A stretch of DNA of 64,000 nucleotides, taken from NCBI RefSeq assembly GCF_004214795.1, contig NZ_CP035928.1:1612001-1676000 (forward strand). The letters are read 5' to 3'. Positions within the stretch are counted from its first letter, which is position 1, and each line of letters starts with the position of its first letter. Positions 1-64,000 of this stretch are shown one piece after another. Both the position numbers and the translations under genes were made by a program. The DNA is from Malaciobacter pacificus. Lineage in GTDB: Bacteria > Campylobacterota > Campylobacteria > Campylobacterales > Arcobacteraceae. A model generated the notes under the pieces. The model saw nothing but the letters and a program-made list of their open reading frames with translations. It ran no database searches and had not been told where the DNA came from.

Positions 1-254
1 ATATCCCTTTCTTGCTTTAAAATCTTATTCTCTTTACGTAAGCGTTTAAGCTCTTCAGCTTCACTCTCTTTGAGTGTACTTTTTATTTCAATATTCCTCA
101 TTGGAATATTATGTTCTTTTTTATATGCAGTAACCCATGCATATAATGTTTTTGGATTTAAATCTAAATCTTTTGCTATATCTTTTACATTTTCATTATT
201 GTTAATAATTAATTGTACTGTTGAGTCTTTAAACTCTTGACTATATTTTCTCAT
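1..254 (-). CDS. IS3-family transposase OrfA, partial (C-terminus outside window)
   Basis: This is the N-terminal part of the small helix-turn-helix protein of an IS3-family element. It starts MRKYSQEFKDSTVQLI and matches the OrfA at 19191-19487 over its visible length. The start ATG is at 252-254 on the reverse strand, just inside the IS end. In this family OrfA binds the terminal repeats and is fused to the OrfB integrase domain by -1 frameshifting. The coding frame runs off the window, so whether this copy is intact cannot be told. Confidence 0.85.
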   Translation of the reverse strand, partial: MRKYSQEFKDSTVQLIINNNENVKDIAKDLDLNPKTLYAWVTAYKKEHNIPMRNIEIKSTLKESEAEELKRLRKENKILKQERD

Positions 255-328
255 GGTAACCCTTATTCATTTTTTATTTTAACGCAGAATCTCTAAAATT
301 CTTTGTCTGAATTTATGTTACCTCTCCA
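1..328 (-). mobile_element. Partial IS3-family insertion sequence (copy 1, cut by window edge)
   Basis: Bases 1-320 are the reverse complement of the left part of the complete IS3-family element at 19117-20404, and the stretches I compared were identical. The outer end is at about 328, where GTTACCTCTCCA matches the complete copy's terminal repeat (GTTACCACTCCA on this strand) with one mismatch. The element lies inside an IS4-like transposase gene, so this is an IS within an IS. Its other half, with most of the transposase, is beyond the window start, so no target duplication can be checked. Confidence 0.85.
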
Positions 329-1053
329 AGTTCATTCATAGTTTCTATAAATACAGGTTTAGAATACCAGCTATCTACAAGCAGATAATCTGCATATATA
401 CCACTAGCTACTGCTCTTTTAATCATCTCTATAGCAATTTGTGATTTCCCTTTTAAGCTTTCCAATCTTCGCTTATGTGCATTGGTTCGATGATCAATAA
501 TATTTGTAAACTCTTCTATCTTTACCCTTGCATAACTGTTCATAGCAATTGCAAAGTCCAACATAAAATTTGAATAACCATCACTATAGTTTAGTGATAC
601 AACATTTACACCTCTGATTTTTCTCTTTGCTTTATTGCTCCAAAGGTTGTCACAACTTCCCTCTATATTTTTACCAACTTTATCTTCAACAGTATCATCA
701 AGTATAAGAACTCTTACTAGCTTTGAATCTTGCACTTTATGAAGTAGTGATAAGATCTTTAAAGAACTAAGAGATAATAGTTTTCTCCAATTATAAGAAG
801 TATTGGAAAGTAATCGATAATATACATCTTTTTTGAAACTATCATTACTTTGATCCATAAAGGTTGATATTTTTTTATTCATAACCAGCATATATACAAA
901 ATGTAATACAACCATATGAACAGCAACTCCCTCTTTTTTAGAAAAATTGCTCTTGGTTAAAATAGTTTTCATATTTAACAAACGTAATGTTTCATAGATT
1001 GGATTTTTTAACTTATCGTTTATAATACCGATGATCTTGGATTCTATCTGCAT
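329..1053 (-). pseudogene. IS4-superfamily DDE transposase, 3' end removed by IS3-family insertion
   Basis: The visible part is about 240 residues starting MQIESKIIGIINDKL. It has an N-terminal helical region with KKDVYYRLLSN and NWRKLL, then the first catalytic aspartate in LILDDTVEDK and a second in LLVDSWYSKP, the pattern of IS4-like DDE transposases. The third acidic residue and the C-terminus are missing because the IS3-family element enters after MNELG. The reading frame then runs a few codons into that IS and stops at 313. The gene is therefore a broken transposase. The exact IS family is not certain. Confidence 0.8.
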
Positions 1054-1284
1054 TCTTACCCTTTAATATAATAGATATTATAGCTAAAAGTGCCTATTTA
1101 AGGGCTTTATTGAGAGTTCAAAATAGAAAAATATCATAGAAAAACAACTAAATTATTTTTATGTCAACAAGGATAAGATTATTAACTAAAGGAGTAATGT
1201 TTTAGGGAGATTTAGCTACAATTTTAATCAATTTAACGTGCGAAAGTTAAGTTACATAATTAAATATAAATATAGCTTCTAAAT

Positions 1285-1318
1285 TAGACAAAGAAATGTC
1301 TACTTAATAAATTATGAT
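1285..1318 (+). promoter_or_regulatory. Palindromic operator-promoter of the deiminase-like gene (site 1 of 4)
   Basis: The palindrome TAGACA-N6-TGTCTA is at 1285-1302. It is followed by a 10-bp spacer and a TATGAT -10-like box at 1313-1318, 20 bp before the start codon. The same layout (palindrome, 10 bp, -10 box) precedes the genes that start at 4949, 5598 and 7773. The rest of 1054-1338 shows no other clear feature. The binding protein is unknown. Because the palindrome covers the -35 zone, it could be a repressor or an activator site. Confidence 0.7.
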
Positions 1319-1338
1319 AAAGATTACAAGGAGCATAA

Positions 1339-2133
1339 ATGGAGACTTTAATTAATCTATCAGAATTACTATTTAAAAAATATCCAAATAGTGCAAATAA
1401 ATTAGTAACTATTTTTAAAAAGTATAATATTAAGTATAAGGTATTAGAAAATACTAATGATATATGGGTAAGGGATTTTATGCCTTTTTGTTTAGATAAT
1501 GGGCAGTTAGTATCATATATTTATAATCCTGATTATCTTCAAGATCAATTTTATAAAAAAACTATTACTAAAATACATTATAAAAAGAATCACTTAAATT
1601 TAGTTTTAGATGGTGGAAATTTTGTAAGATATAGAAATAAAGCTATTATGACTGATAAAATTTTTAAAGAAAATCCTAAAAAATCAAAAGACGAAATAAT
1701 AAATGAAATAAAATCAATTTGTATGTTAGATGAATTAATTATAATACCTAAGCAGCCATATGATTATTTAGGTCATAGCGATAGTATGGTTAGATTTATA
1801 GATGAAAACAGTGTTTTAATAAATGACTTTTCTATTGAGTCAACTACTTTTAATACAATGCTAAAAAAAGCTCTTAATAATTCAAATTTGAGAATCTTAT
1901 CTATGAAATACAGTGATAATTTTTTTAATGAAAACAGAAACTGGGGAGCATATTTAAACTTTTTAAAAATTGATAACTTGATTATCCTTCCAATTTATGG
2001 AATTAGTGAGGATAAGTTAGCCATAAATCAACTTCAAAATATCTATTCTGATTATATTATTGAAACAATAGAATTAAATGAAATAATTGAAGTTGGTGGT
2101 GCTATTCATTGTATTACGAATGAAATTTTCTAG
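1339..2133 (+). CDS. Agmatine deiminase / peptidyl-arginine deiminase-like protein (short form)
   Basis: The 264-aa product carries the signature blocks of the Porphyromonas-type arginine/agmatine deiminase fold: NDIWVRDFMPF near residue 45 (usual WxRDxGP), LDGGNF near 93, GHSDSMVRFI near 145 with the catalytic His, and GGAIHCITN at the C-terminus with the nucleophile Cys. Family members hydrolyse a guanidino group to a ureido group. This one is about 80 residues shorter than typical AguA, so the substrate is uncertain. The start has an AAGGAG ribosome site. Its promoter shares a palindrome with the AAA+ ATPase and two unknown genes at 4.5-7.8 kb, which suggests a role other than housekeeping polyamine synthesis. 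Confidence 0.75.
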   Translation: METLINLSELLFKKYPNSANKLVTIFKKYNIKYKVLENTNDIWVRDFMPFCLDNGQLVSYIYNPDYLQDQFYKKTITKIHYKKNHLNLVLDGGNFVRYRNKAIMTDKIFKENPKKSKDEIINEIKSICMLDELIIIPKQPYDYLGHSDSMVRFIDENSVLINDFSIESTTFNTMLKKALNNSNLRILSMKYSDNFFNENRNWGAYLNFLKIDNLIILPIYGISEDKLAINQLQNIYSDYIIETIELNEIIEVGGAIHCITNEIF

Positions 2134-2154
2134 TAAATATTCTAAATTTACAAT

Positions 2155-2979
2155 TTATTTCATTTCCCATATTTTTGATTTTTCAGGAAAATTTACATCT
2201 TTATTTAAGTAATTCTTCCAAAATTTATTTATTCCATAGGCAATTGGCTTAAAATCTTTAGGAGAAATAAAATCACTTTTTGCATTGTTGCAAATATAAC
2301 AAGATAAAGAGCAATTTTCAGGAGAATATACATTCTTTTCTTTTGGGGCAGTAACAATTCTCTCAATTTCTAATACCTGACCTCGTTGTCTTGCATCTTT
2401 ATACTGTTCATTATCTTTATTAAAATATTCTTTTAAATCTTTTTCTTCGACACCACAATAACAACATATTCTTTTTTCTTTATTATACCAGTTAATAAAC
2501 TTTTCTTTTGTTTCAAATTTTCCGTCATTACCTTCTAATCTTTTTTTTGTAGCTAAAGATTCAATTCTTGATTGCTCATCCTGATAATTTGTCCAATAGT
2601 CTAATTTATCAATTGTTATAATATCAATAGGATTTAATTCTAATCCTTCATTATTTAATTCTAAATTTTCATTAAATGTAATTTTATTTATATTAGCATG
2701 AATACCTGAAACCTTAAAAATATGTAATTTCATATCATTTAAACATAAACAATATACTGATTCTAATTCTTCAGAAAGAGAAAAATTAAAAGTATTTGTT
2801 GATGTTTTTCTTGCACTCTTTAAACAATATTTGTTATTGTCATTTTTATAAATTAACCAATCTAATTTTACACATTCAGAATACTTAGCATAACTATCTA
2901 TTCTTTCCATTGCTATTTCAACTAAAGTTTTATTTTTTAAATTATTTAAATTGAGCCACTTGCAGATTATAAAAAACAA
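2155..2979 (-). CDS. HNH-type nuclease-like protein, 5' end possibly disturbed by IS
   Basis: The C-terminal half of this 274-aa protein has a zinc-binding pair (CCYCG near residue 168), then LEIERIVTAPKE, then NCSLSCYICNNAKSD near 225. This is the order of an HNH endonuclease with two zinc CxxC pairs. The residue that is usually the first catalytic His (xDHI) is Arg here (EIERI), as in some HNH subfamilies. The N-terminal half is not recognised. The first codons lie against an insertion sequence, so the native start may be lost. A more natural start could be MERIDSY at 2910. It is convergent with the deiminase-like gene. Confidence 0.6.
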   Translation of the reverse strand: MFFIICKWLNLNNLKNKTLVEIAMERIDSYAKYSECVKLDWLIYKNDNNKYCLKSARKTSTNTFNFSLSEELESVYCLCLNDMKLHIFKVSGIHANINKITFNENLELNNEGLELNPIDIITIDKLDYWTNYQDEQSRIESLATKKRLEGNDGKFETKEKFINWYNKEKRICCYCGVEEKDLKEYFNKDNEQYKDARQRGQVLEIERIVTAPKEKNVYSPENCSLSCYICNNAKSDFISPKDFKPIAYGINKFWKNYLNKDVNFPEKSKIWEMK

Positions 2980-2984
2980 CCCGT

Positions 2985-4320
2985 AATTTAAGCTGATTTA
3001 AATTTTAAAAAGTTGAATCAAACTTCAGATAAGTTATAATTTTTTACTACAAAAATTTAACAGAAGAGCGATTCAACTTATGGAAATTATTCTACCAAAA
3101 ATATCTTCAAGTCTATCTAAAATGTGGACTAAGGTTTTAAATCTTGAAAATTCACTTTTTCCTTCTTTGAAAAGAGAGCTTCAATTAGAAGAGTTGTCAA
3201 ATAAAGAGCAAAAGCTTATTAAGATATTAGACTTTGCTGCGATTGAAAAAAATATCACTGTCGTATCTATTACAAACACTCCAAAGCATAGAGAAGAGAT
3301 TGCACGAGCATTTATTGCAAAGAGTGTTTACAATATCCAAACAACCAGAGACCTTATCGATAGACTTCATAGTGATAGAACGCTGAGGATCTTGTGTGGG
3401 TGGAGATATAAAAACGATATTCCAAGTGAGTCTAAATTTAGTAGAGTCTTTAAGGAGCTCAGTGAGCTTAAAATTGCACAAAAGACGCATGAGCAGTTTG
3501 TGAAGGAGTATCTAAGGGATACACTCTTTTTTTATAATGCAAGTGATGCAACAAAAATACCACTGAGAGAAAAACCTGTAAAAGTGAAAAAGAAAAGTTT
3601 AAACCAAAAAGAAGAGGACGACCTAAAAAAGGTGAAACAAGAGAGCCTAAAACACCCAGTATCTTGCAGCAACAAGAAGATATGAAAACCACAAAGCAGA
3701 TGCTATCTTTGGTATCAACGCAGTGTGGAGTTGGAAGAAAACAGAATTCCAAAGGCAACTTTGAAACATGGATAGGAGGGAAACTCCATATCAGTGTAGT
3801 AGATGGAGATATCCCTATTACTGCTATTTATTCAGGGGCAAATGTTCATGATAGCTCAGTAGCACTTCCTCTTATAAACGAGACAAGCAAAAAAGTATCA
3901 TATCTTTATGACTTACAAGATGCAGGATACGACAGCAATATTATCAGAGATTTTTCCAAAAAACTAAATCATAGACCGCTTATTGATATCAATCCGAAGA
4001 ACTCCAAAGAGTTAAAAGGAAAAATTCAACTTATAAAAGATGAAAAAAAGAAATTTAAAATTCTAAACCTTACTCAAAGTTTAGATACCCATCACTATAA
4101 CCAAAGAAGTATGGTTGAGAGAGTCAATAAATACCTCAAAGAAGACTTTGGATGCAGTAATATTTATTATAAAGGAGCTACAAAAGTAGCTTCTGTTTTA
4201 GCATTTGGTATTTTATCAGTTTGTATTCATCAGAGTTTGAAACTGGTAACATAACTTTTAGCTAAAAACACTAAAAATTAGCCATTTTTAAAACTCAACC
4301 ATCAAGCACGCACCCAATAA
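2985..4320 (+). mobile_element. DDE-transposase insertion sequence (approximate limits)
   Basis: The two frames at 3080-3685 and 3664-4254 together make one IS4/IS5-superfamily transposase. I could not fix the exact IS ends. A possible outer inverted repeat, TTGAGCCRCTTGCARATT, occurs near 2953 (forward) and near 4449 (reverse). The leftmost copy lies inside the frame of the HNH-like gene, so it may be a target-related sequence and not an IS terminus. The element separates the HNH-like gene from whatever originally preceded it. Confidence 0.55.
3080..4254 (+). pseudogene. IS4/IS5-superfamily DDE transposase in two frames (-1 frameshift)
   Basis: The first frame (3080-3685) gives the N-terminal domain, with LCGWRYKNDIPSESKFSRVF and the first catalytic Asp in ASDATKIPLREKP. 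The second frame continues with KRRGRPKKG and holds the second Asp (DAGYDS) and the catalytic Glu (SMVERVNKYLKEDFG), ending at 4254. The join lies between about 3545 and 3605, in an A-rich run (GTGAAAAAGAAAAG), and needs a -1 shift. It may be programmed frameshifting or an inactivating indel. The sequence alone does not decide this. All three acidic residues are present if the frames are joined. Confidence 0.75.
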
Positions 4321-4505
4321 TAGTTTTTTATCTAAAATTGACCCATAAAGCGGTAAAATGATTAAAAGTTTAAAAGATCTGCTTGATAAGCTTAGTAGGT
4401 TTACAAATTCACTAGTTTATGATGGTGGAATTTGCAAGCGGCTCAAATTAAAATCCAATATCAATCCTTTTTAAAATTATATTCAAACAAAGTCTCAGAA
4501 ATAAC
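4255..4505. other. Short intergenic stretch beside the IS, with a possible 38-codon ORF
   Basis: No clear gene is present. A small ORF at 4358-4474 (MIKSLKDLLDKLSRFTNSLV...) has no obvious ribosome site. Its end contains TGCAAGCGGCTCAAATTAAA, which resembles TGCAAGTGGCTCAATTTAAA read on the opposite strand at the start of the HNH-like gene. The two copies face each other across the insertion sequence. This may be a remnant of the region into which the IS jumped. Confidence 0.35.
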
Positions 4506-4949
4506 TCAATCTAAATAAAATATTTTTTCTTCATAAAATCTTTTAGCATTATCATAATCTAAAACCCAAAATACTGCATTATTATCAACTCCATCTTCAT
4601 ATGGATTTCCATACTTTTTTGATAATGCATTAAATACTTCATCATCTTTTTCACATTCAATAGCAATACTTCCTAAATAGGGGTATTGTTCATATTCTGA
4701 ACTCACTAAATCAAAGACTTCTATTAATTTTACACTTGGAAAATTTTCATTCATGTATTTTAAAAATTCTTCTCTTTTTGTATAGTTAGTAAAATCTTTA
4801 TTTAGATATTTAGTAAAAACATCTTCACCTGTAACTTTCTTACCAAAAGCATGTACATCATTGTAAACTGTATTAAACACTAGCCAATAAGTTTCTCTTT
4901 TTCTTTCTTTTACCACATATTCATCAATTGTATATAATATTTGAGCCAT
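4506..4949 (-). CDS. Conserved-looking hypothetical protein, 147 aa, operator-linked
   Basis: The protein is not recognised. It is a soluble, acidic-to-neutral 147-aa protein (MAQILYTIDEYVVKERKRET...) with no signal peptide or membrane helix and many aromatic residues. Its coding composition is convincing, and the AGGAG ribosome site is well placed. It is the last of three leftward genes (AAA+ ATPase, 189 aa, 147 aa), but it has its own palindromic promoter at 4976-5009. It is therefore a regulon partner of the ATPase and need not be transcribed with it. No function is proposed. Confidence 0.75.
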   Translation of the reverse strand: MAQILYTIDEYVVKERKRETYWLVFNTVYNDVHAFGKKVTGEDVFTKYLNKDFTNYTKREEFLKYMNENFPSVKLIEVFDLVSSEYEQYPYLGSIAIECEKDDEVFNALSKKYGNPYEDGVDNNAVFWVLDYDNAKRFYEEKIFYLD

Positions 4950-4975
4950 ATAATTCTCCTAATTAATTATTACTA

Positions 4976-5009
4976 ATTATAAATAAAAAATAAGACACTT
5001 ATTTGTCTA
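4976..5009 (-). promoter_or_regulatory. Palindromic operator-promoter of the 147-aa gene (site 2 of 4)
   Basis: On the reverse strand this reads TAGACA-N6-TGTCTT (4992-5009), then 10 bp, then TATAAT (4976-4981), about 27 bp before the ATG at 4949. The spacing is identical to the other three copies. Confidence 0.7.
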
Positions 5010-5028
5010 AATATATTTTTTATATTTT

Positions 5029-5598
5029 TTATATTTTTTCATTTATTAGTTTTCCATCTTTTGTAAACGTATACAAATTACCAAATAAATATAATTCATA
5101 ATTAACTATATCTCCCCATATAAACAACTTACCATTATTAAATACATAGTCTTTAATAATTTCATTTGAAATAATATTTAATATTTCATTTCTACTTTTA
5201 AATAAATATTTCTCATCTTTATATAACGATATTCTTCTTTTTGATTCTAAAAAAGCCAATGCAAATATAGGTTCACTTTTTCTTTTAAAATTTGTATTTA
5301 CAAAAATATAAGCATCTTTAAATTTTTCTATTTCAATTTTTAGATTTGCGTAGTTATCAAGCTCTTTTTGAATTTGTGTATCATCAATTTCAAGCGCTTT
5401 ACAAAGTTTAATCAAAAACTCTTCGGCATTATTAACTAAGTCATAAAATCCACTATTTAGCCACCCATAAATAGTTTCTGTTTTTAGAAATTTATTAAGT
5501 GATTTTTCTAATTTTTTTGTTGATTGATAATCTAACTTTTGTTTTAAATCTTCAATTGAAGCATCTTTGATTTTTTGGTTTAGTATTTCTTTTAGCAT
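5029..5598 (-). CDS. Hypothetical protein, 189 aa, operator-linked
   Basis: The 189-aa product (MLKEILNQKIKDASIEDLKQKL...) is not recognised. The first 80 residues are helical and contain TETIYGWLNSGFYDL followed by LIKLCKALEIDD, which looks loosely like a small DNA-binding or adaptor helix bundle. The C-terminal part is a beta-rich stretch ending WGDIVNYELYLFGNLYTFTKDG. There is no signal peptide or membrane segment. An AAAGGA ribosome site precedes the ATG. It lies between the AAA+ ATPase and the 147-aa gene and has its own copy of the shared operator. It could be the regulator of the set, but that is only inference. Confidence 0.7.
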   Translation of the reverse strand: MLKEILNQKIKDASIEDLKQKLDYQSTKKLEKSLNKFLKTETIYGWLNSGFYDLVNNAEEFLIKLCKALEIDDTQIQKELDNYANLKIEIEKFKDAYIFVNTNFKRKSEPIFALAFLESKRRISLYKDEKYLFKSRNEILNIISNEIIKDYVFNNGKLFIWGDIVNYELYLFGNLYTFTKDGKLINEKI

Positions 5599-5656
5599 TT
5601 TATTATCCTTTGTTTTTTAAAGCAGTCGATACATTGTTTACTGCTTTTATGTAGTT

Positions 5657-5690
5657 ATTATAATCATCTAAGTAGACAAAAAGTTGTCTA
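5657..5690 (-). promoter_or_regulatory. Palindromic operator-promoter of the 189-aa gene (site 3 of 4)
   Basis: This is the best copy: an exact palindrome TAGACA-N6-TGTCTA (5673-5690), extended to 10 bp per arm at 5670-5693. A 10-bp spacer and TATAAT (5657-5662) follow on the reverse strand. It overlaps the stop codon of the AAA+ gene, so the same inverted repeat could also act as a weak terminator, but the -10 box at fixed distance favours a promoter-operator. Confidence 0.75.
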
Positions 5691-5691
5691 C

Positions 5692-7773
5692 TTAAATAAA
5701 CCCCATTGTTTTTTCATTATTTACTTGTTTAACTTCTACTTCTTCTTTTAATCTATTATAAAAATCATTTGAGTTTTTTATAGGCATAAATCTATTTTGT
5801 CTAACTACTGCTGCAAAATCACCTGGTGTTAAGCAACTTAAACTTTTTATTTGGTTTTTAGATTTTTCATAATCTTTAATATTTAAATTTTTGCATTCAC
5901 TCTCAAACAGTTCCCAAGCTTGTTGTGATTTTAAATAATCAAATTCAAGTTTTAAATCAAATCTTCTTAAACTTGCTTTATCTAGATTATTCATAAGATT
6001 AGTAGTTGCAATAAAAATACCATCAAAGTTTTCCATTTGAATAAGCATTTCATTTACTTGTGTAACTTCCCAAGATTTTGAAGCATTTTCTCTGCTACTT
6101 AAAAAACTATCAACTTCATCAAATACAAGAATTCCATCCTCTTCTTTTGCTTCTTTAAATGCATTTGCGATATTTTTTTCAGTTCCACCAACCCACATAG
6201 ACATTAAATCACTTCCTTTTTTTAAAATAAGTGGTTTATCCAAAAAATCTGCAATATATTTACCATAAGCACTTTTTCCAGTTCCTGCTGGCCCATACAA
6301 ACATATTCTTGCATTTTGGTTTTCTTTTATTCCTGATGCTAAACTATTTAAATCAATATTACAATTTATATATGAAGGATCATAAGTTTTAGGTAATTTA
6401 ATTAAACTATCCTCTTTTTTATAATCATGTCCTTGTGCTTTTAGGGTATTTTGTATAATCATTTCAAAGGCTTTGTCTTTATCTTTTGTATTTATATTTG
6501 ATATTACTTTTGCTGCTCTACTAACTAATGCAGGAGCTATTTTTTCATTTTTTGATAAAGAGGTAATTGTATCTTCACTTATTAAGTTTTGGCTATATTT
6601 ATTTATAATCTCTTTTCTTTTTGACTTAAGTGGAATTGGAACTTCTAAGCTTAAATCAAATCTTCTAATAATGGCATCATCAATACTATTTGCATCATTT
6701 GTAATCCAAATAGTAGGAATGTCATTGTTTTCTAAAGTTCTATTTATCCAGGCTTTATTTTTTTGTCTACTATCAAAAATATCACCTGAATTAAATATAT
6801 CTTCAACTTCATCAAACATAATTAGTGCATTTTTATTTGATAAAAGTGATTGTGCAAATTTAAATGCTCTAAGTCTTTTTGTTCCTTCAATTGGTTCATC
6901 ATCTTCATCACAATATGAGATTTCATATAAGGCCGATTTTAACTCATTTGAAATAGCTTTTGCTAATTCAGTTTTACCAGTTCCTGGGATTCCATAAAGA
7001 AGAACATTTACTCCTTTATCACCTGATATTAAAGCATTATTTAAATAAGGTACTAAAATATTTAAATCATTGTTTATATGTTCAAAATCATTTAAACAAA
7101 GATCTGTTTCATTGCATCTATAAATTACCTCTTTTAAAATAGATTCCATATCTTGATTACAAGACAACATATTTTGAGCAAATAAATCTGTAATAAATTC
7201 TAAATTATCTTCTAAACAACCACTATATTTTGTGTCAAGTGTTAAAAGTGATGATTTAACTAATCTTGATTTTGAAGAGAAAATTTTATTTATTTCATTT
7301 ATAGGAATATTTAAAATAACTGCTAAAGCTCTTTTAGTTTGTCCTGAATTTAGATTTCTACCTAAAAATCCCATACATTCTTTTAAAATATCATATTGAT
7401 TTAATAAAATAGCAAACTCTAAGATATTAGTTTCATTGTTGTTTAGTTGAGCAATATTTGAAATATTTTTAAGATTTGTTTTTAAAGTTTTTATATTTGA
7501 AAATCTAACTCTATTCTCTAATTTTATTAGTTTGTTTTTTAAAAAAGATATGACATTTTCTCTAGTATTTTCTTCATTTAAAAAAGACTCTAATCCTAAA
7601 AAATAGGCTAAATTTTCTTCTCTTATATCTCCATCTTTGTCGATGAATTCATTTATAGTATTTAATTTAAAAAGAACTCTTAACATCCAAAGTGAAAACT
7701 TATCAACTAACTCTTTTTCAACTAAATTCTCAATATCAAAACTTGAAATATTTTTAGATCTTCTACTCATCAT
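5692..7773 (-). CDS. Double AAA+ ATPase, operator-linked
   Basis: This 693-aa protein has two AAA+ modules. The first has Walker A GIPGTGKTELAKAI near residue 258, Walker B ALIMFDEVEDIF near 314, and IIRRFDLSLEVPIP as the arginine-finger/sensor region. The second has Walker A GPAGTGKSAYGKYI near 493, Walker B ILVFDEVDSFLSSREN near 546, and ASLRRFDLKLEF. The first 250 residues are helical and unassigned. Such proteins remodel other proteins or complexes using ATP, but the substrate is unknown. The start is one of two adjacent ATG codons behind AAAGGA. The 1.3-7.8 kb zone is flanked by IS debris and looks acquired. The gene shares its promoter design with three neighbours. Confidence 0.85.
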   Translation of the reverse strand: MMSRRSKNISSFDIENLVEKELVDKFSLWMLRVLFKLNTINEFIDKDGDIREENLAYFLGLESFLNEENTRENVISFLKNKLIKLENRVRFSNIKTLKTNLKNISNIAQLNNNETNILEFAILLNQYDILKECMGFLGRNLNSGQTKRALAVILNIPINEINKIFSSKSRLVKSSLLTLDTKYSGCLEDNLEFITDLFAQNMLSCNQDMESILKEVIYRCNETDLCLNDFEHINNDLNILVPYLNNALISGDKGVNVLLYGIPGTGKTELAKAISNELKSALYEISYCDEDDEPIEGTKRLRAFKFAQSLLSNKNALIMFDEVEDIFNSGDIFDSRQKNKAWINRTLENNDIPTIWITNDANSIDDAIIRRFDLSLEVPIPLKSKRKEIINKYSQNLISEDTITSLSKNEKIAPALVSRAAKVISNINTKDKDKAFEMIIQNTLKAQGHDYKKEDSLIKLPKTYDPSYINCNIDLNSLASGIKENQNARICLYGPAGTGKSAYGKYIADFLDKPLILKKGSDLMSMWVGGTEKNIANAFKEAKEEDGILVFDEVDSFLSSRENASKSWEVTQVNEMLIQMENFDGIFIATTNLMNNLDKASLRRFDLKLEFDYLKSQQAWELFESECKNLNIKDYEKSKNQIKSLSCLTPGDFAAVVRQNRFMPIKNSNDFYNRLKEEVEVKQVNNEKTMGFI

Positions 7774-7799
7774 AAATCCTTTAATTAACTTATAATGAG

Positions 7800-7833
7800 A
7801 TTTTAATAGTTTAAGTGGACATTTTAATGTCTG
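7800..7833 (-). promoter_or_regulatory. Palindromic operator-promoter of the AAA+ gene (site 4 of 4)
   Basis: On the reverse strand it reads CAGACA-N6-TGTCCA (7816-7833), then exactly 10 bp, then TAAAAT (7800-7805), 26 bp before the ATG at 7773. It is the most diverged copy. Both changes are in the outer base pairs, and they are not complementary, so the inner GACA/TGTC core is kept. Confidence 0.65.
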
Positions 7834-7981
7834 ATTTTAAAAAATTTGCAAGTTGTCTATAAAACAAATTTATTGAGTTTTTTTGAACACATATTGAACA
7901 AAAAAAGGTTTGTTTTAGTCTTATTCTTAAGCCATTATATTATACACTCCAACTCAGATATAAACATATTTAGGAAGTATT

Positions 7982-8683
7982 ATGCAATTTGATAATTTAA
8001 TCCATGGAAAACTAATAAAAAGATATAAAAGATTTTTAGCTGATATTACACTTGATGATGGCACTGAAATTACTGCTCATGTTCCAAATAGTGGAGCTAT
8101 GACTTCTTGTATTGAAGAAGCTTGTGATGTATGGGTATCACACCATGATAACCCAAAAAGAAAACTAAAATATACTTTAGAACTTACAAAAATGGGAAAT
8201 GAGTTAATCTGTACAAATACAGGAGTTGCAAATAAAATTGCAATTGAGGCTATACAAAATGGAGTTATAAAAGAACTTCAAGATTATGATAATCTAAAAC
8301 CTGAGCAAAAATATGGAAATCAAAACTCTAGAATCGATATATTATTATGGAATGAAAATTCTGATAAAGAATGTTTTGTAGAAATCAAAAGTGTTAGTTT
8401 AAACCTTGGGGATACTCTAGCTTTCCCTGATGCAAAAACTACAAGAGGTCAAAAGCACCTTGAAGAGCTTAGAGATATGGTTACTGAAGGTCATAGAGCA
8501 GTTATGTTATATGTTATTCAAAGAACTGACAAATTACCTTTTAGAATTGCAAGAGAGATTGATAAGAAATATGATGAGATATTTAAAGAAGTAACTAATC
8601 AAGGAGTTGAAGTATTGGTTTATCAATCAGATATAAATCATCAAGAGATAAATATTGTAAAAAAAATAAACTATACTTACTAA
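7982..8683 (+). CDS. sfsA: SfsA family DNA/RNA nuclease-like protein
   Basis: The 233-aa protein matches SfsA along its length. It begins with the OB-like part (GKLIKRYKRFLADITLDDG, HVPNSGAMTSC). The PD-(D/E)XK-like core follows, with RIDILLWN, CFVEIKSVSL, FPDAKTTRGQKHLEEL and AVMLYVIQRTD. SfsA was named for stimulating maltose genes in E. coli, and the family has nucleic-acid binding or nuclease activity. The length is normal. It is the first gene of the ordinary chromosomal block, with an AGGAAG-type ribosome site and its own upstream gap. It may be read together with the motor pair 57 bp downstream. Confidence 0.9.
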   Translation: MQFDNLIHGKLIKRYKRFLADITLDDGTEITAHVPNSGAMTSCIEEACDVWVSHHDNPKRKLKYTLELTKMGNELICTNTGVANKIAIEAIQNGVIKELQDYDNLKPEQKYGNQNSRIDILLWNENSDKECFVEIKSVSLNLGDTLAFPDAKTTRGQKHLEELRDMVTEGHRAVMLYVIQRTDKLPFRIAREIDKKYDEIFKEVTNQGVEVLVYQSDINHQEINIVKKINYTY

Positions 8684-8740
8684 ATTTTGTTATACAATGG
8701 TTAATAAATTTTAGATATTATTTTTCATAAGGAATAAAAC

Positions 8741-9961
8741 ATGGTTACAAGAGAAGACTTTATATTTTTAAATAAAAATTTTTACACTCATTGTAAGGCA
8801 ACAGCAAGAATATTCAATCTTCTAACTGTTCCTACAATAATTTTTGCCTTAGTAATACTTGGATATTTTGGTTATTTTCCTCTAAAAGTTGAACTACATA
8901 GTGTTGTTTTAATTGGTTTTATTTATTTTATATACCTATTTTTTGTAAGACATAATGCATATTATGTATCTTGTAAATTTAAAGCACAATATAAACTTTT
9001 AGTTGAACATTTAAAAAACTATATAAATGACAATCTTCTTACAATTGGTGATACAACTAAAGCAAATGGTAGTGTTGATGATTTTTTAAAAGAGTTCACA
9101 AGTAATATTAGAAATACAAACTTTTCATCAATCGCCTCAGGTGTTTTCCCTACTCTTGGAATTTTAGGTACTTTTATATCAATTGCATTTAGTATGCCTG
9201 ATTTCAGCTCTGGTACATCAAGTGCACTAGAAAAAGAGATTACCGTACTTTTAGGTGGTGTTGGTACTGCTTTTTATGTATCTATTTATGGTATTTTTCT
9301 TTCACTTTGGTGGATATTTTTTGAAAAGATTGGAATGAGTAGATTCGAACATGATACTTTTATTATCAAAGAGAATACAAAATCTTTCTTTTGGACAAAA
9401 CTTGATATTGAATCTATTCACTTACAAAGTAGCATGAAAAACTTTGAAAAAATGAGTCAATTATTTGAACAAATAACATCAACAAACTTATTAAATACAA
9501 TAAATACTTCTTTAGAAAAAAGAGCACAAATTGTTGAGTCAATTATAAAAGAAGAAGAGTTATTAGTTCATAATATAAAAATAAATATTGAAAACTTTGA
9601 AAAACTTTTTGACCAAATAAAACTTATGACTTTAAATATTGAAAATAATATGTCTAAGTTCACAGAACAAAAAGATGATTATGAAAATAGTACAAAAATA
9701 TTAAGTGAAAATATTGAAAGTCTAAACTCTACTTTAAGTAACTTAAATTCAACTAATGTTCAAGAAATCTATTCAAGTGTTATTAAAAATATTAACACTA
9801 TGAAAAATGAAACAGATAAAATTAGATGGAAATTTACTCAAGATTTAGATGATTATGATTCAAAATTTAGTGAAAAACTAAAAAACTCACTAGAAGCTAT
9901 AGATAATCAAACAGTTAAAATCATTGAAGATTTAAAAGAGTTTAAAGAGATCTCAAAATAG
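8741..9961 (+). CDS. MotA/TolQ/ExbB-family proton-channel protein (ZorA-like)
   Basis: The 406-aa protein has two N-terminal membrane helices (about residues 20-45 and 50-70). Two more follow in FPTLGILGTFISIAF (near 140) and LLGGVGTAFYVSIYGIFLS (near 170), the MotA/TolQ/ExbB channel signature. The last 170 residues form a long soluble coiled coil. It is followed after 2 bp by an OmpA/MotB-type partner, so the two should form a stator-like ion-driven complex. The tail recalls ZorA of Zorya anti-phage systems, but no ZorC/ZorD genes are here and the tail is short. Flagellar MotA, TolQ or a housekeeping pair are less likely given the tail. The function is unknown. Confidence 0.8.
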   Translation: MVTREDFIFLNKNFYTHCKATARIFNLLTVPTIIFALVILGYFGYFPLKVELHSVVLIGFIYFIYLFFVRHNAYYVSCKFKAQYKLLVEHLKNYINDNLLTIGDTTKANGSVDDFLKEFTSNIRNTNFSSIASGVFPTLGILGTFISIAFSMPDFSSGTSSALEKEITVLLGGVGTAFYVSIYGIFLSLWWIFFEKIGMSRFEHDTFIIKENTKSFFWTKLDIESIHLQSSMKNFEKMSQLFEQITSTNLLNTINTSLEKRAQIVESIIKEEELLVHNIKINIENFEKLFDQIKLMTLNIENNMSKFTEQKDDYENSTKILSENIESLNSTLSNLNSTNVQEIYSSVIKNINTMKNETDKIRWKFTQDLDDYDSKFSEKLKNSLEAIDNQTVKIIEDLKEFKEISK

Positions 9962-9963
9962 CC

Positions 9964-11073
9964 ATGTACAATAATAACAAAGAAAACAACGAAAACTTCT
10001 GGATATCTTATGCAGATTTAATGGCTGGATTACTATTTGTTTTTATACTTGTAATTGGAGCTATTATTATAAAATATCTCTTTACTCAAACTGATTTACA
10101 AGCTATTAAAACAGATTTAGAAAAAGAGAAAATTGCTTTAAATATGAGTGAAGAGGAGTTAAAAAATAGAAAAACTCAATTAGAAGAAATAAATAAAAAA
10201 CTCAACTCAACACTAGAAGAGAATACTAGACTTGCATTTGATTTAGCTAGGTCTCAAAAATTATATGAACAAATAAAAACAAGTGAAGGTAATTTAAAAG
10301 TTTCACTTGATGAAGCACTAAAACAAGTAAGTTTAACAAATGAAGAAGTAGAAAAATTAAAAGCTTTACTTTTAGATTATGAATTAAAACTAAAAAATGA
10401 AACTTCACAAAAAGATGAACTTATAGTAAAACTTGATGAAAAAAACAATTTTATAAAACTAAAAGATGATGAGTTATCTCTACTTCAAGATAAACTCTTA
10501 GAACAATTAAAAATCCATCAAAAACTTGTAGAAGATTTTGATATAACAAAAACAAAAATCAAGCATCTTACAGGTATTAAATTAACTGTTATTTCAAAAT
10601 TAAAAGAGAAACTTGGTAATTCAATAGATATTGATGCTAAAAGTGGTGCGATAAAATTCTCTTCTAATATTTTATTTGGACAAGGTGAATACAAACTAAA
10701 AGAGGATTCAAAACAAGAATTAAAAAATATTTTAAAAAACTATATGTCTGCACTTTTTGATAATGAAGATATAAAAAAGTATATTGATAGTATTACAATA
10801 GAAGGTCATACTAATAGTGATGGAACTTATCTTGCAAACTTAGAGCTTTCTCAACAAAGAGCTTTAGAGGTTATGAAATTTTTGTATGAGTCAAATATCG
10901 TAGACAATGAGTTACTTACAAAATATGTTAGTGCAAGTGGTAGGTCTTATTCTGATATGATTTTACAAAATGGAATAGAAGATAAAAATGCTTCAAGAAG
11001 AATTGAAATCAAATTTAGAATTAAAAATGAAACAGCTATTAAAGAGCTTCAAAACTATTTGGAAAAGCAATGA
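9964..11073 (+). CDS. OmpA/MotB-family peptidoglycan-binding partner (ZorB-like)
   Basis: The 369-aa protein has a short N-terminus with FWISYADLMAGLLFVFILV. Here the Asp in YADLMAG is the expected ion-binding residue at the start of the single membrane helix (about 15-38). A long charged coiled coil follows (about 45-210). The C-terminal OmpA domain has IEGHTNSDGTYLANLELSQQRA and ASRRIEIKF, the peptidoglycan-binding pattern. It starts 2 bp after the channel gene stops, so the two are translated together. The coiled coil would project the OmpA domain to the cell wall. The channel plus OmpA arrangement matches MotAB, TolQR and ZorAB. Confidence 0.85.
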   Translation: MYNNNKENNENFWISYADLMAGLLFVFILVIGAIIIKYLFTQTDLQAIKTDLEKEKIALNMSEEELKNRKTQLEEINKKLNSTLEENTRLAFDLARSQKLYEQIKTSEGNLKVSLDEALKQVSLTNEEVEKLKALLLDYELKLKNETSQKDELIVKLDEKNNFIKLKDDELSLLQDKLLEQLKIHQKLVEDFDITKTKIKHLTGIKLTVISKLKEKLGNSIDIDAKSGAIKFSSNILFGQGEYKLKEDSKQELKNILKNYMSALFDNEDIKKYIDSITIEGHTNSDGTYLANLELSQQRALEVMKFLYESNIVDNELLTKYVSASGRSYSDMILQNGIEDKNASRRIEIKFRIKNETAIKELQNYLEKQ

Positions 11074-11189
11074 AAAATTATCTTTATGAGCCAAAAAACT
11101 TAAAAAACTTAGCTAAAGAGATAGAAAAAAAGCTAGAAGAGAAGAAAAACTCTAGCTTTTTTGTAAAAATCAAAAACTTATTTAAGTAA
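11070..11189 (+). CDS. Possible 39-aa basic peptide coupled to the motor pair
   Basis: A short ORF starts with an ATGA overlap on the stop of the OmpA-like gene (MKNYLYEPKNLKNLAKEIEKKLEEKK...). It is lysine-rich, helical and ends FFVKIKNLFK, which could be an amphipathic membrane-binding tail. Against it, a terminator-like hairpin followed by a T run (11126-11162) lies inside it, and its end overlaps the convergent sugar dehydrogenase gene by 12 bp. It may be a real coupled microprotein or chance. Confidence 0.4.
   Translation: MKNYLYEPKNLKNLAKEIEKKLEEKKNSSFFVKIKNLFK
11126..11162 (+). terminator. Rho-independent terminator-like hairpin after the motor pair
   Basis: AAAGCTAG...GAG pairs with CTCTAGCTTT across an A-rich loop and is followed by a T run (TTTTTTG). 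It would end the sfsA/motor transcript. It sits within the possible 39-aa ORF. Confidence 0.5.
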
Positions 11190-12242
11190 ATAAACCTTAC
11201 CACTATCAGTACTAAAATATATTAATCCCTTTGGAGAAATTGCTATATGTCGTATTCTCTCTCCTAATTTATCTAAAATTCTATCCTCTTTTATAATATT
11301 AAAATTTTTATCTAAAGTTAAAATATTAATATGTGTTGACTTTAAAGCACCAGCTAATAATTTGCCCTTTAAATCTTCATAAATATCCCCATCATAATAT
11401 ACTAATGAACTTGGTGCAATTGAAGGAACATAATATTTTTTTGCATCTTTCATTCCCTCTTTATGCTTTACACCAACAGAAGAAATATTCCAGTACTCTT
11501 TTCCCCAAGAAACTTCAGGCCAACCATAGTTTTGTGCTTTTTGTACTAAATTAATTTCATCTCCACCCCTAGGTCCATGTTCAATTTCCCAAAGTTTTTT
11601 ATTAACTTTGTCATAAAAAAGCCCTTGAGGGTTTCTATGACCAAAACTGTATATTTCATCTAAAATATTTTTATCATCTACAAAAGGATTATTTTTAGGA
11701 ATTGTTCCATCAAGATTAAGTCTCATTATAGTTCCTGCATGATTCTTTAAATTCTGTGCATTTGCCCTAACACCTCTATCCCCCACTCCAAAATAAAGAT
11801 TTCCCTTCTCATCAAATGTAATTCTACTTCCAAAATGGACATTTTTTGATGTTAACGACTTAGTTACTAAAATATCTTGAAAATTTACTAAGCTGTCTTT
11901 TTCAAATATTGCCTTTGCCAAAGTTGTAGCACCTTTAGAGTCAATATTTTTCACATACGTAAAATAAATAGTTTTATCATCTTTGAAATTAGGTGAAATC
12001 TTTACATCAAGTAAACCAGCTTGACCTTTATTATAAACCTCAAACTGCTTTAATATTTTTGTGTCTTTTTTCTTTAAATCATAAAGTAAAATTCTTCCAT
12101 CTTTTATTGTAAGTATCATTTTATTTTCATTTATAAAATCCATACCCCAAACAACACCTAAATTTGACACTAACTCTTTCCCTTGATATTTTGCATATAG
12201 TGGGATTTGAATAAGTAATAAAAATGTGATTATAAATTTCAT
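11178..12242 (-). CDS. PQQ-dependent aldose sugar dehydrogenase-like protein (exported)
   Basis: The 354-aa product starts with a signal peptide (MKFIITFLLLIQIPLYA). The rest is a six-bladed beta-propeller of the soluble glucose dehydrogenase/YliI family: VVWGMDFINENKMILT, HFGSRITFDEKGNLYFGVGDRG, SFGHRNPQGLFYD, WEIEHGPRGGDEINLV, and HIAISPKGLIYFSTDSG at the end. The GHRNPQG and EHGPRGGDE motifs hold PQQ/metal-binding residues. The enzyme oxidises sugars in the periplasm. No PQQ synthesis genes are in the window, so it may take up external PQQ or have a different use. It is convergent with the motor genes. Confidence 0.85.
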   Translation of the reverse strand: MKFIITFLLLIQIPLYAKYQGKELVSNLGVVWGMDFINENKMILTIKDGRILLYDLKKKDTKILKQFEVYNKGQAGLLDVKISPNFKDDKTIYFTYVKNIDSKGATTLAKAIFEKDSLVNFQDILVTKSLTSKNVHFGSRITFDEKGNLYFGVGDRGVRANAQNLKNHAGTIMRLNLDGTIPKNNPFVDDKNILDEIYSFGHRNPQGLFYDKVNKKLWEIEHGPRGGDEINLVQKAQNYGWPEVSWGKEYWNISSVGVKHKEGMKDAKKYYVPSIAPSSLVYYDGDIYEDLKGKLLAGALKSTHINILTLDKNFNIIKEDRILDKLGERIRHIAISPKGLIYFSTDSGKVYLLK

Positions 12243-12395
12243 AGTATTCCTCAGTATCTTTTATTTAATTATATCTTTTAAATGTTAATTCACTGTTTAG
12301 TTAAGAAACATAAGTATTTCTTATTAAACATTTATTAAGTAAAATTATATGATAATTTAAATTACGAGAATTAGTCAATTATTAAGGATTAAAAG

Positions 12396-12590
12396 ATGAA
12401 TAAATTTGATAAATTTAGAGCTTTTTGTAGACCATTTAGAATTGTTATTGGATTAGTATTAATTGCCATTGGATTTTTCTTAGATAATCCATGGTTTTAC
12501 TTAGGAGTAATACCTTTGATTGCTGGACTTGCAGACTTTTGTCCAGTATGTATTATTAGTAAAAAATGTACACCAAAAAATTTACAGTAA
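12396..12590 (+). CDS. Small inner-membrane protein, DUF2892/YgaP-like
   Basis: The 64-aa protein has two membrane helices (residues 15-30 and 32-48) and an N-terminal FDKFRAFCRPFRIVIGL. The second half has FYLGVIPLIAGLADFCPVC, the usual pattern of DUF2892 proteins, often found as a membrane anchor of rhodanese-like YgaP. Here it stands alone with no rhodanese domain. An AAGGA ribosome site precedes ATG. A hairpin at the stop codon separates it from the convergent gene. Confidence 0.75.
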   Translation: MNKFDKFRAFCRPFRIVIGLVLIAIGFFLDNPWFYLGVIPLIAGLADFCPVCIISKKCTPKNLQ

Positions 12591-12607
12591 GGCTTAAATA
12601 GCCTTAC
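12587..12607. terminator. Bidirectional terminator hairpin between convergent genes
   Basis: GTAAGGCT pairs perfectly with AGCCTTAC around a 5-base loop. It overlaps the stop of the DUF2892 gene and directly abuts the stop of the zinc-ribbon membrane protein, so it can serve both. The T tract is weak. Confidence 0.6.
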
Positions 12608-12919
12608 TTAGCTTAATTCACAACCACAGTTATCGCACTCTTTTCGAAACCATCCTCGTCCTGGATATTTTCCACAATTAGGACATTTCCATAAAAAAAA
12701 CATGTAACCAATATAGATTATAAATCCTGCAATTGAAGCATTAAACCAGATATCTTTTGTCACGCCAAATAATTCACTTTGCTCTTTTATTGTTAAAACA
12801 ATTGTTGGAGTTAAAAGTAAAAAGAATAAAAAAGCAGTGATTTGAGCATTTTTTATTACCTTTGCAAACTCTTTTTTGATTTTTTCATTATTACTATTTT
12901 GTCTTGATTTTTTACCCAA
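12608..12919 (-). CDS. Small membrane protein with C-terminal zinc ribbon
   Basis: The 103-aa protein has a basic N-terminus and two membrane helices (about residues 28-47 and 58-76). The C-terminal zinc ribbon has CPNCGKYPGRGWFRKECDNC, with two CxxC pairs. The family is not named here. Membrane proteins of this layout are common and poorly studied. Its start lies 10 bp after the stop of the upstream hydrolase gene, so the two are probably one transcript. Confidence 0.7.
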   Translation of the reverse strand: MGKKSRQNSNNEKIKKEFAKVIKNAQITAFLFFLLLTPTIVLTIKEQSELFGVTKDIWFNASIAGFIIYIGYMFFLWKCPNCGKYPGRGWFRKECDNCGCELS

Positions 12920-12928
12920 AGTATTTTC

Positions 12929-13804
12929 CTATCTAAAAAATTTTCTAAATTCATCAATTACATCAAAAGGTGCTTCTTCTGCTAAGAAATGACCACACTC
13001 TAAAGCTTTTCCACTTACATCTTTTGCATAATCTTTCCAAACATCTATTACATTATAATTTTTATTTATAAAGCCTTTTTCACCCCATAAAACTAAAAGA
13101 GGCATACTGATCTTTTTATCACGAGAAAAAGCATCATCATTCATATCAACAGTTGCTGAAGCTCTATAGTCTTCACAAGTTGAATGAATCATATCTTTAT
13201 CAAAGCATCTCACATACTGTTTTACTGCATCTTCATTAAATGTTGCACCTGGTGCACTCCATCTTTTTAATTTCTCTTTTAAATAATACTCTGCATTATT
13301 ACCTATTAAAGTTTCAGGTAATGGGTACTCTTGAATTAAAAAGAACCAATGATAATATCCCGTTGAAAAATTCATATCACTATTTAAAAACATATGGAAA
13401 GTTGGTGCAATATCAAGAACACTAACTTTTTTTATCATATGGGGATAATCTAAACAAATTCTATGCGTCACTCTAGCACCTCTATCATGCCCTGCTAAAT
13501 AGAACTCCTCATATCCCAACTCTTCCATAAGTTCAATCATATCATTTGCCATAACTTTTTTAGAATAGTTTTCATGGTTTTCTAAACCTTTTGGTTTCGA
13601 ACTATCTCCATAGCCTCTTAAATCTGGGCATATTACAAAATAATCATTTGATAATTCATTTGCAACAGATGCCCACATAACATGTGTTTGAGGATAACCA
13701 TGTAGTAAAAGTAAAGGTTCACCTCTACCTCCACTTACATAATTAATTTGAATATTGTCACTTGTAATAAATCTATCTTTTTTGAAGTTTTTGTTAAATA
13801 ACAC
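12929..13804 (-). CDS. Alpha/beta hydrolase, haloacetate dehalogenase / epoxide hydrolase type
   Basis: The 291-aa protein has LLLLHGYPQTHVMWASVA (oxyanion hole), ICPDLRGYGDSSKP, and the nucleophile elbow LAGHDRGARVTHRIC, where Asp, and not Ser, is the nucleophile. The catalytic His lies in ALECGHFLAEEAP near 270. GHDRGAR with two Arg residues is typical of fluoroacetate/haloacetate dehalogenases, whose Arg pair binds the carboxylate. Epoxide hydrolases are the close alternative. The enzyme is cytosolic. The length is normal for the family. It starts a two-gene unit with the zinc-ribbon protein. Confidence 0.8.
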   Translation of the reverse strand: MLFNKNFKKDRFITSDNIQINYVSGGRGEPLLLLHGYPQTHVMWASVANELSNDYFVICPDLRGYGDSSKPKGLENHENYSKKVMANDMIELMEELGYEEFYLAGHDRGARVTHRICLDYPHMIKKVSVLDIAPTFHMFLNSDMNFSTGYYHWFFLIQEYPLPETLIGNNAEYYLKEKLKRWSAPGATFNEDAVKQYVRCFDKDMIHSTCEDYRASATVDMNDDAFSRDKKISMPLLVLWGEKGFINKNYNVIDVWKDYAKDVSGKALECGHFLAEEAPFDVIDEFRKFFR

Positions 13805-13884
13805 AGATATAATCCTATCATTTTTTTGGGATTATATCTTCAAAACGTAGCATGAACACAACATTTTGGAGAAACTTCAAAATA

Positions 13885-14883
13885 TTATTTTTTATCCATT
13901 CTTCTATATTCTCCATCTAATTTTAGAGTTAATACTACATCGTTGTTTGAATTGTTTTTCCAATACCAACCATGTGTACCAATAAAAGTTGATACTCTAG
14001 AACCTGAATCTTTAGAAGAAGTAGTCTCTTTGAAGCTTTCAAAGTAACCATTTATCGAAGATGCTGGTTCTCCATGAAAATCAAAAAATAGATTTGTTTT
14101 AGGAGATGTTTCCCAAGAATAAATCAAGTTTTCATCTGGTATTTGCCAAACTTTATACTCTTTTTCTCCCTTGGCTTTTATAACAATTATTATTTCATCT
14201 TTGAAATTATTATTTTGAGATATACTAAATTTATATTCTGATAATTGCACAATAAAAAAATAAACTCCAGCAATAACAATAAAAGAGTTAACTACTAAAG
14301 AAAATAAATTAAAATTTTTACTTTTTCTAATAATATTAATAAATACTAACATCACAGCAAGTGCAATTATTTGTCCTAGCTCTATTCCTACATTAAAAGA
14401 TATAATATTTAAGAATAACTGATTTGGATCTAAAGGAAGTTGTTGAAGTCTCGTAGATAAACCTAAGCCATGAATTAAACCTAAAATAAAAATAAGTCCT
14501 AGCATCCTTGATGTAGTAAAATTGATAAATTTTCTAAATGTTCCTAAATTAATAATACCTATTAAACAAACACTTAATGCAATAATTGCATCAATTAAAT
14601 AATAGTTAATTTCTATTGAATTAAAAGTAGCATAAATTAAAGTTATAGAGTGACCAATAGTAAAAGTAGTGATATATTTAACAATATTTTTAAAAGATTG
14701 TAAAAAGAATATTATTCCTAAAACAAATAATAGATGATCATATCCCCAAAGCATATGAACAGCACCAACATAAATATAATGAAGATTTCCACCTTCAACA
14801 ATTATTTGCTTTTCTGCTTCGGACATTCCATGCCCTAATGAAACACTAACTAAACATAAAAATAACAAACATATTTTTAACAT
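13885..14883 (-). CDS. HupE/UreJ-family membrane protein
   Basis: The 332-aa protein has a signal peptide (MLKICLLFLCLVSVSLGHG) and several membrane helices. The family histidine motifs are present: YVGAVHMLWGYDHLLFVLG near residue 40, TTFTIGHSITL near 72, and FILGLIHGLGLS near 132. HupE/UreJ proteins are linked to nickel or related metal supply for hydrogenase or urease. The last 100 residues form a soluble domain (KGEKEYKVWQIPDENLIY...) not usual in short HupE. No hydrogenase or urease genes are nearby, so the substrate is unclear. Confidence 0.8.
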   Translation of the reverse strand: MLKICLLFLCLVSVSLGHGMSEAEKQIIVEGGNLHYIYVGAVHMLWGYDHLLFVLGIIFFLQSFKNIVKYITTFTIGHSITLIYATFNSIEINYYLIDAIIALSVCLIGIINLGTFRKFINFTTSRMLGLIFILGLIHGLGLSTRLQQLPLDPNQLFLNIISFNVGIELGQIIALAVMLVFINIIRKSKNFNLFSLVVNSFIVIAGVYFFIVQLSEYKFSISQNNNFKDEIIIVIKAKGEKEYKVWQIPDENLIYSWETSPKTNLFFDFHGEPASSINGYFESFKETTSSKDSGSRVSTFIGTHGWYWKNNSNNDVVLTLKLDGEYRRMDKK

Positions 14884-14944
14884 ATTCTAACTTCCACTAA
14901 AAAATTTAATAGAAGTCTAACTAAGAAATATAGCTTAAATATAA

Positions 14945-15649
14945 CTATTTAGTTTCCATCCATTTGTAAATTAATTTAGCTAATGTATCAGGGTCTTCTA
15001 ATGGTATATTATGACTAGAGCCTTCTCTTGTTATTACATTTAAATTTATATTTTCTTCTAAAAGTCTAGATAAAGATTCTTTATTTAGTAGTCTATCTTT
15101 TAAACTAACAAAAAACCACACTGGTAGTTTTAATTGATTTAAATCTTCAAATAAATCTAATCTATTAAAAGTGCTATTCATTTGAGTAATAAACGTATCT
15201 CTTCCTAAATCATTGTACATATTTTCTATAATACTAATTAATTCTAAATCACTTTGATTTTTTTCTTCTACCAAAGATTTAGCTTTTTCAAAACCTAAAG
15301 GTATAAAGCCTTCTTTTTTCATAGCTTCTACTTTTTCTTTTCTTTTTATCTCTTCTTTTGGGCTAGTTGCACTTGGAGTAACTGCTACTACAAAAAGTCT
15401 ATTTACTCTATGTTGATTTTTTAAAGTGAAGTAAGAAGCGATATATCCACCTAAAGAAAACCCTAAAATATTGATTTTTTCTTCATTTATTTCATTTAAA
15501 ATATGTTCATTTATTTCATCAAAATCTTCACTATTTGGAATAGGAAAATGAACTAATTCATATTTATCTTCTAAAAGTGGTTTAATTCTACTCCAAAGTC
15601 TTTCATCAGTCATTAGACCCGGAATAAGATATATTTTTTCTTTTTTCAT
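14945..15649 (-). CDS. Alpha/beta hydrolase (paralogue of the gene at 25325)
   Basis: The 234-aa protein starts KKEKIYLIPGLMTDERLWSR after its Met. It has the serine elbow ILGFSLGGYIASY near residue 70, and a late catalytic His in EGSSHNIPLEDP. It is closely similar to the protein at 25325-26023, which shares YLIPGLM-DERLWSR-KP-LEDKYEL. An earlier ATG at 15664 exists. I chose 15649 because an AGGAAAA site sits right before it and it begins 1 bp after the stop of the Csd4-like gene, so the two are coupled. The substrate is unknown. A cytosolic esterase/lipase-like fold is likely. Confidence 0.75.
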   Translation of the reverse strand: MKKEKIYLIPGLMTDERLWSRIKPLLEDKYELVHFPIPNSEDFDEINEHILNEINEEKINILGFSLGGYIASYFTLKNQHRVNRLFVVAVTPSATSPKEEIKRKEKVEAMKKEGFIPLGFEKAKSLVEEKNQSDLELISIIENMYNDLGRDTFITQMNSTFNRLDLFEDLNQLKLPVWFFVSLKDRLLNKESLSRLLEENINLNVITREGSSHNIPLEDPDTLAKLIYKWMETK

Positions 15650-15650
15650 A

Positions 15651-16943
15651 CTATTTTTCCTCAAAATTTAAAACAATCATCCCATAAAACTTACCATCTT
15701 TATAAAACTCTGCTCTATATTTTTTGTTCTCTTTATCTATTGAGTATCTATTTAAAATATCATCTTTATTGATTAAAATACCATCTTCACTATCTATTCC
15801 AGATTTACTATATCCAATGATATTTACTCTATATCCATTTTTAAGTATTTCAAAACTATTTTTAATATCTAAAATTGTTCCTAATTTTACATCTTGAATA
15901 TTCCCATCAACTTCTATTTTTATAGGTTTAGTTGCTTCTTTTATTTCAAAATATTGAGGATGGATACTACATATATGTTTATTCCCTATATAAAACCTAT
16001 ATACTCCTCCATATATTTTATAAGCCCCTAAAACATGAGAGAATTCTATTTTATTTCCCTCTTTTTTCATAGGAACAAATCTTAATGTTTTAGAGATATC
16101 TGTAAGTGGTATTTTTATATTATCATTAATAGTTACAGTTTCAAAATCATATATTTTAGCTTTTACATCATCATAATTAGAGATATCAAATTTTCTTTCA
16201 AACTCTATATCCATAATATTCATAAACTCTTCAATTGACTTTAACTGATAAATTACTTTTTGTGTTAAATCAGTAATATTTTTACTTGTTTCTATTGCAA
16301 AAGCTGGTTTATTGTGAGTTACAGCAAAAAAAGTAAGTGATAATTGTTGTTGTTCATCTTTAAATTTTGTTTCAGTGTTTTTTACACCAAATAAATGATG
16401 TTCTTTAAATAGTTCATCAGTATTCATTGCATTTTGGACTTGATTAGCAATTTTATCTAAATCCCCAAACTTTTCTAAACCATGAATTTTTTCTTGGTCT
16501 ATAATTGTTGCTTGTCCCCAAGCATTTGGATTAAAAATTGCATTTTCATATTTATGTCTATAAAAACCATATCCATCATGTAAATTTAAAATTAAGTCTA
16601 CTTTTTCATCTAATATAACTTTTTTTATTTTAGTTACAATTTCATAATCTTCATCATGCTCTTTTATAGAACTAAATTTTCTATTCATATCACCATAAAT
16701 TCCTCTTTCATTCATAATGATACTATCAAAGTTCAAGTTTGGAGTAAGCCATAATGAACCTTTTTTTATATTGTAATATTTCTCTAAAAAAGCACCTGCG
16801 AAGTATCCACCTGGCTCATTTCCATGAATACCACCAATAACAAGTAGTGTATTTCCTTTAATCTCACCCTCTTTTTTAAATAAAGTGTATTCTAAGTTAG
16901 CAGCATAAATAAAAAAAGGAATAAAAAGGAATAAAAATCTCAT
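15651..16943 (-). CDS. csd4: Csd4/Pgp1-type M14 peptidoglycan DL-carboxypeptidase
   Basis: The 430-aa exported protein (signal MRFLFLFIPFFIYAA) has zinc-ligand motif GGIHGNEPGG near residue 37 and the second His in LILNLHDGYGFYRH near 120. The catalytic Glu region is around NKPAFAIETSKN near 210, followed by beta-rich accessory domains. This order and length (about 430-440 aa) match H. pylori Csd4 and C. jejuni Pgp1, which trim tripeptide stems in the cell wall and set helical cell shape. The first ligand is His here, while as I recall H. pylori Csd4 uses Gln at this place. It is coupled to the downstream hydrolase. Confidence 0.85.
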   Translation of the reverse strand: MRFLFLFIPFFIYAANLEYTLFKKEGEIKGNTLLVIGGIHGNEPGGYFAGAFLEKYYNIKKGSLWLTPNLNFDSIIMNERGIYGDMNRKFSSIKEHDEDYEIVTKIKKVILDEKVDLILNLHDGYGFYRHKYENAIFNPNAWGQATIIDQEKIHGLEKFGDLDKIANQVQNAMNTDELFKEHHLFGVKNTETKFKDEQQQLSLTFFAVTHNKPAFAIETSKNITDLTQKVIYQLKSIEEFMNIMDIEFERKFDISNYDDVKAKIYDFETVTINDNIKIPLTDISKTLRFVPMKKEGNKIEFSHVLGAYKIYGGVYRFYIGNKHICSIHPQYFEIKEATKPIKIEVDGNIQDVKLGTILDIKNSFEILKNGYRVNIIGYSKSGIDSEDGILINKDDILNRYSIDKENKKYRAEFYKDGKFYGMIVLNFEEK

Positions 16944-17047
16944 AAGTCTCCTAAATGTAAATAAAAATTTTGCAATTAGCCCATAATTGCGCTGAATAAT
17001 ATCACATCACATTTTAGAAGATGGTTAAAAATTATTTGTTTAAATTT

Positions 17048-18298
17048 TTATGATTTATTCTTATTTTTTTCTTCAATCCATTGTGACATATATTTTGTAC
17101 TACTTAGAGTATGATGTTTTAGCATTTCTCCTAAAAAGTTATCTAATCTATGTTGTGACAAATTTTTATTTATATTTTGTATATGTGTTAAAAGTTCTTT
17201 TTCTAAAGATTCTTTATCATATTTCTCTAATAGTTTTAAAGATTTGAAAGAAGCCTCTTCCCAAACTTGTTTATCAGAATATAAACTAACTGCATTTTTT
17301 ACAAAATCATTTATATCATCACTTATAAAACCATTCCAAACTTTATCTTCACTCATTCCTTCTGCACCTATACTTGTAGTAACACTAGGTGTTCTCATAA
17401 TCATTGAATCTAAAAGTTTTCCTTTTATTCCTGCTCCAAATCTTATTGGTGCTAAACATACTTTTGATTTTTCTATAACTTCTTTTGCATCATTAGCCCA
17501 CCCTTTAATTAAAAATCCAGTTTTAGGATTATTAAGTGCTGTTGCTTTTGGTGGTGGATATGAACCATATATATGAAGTTCAGCCTTTGGTAATTCTTTT
17601 CTTATTAGTGGCCAAATTTTTTGTAGATATAAAACTACATCCCAATTTGGTGCATGTCTAAAGTTTCCAATAGTCATAAAATGTTCACGTTCTTCAAAAG
17701 ATAAACTGTTTTTTGGAACTGTTTTTAAATCTATCATAAAAGGTAAATAATAAAGTATTTTTGAATCAATTTTAAAAATTTTTGTAAGTAATTCTATCTC
17801 ATATGTTGATATTATTAAAGAGATATCACATCTTAAAATAGAAGCTATCTCTCTTTTTGATAAATCACTATTTAAATCTTTTTGAGTTAATTCTCTATTT
17901 TGTTTCAAAGCCTCATGCCTTGCATTTCTTAAAAACTGTAAATCTTCAGTATCAAGTATTTTCAATGCATTAGGACAATTTTTATCAACTCTCCAACCAA
18001 ATTGCTCTTCCATCATAAATCTGTCAAAAAGTACAATATCAGGATTATATTCACTTATATATTCATCAAATGAACTTGAATTTAACTCAATAGCTCTTGA
18101 GTTTATTCCCTCAGCACCTAAATCTATCATATGTTCTGAAATAGCACAAGGAGTTGCAAACTCAACCATAAAGTCATTTTTTTTAAAAAACCTTAAAAGT
18201 GACATCATATGACTTCCAGCAGCTGATGAATTTGGTTCAGGCCAAACATATCCTATGACTAACACTTTTTTAAGTAAAGAGGGGTTTGTTTTATTCAT
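17048..18298 (-). CDS. GT4-type glycosyltransferase
   Basis: The 416-aa protein has an N-terminal nucleotide-fold start (KKVLVIGYVWPEPNSSAAGSH) and the linker region FMTIGNFRHAPNWDVV. The C-terminal donor-binding part has AELHIYGSYPPP, FLIKGWANDAKEVIEKSKVCLAPIRFGAG and KLLDSMIMRTPSVTTSIGAEG. These are the marks of GT-B family 4 glycosyltransferases, with the EX7E-like acidic region replaced as in Glyco_trans_1_4 proteins. It probably builds a surface glycan. It stands alone, with no polysaccharide cluster, so the acceptor cannot be named. Start ATG is at 18298. Confidence 0.8.
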   Translation of the reverse strand: MNKTNPSLLKKVLVIGYVWPEPNSSAAGSHMMSLLRFFKKNDFMVEFATPCAISEHMIDLGAEGINSRAIELNSSSFDEYISEYNPDIVLFDRFMMEEQFGWRVDKNCPNALKILDTEDLQFLRNARHEALKQNRELTQKDLNSDLSKREIASILRCDISLIISTYEIELLTKIFKIDSKILYYLPFMIDLKTVPKNSLSFEEREHFMTIGNFRHAPNWDVVLYLQKIWPLIRKELPKAELHIYGSYPPPKATALNNPKTGFLIKGWANDAKEVIEKSKVCLAPIRFGAGIKGKLLDSMIMRTPSVTTSIGAEGMSEDKVWNGFISDDINDFVKNAVSLYSDKQVWEEASFKSLKLLEKYDKESLEKELLTHIQNINKNLSQHRLDNFLGEMLKHHTLSSTKYMSQWIEEKNKNKS

Positions 18299-18372
18299 TT
18301 ATATTCTTTATTTTGATAGAGTGTATTTTATCTTTAGTAAGTTAAATATTTATAAAATAGGAAATAAAATAT

Positions 18373-18756
18373 ATGAGTACAAGAAATCTGTTTATATTAT
18401 CACTTATAGCTATTATAGCTGTTTATTTATACGTTTTTGGACAAGACAAAACAATACAAATGATAATAGATGAGTACTTATTGATTATTGGATTATTATT
18501 TGTCTCAATTGCTTATGGATTTTTTAAATTTAAATTAAAAGGTCATCCGATTATGAGATTTACTCAAAATAACCTATCTCTAAAAACTACAATTGTGTTT
18601 TTTCTGTTATTTCAAGTAATTGATTATATAGCTGAAGATGGCTTCATAGGAATGATATCTCAATGGCTTTTATACTGGATCATGGGTTTAATTGCATTAC
18701 TACTTATAGAAACAATTAATTACTACAAAAACTATCAAGTAATTTATAAAAAATAA
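18373..18756 (+). CDS. Small integral membrane protein, unknown
   Basis: The 127-aa protein has four predicted membrane helices: LFILSLIAIIAVYLYVFG, YLLIIGLLFVSIAYGFF, TTIVFFLLFQVIDYIAED and LLYWIMGLIALLLIETI. I do not recognise the family. The start has a GGAAATAAAAT upstream stretch, a modest ribosome site. Its 3' end overlaps the reconstructed tail of the broken kinase gene on the other strand by about 40 bp. Confidence 0.65.
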   Translation: MSTRNLFILSLIAIIAVYLYVFGQDKTIQMIIDEYLLIIGLLFVSIAYGFFKFKLKGHPIMRFTQNNLSLKTTIVFFLLFQVIDYIAEDGFIGMISQWLLYWIMGLIALLLIETINYYKNYQVIYKK

Positions 18757-19190
18757 AACAGTTTTTTGATGTTTCAAAGTTAGCTTTTTTTAAATTGTTT
18801 TTTATAAAAGATGTTAGTTCTAAATCACACTCTTCAAATCCTGTATCTTTTATCAAAGAATTAGAGAACTTTGTTCTTCTTAAATCTAATAAATATCCTC
18901 ATTAGAAAAATGATTTAAAGCTCTTTTAGTAATCATATCACTGTAATCATTTATTTTAAAATGATTTGGGCTCCAACCTTTTATAAACCTTTGAAAATCA
19001 GCCCATGCAAAATCATACATAAATCTATATTCTTCTTCTATATCTTCAAAATTTAAAGAAGGTTGATAGATTTTAATTGCCTTTTTTAATTCTATAAAAT
19101 AAACATTTAAAAGCCATGGAGTGGTAACATAAATTCAGACAAAGAATTTTAGAGATTCTGCGTTAAAATAAAAAATGAATAAGGGTTACC

Positions 19191-19487
19191 ATGAGAAAAT
19201 ATAGTCAAGAGTTTAAAGACTCAACAGTACAATTAATTATTAACAATAATGAAAATGTAAAAGATATAGCAAAAGATTTAGATTTAAATCCAAAAACATT
19301 ATATGCATGGGTTACTGCATATAAAAAAGAACATAATATTCCAATGAGGAATATTGAAATAAAAAGTACACTCAAAGAGAGTGAAGCTGAAGAGCTTAAA
19401 CGCTTACGTAAAGAGAATAAGATTTTAAAGCAAGAAAGGGATATATTAAAAAAAGCAACAGCATACTTCGCAAAAGAAACTCTATAA
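19191..19487 (+). CDS. IS3-family transposase OrfA
   Basis: The 98-aa protein has an N-terminal helix-turn-helix (EFKDSTVQLIINNNENVKDIAKDLDLNPKTLYAWV) and a leucine-zipper tail (EEL-RLRKENKILKQERDILKKATAYFAKE) typical of IS3-group OrfA. It binds the IS ends. A run of seven A (19448-19454) followed by G near its 3' end is a classic -1 slippery site. Slipping there places the ribosome in the OrfB frame, making the OrfAB transposase. Confidence 0.92.
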   Translation: MRKYSQEFKDSTVQLIINNNENVKDIAKDLDLNPKTLYAWVTAYKKEHNIPMRNIEIKSTLKESEAEELKRLRKENKILKQERDILKKATAYFAKETL

Positions 19488-20365
19488 AGTATGCCTGGAT
19501 ACAAAAACATACAAAGAGTTTCAATATCAATAAAATGTGTAAAATTCTAAAAGTAAATAGAGCTTCATATTATCATTGGGTAAAAGCTGGTTGTATTGTA
19601 AAAAAAGTAGATATTCAACTTAATGAACTTGTAAAATCTATATTTGTTTTTGGTAGAAATAATTATGGCAGTAGAAGAATTCAAGATAAACTAAAAGAAC
19701 TCTATGGGCTTATTGTATCAAGAAGACGTATTTCTACTATTATGAAAGATTTGAATCTAAAAGTGAATATTAAAAGAAGATATAAAAATACTACAGATTC
19801 AAATCATAATCTACCAATAGCACCAAATATTTTAAATAGAGATTTTTATGCTTCAAATCCTAATGAGAAATATGTTGGTGATATTACTTATATTCCTACT
19901 GGAGAGGGATGGTTGTATCTTGCAACTGTAATTGATTTATATTCAAGAAAAGTTGTTGGATGGTCTATTGATGATAGTATGAAAGTATCACTTGTAAATG
20001 ATGCTTTAGATATGGCAATTAAACATAGAAATCCACCTAAAGGACTTATTTGGCATACAGATCGAGGAAGTCAATATGCTTCTTATAGTCATAAAGATTT
20101 ATTGCAAAAATATGGAATAATTCAAAGTATGAGTAGGAAAGGAAATTGTTGGGATAATGCAGTAGCAGAGAGTTTTTTTAAATCATTAAAAAATGAGTTA
20201 ATTTATCAGAAATATTTCTATACTAAAAAACAAGCAAAACAAGAGATTTTTGAGTATATTGAGTTTTATTATAATAGAACAAGATCACATAGTTATCTTG
20301 GAAATTTATCACCTGTTAGATTTGAAGAAATCAATTTGATGTTACAAAATGAAATAGCTGCATAG
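19448..20365 (+). CDS. IS3-family transposase OrfB (integrase core), reached by -1 frameshift
   Basis: The OrfB frame is open from the slippery A7 at 19448. The first internal ATG is at 19535, giving 276 aa if started there. After the HTH_21 region come the rve-type DDE motifs: KYVGDITYIPTGEGWLYLATV (first D), LIWHTDRGSQYAS (second D) and NAVAESFFKSLKNEL (E, with the conserved K seven residues on). YNRTRSHSYLGNLSP ends the core. All three acidic residues are intact, so the element is probably active. The natural product should be the OrfAB fusion. Confidence 0.9.
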   Translation, partial: KKSNSILRKRNSIKYAWIQKHTKSFNINKMCKILKVNRASYYHWVKAGCIVKKVDIQLNELVKSIFVFGRNNYGSRRIQDKLKELYGLIVSRRRISTIMKDLNLKVNIKRRYKNTTDSNHNLPIAPNILNRDFYASNPNEKYVGDITYIPTGEGWLYLATVIDLYSRKVVGWSIDDSMKVSLVNDALDMAIKHRNPPKGLIWHTDRGSQYASYSHKDLLQKYGIIQSMSRKGNCWDNAVAESFFKSLKNELIYQKYFYTKKQAKQEIFEYIEFYYNRTRSHSYLGNLSPVRFEEINLMLQNEIAA

Positions 20366-21267
20366 AATTATAAAAAAAGTGTCTTATTTTAAGTTACCAC
20401 TCCACCACTCTTCACTTTGTTCACAACTCTCAGGCTCAATAGCACTACTAATAAAATAAATTACATCTTTCATACCACAACCATGTCCAATATATTGAAA
20501 ATCAACAGCAGCACAAAGTTTATCATCCCTACTAAAACAAAAGTTAGCTAACTTTGCATCTCCATGAACTATAGTTTGATATTTACAACTATTTAAAACC
20601 TCATCTAATCTTTTAGCATAATTTTTCAATTGCTTGTCTTCTAAGACTTTTAACTCATCTGGTCTAGTATCTAAATGCCAATAAGTTCCTATATCCCAAA
20701 GTAAGTCACTTTTTGTTTGCATATATTTTGCATGAAAATTTGCAAGCCATTTTAAACAAGAGATAATCTGCTCTTCATTTGCATTTATTGAAGTTTTTAT
20801 AAATCCACTAGTTTCTAAATCTTCCATTACAATTAGCCATTCATCTTTTGTTTGAAAGGTCTTTAAGCCCTTTGGAACATAGCAGTTTTTATCAATAGTT
20901 TTAGAAAAGTTTTCATACCAGTTTACTTCTACTTTATAAGAGTTGATTTTTCTTTGATGTGATAAGTTTGTATTCCAACCTCTTGGGTGATTTGTAGAAT
21001 TTGGTAGTTTTACATGTTTTACAATAACACTTTTAGATTCAAATTTTAATCTAACAATTTCTCCATATCCACTCCATAAAGTTTGAATACTATTAATTTG
21101 TGTCAACTTCCCTAAATTTAAATCATTGCCAATATTTTGATATAGATTAGTATCAGTCATTTTTCACTTTTTTTAATGTGATTTTATCATATAGAAAATT
21201 AAGTTGGTTAAAAAATATTACTAAAAATATTTACTTTAGTAATAAAATATGGTAAACTTCCACTAGC

Positions 21268-22113
21268 ATGAAAAAGTTATTTTTAGTTTTAACCCTACTA
21301 GTTATTAGTAGTAACTATATTTATGCTTTATCGTGGGACAAATGTATCAAGAGATATACTAAAGCAAAGGAATTCAGTGATAACACTAGATTATTATACA
21401 TATATTTAAAATCAACAAGAACTTGTATAGTAAAATTTAAAGATTCTCTAATACAAAATCCCGACCCAGAGTTTTCAGTAGACTCAATGAACGACAATAT
21501 AGTAATGCTAGATAGAAATATCAATGCACTAATACCTAAATATAACTATCCTAAAAACAATTTAGAAGAAATCCCAAAATATAAAGATATCAATACTACT
21601 CCAATTTACAACGAAGATTATACATACATAAAAAAGTTCAAAGATTGTAACGGTATACACGCTAACAATAAAATATATACTGCAAAGCACTGTAATATTG
21701 ATAACTCTAAAAATAGCCACTATGATTTAAATTATATAGAAACAGATAAAGTATCTAAGTTAAAATTGTCTAAATTAGATTTATCCAAAAAAGGAACTTT
21801 TAAATACTACTCAATGTCTAAAGAAGGTATGTTTTACTCAATATTACTAAAAGAAAAAAATTGTGAATTTTATAAAGCAAAAAATGAACCAACAGGCTTA
21901 AATACTACTTTAGACTTAACAGACCTTACAAAAGAAATTGAAATAAGAAGCAATTGCTTAGCAATACCATCAAATAGTGGTGGAGGAGTTTTCCAAGATG
22001 GAAAGTTAGTTGCGATTATTTCTAAAACTGTATTCAATAAAGATGAGTTTTCATATAGTGTAGTTGAACCGATAATCCCTCTTTTTCAAGAGGAATTAGC
22101 AAGTTTAAAATAA
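21268..22113 (+). CDS. Exported trypsin-like serine protease, divergent
   Basis: The 281-aa protein has a signal peptide (MKKLFLVLTLLVISSNYIYA) and a helical first 100 residues with paired Cys. A compact chymotrypsin-like domain follows: CNGIHANNKIYTAKHCN (catalytic His in the TAxHC motif, near residue 138) and NCLAIPSNSGGGVFQDGKLVAII (catalytic Ser in NSGGG, near 237). The middle Asp is not certain (LSKLDLSKKG is a candidate). NSGGG instead of GDSGGP is seen in distant members. It is probably periplasmic. It stands alone between the broken kinase and an EthD gene. The target is unknown. Confidence 0.7.
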   Translation: MKKLFLVLTLLVISSNYIYALSWDKCIKRYTKAKEFSDNTRLLYIYLKSTRTCIVKFKDSLIQNPDPEFSVDSMNDNIVMLDRNINALIPKYNYPKNNLEEIPKYKDINTTPIYNEDYTYIKKFKDCNGIHANNKIYTAKHCNIDNSKNSHYDLNYIETDKVSKLKLSKLDLSKKGTFKYYSMSKEGMFYSILLKEKNCEFYKAKNEPTGLNTTLDLTDLTKEIEIRSNCLAIPSNSGGGVFQDGKLVAIISKTVFNKDEFSYSVVEPIIPLFQEELASLK

Positions 22114-22114
22114 A

Positions 22115-22426
22115 CTAAATTTCAACTTCACTTATTTGAATGATAGGTTTTGTATTTGTGAAGTTTGGTAAGTCTGTCATAATCTTTTCTGCATGAGGTG
22201 TAAAAGCAGATTGAAACGATTCAATTGATTCAAATGTAAGATGAGTCATTACAACATAAGGTATTGGTTCACCTGGAATTCCATTTGCTAAACCAAAATC
22301 AACATTTGCACCTTTTAAAGCATCACCAACTAATTCAGCTGCTAATGGAATATGCTTATTTAGATAATAATCCTTATCGAATTTTACATCTTCTCCATTT
22401 GGGTATAAAACACTTACTTTAATCAT
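22115..22426 (-). CDS. EthD-family dimeric ferredoxin-like protein
   Basis: The 103-aa protein starts IKVSVLYPNGEDVKFDKDYYLNKHIPLA and ends HAEKIMTDLPNFTNTKPIIQ, the length and pattern of the EthD/REDY family of small alpha-beta barrel dimers. Such proteins assist degradation of ethers or act as small monooxygenase/cyclase-like enzymes. The role here is unknown. An AGGAGA site precedes ATG. It is convergent with the protease gene with a 1-bp gap. Confidence 0.8.
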   Translation of the reverse strand: MIKVSVLYPNGEDVKFDKDYYLNKHIPLAAELVGDALKGANVDFGLANGIPGEPIPYVVMTHLTFESIESFQSAFTPHAEKIMTDLPNFTNTKPIIQISEVEI

Positions 22427-22492
22427 TTTTTCTCCTTAGTGATTATTGCTAAGAGTCTAACAAAAAATTTTACTAAACACAATAGATACAAA

Positions 22493-23365
22493 CTATTTTT
22501 TAGTTGAATTATAGCTAACTAAAATTCCACCAACAACAATAAGTGAAATACCAATAAATGTGAATAAATCAGGTAAAGAATCCCCAAGCATAATACCAAA
22601 GCCAATGGAAAATGGAATATTTGTATAACTAACTACTCCAATAATACTAGCCTTACTTAGACTATATGCTCTTGTGATAAACCATTGAGAACCAGTTGAA
22701 ATAACTGCCATAAATCCAATAAGTAACCAAATCATTGGATCAGTATGGATTTTAAATTCAAATATTGGTGTAAAAAAGTATACAAGCAATGGAATAATAA
22801 TTCCAATTCCCATAAATGAAAGCATAATTAATCTTGCATCATAGATATCTTTGATTTTTTTTATTGTTGCATAAGCTGCTGCTGCAAAGAAACCACCTAA
22901 TACCCCTAAAATATGCTCAAAAGAAAACTCTATTCCAAAAGGCTTCATCACAAATATAATTCCAAGAAAGCCAATAATCAAGGCGAAAAATGTTTTTAAA
23001 TTTATTGTCTCTTTTACTAAATAATAAGCTAAAATAGTCACAAAAAATGGCGAAGTTCTATTTAAAACAACAGCTTCTCCAAGTGGAATAGTTGCAATTG
23101 TATAGAAAAACAAAGCCATAGCACATGCACCAAATAATCCTCTTAATAAAAGTAAATGCACCTTTGAAGTATCAAAAGATACATTTAATTTTTTTAGTGT
23201 AAATAGTATAATAAAAACACCTATTAGGTTTCTATAAAAAACTATTTCAAGGGGATCCATACTTTGTGATAGATACTTTGCTACTGCTCCATTTAAAGCT
23301 CCTAAAACAGAGCTTGCTAGCATAAAAAGTACACCTGTATCTATTATCTTAATCTTTTCACTCAT
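22493..23365 (-). CDS. EamA/DMT-family transporter, ten membrane helices
   Basis: The 290-aa protein has two EamA repeats, each of about five helices. The first includes MLASSVLGALNGAVAKYLSQ, FYRNLIGVFIILF and AIATIPLGEAVVLNRTSPFF-like segments. The second includes ILGVLGGFFAAAAYATIKKI and SYTNIPFSIGFGIMLGD. Family members export or import metabolites, and the substrate cannot be read from the sequence. Its ATG overlaps the stop of the upstream kinase by 4 bp, so it is the last gene of a pnuC-kinase-transporter operon. Confidence 0.85.
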   Translation of the reverse strand: MSEKIKIIDTGVLFMLASSVLGALNGAVAKYLSQSMDPLEIVFYRNLIGVFIILFTLKKLNVSFDTSKVHLLLLRGLFGACAMALFFYTIATIPLGEAVVLNRTSPFFVTILAYYLVKETINLKTFFALIIGFLGIIFVMKPFGIEFSFEHILGVLGGFFAAAAYATIKKIKDIYDARLIMLSFMGIGIIIPLLVYFFTPIFEFKIHTDPMIWLLIGFMAVISTGSQWFITRAYSLSKASIIGVVSYTNIPFSIGFGIMLGDSLPDLFTFIGISLIVVGGILVSYNSTKK

Positions 23366-24138
23366 TTATTTCCTTGGGCTTTTGAGTTTTCTAAACTAAT
23401 AAACCATAATTTACAAATATGTTTATATATTTTGATATATGATTCAAGTTTTGATAAATCTTTTTTTGTATAGTTTTTTAAATATTTCTTTAGTAAATAA
23501 ACTCTCTTTTGTTTATTTAAATCAAATTCATAACAAATAGTTGCCAAGTCAAAAAAACTATCATTTATACCAGAATACTCCCAATCAATAAACTTAATAC
23601 CATCCTTTGTAAAAAGAATATTTTTAGGGTTTAAATCATGATGACAAACAACCAATGACTTTTTATATCTCTGCAATTTTCTTAACTCTTTGTTACAAAT
23701 ATCTAAACTCTTTTTTGCTTTTTTGCTATCTAAATATTTGTATTGTTTTAACTCATTTTTTAAGTTCATCTCTTTTGAGACTAACTTTATCTTATGGAGT
23801 TTTTTGACTGTTTTAATTAGACTATTTAGTTCACTTTTTTTTAGTTTTGATTTATGATTACCGTCTAAAAATTTATATATCATAAACTTTTTGTTTTTAT
23901 CTAAATACACAGGCTTTGTAGCAATATTTTTTCCAAAAGCTATTTTTTGTACTTTAAACTCAAAGTCTCTACTTATATTTACTGTTTTATCACTTTTAAA
24001 CTCCCTTAAAACATAAGAGTTTTTTGAAGTTTTTAGATGATAGTTTATATTGCAGAAACCTTGATTTTCAAATAACTCAAGACTTAAAAGTTTTTCATTT
24101 TTAAATATTTTATACTGTTTTAGATTTTTTAAGGTCAA
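23362..24138 (-). CDS. Choline/thiamine kinase-like phosphotransferase
   Basis: The 258-aa protein has a small N-terminal lobe (NINYHLKTSKNSYVLREF, MIYKFLDG) and the catalytic loop VVCHHDLNPKNILF. The metal-binding IKFIDWEYSG and SFFDLATIC follow, as in APH/choline kinase/LicA-type kinases. It overlaps the end of pnuC by 29 bp with a TTG start (24138). This start is a guess, and no better ATG lies nearby. Sitting beside a PnuC transporter suggests it phosphorylates the imported vitamin (thiamine or nicotinamide riboside), trapping it in the cell. This is inference from context. Confidence 0.75.
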   Translation of the reverse strand: MTLKNLKQYKIFKNEKLLSLELFENQGFCNINYHLKTSKNSYVLREFKSDKTVNISRDFEFKVQKIAFGKNIATKPVYLDKNKKFMIYKFLDGNHKSKLKKSELNSLIKTVKKLHKIKLVSKEMNLKNELKQYKYLDSKKAKKSLDICNKELRKLQRYKKSLVVCHHDLNPKNILFTKDGIKFIDWEYSGINDSFFDLATICYEFDLNKQKRVYLLKKYLKNYTKKDLSKLESYIKIYKHICKLWFISLENSKAQGNK

Positions 24139-24727
24139 ACTCTTTTTTCCAATCTAAGTATGCAACTAAGGCTAATATAGTATAAATCATAAATAAAACT
24201 GCTGTTAAATTTAAACCTTTTTGAATATAAATATAAATAGAAACAACATCAATTACTATCCAATATATCCAGTTTTCTATAATCTTTTTTGCTAACATAT
24301 AAGTTGAAAACACTGCAAAAACAGTTGTAAAAGAGTCAACATAAGCAAAATCAGCACTAGTGTAATTTGCCATAACATATCCAAATGCTAAAGAAATAAT
24401 AGTTAATATCGCTATTATTTGGATATTTTTATTTAATCCATAAGTTGATACTTCTAAATCCACTTCTTGTAGTTTTCCACCATACTTCCAAGAATACCAT
24501 CCATATACTGCCATGATAAGATAATATGCATTTAAAGCTGAATCCATAAGAAGTGAAACATCATAAAATAAAATTGTATAAATAAGTGTAGAAACAAATG
24601 CTGCAGGCCAACACCAAAGACTTTGTTTAATAGCTAATAATATATATGCAATAGCCAAAACCATAGCAATAGCTTCATAGGTACTCATAATATTTAATGA
24701 TTCAATAACTGTTTGTAAAAATTCCAA
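24110..24727 (-). CDS. pnuC: PnuC-family vitamin transporter
   Basis: The 205-aa membrane protein has about seven helices and the family marks: AIKQSLWCWPAAFVSTLIY, YLIMAVYGWYSWKYGG and ENWIYWIVIDVVSIYIY. PnuC proteins let nicotinamide riboside, riboflavin or thiamine through by facilitated diffusion and depend on a partner kinase, which is the next gene. I found no thiamine or other riboswitch motif in the 98 bp before the gene, so the vitamin cannot be named. It is the first gene of the operon. Confidence 0.88.
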   Translation of the reverse strand: MEFLQTVIESLNIMSTYEAIAMVLAIAYILLAIKQSLWCWPAAFVSTLIYTILFYDVSLLMDSALNAYYLIMAVYGWYSWKYGGKLQEVDLEVSTYGLNKNIQIIAILTIISLAFGYVMANYTSADFAYVDSFTTVFAVFSTYMLAKKIIENWIYWIVIDVVSIYIYIQKGLNLTAVLFMIYTILALVAYLDWKKEFDLKKSKTV

Positions 24728-24861
24728 AATATTTTATCCTTGTATTAAAAAAGGATTCTATCTAATAAGTGGTTAAAAATTAACTTTTTAAAAGTACTTT
24801 GATATCTAGTTTTGTGGTATTATAATTGCATATAAAAAGTCAATTATATGTGGGAGAAAAG

Positions 24862-25332
24862 ATGCAAGATTTTATAGATATGTACAAAGAAACTTACCAG
24901 ATTGATGATGAAATAAAATTAGATGAATCATTAAGTGATAGAGATATTGAAATTACTGACAATGGATATAAACTAAATGCAAGTAAAGATGCTGATATTT
25001 TAGAGATGTTAGGAACAATAAAACTTCATACTATTATAAAAGATGAAAGAGTATTTAAACCAACTACTGATTTTATGCAAATCATTGTACTAGCATGGAT
25101 ATATAAAACTATGTCAATACAGCTAGAAGTTTTAGAGATGGACTTATTACTTGAAAAACTTTTGATCAAAAAAGAGCATGACCCATATTCATCTTATGCT
25201 GTACTTAAAATCTTAGAAGCTAACCCTACTTTAACAGGTGCAGATGCAAGTTCGATGGATCATTATCTTAGTTTAGAACCAAATTCTATAGTCTTAGACC
25301 AAATAGAGAGTAATAAAGTAGAAATTAACTAG
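24862..25332 (+). CDS. Hypothetical protein, about 156 aa
   Basis: This is an acidic, soluble, helical protein (QDFIDMYKETYQIDDEIKLDE...) with no recognised domain. I chose the ATG at 24862 over the upstream one at 24826 because a GGGAGAAAAG ribosome site sits directly before it. The 3' end overlaps the convergent hydrolase by 8 bp. It is preceded by its own gap with no other gene, so probably its own promoter. Confidence 0.65.
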   Translation: MQDFIDMYKETYQIDDEIKLDESLSDRDIEITDNGYKLNASKDADILEMLGTIKLHTIIKDERVFKPTTDFMQIIVLAWIYKTMSIQLEVLEMDLLLEKLLIKKEHDPYSSYAVLKILEANPTLTGADASSMDHYLSLEPNSIVLDQIESNKVEIN

Positions 25333-26023
25333 ACATCCACTTTATAATCTCACTAGATAAAGCTTCTGGCTTTTCTAAAGGTATCATGTGATTTGTACCC
25401 TCTTTAGAAACTATTGATATGTGATTATATTTTTTAATAAATTTACTTAGAACTTCATAATTTAAAAGTTTATCATCAGTACTATAAAAAAACTTAATAG
25501 GAATATCTAATTTCTTTAAATCATCAGATATATCAACTCTATTAAAAGTTAATTTCATCTGTATTTTATAAGTCTGTTCACCTAAGTTTTTAAACATATC
25601 TTTTATTAGATCTATTAACTCACTATCATTATGGTTTTTTTCATCAATAAGTGATAAAACCATTTTGTTTGAAAGCCCTTTAAATCCAAACTTTTGTATT
25701 TGAGATATTGCCATTTTTCTTTTTGTAATTTCATCATCATTAATAGCACCAGGTGTTCCAGCCACTAAAAAAAGTCTCTTTACTTTTGAAGGATTTTTTA
25801 CTGTAAAATAAGAAGCTAAATAAGCACCTAAAGAAAAACCTAAAAGATTTATACTTTCATCTTCTATAATACCTTCTAACTTTTTTGAAGCAGTATTGAA
25901 GTTATCACTAAAAGGTATTGGCAAATGTATTAACTCATATTTATCTTCTAAAAAAGGTTTTAATCTACTCCATAATCTCTCATCACACATAAGTCCCGGA
26001 ATTAAATATATTTTTTCTCTCAT
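25325..26023 (-). CDS. Alpha/beta hydrolase (paralogue of the gene at 14945)
   Basis: The 232-aa protein starts REKIYLIPGLMCDERLWSR after its Met. It has the serine elbow LLGFSLGAYLASYF near residue 64 and the late His in EGTNHMIPLEKPEAL. It is closely similar to the protein at 14945-15649, which suggests a gene duplication within this genome. Its start meets the stop of the next upstream hydrolase, so the two are co-translated. The substrate is unknown. Confidence 0.75.
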   Translation of the reverse strand: MREKIYLIPGLMCDERLWSRLKPFLEDKYELIHLPIPFSDNFNTASKKLEGIIEDESINLLGFSLGAYLASYFTVKNPSKVKRLFLVAGTPGAINDDEITKRKMAISQIQKFGFKGLSNKMVLSLIDEKNHNDSELIDLIKDMFKNLGEQTYKIQMKLTFNRVDISDDLKKLDIPIKFFYSTDDKLLNYEVLSKFIKKYNHISIVSKEGTNHMIPLEKPEALSSEIIKWMSS

Positions 26024-26772
26024 TATCTATCAATAACTGTAGAGAAAAATACTGGACACTCTATCATGGGATAATGCCCTGCTTCTAAACACTCAATAAA
26101 ACTAATATTTGGATAATAATTCATAAATCTTTTTTCTAATGAATTTTTATGAAAAGCTGGCAAATCAAGTTTCCCAGTTAGTACGGTAATTTTTGTATCT
26201 AAACCTTTTATCTCTTCACTAAAATCAGTTGAAAGATACATATTCATATATGAAACTTTTGCTTTGAGTGTCGAGCAAGTATGAGCTAAGTTTATTCTAT
26301 AGTTTTTCCAAGTATTGTTGTATCTTTTACTAGCTTGAGTTACTACATTTTCTATAACATTGTTTTCATTTTGAACATCATCTAAAAGCTTTTGTTTTGC
26401 ACTCTCTTTCATCTTTATACCAGTTGGTAAGATAGGAGTTATTAAAAATAGTTCTATAACTTGCTCTTTTAAATCCATTGCAAGTTTTTGAGCTATAAGT
26501 GAAGACATAGAATGACCTAGCAAATAGAACTCTTTTAAACCAAGTTTTATTACTAAATTTTTGATATCACTTACCATCTCTTCAAAAGTAAATTCACCTT
26601 CAATATCTTTTGATATTCCATATCCTCTAAAATCAACAAAGATATATGTAAAATCATGTGTGTTTAAAAAAGGAATAGATGTATCATAGTTTGTATGGTC
26701 ACCCATCCACTCATGCATCAAAATCATAGTTTTAGAACCAGTACCAACTTTTTTATAATTTAATTCAATCAT
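26023..26772 (-). CDS. Alpha/beta hydrolase
   Basis: The 249-aa protein has TMILMHEWMGDHTNYD (the HG position of the oxyanion hole is HE here), YIFVDFRGYGISKD, the nucleophile LLGHSMSSLIAQ near residue 86, ITVLTGKLDLPAFH with the acid, and the catalytic His in LEAGHYPMIECPVFF. It looks like an esterase/peptidase-type fold enzyme. It forms a two-gene unit with the downstream hydrolase. The reaction is not predictable. Confidence 0.75.
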   Translation of the reverse strand: MIELNYKKVGTGSKTMILMHEWMGDHTNYDTSIPFLNTHDFTYIFVDFRGYGISKDIEGEFTFEEMVSDIKNLVIKLGLKEFYLLGHSMSSLIAQKLAMDLKEQVIELFLITPILPTGIKMKESAKQKLLDDVQNENNVIENVVTQASKRYNNTWKNYRINLAHTCSTLKAKVSYMNMYLSTDFSEEIKGLDTKITVLTGKLDLPAFHKNSLEKRFMNYYPNISFIECLEAGHYPMIECPVFFSTVIDR

Positions 26773-26834
26773 TTTTACCTATTTGTATGTATATTTTAAA
26801 AGTTGATTGTAGTGAAAGTTTATGAAAAAAGATT

Positions 26835-27431
26835 TTAAATAAGTGCATCATCTAAATTATCTAAAGCAATTACCTCACTTGGTAGTAAGTTATCAATAAA
26901 AATACTTCCAATACGAACTCTAACTAATCTTAATGTAGGAAAACCTACAGCTGCTGTCATCTTTCTAACTTGACGCTCTTTCCCTTCATTAATAATTATC
27001 GATGTCCAAGAAGTTGGTCCATGCTTTGAATTACGAATATTACGACCACGTTGAGGAAGCGATGGTTCTTCTTCTAATTTGAATGCCTTACAAGGAAGAG
27101 TTAAATACATACTACCATTTACACTAATTTCAACACCATTTTGCAACTTTTGTATAGCTTCATCAGTGATTATTCCATCAAGTTGGACATAGTACTCTTT
27201 TTCTATACTTTTATCTCTAATTTTATAACTCATCATACCATCAGTTGTAAGAAGTAATAACCCTTCAGAATCCATATCCAATCTACCTATAGCCATAGTA
27301 TCTTCAGGAAAATCATAATGATCACCTAATAAAGTCTTACTCTTTTTTGGTTTTGGTTTAAATTGACTTACACAACCATATGGTTTGAACATTTTGAAGT
27401 GGTGGTGTGATTGTGAAATGTTATCTTGCAA
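26835..27431 (-). CDS. rluE: rRNA pseudouridine synthase, RluE-type
   Basis: The 198-aa protein contains KMFKPYGCVSQFKPK, the catalytic motif AIGRLDMDSEGLLLLTTDG (Asp in RLD, near residue 51), EKEYYVQLDG, NEGKERQVRKMTAAVGFPTLRLVRVRIG and the usual end. This is the RsuA/RluB/E/F family without the N-terminal S4 domain, which fits RluE (23S rRNA pseudouridine, position 2457 in E. coli). The length is normal. The first residues (MQDNISQSHHH) may be longer than the native start. It is not in an operon with its neighbours. Confidence 0.82.
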   Translation of the reverse strand: MQDNISQSHHHFKMFKPYGCVSQFKPKPKKSKTLLGDHYDFPEDTMAIGRLDMDSEGLLLLTTDGMMSYKIRDKSIEKEYYVQLDGIITDEAIQKLQNGVEISVNGSMYLTLPCKAFKLEEEPSLPQRGRNIRNSKHGPTSWTSIIINEGKERQVRKMTAAVGFPTLRLVRVRIGSIFIDNLLPSEVIALDNLDDALI

Positions 27432-27555
27432 TAAAATCCTTTAACTTTTGTAATAAAAATTTTATCAAATAAGTCGTTAAAATGTGCAAAACTAGCTAAT
27501 TAAAAATAACTTTAAAAATTATATTTACAAAAATAAATTTTTTTGTTAGAATTTC

Positions 27556-27853
27556 ACTAACTTAAGAGCATGTCTGACTAGTTGGGAGTGATTACCTAAC
27601 TTTTGGCATAGATGGGGTGAGGACTTTTGTCCTTATCCTTTTTTTTTGCGGGTAGTGTAGCAAGTCATAAGGGTGAGAGTGCCAAGACAAGGTGCAGATA
27701 ATGCTCTATAAGTTGACAGTACTAATTTTAATATGTTTAATCTTCGCAATTAAACTGTATTAATAAAAGGGGGAACTAATCACTCCCCTGGTACTGTTCT
27801 AAAAGGTGTTTGTCATCTTATTATATAATAAAATATTCAATACTAGGATAATT
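27556..27853 (+). ncRNA. Structured non-coding segment: unknown RNA or long leader
   Basis: An extended -10-like TTGTTAGAAT is at about 27543-27552. Downstream the sequence folds into a closed multi-branch structure. GGGAGTGATTA (near 27590) pairs exactly with TAATCACTCCC (near 27780), and this stem is extended by ACTAG/CTGGT. Inside are a 10-bp hairpin (GGGTGAGGAC with GTCCTTATCC) and a long AT hairpin (TTTAAT...ATTAAA, loop CTTCGCA). I could not match it to RNase P, tmRNA, SRP or 6S RNA. It may be a free RNA or the 5' leader of the 39-aa ORF that follows. Confidence 0.5.
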
Positions 27854-27973
27854 ATGGAATCTTTTTTAACTACACTAATTTCTGGAGCTGTTCTAGGAAC
27901 AATTATAACTGGTTTATTTAATATATATTCTAAAAGCGATAGATTTTGTTTAGATTGTGCTAGATTTAGGTGA
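27854..27973 (+). CDS. 39-aa one-helix membrane peptide (possible toxin-like peptide)
   Basis: The ORF MESFLTTLISGAVLGTIITG... has an AGGATAATT ribosome site, one membrane helix (residues 4-24) and a positively charged tail with two Cys (FCLDCARFR). Its shape resembles the small hydrophobic peptides of type I toxin-antitoxin loci (Ldr/Fst/AapA style): a long structured leader before it, and a stem-loop overlapping its stop. It could equally be a remnant of a longer protein. It is shorter than most annotated genes, so it may be missing in other annotations. Confidence 0.45.
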   Translation: MESFLTTLISGAVLGTIITGLFNIYSKSDRFCLDCARFR

Positions 27974-28007
27974 AGATGTACTAAAAGTACCTCGAACCTA
28001 AGTCTAG
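27960..28007 (+). terminator. Two-step stem-loop at the end of the 39-aa ORF
   Basis: CTAGATTTAGGT pairs with ACCTAAGTCTAG, with an inner GTACT/AGTAC hairpin. It begins 11 bp before the stop codon of the small ORF. There is no T tract, so it may be a stabilising 3' structure and not a true terminator. Confidence 0.45.
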
Positions 28008-28016
28008 TGCAAGATG

Positions 28017-28038
28017 AATAAAAGCTAGCGCTTTTATT
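28017..28038 (-). terminator. Hairpin over the guaA stop codon
   Basis: AATAAAAGC and GCTTTTATT form a perfect 9-bp stem with a 4-base loop, overlapping the guaA stop codon. No clear T run follows on the reverse strand, so termination strength is uncertain. Confidence 0.45.
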
Positions 28039-29569
28039 CCCACTCGATAGTTGCTGGCGGTTTTGAAGAAATATCATAAACTACTCTATTGATTCCATCA
28101 ACTTCATTGATGATTCTTCTAGAAATAGTTTCTAATACATCATGAGGGATATGTGCAAATGTTGCCGTCATACCATCTGTTGCTTCTACAATTCTTACAC
28201 ATACTGTATTATCATAAGTTCTGTTATCACCCATTACTCCAACTGATTTTACGTTTAGAAGTACTGTAAATGCTTGCCAAGTTTTATCATATAATCCAGT
28301 AGCATGTAATACGTCTAACATGATAGTATCAGCTTTTCTTAGTAATTCTAAATCAGGCTTATTTACATCACCCATAACTCTAATAGCAAGTCCAGGTCCA
28401 GGGAATGGATGTCTACCAATCATATCTTTTGGTAATCCAAGTTCTAATCCTAAAAGTCTAACTTCATCTTTGAAGATTTCTCTTAAAGGCTCGATTAACT
28501 CAAATGTCATCCAATCAGGTAATCCACCTACGTTATGGTGAGACTTAATAGTTTTTGAAGGTCCTTTAACTGAAACAGACTCAATAACATCAGTGTAAAG
28601 TGTACCTTGTGCTAAGAACTCAATTCCATCATGTTTTTTTGCTTCTTCATCAAATACTTCGATAAAAGTTTCACCGATGATTTTTCTTTTTGTTTCAGGA
28701 TCTGTAACACCTGCTAATCTTTCTAGGAAAAGTTCACTTGCATCAGCAGTAATAAGATCTACTCCTCTAGCTTTGAACATAGCTTCAACTTGTTCTCTTT
28801 CATTTGCTCTTAAAAGTCCATTATCAACAAATACAGGAATTAACTGATCTCCAATAGCTTCAGCCAAAAGAGTAGCAACAACAGATGAATCAACACCACC
28901 TGATACACCACATAGTACTTTTTTATCACCAACAGTATCTTGTATTTTTTTGATTTGCTCTTTTGCAAATGAACCCATGTTCCATGTTGACTCACATCCA
29001 CAAATATGTTTTGCGAAATTTTTAAGGATTTTACTACCTTGCTCTGAGTGATAAACTTCTGGGTGGAATTGGAATGCATAGATTCTTTCATCTTCATTTG
29101 CAATAGCTGCAAATGGTGAATTTTCACTAGTTCCAATTACTTCAAATCCATTTGCTAATTTATCAACCTTATCACCGTGAGACATCCATACTGTTTGTCC
29201 ATCAGTAGTATCAGCAAAAATTGCACACTCTTTTTGGAATGTTAATTTTGCTTTTCCATATTCGTGGTGATCTGCAGGAATTACACTTCCACCAAAATGT
29301 TGTGAAATTAATTGCATTCCATAACAAATACCTAAAATAGGAAGTCCTAATTCAAAAATAGTAGCATCAGGGTGATATGCATCTGGAGCATAAACTGAAG
29401 CAGGTCCTCCTGAAAGGATAATACCTTTTGGAGTTCTAGCCATAATATCTTCAATACTTTCAGAGTATGGAACTATTTCAGAATAAACACCTGATTCTCT
29501 TAATTTTCTAGCAATAATTTGAGTATATTGACTACCGAAATCTAATACAACTATTGGTACGTGTTTCAT
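28034..29569 (-). CDS. guaA: GMP synthase (glutamine-hydrolysing)
   Basis: The 511-aa protein converts XMP to GMP with glutamine and ATP. The class I glutamine amidotransferase domain comes first ([11 protein letters not shown] with the Cys near residue 80, and [11 protein letters not shown] with the His-Glu). The ATP-pyrophosphatase domain has the PP-loop [17 protein letters not shown], and the C-terminal dimerisation domain ends [17 protein letters not shown] start it at 29569 ([11 protein letters not shown] after Met), with AAGGAAAA just upstream. A further ATG at 29593 is weaker. Full length and intact. Confidence 0.97.
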
Positions 29570-29684
29570 ATATGATTTTCCTTGTTTAAACACATTAGTG
29601 TTTGTTTGTTACAAAAATTTAAGTATATATTGTAGCTAAAAAGTAGTTAAAAATTGATTAGAAAAAAAGAAGAGTAAATTTAGG

Positions 29685-29708
29685 GTAAAAGTGCTTTCGC
29701 ACTTTTAC
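29685..29708 (-). terminator. Terminator hairpin after nhaD
   Basis: GTAAAAGTGC and GCACTTTTAC form a perfect 10-bp stem with loop TTTC, just 3' of the nhaD stop codon on the reverse strand. The stem's own T-rich arm serves as the U tract. Confidence 0.6.
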
Positions 29709-29710
29709 TT

Positions 29711-31105
29711 TTATCCTATATGATAAAATCCTAATACTTGGTACTGTACATACCAAACAGCAATAGATACAAAGTATCCAATTAAAATAGTCCAAGCATA
29801 TTTCATATGTGAACCAAATGTATAAATTCCATGTAATTTACCCATAACTCCAACACCAGCTGCTGAACCAAATGAAATTAATGATCCACCAACACCAGCT
29901 GTTAAAGTTACTAACATCCATTGGTCAAGTCCCATTTCAGGAGATGCTTTTAAAACTGCAGACATAACAGGAACGTTATCAACAATAGCAGATAAGAATC
30001 CAACTCCAATATTTGACCAAGTTGGTCCTAATACTGATGGGTCATAAACAACAACTGCAAGAGCTAGCCATCCAATAAAATATAATGCACCAACTGCTGC
30101 TAAAATACCAAAGAAGAACATTAAAGTATTGTTTTCAATTTTAGCCATTGAATGGAAGATATTAAAATGATCTGTACCGTATTTTCTTTTTAAACCATAA
30201 GAATAAACTTTTAGTAGTGAAAGACCGAACATCATACCCCACATTGCTGGTAAATGTAATACTTGGTGAGACATAACTGCACAGAAAATAGTAAATACAC
30301 CAAGCGCAATAACTACTTTCGCACCTTCAGCCATTTTAGGTTTTTGCTCTTTTGAAGCATCAAAATCAGGTTTAACATCTGGAACAAATCTTGATAAAAT
30401 TAAAGCTGTAACTAAATATCCAATAATAGATGCTGGAAATAAGAATAAGAAATCAGTAAATGTTCCTTTACCAGCAGTCCAAGCCATAAGTGTAGTAATA
30501 TCACCAAAAGGAGACCATGCACCACCTGCATTTGCTGCAACAACGATATTAATAGCACCAGGAACTAAGAAGTCTTTTCTTGTTTTATCAATTGTAATTA
30601 ATACAGTTGATAAAATTAAAGCTGTAGTTAAATTATCTGCAATTGGAGATAAGAAAAATGCAATAATACCAGTTACCCAGAATAATTGTCTGTATGTATA
30701 TCCTTTTGAAACTAAGTTATATTTTAATCTATCAAAAACACCCATATGAATTAAGGATTCAATATAAGTCATAGCAACAAATAAGAAGAAGAAAATACCA
30801 GCAATTTCTAAGATTAAGTGTTGAGCTTCAGTGTGAACTAAACCTAAATCTAAACCATTTAAAGCATAATAAACAGCAACTAAAATAAACATGAAAGTAC
30901 CAATAAATAAAGCTGGTTTAGCTTTATCTATCTCATATTTCTCTTCTGCTGCAACAAAATAATATCCAATAACAAATACTACTAAACACGCAATTCCTAC
31001 CCATGTCATTGTAATATCAGGTGCAACCTCAGCAGTACCAGATGGCCCACTAGCTGCAAATAACGCCACTGATGATAACAGTAATGTCATTATAACTTTT
31101 AACAT
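29711..31105 (-). CDS. nhaD: NhaD-type Na+/H+ antiporter
   Basis: The 464-aa protein has a signal-like first helix (LKVIMTLLLSSVALFAASG) and about twelve further membrane helices. NhaD/IT-superfamily motifs include FFLFVAMTYIESLIHMGVFDRL, IIAFFLSPIADNLTTALILSTVL, NAGGAWSPFGDITTLMAW and FLSAIVDNVPVMSAVLK. The two SPIADNLTT / AIVDNVPV repeats are the ion-binding centres. It exports Na+ in exchange for protons at the inner membrane and suits a marine or brackish lifestyle. It stands as a single gene with a strong terminator. Confidence 0.93.
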   Translation of the reverse strand: MLKVIMTLLLSSVALFAASGPSGTAEVAPDITMTWVGIACLVVFVIGYYFVAAEEKYEIDKAKPALFIGTFMFILVAVYYALNGLDLGLVHTEAQHLILEIAGIFFFLFVAMTYIESLIHMGVFDRLKYNLVSKGYTYRQLFWVTGIIAFFLSPIADNLTTALILSTVLITIDKTRKDFLVPGAINIVVAANAGGAWSPFGDITTLMAWTAGKGTFTDFLFLFPASIIGYLVTALILSRFVPDVKPDFDASKEQKPKMAEGAKVVIALGVFTIFCAVMSHQVLHLPAMWGMMFGLSLLKVYSYGLKRKYGTDHFNIFHSMAKIENNTLMFFFGILAAVGALYFIGWLALAVVVYDPSVLGPTWSNIGVGFLSAIVDNVPVMSAVLKASPEMGLDQWMLVTLTAGVGGSLISFGSAAGVGVMGKLHGIYTFGSHMKYAWTILIGYFVSIAVWYVQYQVLGFYHIG

Positions 31106-31219
31106 TAAATCTCCTTGATAAAGTGTGCTTAAAAATTATTATTAAGCACTAAATAAGATTATTCTGCCGTAAATAAACTTAAAAATATTAATAAATATCA
31201 ATTTTCTGTCAAGAAAATA

Positions 31220-32668
31220 TCAATTTTTTATATAATGTGCACCTAATGATTGTTCTCTATTTAATGCAGAAACTAAAATAGATCTAGCTGTAAGTAGTCT
31301 TAGATAAAGTAATCTACCAACATCTTTTGTTAAAAACTCTTCTACAATTTTTAGTGATTTTTCAAGATCATCTCTTTGTCTTACAATTCCAGCACAACTC
31401 CACATTATTTCCCTAAGAGTATCTTTTATATCTTTATCTATAGATTTATTTCTAACAAACTTTATAATATTTTTTTTATACTCTTCTTTATTTATCTTAA
31501 AATTATTTTTTAAAGACTCTTCGACAGCAAGTTGTGAAAAAACTAATGCTTCAAGTAAAGAGTTGGATGCTAATCTATTTGCTCCATGAACACCTGTACA
31601 TGCAACTTCACCAATTGCATATAAATTTTGCATTCCTTTTACTTTTCCATTTAACTCAACCTCAACACCTCCCATTGAATAATGAAAAGCTGGAGAAATA
31701 GGTACGTCTTCAAATGGTAAGTCATATCCTAACTCTTTTAAATTTGCATAAATATTAGGAAACCTCTCTTTAAATGCATTTTTTTCAAAATTCTTAAAAG
31801 ATAAAAATACACCTAGACCTGTTTTCTGATTATAATCAAAAATAGACCTACTCACTACATCCCTTGGTGCTAACTCTCCATCTTTGTGATAATCAAATAA
31901 AAATCTATATCCATTTTCATCAACAACATGAGCACCCTCACCTCTTAAAGCTTCACTTAAAAGTGGTTTTCTAGCAAATGATGTCCCTCTAACAACAGTT
32001 GGGTGAAATTGCATCATTTCCATATCTTTTAATGGCAAGTTCTTCTCAGCTATAATACCTTGTATTTCACCTGCATTTGCAGTTGAGTTTGTATGATATC
32101 TGTAAATTGAACCAACTCCACCACTTGCAATAAAAATATTATCTGCGTATGCAACTTTTTGTTCAGTTTCACTAACATAATACTGAACACCATAACAGAT
32201 GTCATCTTGAACTAATAAATCACTAACAACAGCTTGTGTTACAACCTCATGCATACATTGTTCAAGTAAAAAAACATGTATCATTCTTCCTGTAGCATCA
32301 CCATCTGCATGTAAAATTCTATTTCTGCTATGTGCTGCTTCTTTTGTAAAAGCTAATTCGCCATTAGAATTTTTATCAAATTGCATTCCAGCATCAATAA
32401 GATTTTTTAAAGCATCTAAAGATTTTTCACTTAATAGTTCTACTGCTTCCTTATCATTATGATAAACTCCAGCTTCCAAAGTGTCTTTAATATGTAAAGG
32501 AATATCCTCTTTATCGACAGCCGTTGCGATTCCACCTTGAGCCCAAAAAGTATTACAATTCCAAGGTGACATTTTACACAATATCAATACTTTTTTATCT
32601 TCAGGTATTAGTCTAGCTGCATTTAATCCAGCCATACCTGCACCAATAATTATATAATCATATGTCAT
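31220..32668 (-). CDS. nadB: L-aspartate oxidase
   Basis: The 482-aa FAD enzyme oxidises L-aspartate to iminoaspartate, the first step of de novo NAD synthesis. The N-terminal FAD site is YIIIGAGMAGLNAARL. Other marks are FWAQGGIATAVDKED, ADGDATGRMIHVFLLE, MQFHPTVVRG, SEALRGEGAHVVDENG, the catalytic-Arg region APRDVVSRSIF, and AIGEVACTGVHGANRLASNSLLEALVFS. Length is slightly under E. coli NadB. Its ATG overlaps by one base the stop of a tiny lipoprotein gene, so they are translated together. nadA/nadC are not in the window. Confidence 0.95.
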   Translation of the reverse strand: MTYDYIIIGAGMAGLNAARLIPEDKKVLILCKMSPWNCNTFWAQGGIATAVDKEDIPLHIKDTLEAGVYHNDKEAVELLSEKSLDALKNLIDAGMQFDKNSNGELAFTKEAAHSRNRILHADGDATGRMIHVFLLEQCMHEVVTQAVVSDLLVQDDICYGVQYYVSETEQKVAYADNIFIASGGVGSIYRYHTNSTANAGEIQGIIAEKNLPLKDMEMMQFHPTVVRGTSFARKPLLSEALRGEGAHVVDENGYRFLFDYHKDGELAPRDVVSRSIFDYNQKTGLGVFLSFKNFEKNAFKERFPNIYANLKELGYDLPFEDVPISPAFHYSMGGVEVELNGKVKGMQNLYAIGEVACTGVHGANRLASNSLLEALVFSQLAVEESLKNNFKINKEEYKKNIIKFVRNKSIDKDIKDTLREIMWSCAGIVRQRDDLEKSLKIVEEFLTKDVGRLLYLRLLTARSILVSALNREQSLGAHYIKN

Positions 32669-32796
32669 TATTTTTTAACTTCTTTAGTTTGATCTTGAAC
32701 ATATACTGGGTCACCTTTGTAACCACAACCACTTACTGATAATAAAATTCCTGCTATAATAACAACATGAAAAAAATGAATGAAATTCTTAGTCAT
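32668..32796 (-). CDS. 42-aa LptM-like lipoprotein coupled to nadB
   Basis: The ORF MTKNFIHFFHVVIIAGILLS... has a short signal with lipobox LSVSGC, then CGYKGDPVYVQDQTKEVKK. CGxKGxP after the lipobox resembles LptM (YifL), which helps mature the LPS translocon LptD. Its TAA shares a base with the nadB ATG. Its 5' end overlaps the start of the divergent gene at 32767 by 30 bp, which is odd, but no later start codon exists in frame. AGGA lies 11 bp before the ATG. Confidence 0.6.
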   Translation of the reverse strand: MTKNFIHFFHVVIIAGILLSVSGCGYKGDPVYVQDQTKEVKK

Positions 32797-33183
32797 CTTA
32801 AAAAAAATCCTGAATTCAGGAAAATTAATACATCTTCAGCCATAGAAAGACTTATAGAGATACTTCCTTTAAAATTAAAAAAAGGAATTAAATTTGCTTA
32901 TGTAAAAAAGCAAACACTTTATTTTGTATTAACTCATCCTGTTTATAAAATGGAGTTTGAGTATAACAAAGGCGATATAAAATCATTATTAAAAAAAGCT
33001 AATATAGCAAATGTAGAAGATGTTGCTTTTTTTGTAACTAATAAAATTGAAAAGAAAGAAAAACCTAAAGAACCTGTTGAATATTACACTGAAAAGTCAC
33101 ATGGTATTTTCTTAAATAAAGCCCAAGATGAAAATATATTCAAGAAGTTTGAAGAGATTAGAAAAATTATAAAAGAGTCTTGA
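32767..33183 (+). CDS. DUF721/DciA-like protein
   Basis: The 138-aa protein has INTSSAIERLIEILPLKLKKGIKFAYVKKQTLYFVLTHPVYKMEFEYNKGDIKSLLK, which resembles the N-terminal DUF721 fold (a hydrophobic strand pattern followed by LLK). DUF721 proteins are DciA, the ancestral loader of replicative helicase DnaB. The C-terminus is charged and helical. A second ATG at 32776 is possible. No strong ribosome site precedes either. The family match is moderate. Confidence 0.55.
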   Translation: MKKMNEILSHLKKNPEFRKINTSSAIERLIEILPLKLKKGIKFAYVKKQTLYFVLTHPVYKMEFEYNKGDIKSLLKKANIANVEDVAFFVTNKIEKKEKPKEPVEYYTEKSHGIFLNKAQDENIFKKFEEIRKIIKES

Positions 33184-33760
33184 ACTCTTTTTCTATAAAT
33201 TTATAGTTTGGACAATATTTTTCTACTAAATCCCAAAATTTTTTTGAATGGTTTTTATGTTTTATATGTGCCAATTCATGAATTACTATATATTCCATAA
33301 TATGAATTGGATATTTCATAAGTAAATAATTAAAATTTAATCCATTTTTATAATTACATGAGCCCCAAGTTCTTTTATTTTTTCTAAATCTTATTGAAGT
33401 TGGAAATAGATTCATATTTTTTGAGTGTTTTTCAATTAAAGGGTAGATATGTTTTTCAATCTCTTTTTTATAAAATTTATCTATATCTTTAATCTTATAA
33501 TCAACCAATTTTTCTACCTGACCTAAATATAAAAACTCATCATCATTTATTCTTTTTTTTTCTAATTGTCTTATAGATTTTTCTATCCAATCTTTTTTTC
33601 TATTTAATAATTCATGAGCATCGTAAATATCGAAGTATTTATTAGCTCTAATTTGAATTAAATCTTCTTTTAAAACTCTAAGATAACAATGTCTTATATG
33701 TTTTTTATTTTCCAATTGAACAGCTATTCGTTTATTGGCAACTTCTATTTCAAAAATCAA
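33167..33760 (-). CDS. YgjP-like zinc metallopeptidase domain protein (DUF45)
   Basis: The 197-aa protein has a beta-rich N-terminus (IRHCYLRVLKEDLIQIRAN), the family motif RTWGSCNYKNGLNFNYLLMKYP, and the zinc site EYIVIHELAHIKHKNHSKKFW (HExxH with a third His). It belongs to the YgjP/WLM-like peptidases often found beside restriction or housekeeping genes. The length is a little short of the usual 230 aa. It overlaps the convergent DciA-like gene by 17 bp. Confidence 0.88.
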   Translation of the reverse strand: MIFEIEVANKRIAVQLENKKHIRHCYLRVLKEDLIQIRANKYFDIYDAHELLNRKKDWIEKSIRQLEKKRINDDEFLYLGQVEKLVDYKIKDIDKFYKKEIEKHIYPLIEKHSKNMNLFPTSIRFRKNKRTWGSCNYKNGLNFNYLLMKYPIHIMEYIVIHELAHIKHKNHSKKFWDLVEKYCPNYKFIEKEFKTLL

Positions 33761-33844
33761 ACAAATCCTTAAGCATATTTTTGTTATAATCCGTGAATTA
33801 TATCTAAATAATATATAATCAAAATTTTATTAAGGAATTTGCGA

Positions 33845-35014
33845 ATGAAAATTGCGAGCAGAATGGAGAACCTGTCTCCATCAGTTACTATGGCAATCAC
33901 TGCCTTAGGAAGAGAGCTAAAAGCTCAAGGTAAAGATATTCTAAGTTTTAGTGCAGGTGAACCTGATTTTAATACACCTGAGATCATCAAAGAAGCTGCT
34001 ATTCAAGCTATAAAAGATGGACACACTAAATATACTGCAGTAGAAGGAATAACTGAAACCAAGCAAGCAATTATTAATAAATTAAAAAAAGATCACAATT
34101 TAGATTACAAATTAGAGCACATTGTAATTAGTAATGGTGCTAAACACTCTTTATTTAACCTATTTCAAGTTTTAATTGAAAATGGTGATGAAGTAATTAT
34201 TCCTGCACCATACTGGGTTACATACCCAGAACAAGTTAAATATTCTGATGGAGTTCCAGTATTTATTGAAACTGATGACTCAACAGAGTTTAAAATTACA
34301 GCAGAACAATTAAAAGCTGCAATTACACCAAAAACTAAGATTCTTTTATTAAACACACCTTCTAATCCAACTGGTGCTGTTTATACAAAAGAAGAGTTAG
34401 AAGCAATTGCTAAAGTTTTAGTAGGAACTGATATTATTGTTTTATCTGATGAAATGTATGAAAAAATCATGTATAACGGTAAAGAGTTCACAGCAGCTGC
34501 TCAAATTAGTGATGATATGTTCCAAAGAACTGTTACAATTAATGGATTAAGTAAAGCAGTTGCAATGACAGGATGGAGATTTGGTTATATTGCAACTCCA
34601 AATGTGGATTTAGTAAAAGCTATGATTAAACTTCAAGGTCAAGTAACTTCAAATGTTAACTCAATAACTCAACATGCTGCTATTCCAGCACTTGAAGGTG
34701 CTGCTGATGAAACTATTGAAATGATGAGAGTAGAATTTGAAAAAAGAAAAAATATTGCAGTTGAGTCTTTCAATGCAATTAAAGGTCTTTCTACAATTGA
34801 CCCTGATGGAGCATTTTATCTATTCATCAACATCAAAGAAGTTACAAATGATTCAATGAAATTTTGTTCTGATTTATTAGAGCAAAAAGGAGTTGCAGTT
34901 GTTCCAGGACTTGCTTTTGGAACAGAAGGATACTTTAGATTCTCATTTGCTACAGATTTAGCATCAATTCAAGAGGGAATTAAAAGAATCAAAGAGTTTG
35001 TAGAAAGGCACTAA
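33845..35014 (+). CDS. aspC: PLP-dependent aspartate aminotransferase
   Basis: The 389-aa class I aminotransferase has FSAGEPDFNTPEIIKEAA, TKYTAVEGITETKQAI, NGAKHSLFNLFQ, PAPYWVTYPEQ, LLLNTPSNPTGAVYTKEEL and TINGLSKAVAMTGWRFGYI, with the PLP-binding Lys in SKAVAMTG. The closing Arg is in FRFSFATD. It transfers amino groups between aspartate and 2-oxoglutarate. I start it at 33845, with AAGGA 8 bp upstream; a TTG at 33839 would be too close to that site. Confidence 0.92.
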   Translation: MKIASRMENLSPSVTMAITALGRELKAQGKDILSFSAGEPDFNTPEIIKEAAIQAIKDGHTKYTAVEGITETKQAIINKLKKDHNLDYKLEHIVISNGAKHSLFNLFQVLIENGDEVIIPAPYWVTYPEQVKYSDGVPVFIETDDSTEFKITAEQLKAAITPKTKILLLNTPSNPTGAVYTKEELEAIAKVLVGTDIIVLSDEMYEKIMYNGKEFTAAAQISDDMFQRTVTINGLSKAVAMTGWRFGYIATPNVDLVKAMIKLQGQVTSNVNSITQHAAIPALEGAADETIEMMRVEFEKRKNIAVESFNAIKGLSTIDPDGAFYLFINIKEVTNDSMKFCSDLLEQKGVAVVPGLAFGTEGYFRFSFATDLASIQEGIKRIKEFVERH

Positions 35015-35018
35015 TATC

Positions 35019-35903
35019 ATGACTCTTCAAAAAAAAGCAACGGTTATTTCTTCAACCGTTGCAGCATTACTTACACTTATGAAACTTGCAATTGGTATTG
35101 CTAGTGGTTCTGTTGCTGTTTTAGCATCTGCTGTTGATTCAGTCTTAGATATGTTTGTATCAATCTTTAACTATTTTGCAATTTCTAATTCTGAAAAACC
35201 TGCTGATAAAGAGTTTAACTATGGAAGAGGAAAAATTGAAGCACTAGCTTCTATTATTGAAGGTACAATTATTACTATTTCAGGGCTTTTCTTATTGTAT
35301 CAAGCAGTTGATAAAGCAATAAATGGGGAAGTTTCGCAGTACGTTGATATTTCAATTATTGTTATGATTATTTCACTTATTATTACTATTTCTTTAGTTA
35401 TATTCTTAAATAAAGTTGCTAAAAAAACAAACTCTATGGTTATTAGAGCTGATGCACTACATTATAAAACAGATGTATATTCAAATGCTGCTGTTTTAAT
35501 ATCATTAGTTTTAGTTAGCTTTACAGGAATTGAACTAATTGATGTGTTTGTTGGTGGAGGAATAGCTTTATATATTATCTATTCAGCTTATGAATTAATT
35601 CATGATGGAGTTTTAGTTTTATTAGATAGAGCAGTTGATGAAGAAATAGTAAATGAAATCAAAAATATTATCAACAATAGTGAAAAAGTGAATGCTCATC
35701 ATTTACTTAAAACAAGAGAAGCTGGACATCAAACTTTTGTTGAAGTGCACTTAGTATTTGATTGTATTATAACTTTAATGGATGCTCATAGGGTAAGTGA
35801 TAAGATTGAAGAAAAGATCAAAAAATTAGATACTAATAGAGATTGGATTATTAACATTCATATGGATCCATATGATGACTTTATGATCAATGATGCACAC
35901 TAA
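35019..35903 (+). CDS. Cation diffusion facilitator (FieF-like)
   Basis: The 294-aa protein has six membrane helices. The metal-site motif is SAVDSVLDMFVSIFNYF (DxxxD type) in helix II, and RADALHYKTDVYSNAAVL (HxxxD) lies in helix V. A C-terminal cytosolic domain follows, with HHLLKTREAGHQTFVEVHLVF and WIINIHMDPYDD. It exports divalent metals (Fe2+/Zn2+ likely) by proton antiport. It starts 4 bp after the aminotransferase stop codon, so it is probably cotranscribed. Confidence 0.9.
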   Translation: MTLQKKATVISSTVAALLTLMKLAIGIASGSVAVLASAVDSVLDMFVSIFNYFAISNSEKPADKEFNYGRGKIEALASIIEGTIITISGLFLLYQAVDKAINGEVSQYVDISIIVMIISLIITISLVIFLNKVAKKTNSMVIRADALHYKTDVYSNAAVLISLVLVSFTGIELIDVFVGGGIALYIIYSAYELIHDGVLVLLDRAVDEEIVNEIKNIINNSEKVNAHHLLKTREAGHQTFVEVHLVFDCIITLMDAHRVSDKIEEKIKKLDTNRDWIINIHMDPYDDFMINDAH

Positions 35904-35964
35904 TTAATTTTCATCTTAAAACCTTTAGATATAATCTTTCATAATAAATATCAAAGGTTTTATT

Positions 35965-38271
35965 TTGAACTATATAAAAATACTAGGCGCAAGCGGTAGC
36001 AAAGCAAAAGGCCATAATACAACATCTTTTCAAGTATTTAAAGACATTGTAGTTGATGCAGGAAATATAATAAACGCTTTAGGCGATGAGGCTCAATATA
36101 TAAACCATATATTTATAACTCACTCCCATGCTGACCATATTTCTGATTTACCTTTTGTAATTGAGAGTTTCTTTAGTAAAAGAACTCAGCCTTTGATAAT
36201 CTATGGTTTAGAAGAGACTATAAATGTTTTAAAAGAACACTCTTTTAATAATAAAGTCTGGCCTGATTTTACGAAAATAAATTTACCAAATACAAATGAA
36301 CCTTCACTAATTTTAAAAACAATTACACTTGAAGAAGAGATTATTTTAGATGAATATAGTATTAAAGCAATAGATGCTAATCACATAGAAGGTTCTTGTG
36401 GATATCTTATAAAAAAATCAAACAAAAGTTTTATAATCTCAGGAGATACATATCTAAACAAAAAACTTATTGATATTATAAATGAAGATCGAACTATAAA
36501 GTCATTATTAATAGAGTGTTCATTTCCAAATGAACTAGAACAGCTTGCAAACTTAACTAAACATTTAACACCTAAACTGATAAAACAAAAACTAAAAGAT
36601 TTAAAAAGAAATGATTTATCTATATTTTACTACCATCTAAAGCCTGTATATGAAAAACAATTAAAAAAAGAGATTAAAGAGCTTGGATTATTAAACTTCA
36701 ATGGAAAAATACTTAAAGAAGGAGATTTAATACATGTAGACTCTGGTAAAATTGAACATGATTTAATATCTGAAGATAAATTATCTGAAATTATGAAAAT
36801 AAATCTTATGTTTAGCTCAGAACACAATAAAAACAAATTATTGGATTCTATTTTGACTCTAATTAGAAAATTTACTAATGCAGAAGCTGGAACACTATAT
36901 ATAACATCAAAAGATGAACAAAAACTAGATTTTAAAGTTGTACAAAATGATAAACTTAATATAAAGCTAGGTGGTTTAAATAAAAAATTACAATGGCCTT
37001 CTTTACCAATTTATTTAGATAATGGTGAGATTAATAATTCTATGGTTGCTGTTATGTCTTATCATCAAAAGAAAATCATAAATATTCCAAATGCATATAA
37101 TAATAAGAAGTATAATTTTGAGAGCACTAGAAATTTTGATAAAAAAACTGGTTACAAATCAGAATCAATGCTTGTAATTCCATTAATTAATCATGAAAAT
37201 GATGTAATTGGAGTGCTACAATTAATTAATAAAAAAGTTGGGAATAAAACTAAAGAATTCAATAAATTTGATGAAAAAGTTCTTAAATCTCTTGCTTCTC
37301 AAGCGGCAATGGCATTAACAAATACACAACTAATAATTGGTCTTGAAGACTTATTAAATTCATTTGTAACTACGATTGCAAAAGCAATTGATGCAAAATC
37401 ACCATACACAAGTGAACATATTCAAAAAGTTGAAAAAATAGCAATACTTTTAGCAAAGGCAATTGATAAAGATGACACTATTTATAAAAATATAAATTAT
37501 AGTAAAAATGACTATAAACAAATAGCTCTTGCTGCTTGGATGCATGATATTGGTAAGATATCTATGCCTGAGCATATTATAGATAAAAGTACGAAACTTG
37601 AAAAAATATTTGATAGAATTGAAGTTATCGAACAAAGATTAAAAATCGAGCAAAAAAATAAAGAGATTGAATACTTAAAAAACTTGATTACTCAAGATGA
37701 GTTTGAAGAGTTTTCAACAATGATTGAGGAGTATGTATCATTTCTAAAAAGAATTAATATCGGTGCAGAGTTTATGGATACTAAAGATGAAGCAAAACTT
37801 TTTGAAATCTATGAAAAAAACTTTTTAACACAAGATGAATTTTATAATCTAAGCATAAAAAAAGGTACATTAACAAAAGAAGAGAAAGATATAATAAACA
37901 ATCATGCCCAACTATCATTAGATATGATTTCAGAGCTTCCTTTCCCTAAAAAATATAAAGATGTATTAAATATAGCTTGTAATCACCATGAAAAGCTTGA
38001 TGGGACTGGTTATCCAAGAGGTTTAAGTGAAAAAGAGATCTCTTTAGAAGATAGAATTATGATTTTAGCAGATATATTTGAAGCACTGACAGCAAATAAT
38101 AGACCATATAAAGAAGCTATGAAACTTTCTAAAGTAAAAGATATTTTATTTACTTTAGCTAATAAAGGTGAAATAGATAAAGAATTAATAGAATTTTTCT
38201 TTAATAATGAGATATTAAAAAAATATTCTAAAGATGAATTAGATAAAAAACAGATTGATATAGAATTATAA
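35965..38271 (+). CDS. MBL-fold + GAF + HD-GYP signalling protein
   Basis: The 768-aa three-part protein has a metallo-beta-lactamase domain (FITHSHADHISDLPF, ISGDTYLNKK), then a GAF domain (about residues 275-460, AEAGTLYITSKD, MLVIPLINHENDVIGVLQ). An HD-GYP domain follows, with WMHDIGKISMPEHI near 525 and HHEKLDGTGYPRGL near 672. HD-GYP proteins degrade cyclic-di-GMP. The MBL part resembles cyclic-nucleotide phosphodiesterase folds. An unusual helical insert of about 90 residues lies between the HD and the next helix (NHAQLSL). It begins with TTG, with AAAGG 7 bp upstream. Probably a sensor coupling GAF binding to c-di-GMP breakdown. Confidence 0.88.
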   Translation: MNYIKILGASGSKAKGHNTTSFQVFKDIVVDAGNIINALGDEAQYINHIFITHSHADHISDLPFVIESFFSKRTQPLIIYGLEETINVLKEHSFNNKVWPDFTKINLPNTNEPSLILKTITLEEEIILDEYSIKAIDANHIEGSCGYLIKKSNKSFIISGDTYLNKKLIDIINEDRTIKSLLIECSFPNELEQLANLTKHLTPKLIKQKLKDLKRNDLSIFYYHLKPVYEKQLKKEIKELGLLNFNGKILKEGDLIHVDSGKIEHDLISEDKLSEIMKINLMFSSEHNKNKLLDSILTLIRKFTNAEAGTLYITSKDEQKLDFKVVQNDKLNIKLGGLNKKLQWPSLPIYLDNGEINNSMVAVMSYHQKKIINIPNAYNNKKYNFESTRNFDKKTGYKSESMLVIPLINHENDVIGVLQLINKKVGNKTKEFNKFDEKVLKSLASQAAMALTNTQLIIGLEDLLNSFVTTIAKAIDAKSPYTSEHIQKVEKIAILLAKAIDKDDTIYKNINYSKNDYKQIALAAWMHDIGKISMPEHIIDKSTKLEKIFDRIEVIEQRLKIEQKNKEIEYLKNLITQDEFEEFSTMIEEYVSFLKRINIGAEFMDTKDEAKLFEIYEKNFLTQDEFYNLSIKKGTLTKEEKDIINNHAQLSLDMISELPFPKKYKDVLNIACNHHEKLDGTGYPRGLSEKEISLEDRIMILADIFEALTANNRPYKEAMKLSKVKDILFTLANKGEIDKELIEFFFNNEILKKYSKDELDKKQIDIEL

Positions 38272-38283
38272 TAAAGGATTTTT

Positions 38284-39225
38284 GTGATTAATAAAAAAGT
38301 TACTATTATTGGAGCTGGTAATGTAGGTTCTACATTAGCTTATACACTAGCTAGTAAAGCAATATGCTCAACTATTATACTTAAAGATATTAGAGAAAAT
38401 ATTGTTGAAGCTATGAGTTTAGACATTTCTCAAAGTGCCAATGCTGCAAAATCACACACAATTGTAAAAGCAGCAAAAACTTCAAAGGATTTAGAAGGTA
38501 GTGATATAGTTGTAATCACTGCAGGAGTTCCAAGAAAACCTGGAATGAGTAGAAATGATTTACTTTTAACAAATGCAAAAATAATGGAAAGTGTAATCTT
38601 AGAAGTAAAGGAAAACTCTCCTGATGCAATAGTAATTGTTGTTTCAAATCCACTAGATGCAATGGTATATAGTGCCCTAAAAAGTTCTGGATTTAAAAAA
38701 GAAAAAGTTATAGGTATGGCTGGAGTTTTAGATAGTGCTAGAATGAGCCACTTCATATTAGATAAACTTGGATATGGTGCAGGACAAATTGAAGCTTTAG
38801 TTATGGGTGGACATGGAGATGATATGGTTCCACTACCAAATCATTCAACAGTTGCTGGTATTTGTATAGATAATATTTTAATTAAAAAAGATATTGATGA
38901 TATAGTTACTAAAACGAGAAATGGTGGACTTCAAATAGTTAAACTTCTTGAAACAGGTTCAGCTTACTATGCGCCAGCTCATGCAACATCTTTAATGGTT
39001 GAATCAATTTTAAATAATGAAAAGAAAATCTACCCTTGTTCTGTATTACTAGAAGGTGAATATGGTTATGAAAATATTGTGGGAGGAGTTCCTGTGATGT
39101 TAGGAAGTAATGGAATCGAAAAAATCATAGAACTAGATTTAACAGATGAACAAAAAGTACTTTTTGAGAAATCGATAAACTCAGTAAAAGAGTTAACTGA
39201 GGTTTTAGAAAATAACTTCTTTTAA
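38284..39225 (+). CDS. mdh: Malate dehydrogenase (LDH-type family)
   Basis: The 313-aa protein has VTIIGAGNVGSTLAYTLA (NAD site), VVITAGVPRKPGMSRNDLL, IVVSNPLDAMVY, MAGVLDSARM and GGHGDDMVPLPNHS, with the active His. The Arg-Lys in PRKPGMSR at the substrate-specificity loop points to malate, not lactate. It starts with GTG behind AAAGGATTT, 12 bp after the HD-GYP stop, so it may share a transcript. It serves the TCA cycle. Length is normal for the tetrameric bacterial type. Confidence 0.92.
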   Translation: MINKKVTIIGAGNVGSTLAYTLASKAICSTIILKDIRENIVEAMSLDISQSANAAKSHTIVKAAKTSKDLEGSDIVVITAGVPRKPGMSRNDLLLTNAKIMESVILEVKENSPDAIVIVVSNPLDAMVYSALKSSGFKKEKVIGMAGVLDSARMSHFILDKLGYGAGQIEALVMGGHGDDMVPLPNHSTVAGICIDNILIKKDIDDIVTKTRNGGLQIVKLLETGSAYYAPAHATSLMVESILNNEKKIYPCSVLLEGEYGYENIVGGVPVMLGSNGIEKIIELDLTDEQKVLFEKSINSVKELTEVLENNFF

Positions 39226-39243
39226 CTCTTAAAAGTTTGAATT

Positions 39244-39261
39244 AAGAGGCTTTTTCCTCTT
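39244..39261 (+). terminator. Short terminator-like hairpin after mdh
   Basis: AAGAGG and CCTCTT form a 6-bp stem with loop CTTTTT, about 18 bp after the mdh stop codon. The following sequence TATTTTG is a weak T tract. Confidence 0.45.
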
Positions 39262-39337
39262 TATTTTGAAAAAGATTTACAAAATTATCTTTATTATCAA
39301 TAGATGTATAAAATACAGTCCTTCTATTAATAAAATA

Positions 39338-40144
39338 CTAATCTGGGAAAAGTCTAGTTAAAATAACTTTTTCTACCATAGAAATAGATTGATTTCCCTC
39401 TGTAATAATTACATAAAGATTCTGTTTTCCTGTTAATGTCTTAAATTCTTGAAAAGAGATATCACTAACCATACTTTTAGAAATAACAACTTTCCCTTCT
39501 TTTAAATAATTTGCATTATTAACAATTCTACCTATAACCATACTTTTAATAAATGGTTTATGCATCATAGAATCTGCAAACTTGTTTACTAAAGGTGAAA
39601 GTAAATAACTTATAATTTCTATACTGATTTTAATAGGAAGAATTATAAATAATGTTATAAATGCACCAATAATCATACCTAAAATACCACCTGGCATTTG
39701 AGTAATTGTTTTTAAACTTGTTGTAATAACACCTAATAAAATAAAAGGTATAAGAACTAAACCTAGAAAAAACTTTAATACTGTTCTTAAATTTTGTGGA
39801 ACCTTCGATACTAAATTATCAATAAAATTTTGAATCTTATTTTTAATAGAATCAAAAAACCCTTTTATTTTATTTAATAGTTTCTCAAACCAACTAAGTC
39901 TATATTCAAAACAGATTCCGTCATCATTCTGCAGAATTGTAGCATGTGCTCTACCACCTTTTTCTTTTCTAAATTTAGTATCATTATTAATTTCATAGTA
40001 ATGACCATCCATTTTATTTGAAAAGTCTGAATTATTTACTAACTCTTCATTTCCTTTCTGTGTTGGTAAGTCAACGTTATATTTTTGTGATAATTCATTT
40101 TCTGAATATCTGCTAATTATATTTTCTACGATATAACTGTACAT
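39338..40144 (-). CDS. Membrane protein with cytosolic flanks, unknown
   Basis: The 268-aa protein has a polar N-terminus (SYIVENIISRYSENELSQKY...) and two long hydrophobic segments: VLKFFLGLVLIPFILLGVI near residue 125 and GGILGMIIGAFITLFIILPIKI near 155. The C-terminal domain includes VVISKSMVSDISFQEFKTLTG. The family is not recognised. It ends the left flank before the integrated element and reads away from it. It has an AGGAGC-type ribosome site before ATG at 40144. Confidence 0.65.
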   Translation of the reverse strand: MYSYIVENIISRYSENELSQKYNVDLPTQKGNEELVNNSDFSNKMDGHYYEINNDTKFRKEKGGRAHATILQNDDGICFEYRLSWFEKLLNKIKGFFDSIKNKIQNFIDNLVSKVPQNLRTVLKFFLGLVLIPFILLGVITTSLKTITQMPGGILGMIIGAFITLFIILPIKISIEIISYLLSPLVNKFADSMMHKPFIKSMVIGRIVNNANYLKEGKVVISKSMVSDISFQEFKTLTGKQNLYVIITEGNQSISMVEKVILTRLFPD

Positions 40145-40344
40145 TATGCTCCTTTTTTATGTGTTATAAAATTATATTTAATAATGTCTCAGAAATGACT
40201 CATTTTATGAAAATTACTATTTTTTTGATATTTCTTAAAAAATAAAACAATCAAGCTATAAATATATTTTAGATATAATCTTTATTTATTAAAACAATAT
40301 AATTTATATATACAATACTATTTTAAGGGAATTTATAAAAATAT
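40145..40344. promoter_or_regulatory. Left chromosomal flank: presumed original promoter of the ABC-F gene
   Basis: This stretch lies between the divergent membrane gene and the duplicated ABC-F start. It ends with AAGGGAATTTATAAAAAT before the ATG, a normal ribosome site, and contains TATAAT-like boxes (CAATATAATTTATAT). It now leads only into a 14-codon truncated ABC-F frame ending at TTTTTAA. It probably once drove the ABC-F gene now found at 54646. Confidence 0.55.
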
Positions 40345-40368
40345 ATGGCACTAATAGACTTACAAAAC
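40345..40368 (+). repeat. attL: duplicated start of the ABC-F gene
   Basis: ATGGCACTAATAGACTTAC plus AAAAC repeats the first codons of the ABC-F gene at 54646, with one mismatch (GCAC versus GCAT). The identical core TAATAGACTTACAAAAC is at 40352-40368. After the core the sequences diverge. This is the left attachment junction. The core is bordered by imperfect arms AGACTTAC / ACTTGTCT, as expected for tyrosine recombinase core sites. Confidence 0.85.
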
Positions 40369-40429
40369 TTGTCTATCCAAAATTTTTAATTCCCCACAAA
40401 AACGAAATTCTTAGAACTTTTTAGATTTA

Positions 40430-40481
40430 TTTACAGGTCTATTATAGACTTTTAAATCTATTTGTAACATATACGATACTT
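40430..40481 (+). promoter_or_regulatory. Left-end recombinase arm-site candidates
   Basis: TTTACAGGTCTATT (40430-40443) and TACGATACTT (40472-40481) recur exactly at the right end (54588-54601 and 54570-54579) in the same direction but swapped order relative to the core. They are the best candidates for arm-type binding sites of the adjacent recombinase. A ribosome site AAGGAG (40499 onward) then leads into the recombinase gene. Confidence 0.55.
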
Positions 40482-40509
40482 CTATTTTTTTCCATATTAA
40501 GGAGAAAAA

Positions 40510-42669
40510 ATGTCAAGTCATAGTTATGAGTTCAAAGGTACTTTCTACTTTAGAAAAAGAATCAATGCTCGTTATTTAAAAAATAGAAATAAAGATTTTG
40601 TATTTAGAAAATCCCTTAAAAAGTGCTGTAGGTTTTACTTTATGTTAGTCAAAGATAATGATGAATTAGATAAACTAACAAATTATTTAAATGAAGAACT
40701 TAACAGTTATCTAAAAGAGAGCCTAATGACAGAGAATGAAATAAATAGATTAACAGACATGCTTTGCAAAAACTATGAAAGAGAAGCAAAAATTGAATAC
40801 TCAGATTTAGAAAAGCTTAGAATTGAATCTTTAGAGTACTTTGATGAAAATGGAAATCAAGAAGGACATACACTCCAACCACTGGCTAAGAAGTGGAAAG
40901 AGTTAGATAAACAATATCATAACCTAAATGATAAAGAAGAAACTATCAGAATGGGGTCTGAAATATTTAAAAGAAGTAATATTTCAAAAGATAAGTTAAG
41001 TGAAATACCACCTGAAAAAATAGTTGACTTTTACGAACAATTAATCAAAACAGAAAAAAAAGTTATTGAAAATGATATAAGACTATATATTCAAAGAAAT
41101 ATGTATCTTTTTAAAAATATATCCCCTACTCGTGCAGAAATGAAAGAAGAAAGAGATAGAGTTGAAACTACACTTGAAAGCTTTTTAGAGTTAGTTAGAG
41201 AAAATCCCTTACAAAACTATCTTAATCTTGTAAAGAAACATGTAAAAAATGCAAATTTTGATAATGATACTTCATTAGCTAATAGTAAAGAATATATTTT
41301 AGAACTATTTAACCAAATGAAGCAAGAACAAGAACAAAGTGTCCTAAATGAAGCCGAAAACTTAGAGAGGTTAGCAGAAGTATATATAAAAAAGTTTTTA
41401 GGGAAACAAGGTAAATCTGCTATAAACTATGCAAGAAATATAAAATACTTTACTGACTATATGAAAGGGAATGGAAAAAAACACCAGCCTAAAAAGTTAA
41501 GTGAATTAACAGATGAAGATATAATAGAGTTTCAAGACTTACTGGCAAATATTATTGTTAGAACAAAGAAACATCAAGGTATGTCTTTATTTGAGTTAGT
41601 TAGTCAAAGAACTATAGAGAATTCAAGATTAATGAAACCAAGTAATATGAATGGAATAGAGTATCAAATAAAAGGTTTTTATAAACATCTTTGTAAAGCA
41701 CATAAAAATCTTGGTGGAGATGTTGATTTAATTGACTACTTGAATGCTGAAACTAAATTAGAACTACTTAGAGAAGATGATGATGAAGTTGATTATGGTG
41801 TTAGAACTATATCTGTTTCAGAAATGACAAAATTTGCTAATATCATTTATAAAGATAAAAATACTATTGAAAAAATGCTAAATGAATCTCCTCAAAACTT
41901 TTATACTTTTTTACTTGGTTTAGTTTTTGGAGTTAGAATAAGAGAAGGTCTTCAATTAAAAATTAGAAATCTAAAAGTCCAAGAGAAAGATGGGCAAAAA
42001 TATTATTATTTTTATTTAGATGAAAATGACGATGATACAAGGCTAAAAACTTCAAACTCACATAGAAATTTACCTATTCCAGATATTCTTATAAGATTAG
42101 GTCTTTTAACTTTTATAGATAGAAGAAGAGAGTTAGGTCATGAAACACTATTTAATTACACATTTAATAAAAAAAGTCAAGAAATAACGGGTGCATTAAA
42201 TATATTTTATCAAAGAGCCTTTCAAAAATGTTTTGGAGAACTTGCTTGTAATGAAAACAATATTGAACTTCTAAGACAAAGAGTAAAAGATGGAGAAGAA
42301 GCTTATGAATTTATCCAATACAGGAGTTTTAGAAAAAACTTTGTAAATGTTATTGATAAACAAAAAATAGGTGGAGATTATCACACAATTACAAATATTA
42401 AAAAACTAATTGGACATAGTGATAATTCAGCAACAGAGTATTATTATGAAAGAATCGAGCCTTTTGTAGGTTACCAAATTTTAAACTCATTTGATTACTT
42501 CTTTAACTATCCATTTTTACAAAGACTTGAAGAAGATATTAAAGAAATTTTTAATGATGATATAAAATATAAACTTGACTGGGTAGCTCAAAAAAGTAAT
42601 GAAGAATGGAAAATAAAATCAAAAATTAAAAAGCATAAAAGTAAAACTATTAAAAAAGAGAAGATATAG
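40510..42669 (+). CDS. Large tyrosine recombinase (integrase), 719 aa
   Basis: It starts SSHSYEFKGTFYFRKRINARYL after Met, the N-terminal start common in island integrases. A helical middle and a core-binding domain follow (LERLAEVYIKKFLGKQGKSAINYARNIKYF, near 300). The catalytic domain has R in FGVRIREGLQLK near 476 and the Lys region LKTSNSHRNLPIP near 515. Box II is IQYRSFRKNFVN near 603, where the usual HxxR is RSFR. GHSDNSATEYYYERI near 635-650 has the nucleophile Tyr. It should cut and join the att core at 40352. It lies just inside the left end and reads inward. Confidence 0.88.
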   Translation: MSSHSYEFKGTFYFRKRINARYLKNRNKDFVFRKSLKKCCRFYFMLVKDNDELDKLTNYLNEELNSYLKESLMTENEINRLTDMLCKNYEREAKIEYSDLEKLRIESLEYFDENGNQEGHTLQPLAKKWKELDKQYHNLNDKEETIRMGSEIFKRSNISKDKLSEIPPEKIVDFYEQLIKTEKKVIENDIRLYIQRNMYLFKNISPTRAEMKEERDRVETTLESFLELVRENPLQNYLNLVKKHVKNANFDNDTSLANSKEYILELFNQMKQEQEQSVLNEAENLERLAEVYIKKFLGKQGKSAINYARNIKYFTDYMKGNGKKHQPKKLSELTDEDIIEFQDLLANIIVRTKKHQGMSLFELVSQRTIENSRLMKPSNMNGIEYQIKGFYKHLCKAHKNLGGDVDLIDYLNAETKLELLREDDDEVDYGVRTISVSEMTKFANIIYKDKNTIEKMLNESPQNFYTFLLGLVFGVRIREGLQLKIRNLKVQEKDGQKYYYFYLDENDDDTRLKTSNSHRNLPIPDILIRLGLLTFIDRRRELGHETLFNYTFNKKSQEITGALNIFYQRAFQKCFGELACNENNIELLRQRVKDGEEAYEFIQYRSFRKNFVNVIDKQKIGGDYHTITNIKKLIGHSDNSATEYYYERIEPFVGYQILNSFDYFFNYPFLQRLEEDIKEIFNDDIKYKLDWVAQKSNEEWKIKSKIKKHKSKTIKKEKI

Positions 42670-42886
42670 TCTTCTCTTATTAAATTTTTATAAAAAGGTA
42701 GAAACTATTAAAAAACAAAAAAAAACATATGCTAAAATAGACTTTAAAACTGAAACAGATACAGTTCAGCAAATCTTCTTCTTTTATATTTACTACATAA
42801 AATACATTTTTAATATATTCTCAAGAGGCTTTGAAGTTGACTACAAAAAATATTCAGAGTATGAACTTAAATACCACATTGTCTAT

Positions 42887-43546
42887 ATGTTCATAGGAAT
42901 TTTGACAATTAATTTTTTTCTTTATTTATCAAAAGAAATCAATCTATTAAATTTTGACTTTAATGCACTTTTGAGTGAACCATTTGTTATACTTCTCTAT
43001 ATACAAATTTATATTTTATATTTAATTTATGCAACAATTATTTATATAATAATTCGATTTAAGCATTCAGCTAAAAACTTATTTAAATCACTATTAATAT
43101 TTGGTTTAAAAATTTTTAATATTGTTTACCCATTACTTTTTTTAGTATTATTATCTATTTTAGATAAACTAATTGACACAGGTAAACTTGAAATAAGTAT
43201 TATTGAAAGTTTAACAGTTTGTATTCTATTAATATTCTCATTATATTTATTATTTATAAATACAATAAGGTTACTTCCTAAATTTTATAAAATAAAATAT
43301 ATAAAACTCTTTAGTGCCATTTTGGTACTTATGACATTTTTTATAAATTATAAATCTTTTGAAATCATGCCATTTAAAAACAATATTTTATCAATTATTC
43401 ATATAGACAATCTCTGTAAACAAAAAATTGATAGAGAACTAAAAAAATCAAAATGCCAAAACTGTGAACTATCACATTCAAGTTATATTAAACTACTTGT
43501 AAGCTGTGAAGAAAATAGTATAAAAATATTTAATAAAGGGAAATAA
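42887..43546 (+). CDS. Membrane protein, unknown, probably longer at the N-terminus
   Basis: The 219-aa ORF has about five membrane helices (FIGILTINFFLYLS, EPFVILLYIQIYILYLIYATIIYIII, and others) and a short Cys-containing tail (CKQKIDRELKKSKCQNCEL). The same frame stays open back to the recombinase stop, and the added sequence (KKQKKTYAKIDFKTETDTVQ...) looks coding. A good ribosome site, AAAAGGTAG, sits before an ATT codon at 42707, so a rare ATT start adding 60 residues is likely. The ATG at 42887 has no ribosome site. Its stop overlaps the next start (TAATG). Confidence 0.7.
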   Translation: MFIGILTINFFLYLSKEINLLNFDFNALLSEPFVILLYIQIYILYLIYATIIYIIIRFKHSAKNLFKSLLIFGLKIFNIVYPLLFLVLLSILDKLIDTGKLEISIIESLTVCILLIFSLYLLFINTIRLLPKFYKIKYIKLFSAILVLMTFFINYKSFEIMPFKNNILSIIHIDNLCKQKIDRELKKSKCQNCELSHSSYIKLLVSCEENSIKIFNKGK

Positions 43547-44436
43547 TGTCAAAAAGAAAAATCTTACTTACTATTACAGCAGTTTTATTACTTGCTCAAA
43601 CAATACATCTGCATTTAAACAAACCTTACCAAAATATTGAAATTGACTTATTAACTCAGGTAATCAAAGAAAAATACGAGAACAATTTAAAAGAGAAACA
43701 AAAAGCCATAAAAGAAAGTAAAGTATTTAAAATACTTCAAACTGATTTAAAAATTCCAAAAGATGCAAAATTTGATTTAAATTTCATTTGGAATGAAGAA
43801 GATAAAAAAAAAGCTAATTTAGAAAACGGAAAAGAATTTGACTCAAGTACTCTTGCTAATTTAGTTTTATATCACGACTATATTAGAGAAATGTATAAAT
43901 ATACAAAGAATTTAACCATCATTGAAAGCTATGTAAAAATGATGACAACAATTAATACTGTACTCAAACAAACCCCATCTGTAATAAAAAAAGAAGATAT
44001 TGATGCTATTGAAAATATTAATAAAGAGTTTCAATCATTTAGAGATACTTTAGATTCATCACTTTTAGAAGTTAATGAGTTTGATAAAAAGATAATTGAC
44101 TTCTTTAAAAATTCAAAAGATAAAGACTTAAAAAAATCCAATATTAAAGAACATGCAAAATATACCGCAGAACAACTTTTTTTGATAATTGAAATGCTTC
44201 AAAAGTCAGACAACTTATATATTAATTTATCAGTAAATGAATCAGGTGACCCATTTTTAAAGTTTCAAGGTTTTTTAAATATTTATAATAACACTTATAA
44301 ACTATACTCATCATTGATACAAAAACATAATAAAGAAATTGAAAAAAATGATTATACAAATACTTGGATTACAACTATACTGTCTTTATTATTAATATTT
44401 ATCACTTTTTACAAAGAATATGATTTGGAAAATTAA
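43546..44436 (+). CDS. Coiled-coil membrane-anchored protein, unknown
   Basis: The 296-aa protein has an N-terminal hydrophobic segment (KILLTITAVLLLAQTIHL) and a C-terminal membrane helix (TNTWITTILSLLLIFITF), with a long helical, charged region of about 240 residues between them. This suggests a periplasmic or membrane-spanning helical bundle. It is translationally coupled to the preceding membrane protein by a one-base TAATG overlap, so the pair probably forms one complex. Beside the recombinase it may be the cargo of the element. I do not recognise the family. A defence or superinfection-exclusion role would be speculation. Confidence 0.65.
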   Translation: MSKRKILLTITAVLLLAQTIHLHLNKPYQNIEIDLLTQVIKEKYENNLKEKQKAIKESKVFKILQTDLKIPKDAKFDLNFIWNEEDKKKANLENGKEFDSSTLANLVLYHDYIREMYKYTKNLTIIESYVKMMTTINTVLKQTPSVIKKEDIDAIENINKEFQSFRDTLDSSLLEVNEFDKKIIDFFKNSKDKDLKKSNIKEHAKYTAEQLFLIIEMLQKSDNLYINLSVNESGDPFLKFQGFLNIYNNTYKLYSSLIQKHNKEIEKNDYTNTWITTILSLLLIFITFYKEYDLEN

Positions 44437-44672
44437 GTTATTGAATTTATTTTTTGCACTCACAATTCCATAAATGGAATTGATCATTCCAAAAATAGAA
44501 TCAATAGTTCTTTTTTTAGAATCAAAAAGTAATTACTACAAGAAGTAGCTTAAAGCAATATGAAATATCATAATACAATATCAATTTTTTAAGTAAAAGT
44601 TATAACAACTGTTTTAAACTAATATAACAATAAAAGCCCACGGGCTATAAATTTTTATATTAGGAGCTACGA

Positions 44673-44755
44673 ATGAATAAAATCAATTTACTTAAAGAGC
44701 TAAATTGATGACTGCAATGATTAATACAAAATCTTTTTTAATGATGTTTAGCTAA
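44673..44755 (+). other. Two overlapping tiny ORFs (leader-peptide-like)
   Basis: MNKINLLKELN (44673-44708) follows a good AGGAG site. Its stop overlaps the start of MTAMINTKSFLMMFS (44708-44755), which ends inside a perfect 9-bp inverted repeat. The arrangement resembles a coupled leader-peptide/attenuator, but it could be chance. Confidence 0.35.
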
Positions 44756-44820
44756 AACATCATTTGAAAAAAATGTGAGTGGCATCACATCTTTGAATTA
44801 ATCACTTGAACCAAGAGGGA

Positions 44821-44866
44821 GCTTCCTTATCTCTATTGTTCATTTTTGACAATAGAGATAGGAAGC
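44821..44866 (+). terminator. Strong 18-bp stem-loop
   Basis: GCTTCCTTATCTCTATTGT pairs with ACAATAGAGATAGGAAGC with one bulged base and a 9-base loop. No T run follows (GGTACAAAAAATCG), so it may be an RNA structure or protein site and not a simple terminator. Confidence 0.5.
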
Positions 44867-45183
44867 GGTACAAAAAATCGCACGGCGAAAAGATATATCG
44901 AAAGGTGGGCATTTAGCGGTGTCCATTTTAAGATATTTTTTGTATAAAAACACTCTAAAAACTAACAATTACTTGAAAAGCTAACAACTGCTAAAACTTG
45001 CTGCTACTGTTACAATCAAGTCTCTTTATTTCTACTACTACTTGCCTTTGACACTCGTCATCAGTTGTGCATTTCGTGATATTGCATCAAAATAAATCAC
45101 AGGTCTAAACCTCTGTTAAGAAATATAGCAAAATAAACAAACTCTTCTAGGGATTCAATTAATTCAATAAATAGGAGAATAAA

Positions 45184-45546
45184 ATGTTTACACAAAAGAA
45201 AAAAGCATATTATGCAAAAATATTAGGGTTTAAAACTGTTGAAGATTTTGAGAGCTTTTCAAAAAGGTATTTAAAGTTTTTAGAAAAAAAACCATTAACT
45301 AAAAATCAAATTATGAGTGGGTTCTTTATTTTAGTAGAGATTCAAAAAGAATCACTAAAAAATAAAAGTCTTATTAACTTTGAAAATATTAAAAACCAAC
45401 ACATCAAAAAATATGGAGATATAATTCTTGAACTTAGAAAAAATGGTTCAGGAAGTTTATCTATATCTAAATACTTATTTGAAAATCACAGGGTAAGAAT
45501 TAGCCGTGGTACTATAGAAAAGTTTTATAAACAAAATGACTTATAG
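45184..45546 (+). CDS. Small helical protein with helix-turn-helix-like end, unknown
   Basis: The 120-aa protein (MFTQKKKAYYAKILGFKTVEDF...) is basic and helical. The C-terminal stretch GSGSLSISKYLFENHRVRISRGTIEKFYKQ looks like a helix-turn-helix with a recognition helix. It is preceded by AGGAGAATAAA and followed after 11 bp by the small recombinase, so it may regulate or assist it. The family is not recognised. Confidence 0.65.
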   Translation: MFTQKKKAYYAKILGFKTVEDFESFSKRYLKFLEKKPLTKNQIMSGFFILVEIQKESLKNKSLINFENIKNQHIKKYGDIILELRKNGSGSLSISKYLFENHRVRISRGTIEKFYKQNDL

Positions 45547-45557
45547 AGGTTATTATT

Positions 45558-46421
45558 ATGGCAAACCTAAAAGGTGGAAATTTTCAAAAACAAGTTAAAG
45601 ATGCTTTTCATCGACTTGAAGCTTTTGGAGTGGGGAGAATTGGGAAAGAAGATAACTTAACCCACTCTGATAAATTAGCTGAAAAAAGAGAGATGTATCT
45701 CAAAGATGTAGCTAATCATTTTATAGCTGAAAATATCGAGGGCAAATTAAATAGTTTATTCACTAAAGAAAATCTTGATAAATTTTTTGATGAACGGTTT
45801 GAAAACTTATCAGATAAAACACAAGAGAATTATCTTAGAGGCTTTTCAAGTATGTTAAAAGGCTTAGAACAACAAAATATTCATATTCCTTTACATTTAG
45901 AAGATAAAGGATATTTTGACGATAAAGTGGCTCAAATAAAAGACCAATCAGAAGTTATAATTGAAAATAGATACATAGATAATGTTCAAGATGTAATTAG
46001 CAATTTATATGAAGATAGAGCTATTAGTGGACTATTGGCTCAAACTCAATTAGAACTTAGCATTCGTCAAGCAGAAGCCTATGAATTATTGCAAAATCCA
46101 AGCCAATACATAGACAATGGGATTGTATCTAATCTAGTGGGTAAAGGGAATCACTACTATGAACCAAAATCTATAAGTTTTGAATTAGAACAGAAAATTC
46201 TAAATAATAGTGATGCTTTGGTGGATAAAAGTACATACTATAAAGACTTACAAAAATATAATATTACTTCCCACGACTTCCGCTTCACTTCTGCAAGGGA
46301 TAAATATGAAGAAAAAATTAGAAGTGGCATATCTGAAAGAGAAGCCAAACTTCAAGTATCAGAAATCCTTAACCATAAAAGAGCTGCTATCACGGATTAT
46401 TACCTTTCAAGAACAAATTGA
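45558..46421 (+). CDS. Second, small tyrosine recombinase-like protein
   Basis: The 287-aa protein has an N-terminal core-binding helical region (LSDKTQENYLRGFSSMLKGL near 75-95). The catalytic pattern is ELSIRQAEAYEL near 165 (Arg I), YNITSHDFRFTSARDKYE near 235 (HxxR box), and SEILNHKRAAITDYYLSR at the C-terminus (His and nucleophile Tyr). It is shorter than typical integrases and lacks a long arm-binding domain. It may be a directionality partner, a resolvase for dimers of the free form, or a second integrase. It is coupled to the upstream 120-aa gene. Confidence 0.7.
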   Translation: MANLKGGNFQKQVKDAFHRLEAFGVGRIGKEDNLTHSDKLAEKREMYLKDVANHFIAENIEGKLNSLFTKENLDKFFDERFENLSDKTQENYLRGFSSMLKGLEQQNIHIPLHLEDKGYFDDKVAQIKDQSEVIIENRYIDNVQDVISNLYEDRAISGLLAQTQLELSIRQAEAYELLQNPSQYIDNGIVSNLVGKGNHYYEPKSISFELEQKILNNSDALVDKSTYYKDLQKYNITSHDFRFTSARDKYEEKIRSGISEREAKLQVSEILNHKRAAITDYYLSRTN

Positions 46422-46436
46422 AAAGAAATTCAAAAA

Positions 46437-46505
46437 TGGGCTTAATTAATTTTTCAATCTATGTAATAATATATTTATATCAAAAACAAGGAGTCAACTA
46501 TAAAG
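46437..46505 (+). repeat. Partial duplicate of the leader of the 56-aa ribbon-helix-helix gene
   Basis: GGGCTTAATTAATTTTT, then TATGTAA, AATATA and AAGGAGT, recur in the same order at about 48524-48578. Here no gene follows: after the ribosome site comes ACTATAAAGAAACCTAACTAA. This is a duplicated promoter/leader whose gene was lost, possibly when the IS110 element entered. Confidence 0.6.
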
Positions 46506-46537
46506 AAACCTAACTAAAAAACAAAGATTTTAAAGTT

Positions 46538-47737
46538 TCATTTGGAAACACCTAAAGCTAAATTTTCATCAAATTTGGTTTTGTTCTTTAACATTACAAA
46601 TATTGTTTTTAGAAGTTTATTTGCAACAGCAATAACAGCTTGTTTGAATTTTTTACCTTCTTCTCGTTTTTTAGAGAAATAGAGTTTAAATTTTTCACAA
46701 GAACGAATAGTACCAATTGCCATTTGCCAAATAGTTCTTCTAAGGTTTGCATTACCTCTTTTAGAGATTTTGCCCCTATAGTTGATTGAAGTACCACTTT
46801 GTCTAACTGATGGGTCAATTCCTATAAAAGCACATAGTTGCTTTACGGAATTAAACTTATCAACAGAGGATACTTCAACCATAAAGTTTTTAGAAGTTAC
46901 TGCTCCAATTCCTGGTATTGATTGTACTATATCAATATCATTGTTTATATCAGTATCTTCTAAAGAGTTTTCCAACTCAGAATCTAGAATAGATAATTCA
47001 TCTTGAATAGCTATTAATCTTCTAATTTTAGAAGTTAAAACCTTTTCAAGATATTTATCGGATACGGCGATAGAAGTTTTTGCTAAGGCTAATATATCCT
47101 TTGCAGTAATTTTAACTTTATTGCCACTTGTATCATCTAAGATTCGTTGGATGGTCTTTTCCCTTAAGTTCCTAATTGCTTTACGGCTAGGAGCTTTAAG
47201 GAGCAGATTTAAAATGCTCTTTGTAAATATATTTGTGTTCTTTAACAATTCAGGGAATAATTGCACTAAATTAGCTTTTATTTCAGTTTTTAATCTTGCT
47301 ACATCTTTCGAGAGGTTTTCTCTTTCACGGATAAGCGGTCTAATATTTTCAATATTATTAGTACTAGCAAGATGTAAAGATTGATATGATTTTAAACTAA
47401 ATAGAGCAATTGAAGCTGCATCTTTTTTATCATTCTTAGTTTTTCTAAGGGTAGTTGAACCAATAAAACTCTTTATGAGTATTGGATTAATCACTACACA
47501 CTTAAAACTATTTTCTAATAAAAAAGATAATAGTGGTAAATGATAAATACCAGTTGCTTCCATTGCTATTAAAAGCTCTTCTTTAGGATATGTGGATAAA
47601 TACTCTACTAAAGTATCAAATCCATCTCTATTCATTGTAAGCTTTACTTCTAGTTTAATTTCACCACTATTTTCAAGTAGTGTTAAATCAAAGCTATCTT
47701 TAGAAATATCTATTCCTATGAATTGTTTATACATCAC
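46538..47737 (-). CDS. IS110-family transposase
   Basis: The 399-aa protein has an N-terminal RuvC-like DEDD domain: FIGIDISKDSFDLTLL (first Asp), IAMEATGIYHLPLL (Glu) and KTKNDKKDAASIALF (Asp pair). A coiled coil follows, then the C-terminal Transposase_20 domain with VQSIPGIGAVTSKNFMVEV and CAFIGIDPSVRQSGTSINYRGKISKRGNANLRR, where the serine nucleophile lies. The enzyme recombines DNA guided by a bridge RNA. The gene looks complete. ATG is preceded by AAAGGTATTTGTG. Confidence 0.93.
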   Translation of the reverse strand: MMYKQFIGIDISKDSFDLTLLENSGEIKLEVKLTMNRDGFDTLVEYLSTYPKEELLIAMEATGIYHLPLLSFLLENSFKCVVINPILIKSFIGSTTLRKTKNDKKDAASIALFSLKSYQSLHLASTNNIENIRPLIRERENLSKDVARLKTEIKANLVQLFPELLKNTNIFTKSILNLLLKAPSRKAIRNLREKTIQRILDDTSGNKVKITAKDILALAKTSIAVSDKYLEKVLTSKIRRLIAIQDELSILDSELENSLEDTDINNDIDIVQSIPGIGAVTSKNFMVEVSSVDKFNSVKQLCAFIGIDPSVRQSGTSINYRGKISKRGNANLRRTIWQMAIGTIRSCEKFKLYFSKKREEGKKFKQAVIAVANKLLKTIFVMLKNKTKFDENLALGVSK

Positions 47738-47977
47738 AAATACCTTTACAAATGTTATTTTACATACAAACAGATAAGTAACCTTACTTTTATCCTATCT
47801 CCATAATGACAGAAGCTCGAAGCTTAATCAACCTATTGGGATTTGAAGTAAGTGATAGACTCCTTGGAGATTTAATAAAACTTCATTAAAAGTTCTATCA
47901 TTGATCTAAAAAAAATGTGATCATCTTACTTATCTCTTTGTATGTAATTATACAAAATTTATTAGTAGGAGTAAAAA
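47738..47977 (-). ncRNA. Presumed IS110 left non-coding end: candidate bridge RNA
   Basis: In IS110-group elements the bridge RNA is encoded between the left end and the transposase start, which is this stretch. It contains two 22-base arms forming a near-perfect inverted repeat (47760-47781 and 47926-47947, one mismatch, TTACATACAAA... / ...TTTGTATGTAA) around about 144 bp. That interior includes hairpins such as AAGCT-TCG-AGCTT. A 27-codon ORF on the forward strand (47806-47889, MTEARSLINLLGFEVSDRLL...) overlaps it and could be chance. Element ends were not fixed. Confidence 0.5.
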
Positions 47978-48247
47978 ATGGTTAAAATAATAGAATTAAA
48001 CAAGTTAAAAAATCTTACAAAAAATGAGAACAATGTTTTAATAGAACTGATAGAACAAGCAGATGAAAAGAATAATATCTTCTTAGACACAGAAAAAAGA
48101 GATATTATTGCTCAATCATTAGATATAAGTAGAAATGGCCTAGTAAAAGCTATTTTATCTTTAGAAAAATCAAAAGAACTGTTATCTAAAAAAAATGAAT
48201 ATCACTATATTTTAAATAAAGAAGTTTTCTCAAAAGTAGCTAGTTAA
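47978..48247 (+). CDS. Small winged-helix DNA-binding protein
   Basis: The 89-aa protein has LTKNENNVLIELIEQADEKN, then a helix-turn-helix DIIAQSLDISRNGLVKAILSLEKSKEL and a C-terminal wing (LLSKKNEYHYILNKEVF). This is the shape of RepL-like or plasmid copy-control winged helices. It has an AGGAG site. Within the element it probably regulates replication or the neighbouring operators. Confidence 0.7.
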   Translation: MVKIIELNKLKNLTKNENNVLIELIEQADEKNNIFLDTEKRDIIAQSLDISRNGLVKAILSLEKSKELLSKKNEYHYILNKEVFSKVAS

Positions 48248-48585
48248 ATACTAGCTACTCATCCTCTACTCAATTATCAAAAAACTAAATCAATAAATCA
48301 ACTTTCTTAAAATAAAACATACACCTTATATATCTAAAACATCAATTGTATACCTTTTATAAATGATTGATAAATTTTTTATATCTCTTTACTATATGTA
48401 TAAAAAAGGTATACCTTTTAGCTATCTTTGAGTGAATAAAATCTATATAAATTAGAGTTTAATAAGAGATAAAAGCTATATAAAAAGTAAATACCAAGAA
48501 ATTTCAAAATTTATACCTTTTTGGGCTTAATTAATTTTTAGAATTATGTAAAAATATACTTATAAAAAATAAAAAGGAGTACAAA
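48248..48585. promoter_or_regulatory. Regulatory region with TATACC palindrome and half sites
   Basis: A perfect 16-bp palindrome AAAAGGTATACCTTTT (48404-48419) lies upstream of the 56-aa ribbon-helix-helix gene. Half-sites TATACCTTTT are at 48349-48358 and 48512-48521. The spacing suggests cooperative operator binding by one of the small regulators next door. The leader repeat that is also found at 46437 ends this region. Confidence 0.6.
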
Positions 48586-48756
48586 ATGTCTATAATAAAG
48601 AAACAAATAAAAGATGCAACTATAACTTCAAAATTAACTTCTAAGCAAAAGTCTAAAATTGAAACATTAGCTAAAAAGCATAATATAACAACTTCAAATT
48701 TAGTTCTTCAATTAGTAGAAGATGGTTATAAAAACATTACAAAAAAAGATTTATAA
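48586..48756 (+). CDS. 56-aa ribbon-helix-helix-type DNA-binding protein
   Basis: The short protein MSIIKKQIKDATITSKLTSK has the ribbon-helix-helix pattern: a beta strand (DATITSKLTS), helix 1 (KQKSKIETLAKKHN), a turn (ITT) and helix 2 (SNLVLQLVEDGYKNI). It has an AAAAGGAG ribosome site and TAA at 48754-48756. It probably represses its own promoter at the TATACC sites just upstream. Easily missed because of size. Confidence 0.75.
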   Translation: MSIIKKQIKDATITSKLTSKQKSKIETLAKKHNITTSNLVLQLVEDGYKNITKKDL

Positions 48757-48776
48757 GAGTAGCTACTTTTTAATAG

Positions 48777-48917
48777 CTACTCATCTTCATCATCATTACT
48801 AAATAACCACCACCAAAATATCCACCATTTTAATTCTTCATCTTCTGAACTTAGAAACCAATTCCAAATTATTAAATAAAAAACTGACAATACAACTATT
48901 ACTAATACTAACTCCAT
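48777..48917 (-). CDS. 46-aa tryptophan-rich membrane peptide
   Basis: MELVLVIVVLSVFYLIIWNW is one membrane helix, followed by an acidic tail with ELKWWIFWWWLFSNDDEDE. I start it at 48917, with AAAGGATG just upstream. The upstream-extended start at 49004 lacks a site and adds a basic, unlikely leader. The strong composition supports a real small gene. Function unknown. Confidence 0.6.
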   Translation of the reverse strand: MELVLVIVVLSVFYLIIWNWFLSSEDEELKWWIFWWWLFSNDDEDE

Positions 48918-49526
48918 GTTACATCCTTTGATTTTTTTGCCTTTTTTTGAAGATTCGAGGGTGTATCTCTTCTTTTTAAATTTTAAGAAATAAACATATT
49001 TCATATCTTCATAAGGCTTTGCCTCTTTTCGTTAGTTCTTGGGCTTGTATGAGTGTAATAATTGGGTTTTCACTTAGAGAAAAATATAAATAGGAAATAT
49101 GAGGATTTTATTTTTATGTAAGTGAATAAAACAATAAAATGAAATGAAGAAAAGCCAACTAACAAAAGAGAATTAAGACTTAATATTAATAGGTTTATTT
49201 ATGTTGAGTATCAAAAATTTAAAAAATAAAGAAGAGTTAATATTTATTGATTTATCAATTCCTTATCCCTTATTGTAGAAGTTTAGTCTCTAAAATCGAC
49301 AACTTTTATTTATTCCTATAAATATCATCATAATTACTATTAAATCTATTCTTCTATCTAAAGGATTTGGGAAGTAATACAGTAAGACCATCTTAAATGC
49401 ACAAATTTTTAAATTCTTTTTAATAATCAAACTTTTTTGAAAACTGGACCCTACTACATATAAACAAATGAATTAAATCTTATTTCCAACTCTTTAAGGG
49501 TTGCTCCAGTCAAAAGGAGTAACACC
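48918..49526. promoter_or_regulatory. Leader region of the replication initiator, with ribosome-site hairpin
   Basis: There is no gene except a 25-codon chance-like ORF at 49202. The 3' end forms a hairpin: GTTGCTCC (49500-49507), loop AGTCAAAA, GGAGTAAC (49516-49523). The right arm contains the Shine-Dalgarno sequence (AAGGAG) of the initiator gene at 49527. This would hide the ribosome site and hold initiator translation low. ColE2-type plasmids control Rep translation with an antisense RNA in this position. An antisense RNA was not identified here. Confidence 0.5.
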
Positions 49527-50654
49527 ATGACAAAACTACAACAATATAAAACAGAAAAAGAAGAGTTAAAAGAGCTTTTAATAAAAAATCTACCAAGTAA
49601 CATAAAAGGTGGTAATGAAAAGCATCTTTCAAATATTTATGAATATCAAACAGTAATAGCACTTGATAAATGCAAGTTTATTAATTTTAATACATCTCAA
49701 AGAATATCTTTTATGGTATTTGATATTGATACTTTTAAAAACAAAACTGCAAAAGAGCATTTTAAAAATATAGATGGCTTTTATGAGTTTATATCTGAAA
49801 AAATAGGATTAGAACCAACTTATATTTTAGAAACTCAAAAAGGTTTTCATTTCGTATACCATTTGAAGAACCATATATATACGAATCAGTCAAAGGCATT
49901 AAAATATTTACTTGATGTAAAAAAAGCTATAACAGAGCTTTTAAAGTGTGATGAAATTGCTTCTCATAGATTATATGGTATTTGGAGAAATCCTTTATTA
50001 CATAAATATTATTACTCTAAACAAATTAATTATGAACTATCAGATTTTAAAGAGCTTATTCCAAAAGTTGAATATAAAAATAGGTCTATAAAATTAAAAG
50101 TAAAAATCAATGATGAAGAGCTTATTCAAGGACAAAGAAATAATAGTTTATTTAAATATGCTATGAGATTTGCAAAAGCTCAAAAACTATTAACAAAAGA
50201 TGATATATTTAACTATTTAGATGATATAAATACAGCTAAAGGGCTTGATTTATCTAAAAGTGAATTAACTCAAATTTCAAAGTCTGTATTTAAGTATTGG
50301 CAAAATGGAAAAATTTTATTTGGTTCAAATACTAAGGAAAAAGATATTAATGAAGGTGCTATGAATTTTTCTAAAATGAGAAATCTATCTTATGATGAGT
50401 ATTTAATTGAAACAAAAATGAGACAAGAATCATCAGCAAGAAGGACTTTAAGTATTAGAGATAAAGAAAAAAATAAAAATCAATTATTAGAAGCAAAAAG
50501 AGATTTTAATATTAAAAGAGCTGAAAAAAATCAACAATTAGTTTTAGATACAATTATTGAACTTCAAAATAAAAATGAAAAAATTACTATATCTTCTTTA
50601 AGTCGAGAAACTGGTCTTAATAGAAGAACTATTAAAAAGTATTTACCTATTTAA
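49527..50654 (+). CDS. Replication initiator: ColE2-type/AEP primase-like Rep
   Basis: The 375-aa protein has archaeo-eukaryotic primase-like motifs: FMVFDIDTF near 61 (DxD), TQKGFHFVYHL near 103 (GxHF) and HRLYGIWRNPL near 147. A PriCT-type helical domain follows near 200-270 (GQRNNSLFKYAMRFAKAQ). The C-terminal helix-turn-helix is ITISSLSRETGLNRRTIKKYL. This is the Replicase/PriCT architecture of ColE2-like plasmids and some satellites, in which Rep both binds the origin and makes a primer. It shows the element can replicate on its own once excised. Translation is likely controlled by the upstream hairpin. Confidence 0.8.
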   Translation: MTKLQQYKTEKEELKELLIKNLPSNIKGGNEKHLSNIYEYQTVIALDKCKFINFNTSQRISFMVFDIDTFKNKTAKEHFKNIDGFYEFISEKIGLEPTYILETQKGFHFVYHLKNHIYTNQSKALKYLLDVKKAITELLKCDEIASHRLYGIWRNPLLHKYYYSKQINYELSDFKELIPKVEYKNRSIKLKVKINDEELIQGQRNNSLFKYAMRFAKAQKLLTKDDIFNYLDDINTAKGLDLSKSELTQISKSVFKYWQNGKILFGSNTKEKDINEGAMNFSKMRNLSYDEYLIETKMRQESSARRTLSIRDKEKNKNQLLEAKRDFNIKRAEKNQQLVLDTIIELQNKNEKITISSLSRETGLNRRTIKKYLPI

Positions 50655-50682
50655 AATATATTGGCATGAAGCCAATATATTT
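50654..50682. terminator. Bidirectional terminator between rep and the lipoprotein gene
   Basis: AAATATATTGGC and GCCAATATATTT form a perfect 12-bp stem with loop ATGAA, between the converging stop codons of the initiator (50654) and lipoprotein (50681). The A/T ends give T runs on both strands. Confidence 0.65.
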
Positions 50683-51706
50683 AATATAAGAACCCTACTG
50701 GATTAGTATATCCATGAGTTCTTTTAAAGAAATAGTCTTCTATTTCTTCAATTGGATAAACAGATAGTTCATAGTTTTTCTTTTTTAATAATTTTGCTAC
50801 TTCTAACTGTTCTAATTGTTGTCTTGAAAGCTTTACATAAGATAAAGTTTCAAGGTCGATAATTTTCGCTTTTTTATCAAATTCATTTTCTTTAGACCAA
50901 ATACCAATCTCTTTTGGATTATCTAATATTCTTAAATAGTGTTTATGTCCATTCTTTAAAAACTGAATTCTTGAATCTTTATTAGCTAAAGTCTTAACTT
51001 GATTTGTTTTTGTATTAAGCACATCGAGTGCAGAATCATTATAGATGTATACAATATTATCATTTACAGTTAAAACTGGGAAGATTCTCATATCACTTTT
51101 TGAATCTTTTCTTTTTAGTTTTTGTGTTAAGTCATTTTTTGTATCAATTTCTAAATTTTGATACCAAGTTCCTTTAGGTCCTAAAGAGTTTGTAGGGATA
51201 AAGAAAAGAAATTTACCTTTTATATATTCATCATAATGAATATCCTTGTTCTTTGCTATAGTTTTAAAACTTTTACCATCAAAAGACTCTATGTTTTTAT
51301 AGATATTTCCATACTCTTCAAAAATGTATAGTTCCTTATCATTTGCTTGTGAGATTTTTACATAATGTTTTATAGCTGTAGTTTCAAGTAAAGGTATTTT
51401 CTTTATGATTTTTTTATCTTGATTTTTAATATAGTAAAAATCATTTTTTTCATCTTTAACTACATAAAATAATTGATTACCAATATTTCCGAAAGTTGAT
51501 ATATTACCTAATTTATCAGTTATAAGCTCGCCATTAAACATTACCCCACCTAGCTGTCTTTTAGGTGCTATTTTGTTTACTTTTACAGTTTTTACATTAT
51601 TTGATAACTGGTTAACTGTAACTGGCTTTGAAGCTACACAACCTGATAAAATAACAGTTGCAGTTAATACACTAATTCCTACTTTTAAAATACTTGTTTT
51701 ATTCAC
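50681..51706 (-). CDS. Lipoprotein, probable beta-propeller-like, unknown
   Basis: The 341-aa protein has a lipobox signal (VLTATVILSGC), so it is anchored in the membrane. The rest is beta-rich with repeating IYxF/NxVYIYND stretches, likely a propeller-type repeat, for example NDKELYIFEEYGNIYKNI and TVNDNIVYIYNDSALDVL. It lies inside the integrated element beside a second small lipoprotein gene 14 bp upstream, so the two are probably one unit. No family name can be given. Perhaps cargo altering the cell envelope. Confidence 0.7.
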   Translation of the reverse strand: MNKTSILKVGISVLTATVILSGCVASKPVTVNQLSNNVKTVKVNKIAPKRQLGGVMFNGELITDKLGNISTFGNIGNQLFYVVKDEKNDFYYIKNQDKKIIKKIPLLETTAIKHYVKISQANDKELYIFEEYGNIYKNIESFDGKSFKTIAKNKDIHYDEYIKGKFLFFIPTNSLGPKGTWYQNLEIDTKNDLTQKLKRKDSKSDMRIFPVLTVNDNIVYIYNDSALDVLNTKTNQVKTLANKDSRIQFLKNGHKHYLRILDNPKEIGIWSKENEFDKKAKIIDLETLSYVKLSRQQLEQLEVAKLLKKKNYELSVYPIEEIEDYFFKRTHGYTNPVGFLY

Positions 51707-51720
51707 TCTCGTCCTTTTTA

Positions 51721-51984
51721 TTAAAATTTAACTTCTAAGTCTTCTTTCTCAAATACTTGAGCTTTATTTTCATTAATAGACTTTTGATTATCCTTTTTTT
51801 CATCATTATCTACTAATGCACCTACTCCATATACAGTACCACCAACTACTGCCCCAATTGCAGCTCCAATTGGATGTCCACCTCCACCGTTCAATGCTAA
51901 TTCTCCACCATATTTTTTCATTTGTTTTCCAGTACATGCAGAAAAAATAATACAAAGGAATATACTTAAAAGTATGATTTTCAT
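51721..51984 (-). CDS. Small glycine-zipper lipoprotein
   Basis: The 87-aa protein has a lipobox (LCIIFSAC), a short polar stretch and a glycine-rich hydrophobic segment IGAAIGAVVGGTVYGVGALV. This glycine-zipper pattern packs or inserts in membranes, followed by an acidic tail. Such proteins resemble entericidin/lysis-like or surface-exclusion lipoproteins of plasmids. It precedes the larger lipoprotein gene and is probably cotranscribed. Confidence 0.65.
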   Translation of the reverse strand: MKIILLSIFLCIIFSACTGKQMKKYGGELALNGGGGHPIGAAIGAVVGGTVYGVGALVDNDEKKDNQKSINENKAQVFEKEDLEVKF

Positions 51985-52090
51985 TTTTACTCCCCATTAT
52001 TTTTAAAATTAGAATAATAACTATACTAAGTTAATAAAATTATTAAAATATAACTTATTTACAACTTTATTACTATTATTAGCTACCTAT

Positions 52091-52158
52091 AACTTTATAT
52101 GTAAAGTTGTGAGAAAAATTTTAACCATATATAATTTAACAACTTCTTATATAAAGTT
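52091..52158 (+). promoter_or_regulatory. Two AACTTTA-type operators at the XRE repressor gene
   Basis: AACTTTATATGTAAAGTT (52091-52108) is a perfect 7-bp inverted repeat with a 4-bp spacer. A similar dyad, AACTTCTTATATAAAGTT, is at 52141-52158. The second ends 4 bp before the ATG at 52163. They look like autoregulatory sites of the XRE-type protein. Confidence 0.6.
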
Positions 52159-52162
52159 AAAA

Positions 52163-52417
52163 ATGAAAGATATTGAAAATTTAAATAAAGATTATGTGCA
52201 AAATCTATATATAACTATTGGAAAAAATGTTAAGAAAATTCGTGAAGAAAAAAAAGTTTCTCAATTGGCTTTAGCACAAGCAATAGGACATAAATCTGTT
52301 ACTGTTATTTCATGTTGCGAGATATGTTATAAAAACTATCATTTCAACATCGAACATTTAGCAAAAATTGCTTATGTTCTAGATGTTGATATTGAAGACT
52401 TCTTTAAAATTAAATAA
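52163..52417 (+). CDS. XRE-family helix-turn-helix repressor, 84 aa
   Basis: The protein has IGKNVKKIREEKKVSQLALAQAIGHKSVTVISCCEI, the HTH_3/XRE fold, then NIEHLAKIAYVLDVDIEDFFKI, a typical end. I start at 52163 rather than a GTG at 52109 because the earlier start would place one operator inside the gene. It overlaps the convergent ExoX-like gene by 8 bp. It may be the master switch of the element. Confidence 0.75.
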   Translation: MKDIENLNKDYVQNLYITIGKNVKKIREEKKVSQLALAQAIGHKSVTVISCCEICYKNYHFNIEHLAKIAYVLDVDIEDFFKIK

Positions 52418-52925
52418 AGTTATCTTCATTTGAAAAGAATTTTTCAGCAGACTTTCTTGATATTCTTTTTATACCTAGAAAATCTTTTAAATCATTAGCA
52501 AACTCTTTACAACCTTTTTTATCATATTCTTTTTGTTGTCTTGGAAATGACAAATCTATAAATTGTAAAATTGTTCTATATGTACTATCCCAATTATTAT
52601 AGTCTTTATCAAAAGTACCACCACCTATTAAATCAGAGTGATACTTTTTTGCTTCTTCTATTGATATAAAACTGAATCCCCAGGATGTATCATCATAGTA
52701 TAGAAAATGATTAACATAACATCCTTTCATTGGCTTAATTCTTCTTGCTCTATAATACATAAGCTCAACTTCATCTTTAGGTATACCATTTCTTACCAAT
52801 GCACCTTGTTCATAAGCCCAAAAAAACCAATCAGCATCATGAAACAATATTTCAGGTAATGTCTTATTTCTTTTCTTTCCCTCTATATTTCTATATTGTC
52901 CGAATTTAACAAGTGTCCAATCCAT
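52410..52925 (-). CDS. Protein with ExoX-C-like domain, unknown
   Basis: The 171-aa protein begins LVKFGQYRNIEGKKRNKTLPEILFHDADWFFWAYEQGAL, resembling the small domain (FGKYKGK-like, LPEI..D.DW..W) found at the C-terminus of ExoX-type exonucleases and in stand-alone proteins. The rest (Trp/Tyr-rich middle, helical end) is unassigned. It starts directly after the stop of the 436-aa gene, so the two are translated together and probably work as a pair. Confidence 0.55.
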   Translation of the reverse strand: MDWTLVKFGQYRNIEGKKRNKTLPEILFHDADWFFWAYEQGALVRNGIPKDEVELMYYRARRIKPMKGCYVNHFLYYDDTSWGFSFISIEEAKKYHSDLIGGGTFDKDYNNWDSTYRTILQFIDLSFPRQQKEYDKKGCKEFANDLKDFLGIKRISRKSAEKFFSNEDNFI

Positions 52926-54236
52926 TTAGTACCCTTTCTTTCTAAATTCAGTGAGATAACTACTATAATTTTTTTCTACATCTTTATACATTTTTATAAA
53001 TGATTGAATTTCAGAAGATAACATTTCAATACAATTATATTTATCATGATAAGTACGATAAACTTCAATATCTTCAATATCTTCCATTGTATCAATATAA
53101 TTATCTCGTTTTACTTGTAATAAATCAGAGAAAAGCTTTTCTTTTATGTCCTTATCCTTATAGTTATTTTGACCATAAAAATAATCACAATTTTCAATAA
53201 TGATTTCTTTCATTGACTTATTATTTTTGTCTTCAAACTCTTTTAAATGTTCTAACATATATTTTTGAATGTCTATTCTATAACTTGTATCATCTAATGT
53301 ATCTTTAATAGAGTTCTTCTTATTTTTGACAATAGAGCTTAATATCTGTTCTTTTTCCCAATCGTATATACGAGAAGCTTCACCTAAAGTTTTAGTTGTC
53401 CTTTTATCCCTTGTGTAAGTTTTTTGTTTTAGACACTCTTCAAAGAACTCAATATCTTTTATCGTTCCATGATGAAAAGCATAGTCCAAAAAATTAGTAA
53501 TAATATTCCATGGTAAATCAGTTGAAAAAGAATCTACAAGTAAGTAACTTTCACTTTTATACTCAATATTAGAATATGATGACATCCACCAATCACCTCT
53601 TACACCAATTGGATTATTTAAAAAGTCATCTTGTTCAAACCAAATAGGTTTAAAAAAACTTTGATAATGTTGCAAAATATTAAAAGCAATTCGTCTAAGG
53701 TCATCATACTTTATTTTGCACAATAAAATTACATTTTTATAAGGCTTTATACCTTTTTCTCTAAGATATTTATTAATCTCTTGTTTTTCTTTACTTCTTA
53801 ATCCCATTCCTCTTCTACTATACATAAATTCAAACTCATGTCCTTTATGTATATAGTGTGAAAAATGAGCTTGTTCAATATTAAACTTTTCCATAAATTC
53901 TTTTCTAAAATAAAAAAGCTTTTTTAGAGCTGAATCATTATGTATATCAACTTTAATTTTATTCTCAACGGGATTATCAAAATAAGCTTTTAATGAATGA
54001 TGGTTTTGAAATCCTAAAGATTTTGAGATAACATTCAAAACCTGACTATGTTTAACTTCTAAATTATTAGATTTTAAATAATCTTTGATTTTTTTAGACA
54101 ATAATTTTAGATTGTCATAACCATTTAAATTAGAACTACTAACTATACTATTTATAGCAGTAATTATAATTTGATTTTCTAAGTTTAATTGATTTGAGAT
54201 AGAATTAGCTATTCTACCTTTATTGAATGTAGGCAT
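52926..54236 (-). CDS. Protein with glyoxalase-related N-terminal domain, unknown
   Basis: Residues 40-90 of this 436-aa protein contain LLSKKIKDYLKSNNLEVKHSQVLNVISKSLGFQNHHSLKAYF. This matches the helical motif (LA..LR..L......SH.QALE..A..LGY.NW..L) found at the N-terminus of many plasmid and island proteins annotated as glyoxalase superfamily. The remainder, about 330 residues, is helical with several Trp/Tyr-rich stretches and no recognised catalytic motif. It is the first gene of a two-gene cargo unit near the right end. Confidence 0.55.
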   Translation of the reverse strand: MPTFNKGRIANSISNQLNLENQIIITAINSIVSSSNLNGYDNLKLLSKKIKDYLKSNNLEVKHSQVLNVISKSLGFQNHHSLKAYFDNPVENKIKVDIHNDSALKKLFYFRKEFMEKFNIEQAHFSHYIHKGHEFEFMYSRRGMGLRSKEKQEINKYLREKGIKPYKNVILLCKIKYDDLRRIAFNILQHYQSFFKPIWFEQDDFLNNPIGVRGDWWMSSYSNIEYKSESYLLVDSFSTDLPWNIITNFLDYAFHHGTIKDIEFFEECLKQKTYTRDKRTTKTLGEASRIYDWEKEQILSSIVKNKKNSIKDTLDDTSYRIDIQKYMLEHLKEFEDKNNKSMKEIIIENCDYFYGQNNYKDKDIKEKLFSDLLQVKRDNYIDTMEDIEDIEVYRTYHDKYNCIEMLSSEIQSFIKMYKDVEKNYSSYLTEFRKKGY

Positions 54237-54645
54237 AATTTTTCCTTGTGATTTAATATTTTAGAACAATATATTTAGAATAATTCTCTTTACCTAAGCT
54301 TGTTCTATATTAAAAAACAAGTAGGCGGAAATAAACTATTTAGCATACCTTTCGGTGAGAATGTCAAGCCTAGTTTAAATGGCTTTAGAAGTATATCAAC
54401 TTTTAAATAAAAAATGACACAATGTATTAACCATAAATTGGTTTTAACCAGTTTTTGGGTATCATCCTTACTTATTACAGAGAAAAATAGAATAAAAATA
54501 TATGTATAGACTTGTAAGTTTATGATACAAAAATCAAATTTTGTGCCAATGTATCATATTTTTATGATTTACGATACTTTTTCGTGTTTTACAGGTCTAT
54601 TTAAATCTCTAAGAATACCGATTTTACGGGAGAACTAAAAAATAC
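54237..54645. promoter_or_regulatory. Right end of the element: arm sites and new ABC-F promoter/leader
   Basis: There is no gene here. It contains several GTATCAT/TGATAC boxes (54459, 54523, 54551), TACGATACTT (54570-54579) and TTTACAGGTCTATT (54588-54601), the last two shared exactly with the left end. It ends with GGGAGAAC, a ribosome site for the ABC-F start at 54646. The element has therefore replaced the host gene's promoter and leader. Confidence 0.55.
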
Positions 54646-54669
54646 ATGGCATTAATAGACTTACAAAAC
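54646..54669 (+). repeat. attR: start of the intact ABC-F gene
   Basis: The first 24 bases of the ABC-F gene match the left junction at 40345-40368 with one mismatch. The identical core is at 54653-54669. The reading frame is intact, so integration keeps the host gene functional. Confidence 0.85.
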
Positions 54670-56601
54670 ATCTCTAAACAATATGACACAAAAGTTATTT
54701 TAAAAGATGCAAACTTTACTTTAATGCAAGGACAAAGAATTGCAGTTATTGGACAAAATGGTCAAGGTAAATCAACTTTATTTAAAATAATCATGAAAGC
54801 AGTTGAACCTGATTATGGGGAAATGTCCATTGACAAATCAATTAAAATTGAGATGCTTGACCAACAACCAAAGTTTGAAGCGAATCTAACAGTTAGAGAA
54901 GCTATTGAAGCTCAATTAAAAGAGTTAAAAGCTGCAAAAACTGAATATGAAGAAGTAACTAATAAAATCATTGAAGATTATGAGAATAAAGAGTTATTAA
55001 ATAGACAAAGTGAATTAGTAACTTATATTGATTTTCACAATGCTTGGGATTTAGATAACACTATTGAAAGAGTTTTAATAGAATTCAAATTAAAACAATA
55101 TGAAAATAAAGATGTAAATCTACTAAGTGGAGGAGAACAAAGAAGAGTTAGCCTTGCAGGATTACTATTAAAAAAGCCTGATGTTTTACTATTGGATGAG
55201 CCTACAAACCACTTAGATGTATATATGGTTGAGTTTTTAGAGCAAATGCTACTAAGAAACAACTTTACTCTTCTTTTCATTTCCCATGATAGATACTTTA
55301 TTGATAATATAGCTACAAGTGTTGTTGAAGTTGATGGTGGAGTTTTAAGAAAATTTAATGGTGGATACTCTTCATATTTAGAACAAAAACAACAAATACT
55401 TGAAAATATGCAAAAAGACCACGATAATCTAATAAGACTTGTAAAAAGAGAAGCTCACTGGATGCAACGTGGAGTAACTGCAAGAAGAAAAAGAAATGAA
55501 AGAAGAAAAGCAGAGTACTTAGACTTAAAGAAAAAAGTCAAGTCAAATCCTGCAGCTATTAGAAAAATGTCAATAGAGCTTCAAAGAGAACAAAAATCTT
55601 TTAATAGTGAAGAGAAACAACAAAATAAAAAGAAAATGCTTTATGAATTAGATGATATTTGTAAATCTTTAGGTGATAAACTACTAATAAAAGATTTCAC
55701 AACGAGAATCTTACAAAAAGACACAATTGCGATTGTAGGACCAAATGGAAGTGGAAAGTCAACTTTACTTAAAATCTTTATGGAAAAAATGGAAGTTGAT
55801 GGGGGTAGATTTAAAAAAGGTGACTTCCAAATAGGTTATTTTGACCAGCAAAGAGAGATGCTAGACAATGAAAAAACACTTATAGAAGTATTCTGTCCAA
55901 ATGGTGGAGATAGAGTAGTTTTAGATGATGGTAGAAATCTGCATGTTTATGGTTACTTAAAAAACTTTTTATTTCCAAAAGAGTATTTAGATAAAAAAAT
56001 TGGAGTATTAAGTGGTGGAGAAAAAAATAGAGTTGCATTAGCTTTATTATTTACAAAAAAAGTTGATTGTCTGATTTTAGATGAGCCAACAAACGATTTA
56101 GATATTCCTACTATTAATATCTTAGAAGAGTATTTATTAAATTTTCAAGGTGCATTGATATTTGTATCACATGATAGATATTTTGTAGATAAAATTGCTA
56201 AAAAACTATTTGTATTTAAAGGTCAAGGTTTAGTAGAAGAAAGTTTCCAACCTTATACTGAATATTTAGAAATAGAAAAAGAACTAATTGAATTAAATAA
56301 TTTAGAAAATGAACTTAGTTCTACAAATAACTCTACTAAAAAAGAGGAACCTCAAAAGATAAAAAAACAGACAAAATTATCTTATAAAGACCAAAGAGAG
56401 TATGATAAACTACCAGAAGAGATTGAAGAATTAGAAAATAATATTGAAGAGTTAAATAGCTGTTTAATGGATCCTAAATGCTACGAGCAAAAGGGAATAG
56501 TAGCTGTTTCAAAAGAATTAGAAGAAATTGAAGCAATTTATGAACAAAAAGTAGAAAAATATTTAGAATTAGAAGAATTAGTAGAGAGTTTTAAAAACTA
56601 A
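54646..56601 (+). CDS. ABC-F family ATPase (Uup-like)
   Basis: The 651-aa soluble protein has two ABC domains. The first has GQNGQGKSTLFKII, LLSGGEQRRVSLAGLLL and LLLDEPTNHLDVYMVEF. The second has GPNGSGKSTLLKIF, VLSGGEKNRVALALLF and LILDEPTNDLDIPTINIL. The linker has ARRKRNERRKAEYLDLKKKVK, and the C-terminus has a charged coiled coil (EEIEELENNIEELN, LEEIEAIYEQ), the Uup-type tail. ABC-F proteins act on ribosomes or DNA repair intermediates. Its first 24 bases are also present at 40345, because an element integrated there. Confidence 0.9.
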   Translation: MALIDLQNISKQYDTKVILKDANFTLMQGQRIAVIGQNGQGKSTLFKIIMKAVEPDYGEMSIDKSIKIEMLDQQPKFEANLTVREAIEAQLKELKAAKTEYEEVTNKIIEDYENKELLNRQSELVTYIDFHNAWDLDNTIERVLIEFKLKQYENKDVNLLSGGEQRRVSLAGLLLKKPDVLLLDEPTNHLDVYMVEFLEQMLLRNNFTLLFISHDRYFIDNIATSVVEVDGGVLRKFNGGYSSYLEQKQQILENMQKDHDNLIRLVKREAHWMQRGVTARRKRNERRKAEYLDLKKKVKSNPAAIRKMSIELQREQKSFNSEEKQQNKKKMLYELDDICKSLGDKLLIKDFTTRILQKDTIAIVGPNGSGKSTLLKIFMEKMEVDGGRFKKGDFQIGYFDQQREMLDNEKTLIEVFCPNGGDRVVLDDGRNLHVYGYLKNFLFPKEYLDKKIGVLSGGEKNRVALALLFTKKVDCLILDEPTNDLDIPTINILEEYLLNFQGALIFVSHDRYFVDKIAKKLFVFKGQGLVEESFQPYTEYLEIEKELIELNNLENELSSTNNSTKKEEPQKIKKQTKLSYKDQREYDKLPEEIEELENNIEELNSCLMDPKCYEQKGIVAVSKELEEIEAIYEQKVEKYLELEELVESFKN

Positions 56602-56637
56602 AAAGATATAATAATTATTATTTATTAAAGGATGTAT

Positions 56638-57081
56638 ATGAGTTTAAAAGCACAGTTAAAAGAAGACTTAAAAACTGCAATGAGAGAAAAGAATATTGTA
56701 AAAAGAGATTCAATAAGAGCAATTAATACATTAATCAAGCAAATTGAAGTAGATGAGAGAAAAGAATTAACTGACGAAGATGTGATTAAACTTATTCAAA
56801 AAGGAATAAAACAAAGACAAGAAGCTATTATTCAATACAGTGAAGCTTCAAGAGATGATTTAGTAGCAAAAGAGCAAGAGCAAGTTGACGTATTTAAAGA
56901 GTATTTACCTAAACAACTTACTGATGAAGAATTAGAAAATGGCATGAAAGAGATTATTGCACAAGTTGGTGCAGAATCAATGAAAGATATGGGAAAAGTT
57001 ATGGGAAATGCTACAAAGAAATTTGCAGGTGTTGCAGATGGAAAAAGAATTAATGAAATGGTTAAAAAACTACTAGGATAA
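56638..57081 (+). CDS. yqeY: GatB/YqeY domain protein
   Basis: The 147-aa protein SLKAQLKEDLKTAMREKN..., with LIKQGIKQRQEAIIQY-like helices and a C-terminal DMGKVMGNATKKFAGVADGKRINEMVKKLL, is the YqeY family, related to the tail of GatB and thought to act in tRNA-dependent amidation or stress. I start at 56638 because AAGG lies at a good distance. The alternative ATG at 56632 is too near. It is followed 3 bp later by a GGDEF protein, so they are probably one operon. Confidence 0.85.
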   Translation: MSLKAQLKEDLKTAMREKNIVKRDSIRAINTLIKQIEVDERKELTDEDVIKLIQKGIKQRQEAIIQYSEASRDDLVAKEQEQVDVFKEYLPKQLTDEELENGMKEIIAQVGAESMKDMGKVMGNATKKFAGVADGKRINEMVKKLLG

Positions 57082-57084
57082 AAA

Positions 57085-58206
57085 ATGCAAATTGAAACTT
57101 TAATTTCTCAACTAAACGATGTAGAAAAAGAGGAAGTTAAAAAAAACAATTTTTCGACAATTGAAGATATAATACCCCTACTTTTAAGTAGAGTTACTAT
57201 AGAAAATGTTCATACTTTAGCAGATATTTTAAAACAATCTTTGCAACCTTCTATTTGTGATGATAACAATGAAGATATAGATACAATTTTTGAACAAATA
57301 GATAAAGAACCTCAACTATTATTCAAAAAAGAGATTCAAGAAAAAATTGAAGGCTTCATATCTAATAGATTTGAAAGAGATAAAAAAGTAGTTATCAAAA
57401 GAACTTCAGATATCTCTAAATTCGTTGTATTAATGGGTCAATACTTAAATGAAGCAATATCGAGTAACGGTTCTGGTTCTCAAAATGTTTTATCAATAAA
57501 AGAAAAAATTCAAGCAATAAAGATTGATGATGGAGATACTGAGGCATTAACAAACCTTCAAACAGAACTAATAAATGCTGCAACATCAATTGAAAGTGAA
57601 ATGAACACTGTTACAAATAAACTTCAATCAGGTAAAACAAAAGTTCAGGAATTAGAAGAAAAGGTTAAATCTTTAGAAGAAGAGTTAAGTAGAACAAAAA
57701 ATGAAAGTATGAAAGACCACTTAACTGGATTACTTACAAGAAGAGCTTACACAGAAGAGATCAAAAAAATCGAGAGTTCATTTACAAGAAACAATACTCA
57801 ATATGCCGTTGTATTTTTCGACTTAGACCACTTCAAAAAACTAAATGATAATTTTGGGCATGAGTGTGGAGATGTTGTCCTTTCTACATTCGCAAAAATT
57901 TTAGCTAAATATACAAGAGATCATGATGTAGTTTGTAGGTATGGTGGAGAAGAGTTTGTAGCTATTGTTCACTTTAAATTAAATAGAGAGCTACTTCAAT
58001 ATCTTAAACGCATTAAAATGATTGTTACAGAAAATAGTTTTATTTATAACAATCAAAAAATAAAAATTACATTTTCTGCAGGTGTTGCCATTAGAAATAA
58101 TTATGAGAATTATCATACTACATTGCAAAAAGCTGATATGCTTTTATATGATGCAAAAGAAAAAGGAAGAAATAGAATTCTTCTAGAAAATGGACAAGAG
58201 ATTTAA
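57085..58206 (+). CDS. Diguanylate cyclase (GGDEF)
   Basis: The 373-aa protein has a helical N-terminal sensor region and a coiled coil (residues 165-210, SEMNTVTNKLQSGKTKVQELEEKVKSLEEEL). The GGDEF domain has KDHLTGLLTRRAYTEEI, VVFFDLDHFKKLNDNFGHECGD and CRYGGEEFVAIV, with the active GGEEF. An RDHD motif five residues before GGEEF is the RxxD inhibitory site. It makes cyclic-di-GMP and is likely feedback-inhibited. There is no membrane helix, so it is cytosolic. Its end overlaps the convergent TIGR02757 gene by 4 bp. Confidence 0.9.
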   Translation: MQIETLISQLNDVEKEEVKKNNFSTIEDIIPLLLSRVTIENVHTLADILKQSLQPSICDDNNEDIDTIFEQIDKEPQLLFKKEIQEKIEGFISNRFERDKKVVIKRTSDISKFVVLMGQYLNEAISSNGSGSQNVLSIKEKIQAIKIDDGDTEALTNLQTELINAATSIESEMNTVTNKLQSGKTKVQELEEKVKSLEEELSRTKNESMKDHLTGLLTRRAYTEEIKKIESSFTRNNTQYAVVFFDLDHFKKLNDNFGHECGDVVLSTFAKILAKYTRDHDVVCRYGGEEFVAIVHFKLNRELLQYLKRIKMIVTENSFIYNNQKIKITFSAGVAIRNNYENYHTTLQKADMLLYDAKEKGRNRILLENGQEI

Positions 58207-58982
58207 ACTAATTTCTCTTGCCCTATTCTATATAGTGCAAAGTCATACTTTATTGGATCATTTATATCAAATTCCCTAAGCTTTTGAGTAATCAAAACTG
58301 CACTTTTTAAATCATAAGTTTTTCGACTAAGTAATCCTATATTTTTAGAAACATTAAAAGTATGAGTATCCAAAGGAAGTATTAAATCTCTTTTGTCTAT
58401 ATTAGACCATAAACCTAAATCTAATTCATCATTTCTAATCATCCATCTAAGATACATAAACCATCTTTTATAAGGAGCATTTCCTATTAATTTAATACAG
58501 TTCTTACTATCTCTTTTCAAAGGACTTGAGACTAGAAATTTAAAACCTTGAGAATTATAATTAGCATAATCATATATAATATTTATTAAGCTATCTAGAG
58601 CTTCTAATATAGATTGATTTTGATTATAACTTCTTTGAAAAACTTCATTCAAACTAATCTCTTGTTTCATATTTCTAAAAGTTTGAAATATCTTTATAAT
58701 ATCCATGCCATTTTGAAATCTATAATAATAATCACTCAACTCTTTTTTAATAACTTCTTCTTTTTCATTTAGTAAATCAAAATTTAAACTATCTAAAAAC
58801 TTAACAATTAAAGATGCCTTACCATAAGCGAAAAGAGCACATAGAAGTATCTTATACTCATCATCAAATCTTTTTGCTACCAATAAAGGGTCTGGCTTAT
58901 CATAAGATAGTTCTGAACTTGAATTTCTATTTAAAACCTCTTTATCTAGAAGTTGTTTTATTTGTAAATCTTTTTGTGTCAT
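58203..58982 (-). CDS. TIGR02757/DUF2400 family protein
   Basis: The 259-aa protein has the family features: LVAKRFDDEYKILLCALFAYGKASLIVKFL, YYRFQNGMDIIKIFQTF, KRDSKNCIKLIGNAPYKRWFMYLRWMIRND and LILPLDTHTFNVSKNIGLLSRKTYDLKSAVLITQKLREFDINDPIKYDFALYRIG. The fold is thought to resemble the helix-hairpin-helix DNA glycosylases. The function is not established. It is coupled by a one-base TAATG overlap to the upstream lipoprotein gene, so the pair is co-translated. Confidence 0.82.
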   Translation of the reverse strand: MTQKDLQIKQLLDKEVLNRNSSSELSYDKPDPLLVAKRFDDEYKILLCALFAYGKASLIVKFLDSLNFDLLNEKEEVIKKELSDYYYRFQNGMDIIKIFQTFRNMKQEISLNEVFQRSYNQNQSILEALDSLINIIYDYANYNSQGFKFLVSSPLKRDSKNCIKLIGNAPYKRWFMYLRWMIRNDELDLGLWSNIDKRDLILPLDTHTFNVSKNIGLLSRKTYDLKSAVLITQKLREFDINDPIKYDFALYRIGQEKLV

Positions 58983-59629
58983 TAATTCTTTTTCATATCA
59001 ATAATTATTTTAGCTATTGAATTTCTAACTGAGTCTCTTAAAACCTTATTCAATATCTCATAAGAGTTTAAAATCTCATTTTCATCATATTTATAATATC
59101 TTGATAATGAATCATTTTCTTCACTATTTTCATAAATCAACTCATCTTTTTCATTAAATATTTTAGTAGTAATAACTATTTTTACACTAGCTTTTGATGA
59201 AAAAGTAGCAGTATCAATATAGTACTTTGGAATATAAAGATATATTTTATAATTAGACCCAAAAGGTACATATTTATCTTTATAAAAACTATCATTTTTC
59301 ATCATATTATCAAACTCATCTGCAACAATATTTGATAAAGAAATATTATTTTGATTTAATGCTCTCTCCAGTTTCAAAGCATCATCATTTGAGATTGTAG
59401 GTCTGTAACTTGTGCCTACATGAATACCTAAATGTCGTGAAATATAACCTCCTAATCCAAGTCCAATTGAGACTGGGCTTTTTATAGTTCTTGGAATACT
59501 TGAGATTGGAACATTTTTATTTAAAGATATTGAGTTATTTGATTGATTAAAACCAGAGTCACTTTTTGAGCTACAAGCTGTAAATAAGAACACTACACAT
59601 AAAATTAGAAAATTTATCAATATATTCAT
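58982..59629 (-). CDS. Lipoprotein, unknown
   Basis: The 215-aa protein has a lipobox (FLFTACSSKSDSG), so it is membrane-anchored. The rest is a small alpha/beta domain with the glycine-rich segment VSIGLGLGGYISRHLGIHVGTSYRP and IYLYIPKYYIDTATFSSKASVKIVITTKIF. The pattern resembles DUF4136-like lipoproteins, but I am not sure of the family. It is the first gene of a pair with the TIGR02757 protein. Confidence 0.7.
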   Translation of the reverse strand: MNILINFLILCVVFLFTACSSKSDSGFNQSNNSISLNKNVPISSIPRTIKSPVSIGLGLGGYISRHLGIHVGTSYRPTISNDDALKLERALNQNNISLSNIVADEFDNMMKNDSFYKDKYVPFGSNYKIYLYIPKYYIDTATFSSKASVKIVITTKIFNEKDELIYENSEENDSLSRYYKYDENEILNSYEILNKVLRDSVRNSIAKIIIDMKKN

Positions 59630-59699
59630 TAAATACCTTTTTTTTATAATAAAGCTTTTTGTTATAATACCAACAAATTAAACATATATAGGTTAAATT

Positions 59700-60521
59700 A
59701 TGAAAAACATATTGATAACTGGTTGCTCAACAGGAATTGGTTTAGAAACAGCTATAACATTAAATAATAACAATATAAAAGTTTATGCAACAGCAAGAGA
59801 CGAAAAAGATGTAGAATATTTAAAAACCCTTGGGCTTATTAGTTTTAAACTTGATGTTACAAAAGAAGAAGATATAACAAATGCATTAGAATATATTTTA
59901 AAAGAAGATAATAAAATAGATGCAGTATTTAATAATGCCGGTTTTGGTCAACCAGGAGCAGTAGAAGATATATCTACTAAAGCTTTAAAAGAGCAATTTG
60001 AAACTAACTTTTTTGGATTACATGAAGTGACTATTCAAAGTATGAAAATATTTAGAAAACAAGGCTATGGAAAAATTATACAGCACTCTTCAGTACTTGG
60101 TATAATCTCACTTAAATTTAGAGGTGCTTATAATGCAAGTAAATATGCAATAGAAGGAATCAATGATACATTAAGACTAGAAACTTTAAACTCAAATATA
60201 TTTATATCTACAATAAACACAGGACCAGTTACTTCTAAGTTTAGAGAAAACGCACTTAAAAAATTTAATAAAAATATAAACATAGAAGATAGTTTTTGGA
60301 CAGATACATATAAAAAAGAGTTAAAAGCTAGACTAGAAACAAATGAAGACAAAGCACCTTTTAATCTTCCTGCAAGTAGTGTTGCAAATATTGTACTAAA
60401 AATCATGAATACAACTAAACCTAAGCCTAGATATTATGTTACAAAAGCAACATATATCTTAGGTTTTGCAAAAAGAGTACTTAGTACAAACTTACTAGAT
60501 AAACTATTAAATAAAATTTAA
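59700..60521 (+). CDS. Short-chain dehydrogenase/reductase
   Basis: The 273-aa protein has the nucleotide-binding ITGCSTGIGLETAITL (TGxxxGIG), the AVFNNAGFGQPG stretch (NNAG), IIQHSSVLG with the catalytic Ser, and YNASKYAIEG with the YxxxK pair. This is a classical SDR of the SDR-family oxidoreductase type, probably using NADP. The substrate is unknown. It reads toward the permease gene, with only 4 bp between the converging stop codons. Confidence 0.88.
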   Translation: MKNILITGCSTGIGLETAITLNNNNIKVYATARDEKDVEYLKTLGLISFKLDVTKEEDITNALEYILKEDNKIDAVFNNAGFGQPGAVEDISTKALKEQFETNFFGLHEVTIQSMKIFRKQGYGKIIQHSSVLGIISLKFRGAYNASKYAIEGINDTLRLETLNSNIFISTINTGPVTSKFRENALKKFNKNINIEDSFWTDTYKKELKARLETNEDKAPFNLPASSVANIVLKIMNTTKPKPRYYVTKATYILGFAKRVLSTNLLDKLLNKI

Positions 60522-60525
60522 TAGT

Positions 60526-61326
60526 TTATTGCAATTGCAACTCTTTTTGATTTGCTTTACTTTGTAAATAGTCACTTATTTGCATCAAGCAAAATGTAAT
60601 AATAAATATCATTAATCCAGGGAAGAAACTTACCCACCAAGCTATATCAATCACTGCTTTACCATCACTTAATAAACTCCCCCATGACATATCAGGAGGA
60701 TTTATCCCTAGTCCTAAAAATGAAAGTCCAGACTCAGCAAGTATAGAGCCACCCACACCAAATGTAAATGAAATTAAAAAAATTGGAGCTAAAAGAGGAG
60801 TGAAGTATTTAAATATGATTTTGAAAGTACTTACGTTTGAAAGTTTCAATATTTTTATAAATGGTCTATTTGAAATAGAAAAACTTTCACTCCTAATCAT
60901 CCTTGCCATTCCCATCCAACCAGTGATTGAAATTACTATTATTAAAATCAAGGCTGAAGCTTGGATATAAGAGACTAAAGCTAATAAAAGAAAAAAAGTT
61001 GGAAATGTTAAAAATAAATCAATAATAATTGTTATACTTCTATCAATATTACCTTTAAAATAACCTGCATTTATTCCTATAAATAAACCTACTATAGAAG
61101 AAATAGCTGCTGCTAAAAATCCAATTATAAGTGAGGTTTGTCCACCTTCAAGTACACGAGCGAAAACATCTCTTCCTAATCTATCTGTACCAAAGATATG
61201 TTCAAAAGATGGTGCTTGTAGAATTTTTGTTGGATTTAATTCATAAGGTGATACTGTATAAAAAAAAGGAAGTACAAAAACTCCAATAACTACAGTTATC
61301 AAAAAATACAAAGAAAATCTAAACAT
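60526..61326 (-). CDS. Oligopeptide/dipeptide ABC transporter permease (DppC/OppC-like)
   Basis: The 266-aa protein has about six membrane helices. The family EAA-like loop lies in FGTDRLGRDVFARVLEGGQTSLIIGFLA and later FTFGVGGSILAESGLSFLGLGINPPDMSWGSLLSDG. It pairs with a second permease (DppB), ATPases and a binding protein in other genomes, but none is in the window. The length is slightly shorter than typical. The next gene upstream is rsmD, 5 bp away, so it may be cotranscribed with rny and rsmD. Confidence 0.88.
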   Translation of the reverse strand: MFRFSLYFLITVVIGVFVLPFFYTVSPYELNPTKILQAPSFEHIFGTDRLGRDVFARVLEGGQTSLIIGFLAAAISSIVGLFIGINAGYFKGNIDRSITIIIDLFLTFPTFFLLLALVSYIQASALILIIVISITGWMGMARMIRSESFSISNRPFIKILKLSNVSTFKIIFKYFTPLLAPIFLISFTFGVGGSILAESGLSFLGLGINPPDMSWGSLLSDGKAVIDIAWWVSFFPGLMIFIITFCLMQISDYLQSKANQKELQLQ

Positions 61327-61331
61327 TTTAA

Positions 61332-61928
61332 TTACTCTTGTGTATAAGAATAATAAGATAAAGAACTTTTACCAAACTTTTTCGTCTTATCAAGTGAGAA
61401 TTTACCTAAAACTTGAGGCATTTCTAAACTTGATACATGCTCAAAAATTATCATGTAAATATTGTTAGTTTCTATATTTTTTACTATATCAAATGAATTT
61501 TCATAGATACCTTCCATCCCGTCTCTATAATCAAATGGAGGGTCAATATACAAAATTAATTCATCAGTTGAGTTCTTTAAAAATTCTAGTATCAAAGGAG
61601 TTTGAACAAAAGTATCTCCTTGAATAGTTTGACACTTTTCCATATCTATAGATTTACAGTTTTTAACTAAGATGTTATATGAATTTTTATTTAATTCAAT
61701 AAAGTAAGATCTCTTTGCACCTCTACTTATTGCCTCAAGACCTATTGAACCACTTCCTGCAAATGCTTCAATAAAAACTTTATCTATAATATCAAATTGT
61801 AAAACATTAAATACTGACTCTTTAAGTCTAGCTTTTGAACTTCTAGTAACTTCTAAAGAAGGTAAATCCAAAACCTTACCTTTGTATTTTCCTGCAATAA
61901 TTTTTGTTTTTGGTTGTGTTGTGCTCAT
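61332..61928 (-). CDS. rsmD: 16S rRNA (guanine-N2)-methyltransferase RsmD
   Basis: The 198-aa protein has IIAGKYKGKVLDLPS and RLKESVFNVLQFDIID, the SAM site VFIEAFAGSGSIGLEAISRGA, and the catalytic LILYIDPPFDYRDG (DPPF). This is the RsmD family that methylates G966 of 16S rRNA (E. coli numbering). It lies 6 bp downstream of rny, so it is part of the same unit. Confidence 0.93.
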   Translation of the reverse strand: MSTTQPKTKIIAGKYKGKVLDLPSLEVTRSSKARLKESVFNVLQFDIIDKVFIEAFAGSGSIGLEAISRGAKRSYFIELNKNSYNILVKNCKSIDMEKCQTIQGDTFVQTPLILEFLKNSTDELILYIDPPFDYRDGMEGIYENSFDIVKNIETNNIYMIIFEHVSSLEMPQVLGKFSLDKTKKFGKSSLSYYSYTQE

Positions 61929-61934
61929 AAAATA

Positions 61935-63479
61935 TTACCTTGCATAGCTTTCAGCTCTTAATTCTCTAATAACATTAACTTTAATCTCTCCAGGATATTG
62001 AACTTTTTGCTCAATCTCTTTTGCAATTTCAGTTGCTAAGATTACCGATTCATCATCATTTACAAGTTCAGCCTTAACAATAACTCTAACTTCTCTTCCT
62101 GCATTAATTGCATAGGCATTAATAACCCCTGGTTTTGAAGTTGAAATATTTTCAACCTCTTCTACTCTTTTTAAGAAGCTTTCTAATACTTCTCTTCTAG
62201 CCCCAGGACGTGCAGCGCTTAATGCATCTGCTGCACAAACTGAAGCTGATTCAACATTTATTGGTTCTTCATGTCCATGGTGTGCATAAATTGCATTTAT
62301 AACTGTATCACACTCATCATATCGCTTACAAATTTCAGCACCTAAATGTACATGGCTTCCTGGCATTTCATGTGTTAAAGCTTTGCCAATATCATGTAAT
62401 AATCCAGCACGCCTAGCTAAAACAGCATCTCCACCCATTTGAGAAGCTAATAAACCAGCTAAATTTGCAACTTCAAGTGTATGAGCTAAAGCATTTTGTC
62501 CATAACTAGCTCTATATCTTAATCTTCCAACAAGTTTCATAAGCTCTGGATGCATAGATTTAACACCTAATTCAAGGACTACATCTTCACCCTCTTTTAA
62601 GATATTTCTATCAAATTCCGTTTTAACTTTTTTGTAAACTTCTTCAATTCTAGCTGGTTGAATTCTTCCATCTTCTAAAAGTTCTTCAATAGTTTTTGTA
62701 GCAAGGGCTCTTCTATATAAATTAAATGAAGAAATAGTAATTGTATTTGGAGTGTCATCAATAATAATATCTACTCCCATTAGCATTTCAAGGGCTTTAA
62801 TATTTCTACCCTCTTTACCAATTATTTTACCTTTTGTTTCTTCATCATTGATTGGAATGTTATTTATAAGTCTTTCAGCAGCAAATTCGCCTGCATATCT
62901 TGTAACAGCAAGTGATAACATATTGTTAATTTCATTTTTTGCATTCTCTTCTGCAAGTTTATATTTTTTTCTAAAGATTGAAGATATCTCAGCTCTTGCA
63001 TCTTCTTTAACTTTTTTTATCATCAAGTCTTTAGCCTCAGTTTCAGTTAATCCACATGCATTTTCTAAAATTTTAATTGCTTCTACTGTTTTTTCTTCAT
63101 ATATTTTCTTTTGACTTTCTAAACCCGCTTTAATTGTTGTAATTTTTTTATTTTTTTCAATTATTTCATCTTTTTCTTTTCTAATAGCATTTAATTCAGA
63201 TTCAAGATGTTCATTAAGTTCTCTCTCTTTTTTCTCAATTTTGCTAAGCATATGTTCATACTCTTTCTTAGCACTTTTAAACTCTTTATCACACTCAATT
63301 TTTGCTTTTAATTGTGCATCTTTTAAAGCAACTTCTGCTTCATGTTCTATAACTTTTGCTTTTGCTTTTGCTTGTTCGATAAATATTTGAAATTTAGCTT
63401 TATTTAATTTTTTTATGACAAGAATACTCACTAAAGCACTAAGTGCAGCAGCAAGTATAGCTACAATAACGTATTCCAT
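61935..63479 (-). CDS. rny: Ribonuclease Y
   Basis: The 514-aa protein has one N-terminal membrane helix (EYVIVAILAAALSALVSILVI after Met) and a long coiled coil (residues 30-200). A KH domain follows (NDEETKGKIIGKEGRNIKALEMLMGVDIIIDDTPN), then an HD domain (RRAGLLHDIGKALTHEMPGSH with HD, and YDECDTVINAIYAHHGHEEP). RNase Y starts mRNA decay at the membrane. I start at 63479, with AAGG at the right distance. A TTG six bases earlier also fits the frame. It is followed by rsmD. Confidence 0.95.
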   Translation of the reverse strand: MEYVIVAILAAALSALVSILVIKKLNKAKFQIFIEQAKAKAKVIEHEAEVALKDAQLKAKIECDKEFKSAKKEYEHMLSKIEKKERELNEHLESELNAIRKEKDEIIEKNKKITTIKAGLESQKKIYEEKTVEAIKILENACGLTETEAKDLMIKKVKEDARAEISSIFRKKYKLAEENAKNEINNMLSLAVTRYAGEFAAERLINNIPINDEETKGKIIGKEGRNIKALEMLMGVDIIIDDTPNTITISSFNLYRRALATKTIEELLEDGRIQPARIEEVYKKVKTEFDRNILKEGEDVVLELGVKSMHPELMKLVGRLRYRASYGQNALAHTLEVANLAGLLASQMGGDAVLARRAGLLHDIGKALTHEMPGSHVHLGAEICKRYDECDTVINAIYAHHGHEEPINVESASVCAADALSAARPGARREVLESFLKRVEEVENISTSKPGVINAYAINAGREVRVIVKAELVNDDESVILATEIAKEIEQKVQYPGEIKVNVIRELRAESYAR

Positions 63480-63488
63480 ATTCAAACC

Positions 63489-64000
63489 TTATGTTGTAAT
63501 TATATAATCAGCTTGAATATCATAATTATTTGAAAGTATTTTATCACTTTTACAAAGTATTAATTGTGTAAAAACCATAGTTGGTTGATAGTTTAACCTA
63601 TCAAAAAATCTATCATACATTCCTTTTCCAAAGCCTATTCTTTTTCCAATAGCATCTATACCCACAACAGGAATAATTGCTATATCAATTTTTTTTGGCC
63701 TGCAAAAAGAGTTATTTGGTTCTTTAATACCAAACTTCTTTTTGTTTAAAGGTAGTCTATACTTAACAATTTTAAAACTATCCCCTTGCATAAATGGGAC
63801 ATACACTTCTTTATTTTTGAGTTTTCGCAGCTCATTTAGTAAAGGTGTAACATTAACTTCCATATTCATTGGAATGTAAAGTAATATGTTTTTACCGTCT
63901 TTTTCTTCTATAAATTTTTTTAAATTTTTAACAATAATTTTATTTCTATAATACTTTGAAAACTGGCTATAAAACTTTAATCTTTCAATTGATGATATTC
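63489..64000 (-). CDS. 5-formyltetrahydrofolate cyclo-ligase, partial (N-terminus outside window)
   Basis: The visible 170 residues include IVVKNLKKFIEEKDGKNILLYIPMNMEVN, then VVGIDAIGKRIGFGKGMYDRFF, the typical ATP/Mg-binding motif (G-x-R-x-G-x-G-x-G-x-Y-D-R) of the MTHFS fold, and TQLILCKSDKILSNNYDIQADYIIT at the C-terminus. The enzyme converts 5-formyl-THF to 5,10-methenyl-THF. The frame is open to the window edge, so the start is missing. An internal ATG at 63869 is not the start. It lies 9 bp before rny. Confidence 0.85.
   Translation of the reverse strand, partial: ISSIERLKFYSQFSKYYRNKIIVKNLKKFIEEKDGKNILLYIPMNMEVNVTPLLNELRKLKNKEVYVPFMQGDSFKIVKYRLPLNKKKFGIKEPNNSFCRPKKIDIAIIPVVGIDAIGKRIGFGKGMYDRFFDRLNYQPTMVFTQLILCKSDKILSNNYDIQADYIITT

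What the first reader, a model, noticed from the sequence alone, without database searches (positions are those of the whole stretch)
8741..11189. ZorA/ZorB-like motor pair without ZorC/ZorD
A four-helix MotA/ExbB protein with a long coiled-coil tail and an OmpA/MotB partner with a long coiled coil are translationally coupled, with a possible 39-aa third ORF in ATGA overlap. This is the membrane motor half of Zorya, but no nuclease or helicase effector is present. It may be a relative with another output, or a housekeeping envelope motor of this lineage.
Basis: partly seen in the sequence, partly recalled or inferred. Interest (0 to 1): 0.55.

Follow-up and report, generated by a model that had tools for sequence, protein, structure and literature searches.

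The report
Campylobacterales ZorAB-like motor with microprotein
Many relatives of Arcobacter and Campylobacter carry an uncharacterised membrane rotary-motor gene pair that resembles the engine of a phage-defence system but has no known defence weapon beside it, and in most of the loci read it comes with a third, easily overlooked gene for a tiny protein of about 40 to 70 amino acids.

Summary
Window 8741-9961 (A, 406 aa) and 9964-11073 (B, 369 aa) form a MotA/ExbB plus MotB/OmpA pair, and the 39-aa ORF 11070-11189 is a real gene. A groups with ZorA, apart from the MotA, ExbB and TolQ of the same genome (100/99 support). No ZorC, ZorD or ZorE-like gene was found nearby, and no ZorD1 or ZorE2 in the genome.

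It does not look like a sporadic defence island. A was found in 180 of 398 Campylobacterales genomes and 30 of 31 genomes of the neighbouring genus g2, usually once per genome, with stable neighbours within g2. Campylobacter-type genomes have it after an aldolase gene.

The third ORF is the new part. Clear homologues overlap or abut the end of B in 66 of 100 loci. A profile search of 398 genomes gave 82 hits at E<=1e-3; 79 lie just downstream of A or B. pN/pS is 0.32; no Pfam or NCBIfam family matched convincingly.

Best reading: a Campylobacterales envelope motor of ZorAB type with an ancestral third subunit, missing in Campylobacteraceae. Its output is unknown; defence is possible but less likely.

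The parts
8741..9961 (+). A: MotA/ExbB/ZorA-type channel protein, 406 aa, with helical cytoplasmic tail
   Evidence: PF01618 2.2e-5; PADLOC ZorA2 4e-12, ZorA1 1.4e-11; profile vs PDB: ZorA 8vvn 2.5e-10, 8vvi 1.7e-9; tree
9170..9172 (+). Thr144 of A, in GILGTF; aligns with ZorA1 residue 147; presumed ion-ring residue
   Evidence: Invariant in 16 of 16 A proteins; phmmer match of residues 124-201 to 127-204 of ZorA, an offset of 3. A Ser/Thr ring is described in PMC11890865; the ZorA residue numbers T147/S184 are recalled
9281..9283 (+). Ser181 of A, in FYxSI; aligns with ZorA1 residue 184; presumed ion-ring residue
   Evidence: Invariant in 16 of 16
9329..9958 (+). Cytoplasmic tail of A, about 210 aa, with C-terminal tip motif SLxxID..T..II..L
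   Evidence: Tail position; tip seen in most lineages, missing in the divergent Arcobacteraceae clade (read by eye)
9964..11073 (+). B: MotB/ZorB-type protein, one TM helix, long linker, OmpA domain, 369 aa
   Evidence: PF00691 1.8e-12; PADLOC ZorB1 6.8e-56 over residues 189-368; PDB profile: ZorB 8qyd_F 8.3e-26
10015..10017 (+). Asp18 of B (FWISYADLMAG), presumed ion-binding residue
   Evidence: At least 90% of 16; replaced by Asn only in L005 among the 20 Campylobacterales B sequences printed
10075..10578 (+). Long, length-variable periplasmic linker of B (coiled coil by look of the sequence; no coiled-coil program run)
   Evidence: Asp to OmpA GHT motif: 261 residues here, 209-373 in 20 Campylobacterales B, 103-114 in six ZorB
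10672..10929 (+). OmpA peptidoglycan-binding domain of B (residues 237-322)
   Evidence: PF00691; EG.T...G...NL.LS..RA and SRRIEIK motifs conserved
11070..11189 (+). C: 39-aa microprotein overlapping the B stop (ATGA); N-terminal YxPxxLxxL helix and C-terminal basic, aromatic helix
   Evidence: Homologues in other loci; linkage; pN/pS 0.32; helices 8-26 and 29-38, mean pLDDT 80

Best explanation
This is an envelope motor of the ZorAB branch of the 5:2 ion-driven machines, inherited mainly vertically within Campylobacterales, with a third subunit C. Inferred working: five A subunits surround the transmembrane helices of a B dimer. B is fixed to peptidoglycan by its OmpA domain on a long periplasmic linker. 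Ions pass Asp18 of B and the Thr144/Ser181 ring of A, so the A pentamer and its roughly 210-residue cytoplasmic tail turn or are strained relative to the wall. C is made directly after B, probably by coupled translation; it most likely docks through its YxPxxLxxL helix on A (tail tip or base) and touches the inner membrane with its basic, aromatic C-terminal helix, acting as gate, latch or adaptor. The output is most likely envelope or peptidoglycan mechanics or signalling, not DNA cleavage. Shown: gene anatomy, overlap of C with B, conserved ion and peptidoglycan-binding residues, ZorA kinship, distribution, linkage of C and selection on it. Inferred: stoichiometry, rotation, docking of C, output.
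For: Kinship. Ion-path residues invariant or nearly so. Distribution: 54 of 104 family genomes, 180 of 398 order genomes, 147 of 298 genomes of a phylum draw; 30 of 31 in genus g2. Stable context in g2: flanking genes n310, n325 and n297 in 10 of 11 loci; an L,D-transpeptidase gene beside A and divergent from it in 11 of 11 (positions; YkuD by Pfam for three). Aldolase directly upstream of A in the two Campylobacter-type loci tested by Pfam, and an ORF of 354-362 aa in that place in the other nine. The genome has separate MotAB, TolQR and three ExbBD pairs (named by eye). C: 66 clear of 100 loci; 79 of 82 profile hits next to A or B; pN/pS 0.32 over 43 pairs, which share sequences and are not independent, with substitutions 221/174/430 by codon position; 4 changes of C state on a 69-row A tree against a shuffled mean of 20.7.
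Against: No function is shown. The pair is patchy between families of the order, and in g2 A diverges about three times more than n325 (mean distance 0.311 against 0.109) and 1.4 times more than n310, which would also suit a defence gene. C is missing in 28 of 100 loci, including 11 of 11 Campylobacteraceae-type loci, so AB can exist without C. The L,D-transpeptidase neighbour was found only in g2. The AlphaFold model of A was poor (pLDDT 49.5), so the fold was not compared. The B tree was unresolved. Pairwise distances of A in g2 correlate with n325 (Spearman 0.78) but weakly or not with five other neighbours (-0.09 to 0.41), so strict vertical inheritance is not proven.
Confidence: 0.6

Rival explanations
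1. A stripped-down anti-phage system: AB senses envelope damage by phage, as in Zorya, and signals to an unlinked or unrecognised effector, with C as messenger.
For: Closest known relatives are ZorA/ZorB; patchy between families; A diverges fast.
Against: No ZorC/D/E-like gene in the neighbourhoods tested and no ZorD1 or ZorE2 in the genome (other neighbours were not all annotated, so an unknown effector is not excluded). Usually single copy; present in 30 of 31 g2 genomes with fixed neighbours; scores far below the NCBIfam Zorya cut-offs.
Confidence: 0.2
2. An auxiliary flagellar or surface-motility stator.
For: MotA/MotB architecture with peptidoglycan anchor.
Against: A separate MotAB is in the same genome, beside genes that look flagellar by eye; A and ZorA are set apart from MotA/ExbB/TolQ with 100/99 support.
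Confidence: 0.07
3. C is not a protein but a by-product of the end of B (chance ORF or regulatory RNA); only AB matters.
For: Very short; absent in 28 of 100 loci; the helical moment of the C-terminal end exceeds shuffles clearly in only some members.
Against: pN/pS 0.32 with an excess of third-position changes, one shared peptide motif across several families, a start codon within -53 to +8 nt of the B stop in 66 loci, most often at -4 (22 of 66). Nearly all of C lies beyond the end of B, so its conservation is not a carry-over from B.
Confidence: 0.05

Closest known systems
Zorya types I and II, ZorA/ZorB core (PDB 8qyd, 8vvn, 8vvi; PMC11890865)
   Same: B helix with ion Asp (FWISYADLM also in ZorB1), Ser/Thr in the channel, OmpA domain, long cytoplasmic A tail, A-B gene order; A groups with ZorA
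   Different: No ZorC/D/E found; near-core in g2; B linker 261 residues against 103-114; A shorter than ZorA1 (406 against 729 aa); has a third microprotein gene; one clade on a long branch
Flagellar stator MotAB (own genome L115)
   Same: MotA-type channel, MotB Asp
   Different: Separate gene pair in the same genome; outside the A+ZorA group
TolQR and ExbBD (own genome L113, L114, L116, L117)
   Same: Same ion-channel superfamily (PF01618)
   Different: Short A without long tail and short B of 127-129 aa; separate in the tree
PRK09039-type 'peptidoglycan-binding' OmpA proteins (NCBIfam NF006543)
   Same: B matches nearly end to end (residues 5-351, 1.7e-12)
   Different: 47.8 bits against a cut-off of 305; partner genes not examined here

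Membership tests
Zorya anti-phage system | ZorA: MotA/ExbB channel with long helical cytoplasmic tail | tested here: met
   but 29.3 bits or less against NCBIfam ZorA cut-offs of 100-750
Zorya anti-phage system | ZorB: TM helix with ion Asp plus OmpA peptidoglycan-binding domain | tested here: met
   (sequence only; binding not tested)
Zorya anti-phage system | Effector genes zorC+zorD or zorE next to zorAB | tested here: not met
   No tblastn hit in window and the relative loci held then (controls work); own genome none for ZorD1 and ZorE2
Zorya anti-phage system | Scores over curated ZorA1/ZorA2/ZorB1/ZorB2 cut-offs | tested here: not met
   ZorB1 80 bits against 400; ZorA2 26.1 against 700
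Zorya anti-phage system | Anti-phage activity | not testable with these tools
   Needs plaque assays
5:2 ion-driven motor superfamily | Conserved B Asp facing Ser/Thr ring of A | tested here: met
   Residues conserved (exception L005 with Asn); their facing is inferred from ZorAB
5:2 ion-driven motor superfamily | A5B2 stoichiometry and ion-driven rotation | not testable with these tools
   Needs cryo-EM and biophysics
Flagellar MotAB / Tol-Exb | Groups with MotA, TolQ or ExbB in phylogeny | tested here: not met
   separated, 100/99 support, with the MotA, TolQ and three ExbB of one genome as yardsticks

The most novel reading that the evidence does not exclude
Campylobacterales possess a previously unrecognised three-subunit rotary machine, A-B-C, in which a membrane-attached microprotein of about 40-70 aa couples or gates a peptidoglycan-anchored motor with a cytoplasmic rod; Zorya would be a sister branch that recruited DNA-cutting effectors onto this kind of engine.
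Probability: 0.4. Interest if true: 0.85.

Novelty: new variant of a known kind. Interest (0 to 1): 0.6.

Why it matters
ZorAB motors are known to me only as the engine of a phage-defence system. A relative without effector genes, near-core in some genera of Arcobacter- and Campylobacter-like bacteria, suggests that this kind of motor also does something else, and offers a natural comparison for asking what the cytoplasmic rod of ZorA transmits. The microprotein is a defined, deletable third part whose role can be tested directly. The Campylobacter pair (Cj0598/Cj0599 if my recalled numbering is right) would be a conserved, unstudied motor of a major food-borne pathogen: in the held papers cj0598 appears as a hypothetical protein (PMC5841378, one passage), and Cj0599 once, labelled 'major outer membrane protein' in a list of proteins identified by mass spectrometry (PMC2672935, one passage).

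Tried and rejected
Considered and rejected: sfsA-linked operon (sfsA is adjacent only in the window and L003 of 24 loci); flagellar or Tol stator; defence island. The upstream AAA ATPase (5692-7773, minus strand) could look like an effector, but no homologue showed up among the ORFs of the 23 relative loci, so it was left out of the system.

Led nowhere: AlphaFold of A with the four sequences that could be used gave pLDDT 49.5, so no fold search was run. The B tree was unresolved, and the clade test after it failed for lack of rows. EH_Signature (PF15611) in the own genome gave nothing, but its control rang nowhere either, so it says nothing. Pfam and NCBIfam scans of 28 microproteins gave only scattered single hits, best E 0.005 and 0.007. 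The idea that C binds the tail-tip motif was only half supported: the Arcobacteraceae clade without C lacks the motif, but genus g39 and Campylobacter keep it in whole or part without C. Helical-moment tests of the C-terminal end were mixed: 2 of 8 peptides at 0.002, others 0.021 to 0.475. Literature: searches found no paper on this pair's function or on the microprotein; the main text of a C. jejuni small-protein census (PMC11955535) does not mention Cj0598 or Cj0599; passages of PMC12505986 call ZorAB a remote homologue left out of its trees; most subscription papers are not held.

Reading choices: of 100 loci with B I counted 66 as clear C homologues, 6 as positional look-alikes without the Pro motif (L100, L130, L131, L135, L152, L153) and 28 without C; in 6 of these 28 an ORF was listed that I judged unrelated by eye (L049, L051, L136, L139, L140, L149); recount. 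Two loci without B (L101, L122) were dropped. In the tree five of the six look-alikes were scored as having C; scoring them as absent would add changes. Of 82 profile hits (E<=1e-3), 61 were placed; 5 by comparing the A places printed with the C places, by my own subtraction (G223, G263, G308, G253, G142); and 13 by reading the locus, where for G390 and the three contig-edge cases (G354, G215, G254) only B, not A, is on the stretch. The 3 exceptions are G172 and G387 (judged spurious: antisense to or inside other frames) and G113 (C without B). Weaker hits (E 0.001 to 0.05) were not used.

It also took as showing confinement to the order; that answer does not say how many genomes outside the order were drawn.

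Full report
What is there. The window is bases 1612001-1676000 of a single-contig 2.66-Mb genome. After sfsA come A (406 aa), B (369 aa, 2 nt later) and a 39-aa ORF starting in the stop of B as ATGA; a convergent glucose/sorbosone dehydrogenase gene follows. A has a Shine-Dalgarno-like AAGGA before its start (by eye). No intrinsic terminator was found, and promoter-like matches were not above chance.

Family. A scores as PF01618 and matches PADLOC ZorA models at 4e-12; B matches a PADLOC ZorB1 model at 6.8e-56 over its C-terminal half. Scores stay far under the NCBIfam Zorya cut-offs. With a 16-sequence profile, the only motor proteins of known structure matched by A at E<=0.01 are ZorA chains; two designed helical proteins also appear at 0.00075 and 0.0058, matched through the tail. 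That MotA, ExbB and TolQ structures exist is general knowledge. B matches ZorB best (8.3e-26), then MotB, Pal and OmpA-type domains. In a tree of the channel core (31 rows, 110 columns), 20 Campylobacterales A proteins form one clade (99/97) and, with six ZorA, are set apart from the MotA, TolQ and three ExbB of the same genome (100/99). The branch to the Campylobacterales clade is long (2.98 changes per column), and several ZorA rows are long too, so the exact position among ZorA is unsure. The B tree did not resolve.

Ion and wall residues. Thr144, Thr176 and Ser181 of A are invariant in 16 of 16. Asp18 of B is at 90% or more in 16; the exception is L005, a Campylobacter MAG with Asn. The EG.T...G and SRRIEIK motifs of the OmpA domain are conserved. 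In Zorya, the B Asp, peptidoglycan binding and the A tail are all needed for defence (PMC11890865, section 6 read in full).

Distribution. A is in 54 of 104 genomes of the family: 39 with a close form (clade A: the window's genus g1, 30 of 31 in g2, one in g14 and seven in g19) and 15 with a divergent form, 35-41% identical. In the order it is in 180 of 398 genomes and 29 of 87 genera at E<=1e-15, one match per genome except in G425 and G448. A phylum-wide draw gave 147 of 298, every listed match in the same family or order; how many genomes outside the order were drawn is not shown, so confinement to the order is not established. In g2 the genes n310, n325 and n297 stay beside it in 10 of 11 loci, and an L,D-transpeptidase gene lies beside A, divergent, in 11 of 11 (named YkuD by Pfam for three). 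In the 11 Campylobacter-type loci A is preceded by an ORF of 354-362 aa, a class II aldolase in the two tested, with a PPIase before it in the one tested; after B comes an ORF of 264-307 aa, of two tested one resembles a PLP enzyme, below the Pfam cut-off, and one has no hit. I recall this order as peb4-fba-cj0598-cj0599. Zorya effectors were not found nearby, but not all neighbours were annotated. This is the pattern of a lineage gene with losses rather than of a mobile defence island, though it is patchy between families, A diverges about three times more than n325, and distance correlations with other neighbours are weak.

The microprotein. In 32 of 32 clade A loci a 38-49-aa ORF sits at the B stop (further ones). 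More distant families carry recognisable relatives: an N-terminal [FY]xPxx[LI]-like motif followed by a predicted helix, a charged stretch, and a C-terminal basic, aromatic end (Pro invariant in the 28 aligned). Of 100 loci with B, 66 are clear (38-73 aa with the start chosen by the script), 6 are positional look-alikes and 28 lack it, including 11 of 11 Campylobacteraceae-type loci. A whole-genome profile search of 398 genomes gave 82 hits at E<=1e-3: 61 lie 974-1534 bp after A on the same strand, 5 more by position and 13 more directly after B, so 79 of 82. Two exceptions are judged spurious; the third, G113, has C apart from B. The model was built from 28 sequences taken from such loci, so hits to those are expected by construction; the linkage of the rest is not. 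Among close pairs pN/pS is 0.32, with substitutions 221/174/430 at codon positions 1/2/3. AlphaFold gives two helices, 8-26 and 29-38, at mean pLDDT 80 from three sequences. C state needs 4 changes on a 69-row A tree, against 20.7 for shuffled labels: two absent clades (divergent Arcobacteraceae; Campylobacteraceae with g39) and two single rows, one of them G113, which has C elsewhere. C was therefore probably present in the common ancestor.

Mechanism. By analogy with ZorAB and MotAB, B is the peptidoglycan-bound axle and A the rotor with a cytoplasmic rod; here the B linker is longer (261 residues from Asp to the OmpA motif, 209-373 in 20 Campylobacterales B, against 103-114 in six ZorB) and A is shorter than ZorA1. 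C is well placed, by its overlap with B, to be made at a fixed ratio to B. Its size and ends suggest a peripheral inner-membrane adaptor or gate. The tail tip of A has a conserved motif that the C-less divergent Arcobacteraceae clade lacks, but other C-less groups keep it in whole or part, so the docking site is open. The neighbouring L,D-transpeptidase in g2 is a weak hint at wall biology.

Verdict. Not a member of Zorya: the effector criterion was tested and not met. It plausibly works like the ZorAB engine. I rate it a new variant of a known kind, with the microprotein as the new element.

Noticed in passing
window 5029-7773, minus strand: An ATPase with two AAA stretches (693 aa; PADLOC IetA 2.2e-42, best stretch 485-665) with a 189-aa ORF of no family beside it; possibly an uncharacterised defence or quality-control pair. 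No homologue beside sfsA in the near relative L003.
   Followed up: partly
L203 1658-3845 (G113 contig C127): A C-type microprotein without B, about 60 bp after an ATPase gene and a 293-aa ORF that look by eye like a Septu PtuA/PtuB pair, while A and B sit on another contig.
   Followed up: partly
L005 4059-5153: B protein of a Campylobacter MAG with Asn in place of the ion-binding Asp (FWISYANLM): a possibly ion-dead motor, or a sequencing error.
   Followed up: no
L149 (G448): A 592-aa A match with a 251-aa B in a genome with two A matches; proportions nearer to Zorya type I.
   Followed up: no
L114 1069-2847 (own genome): An ExbBD pair is divergent to an ORF that looks by eye like the PLP-type enzyme after B in Campylobacter-type loci.
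   Followed up: no
family f1, genera g7, g10, g15, g18, part of g19: A second, divergent form of AB (35-41% identity in A) without C and without the tail-tip motif in the loci read; within g19 some genomes carry one form and others the other, which hints at replacement or transfer.
   Followed up: partly
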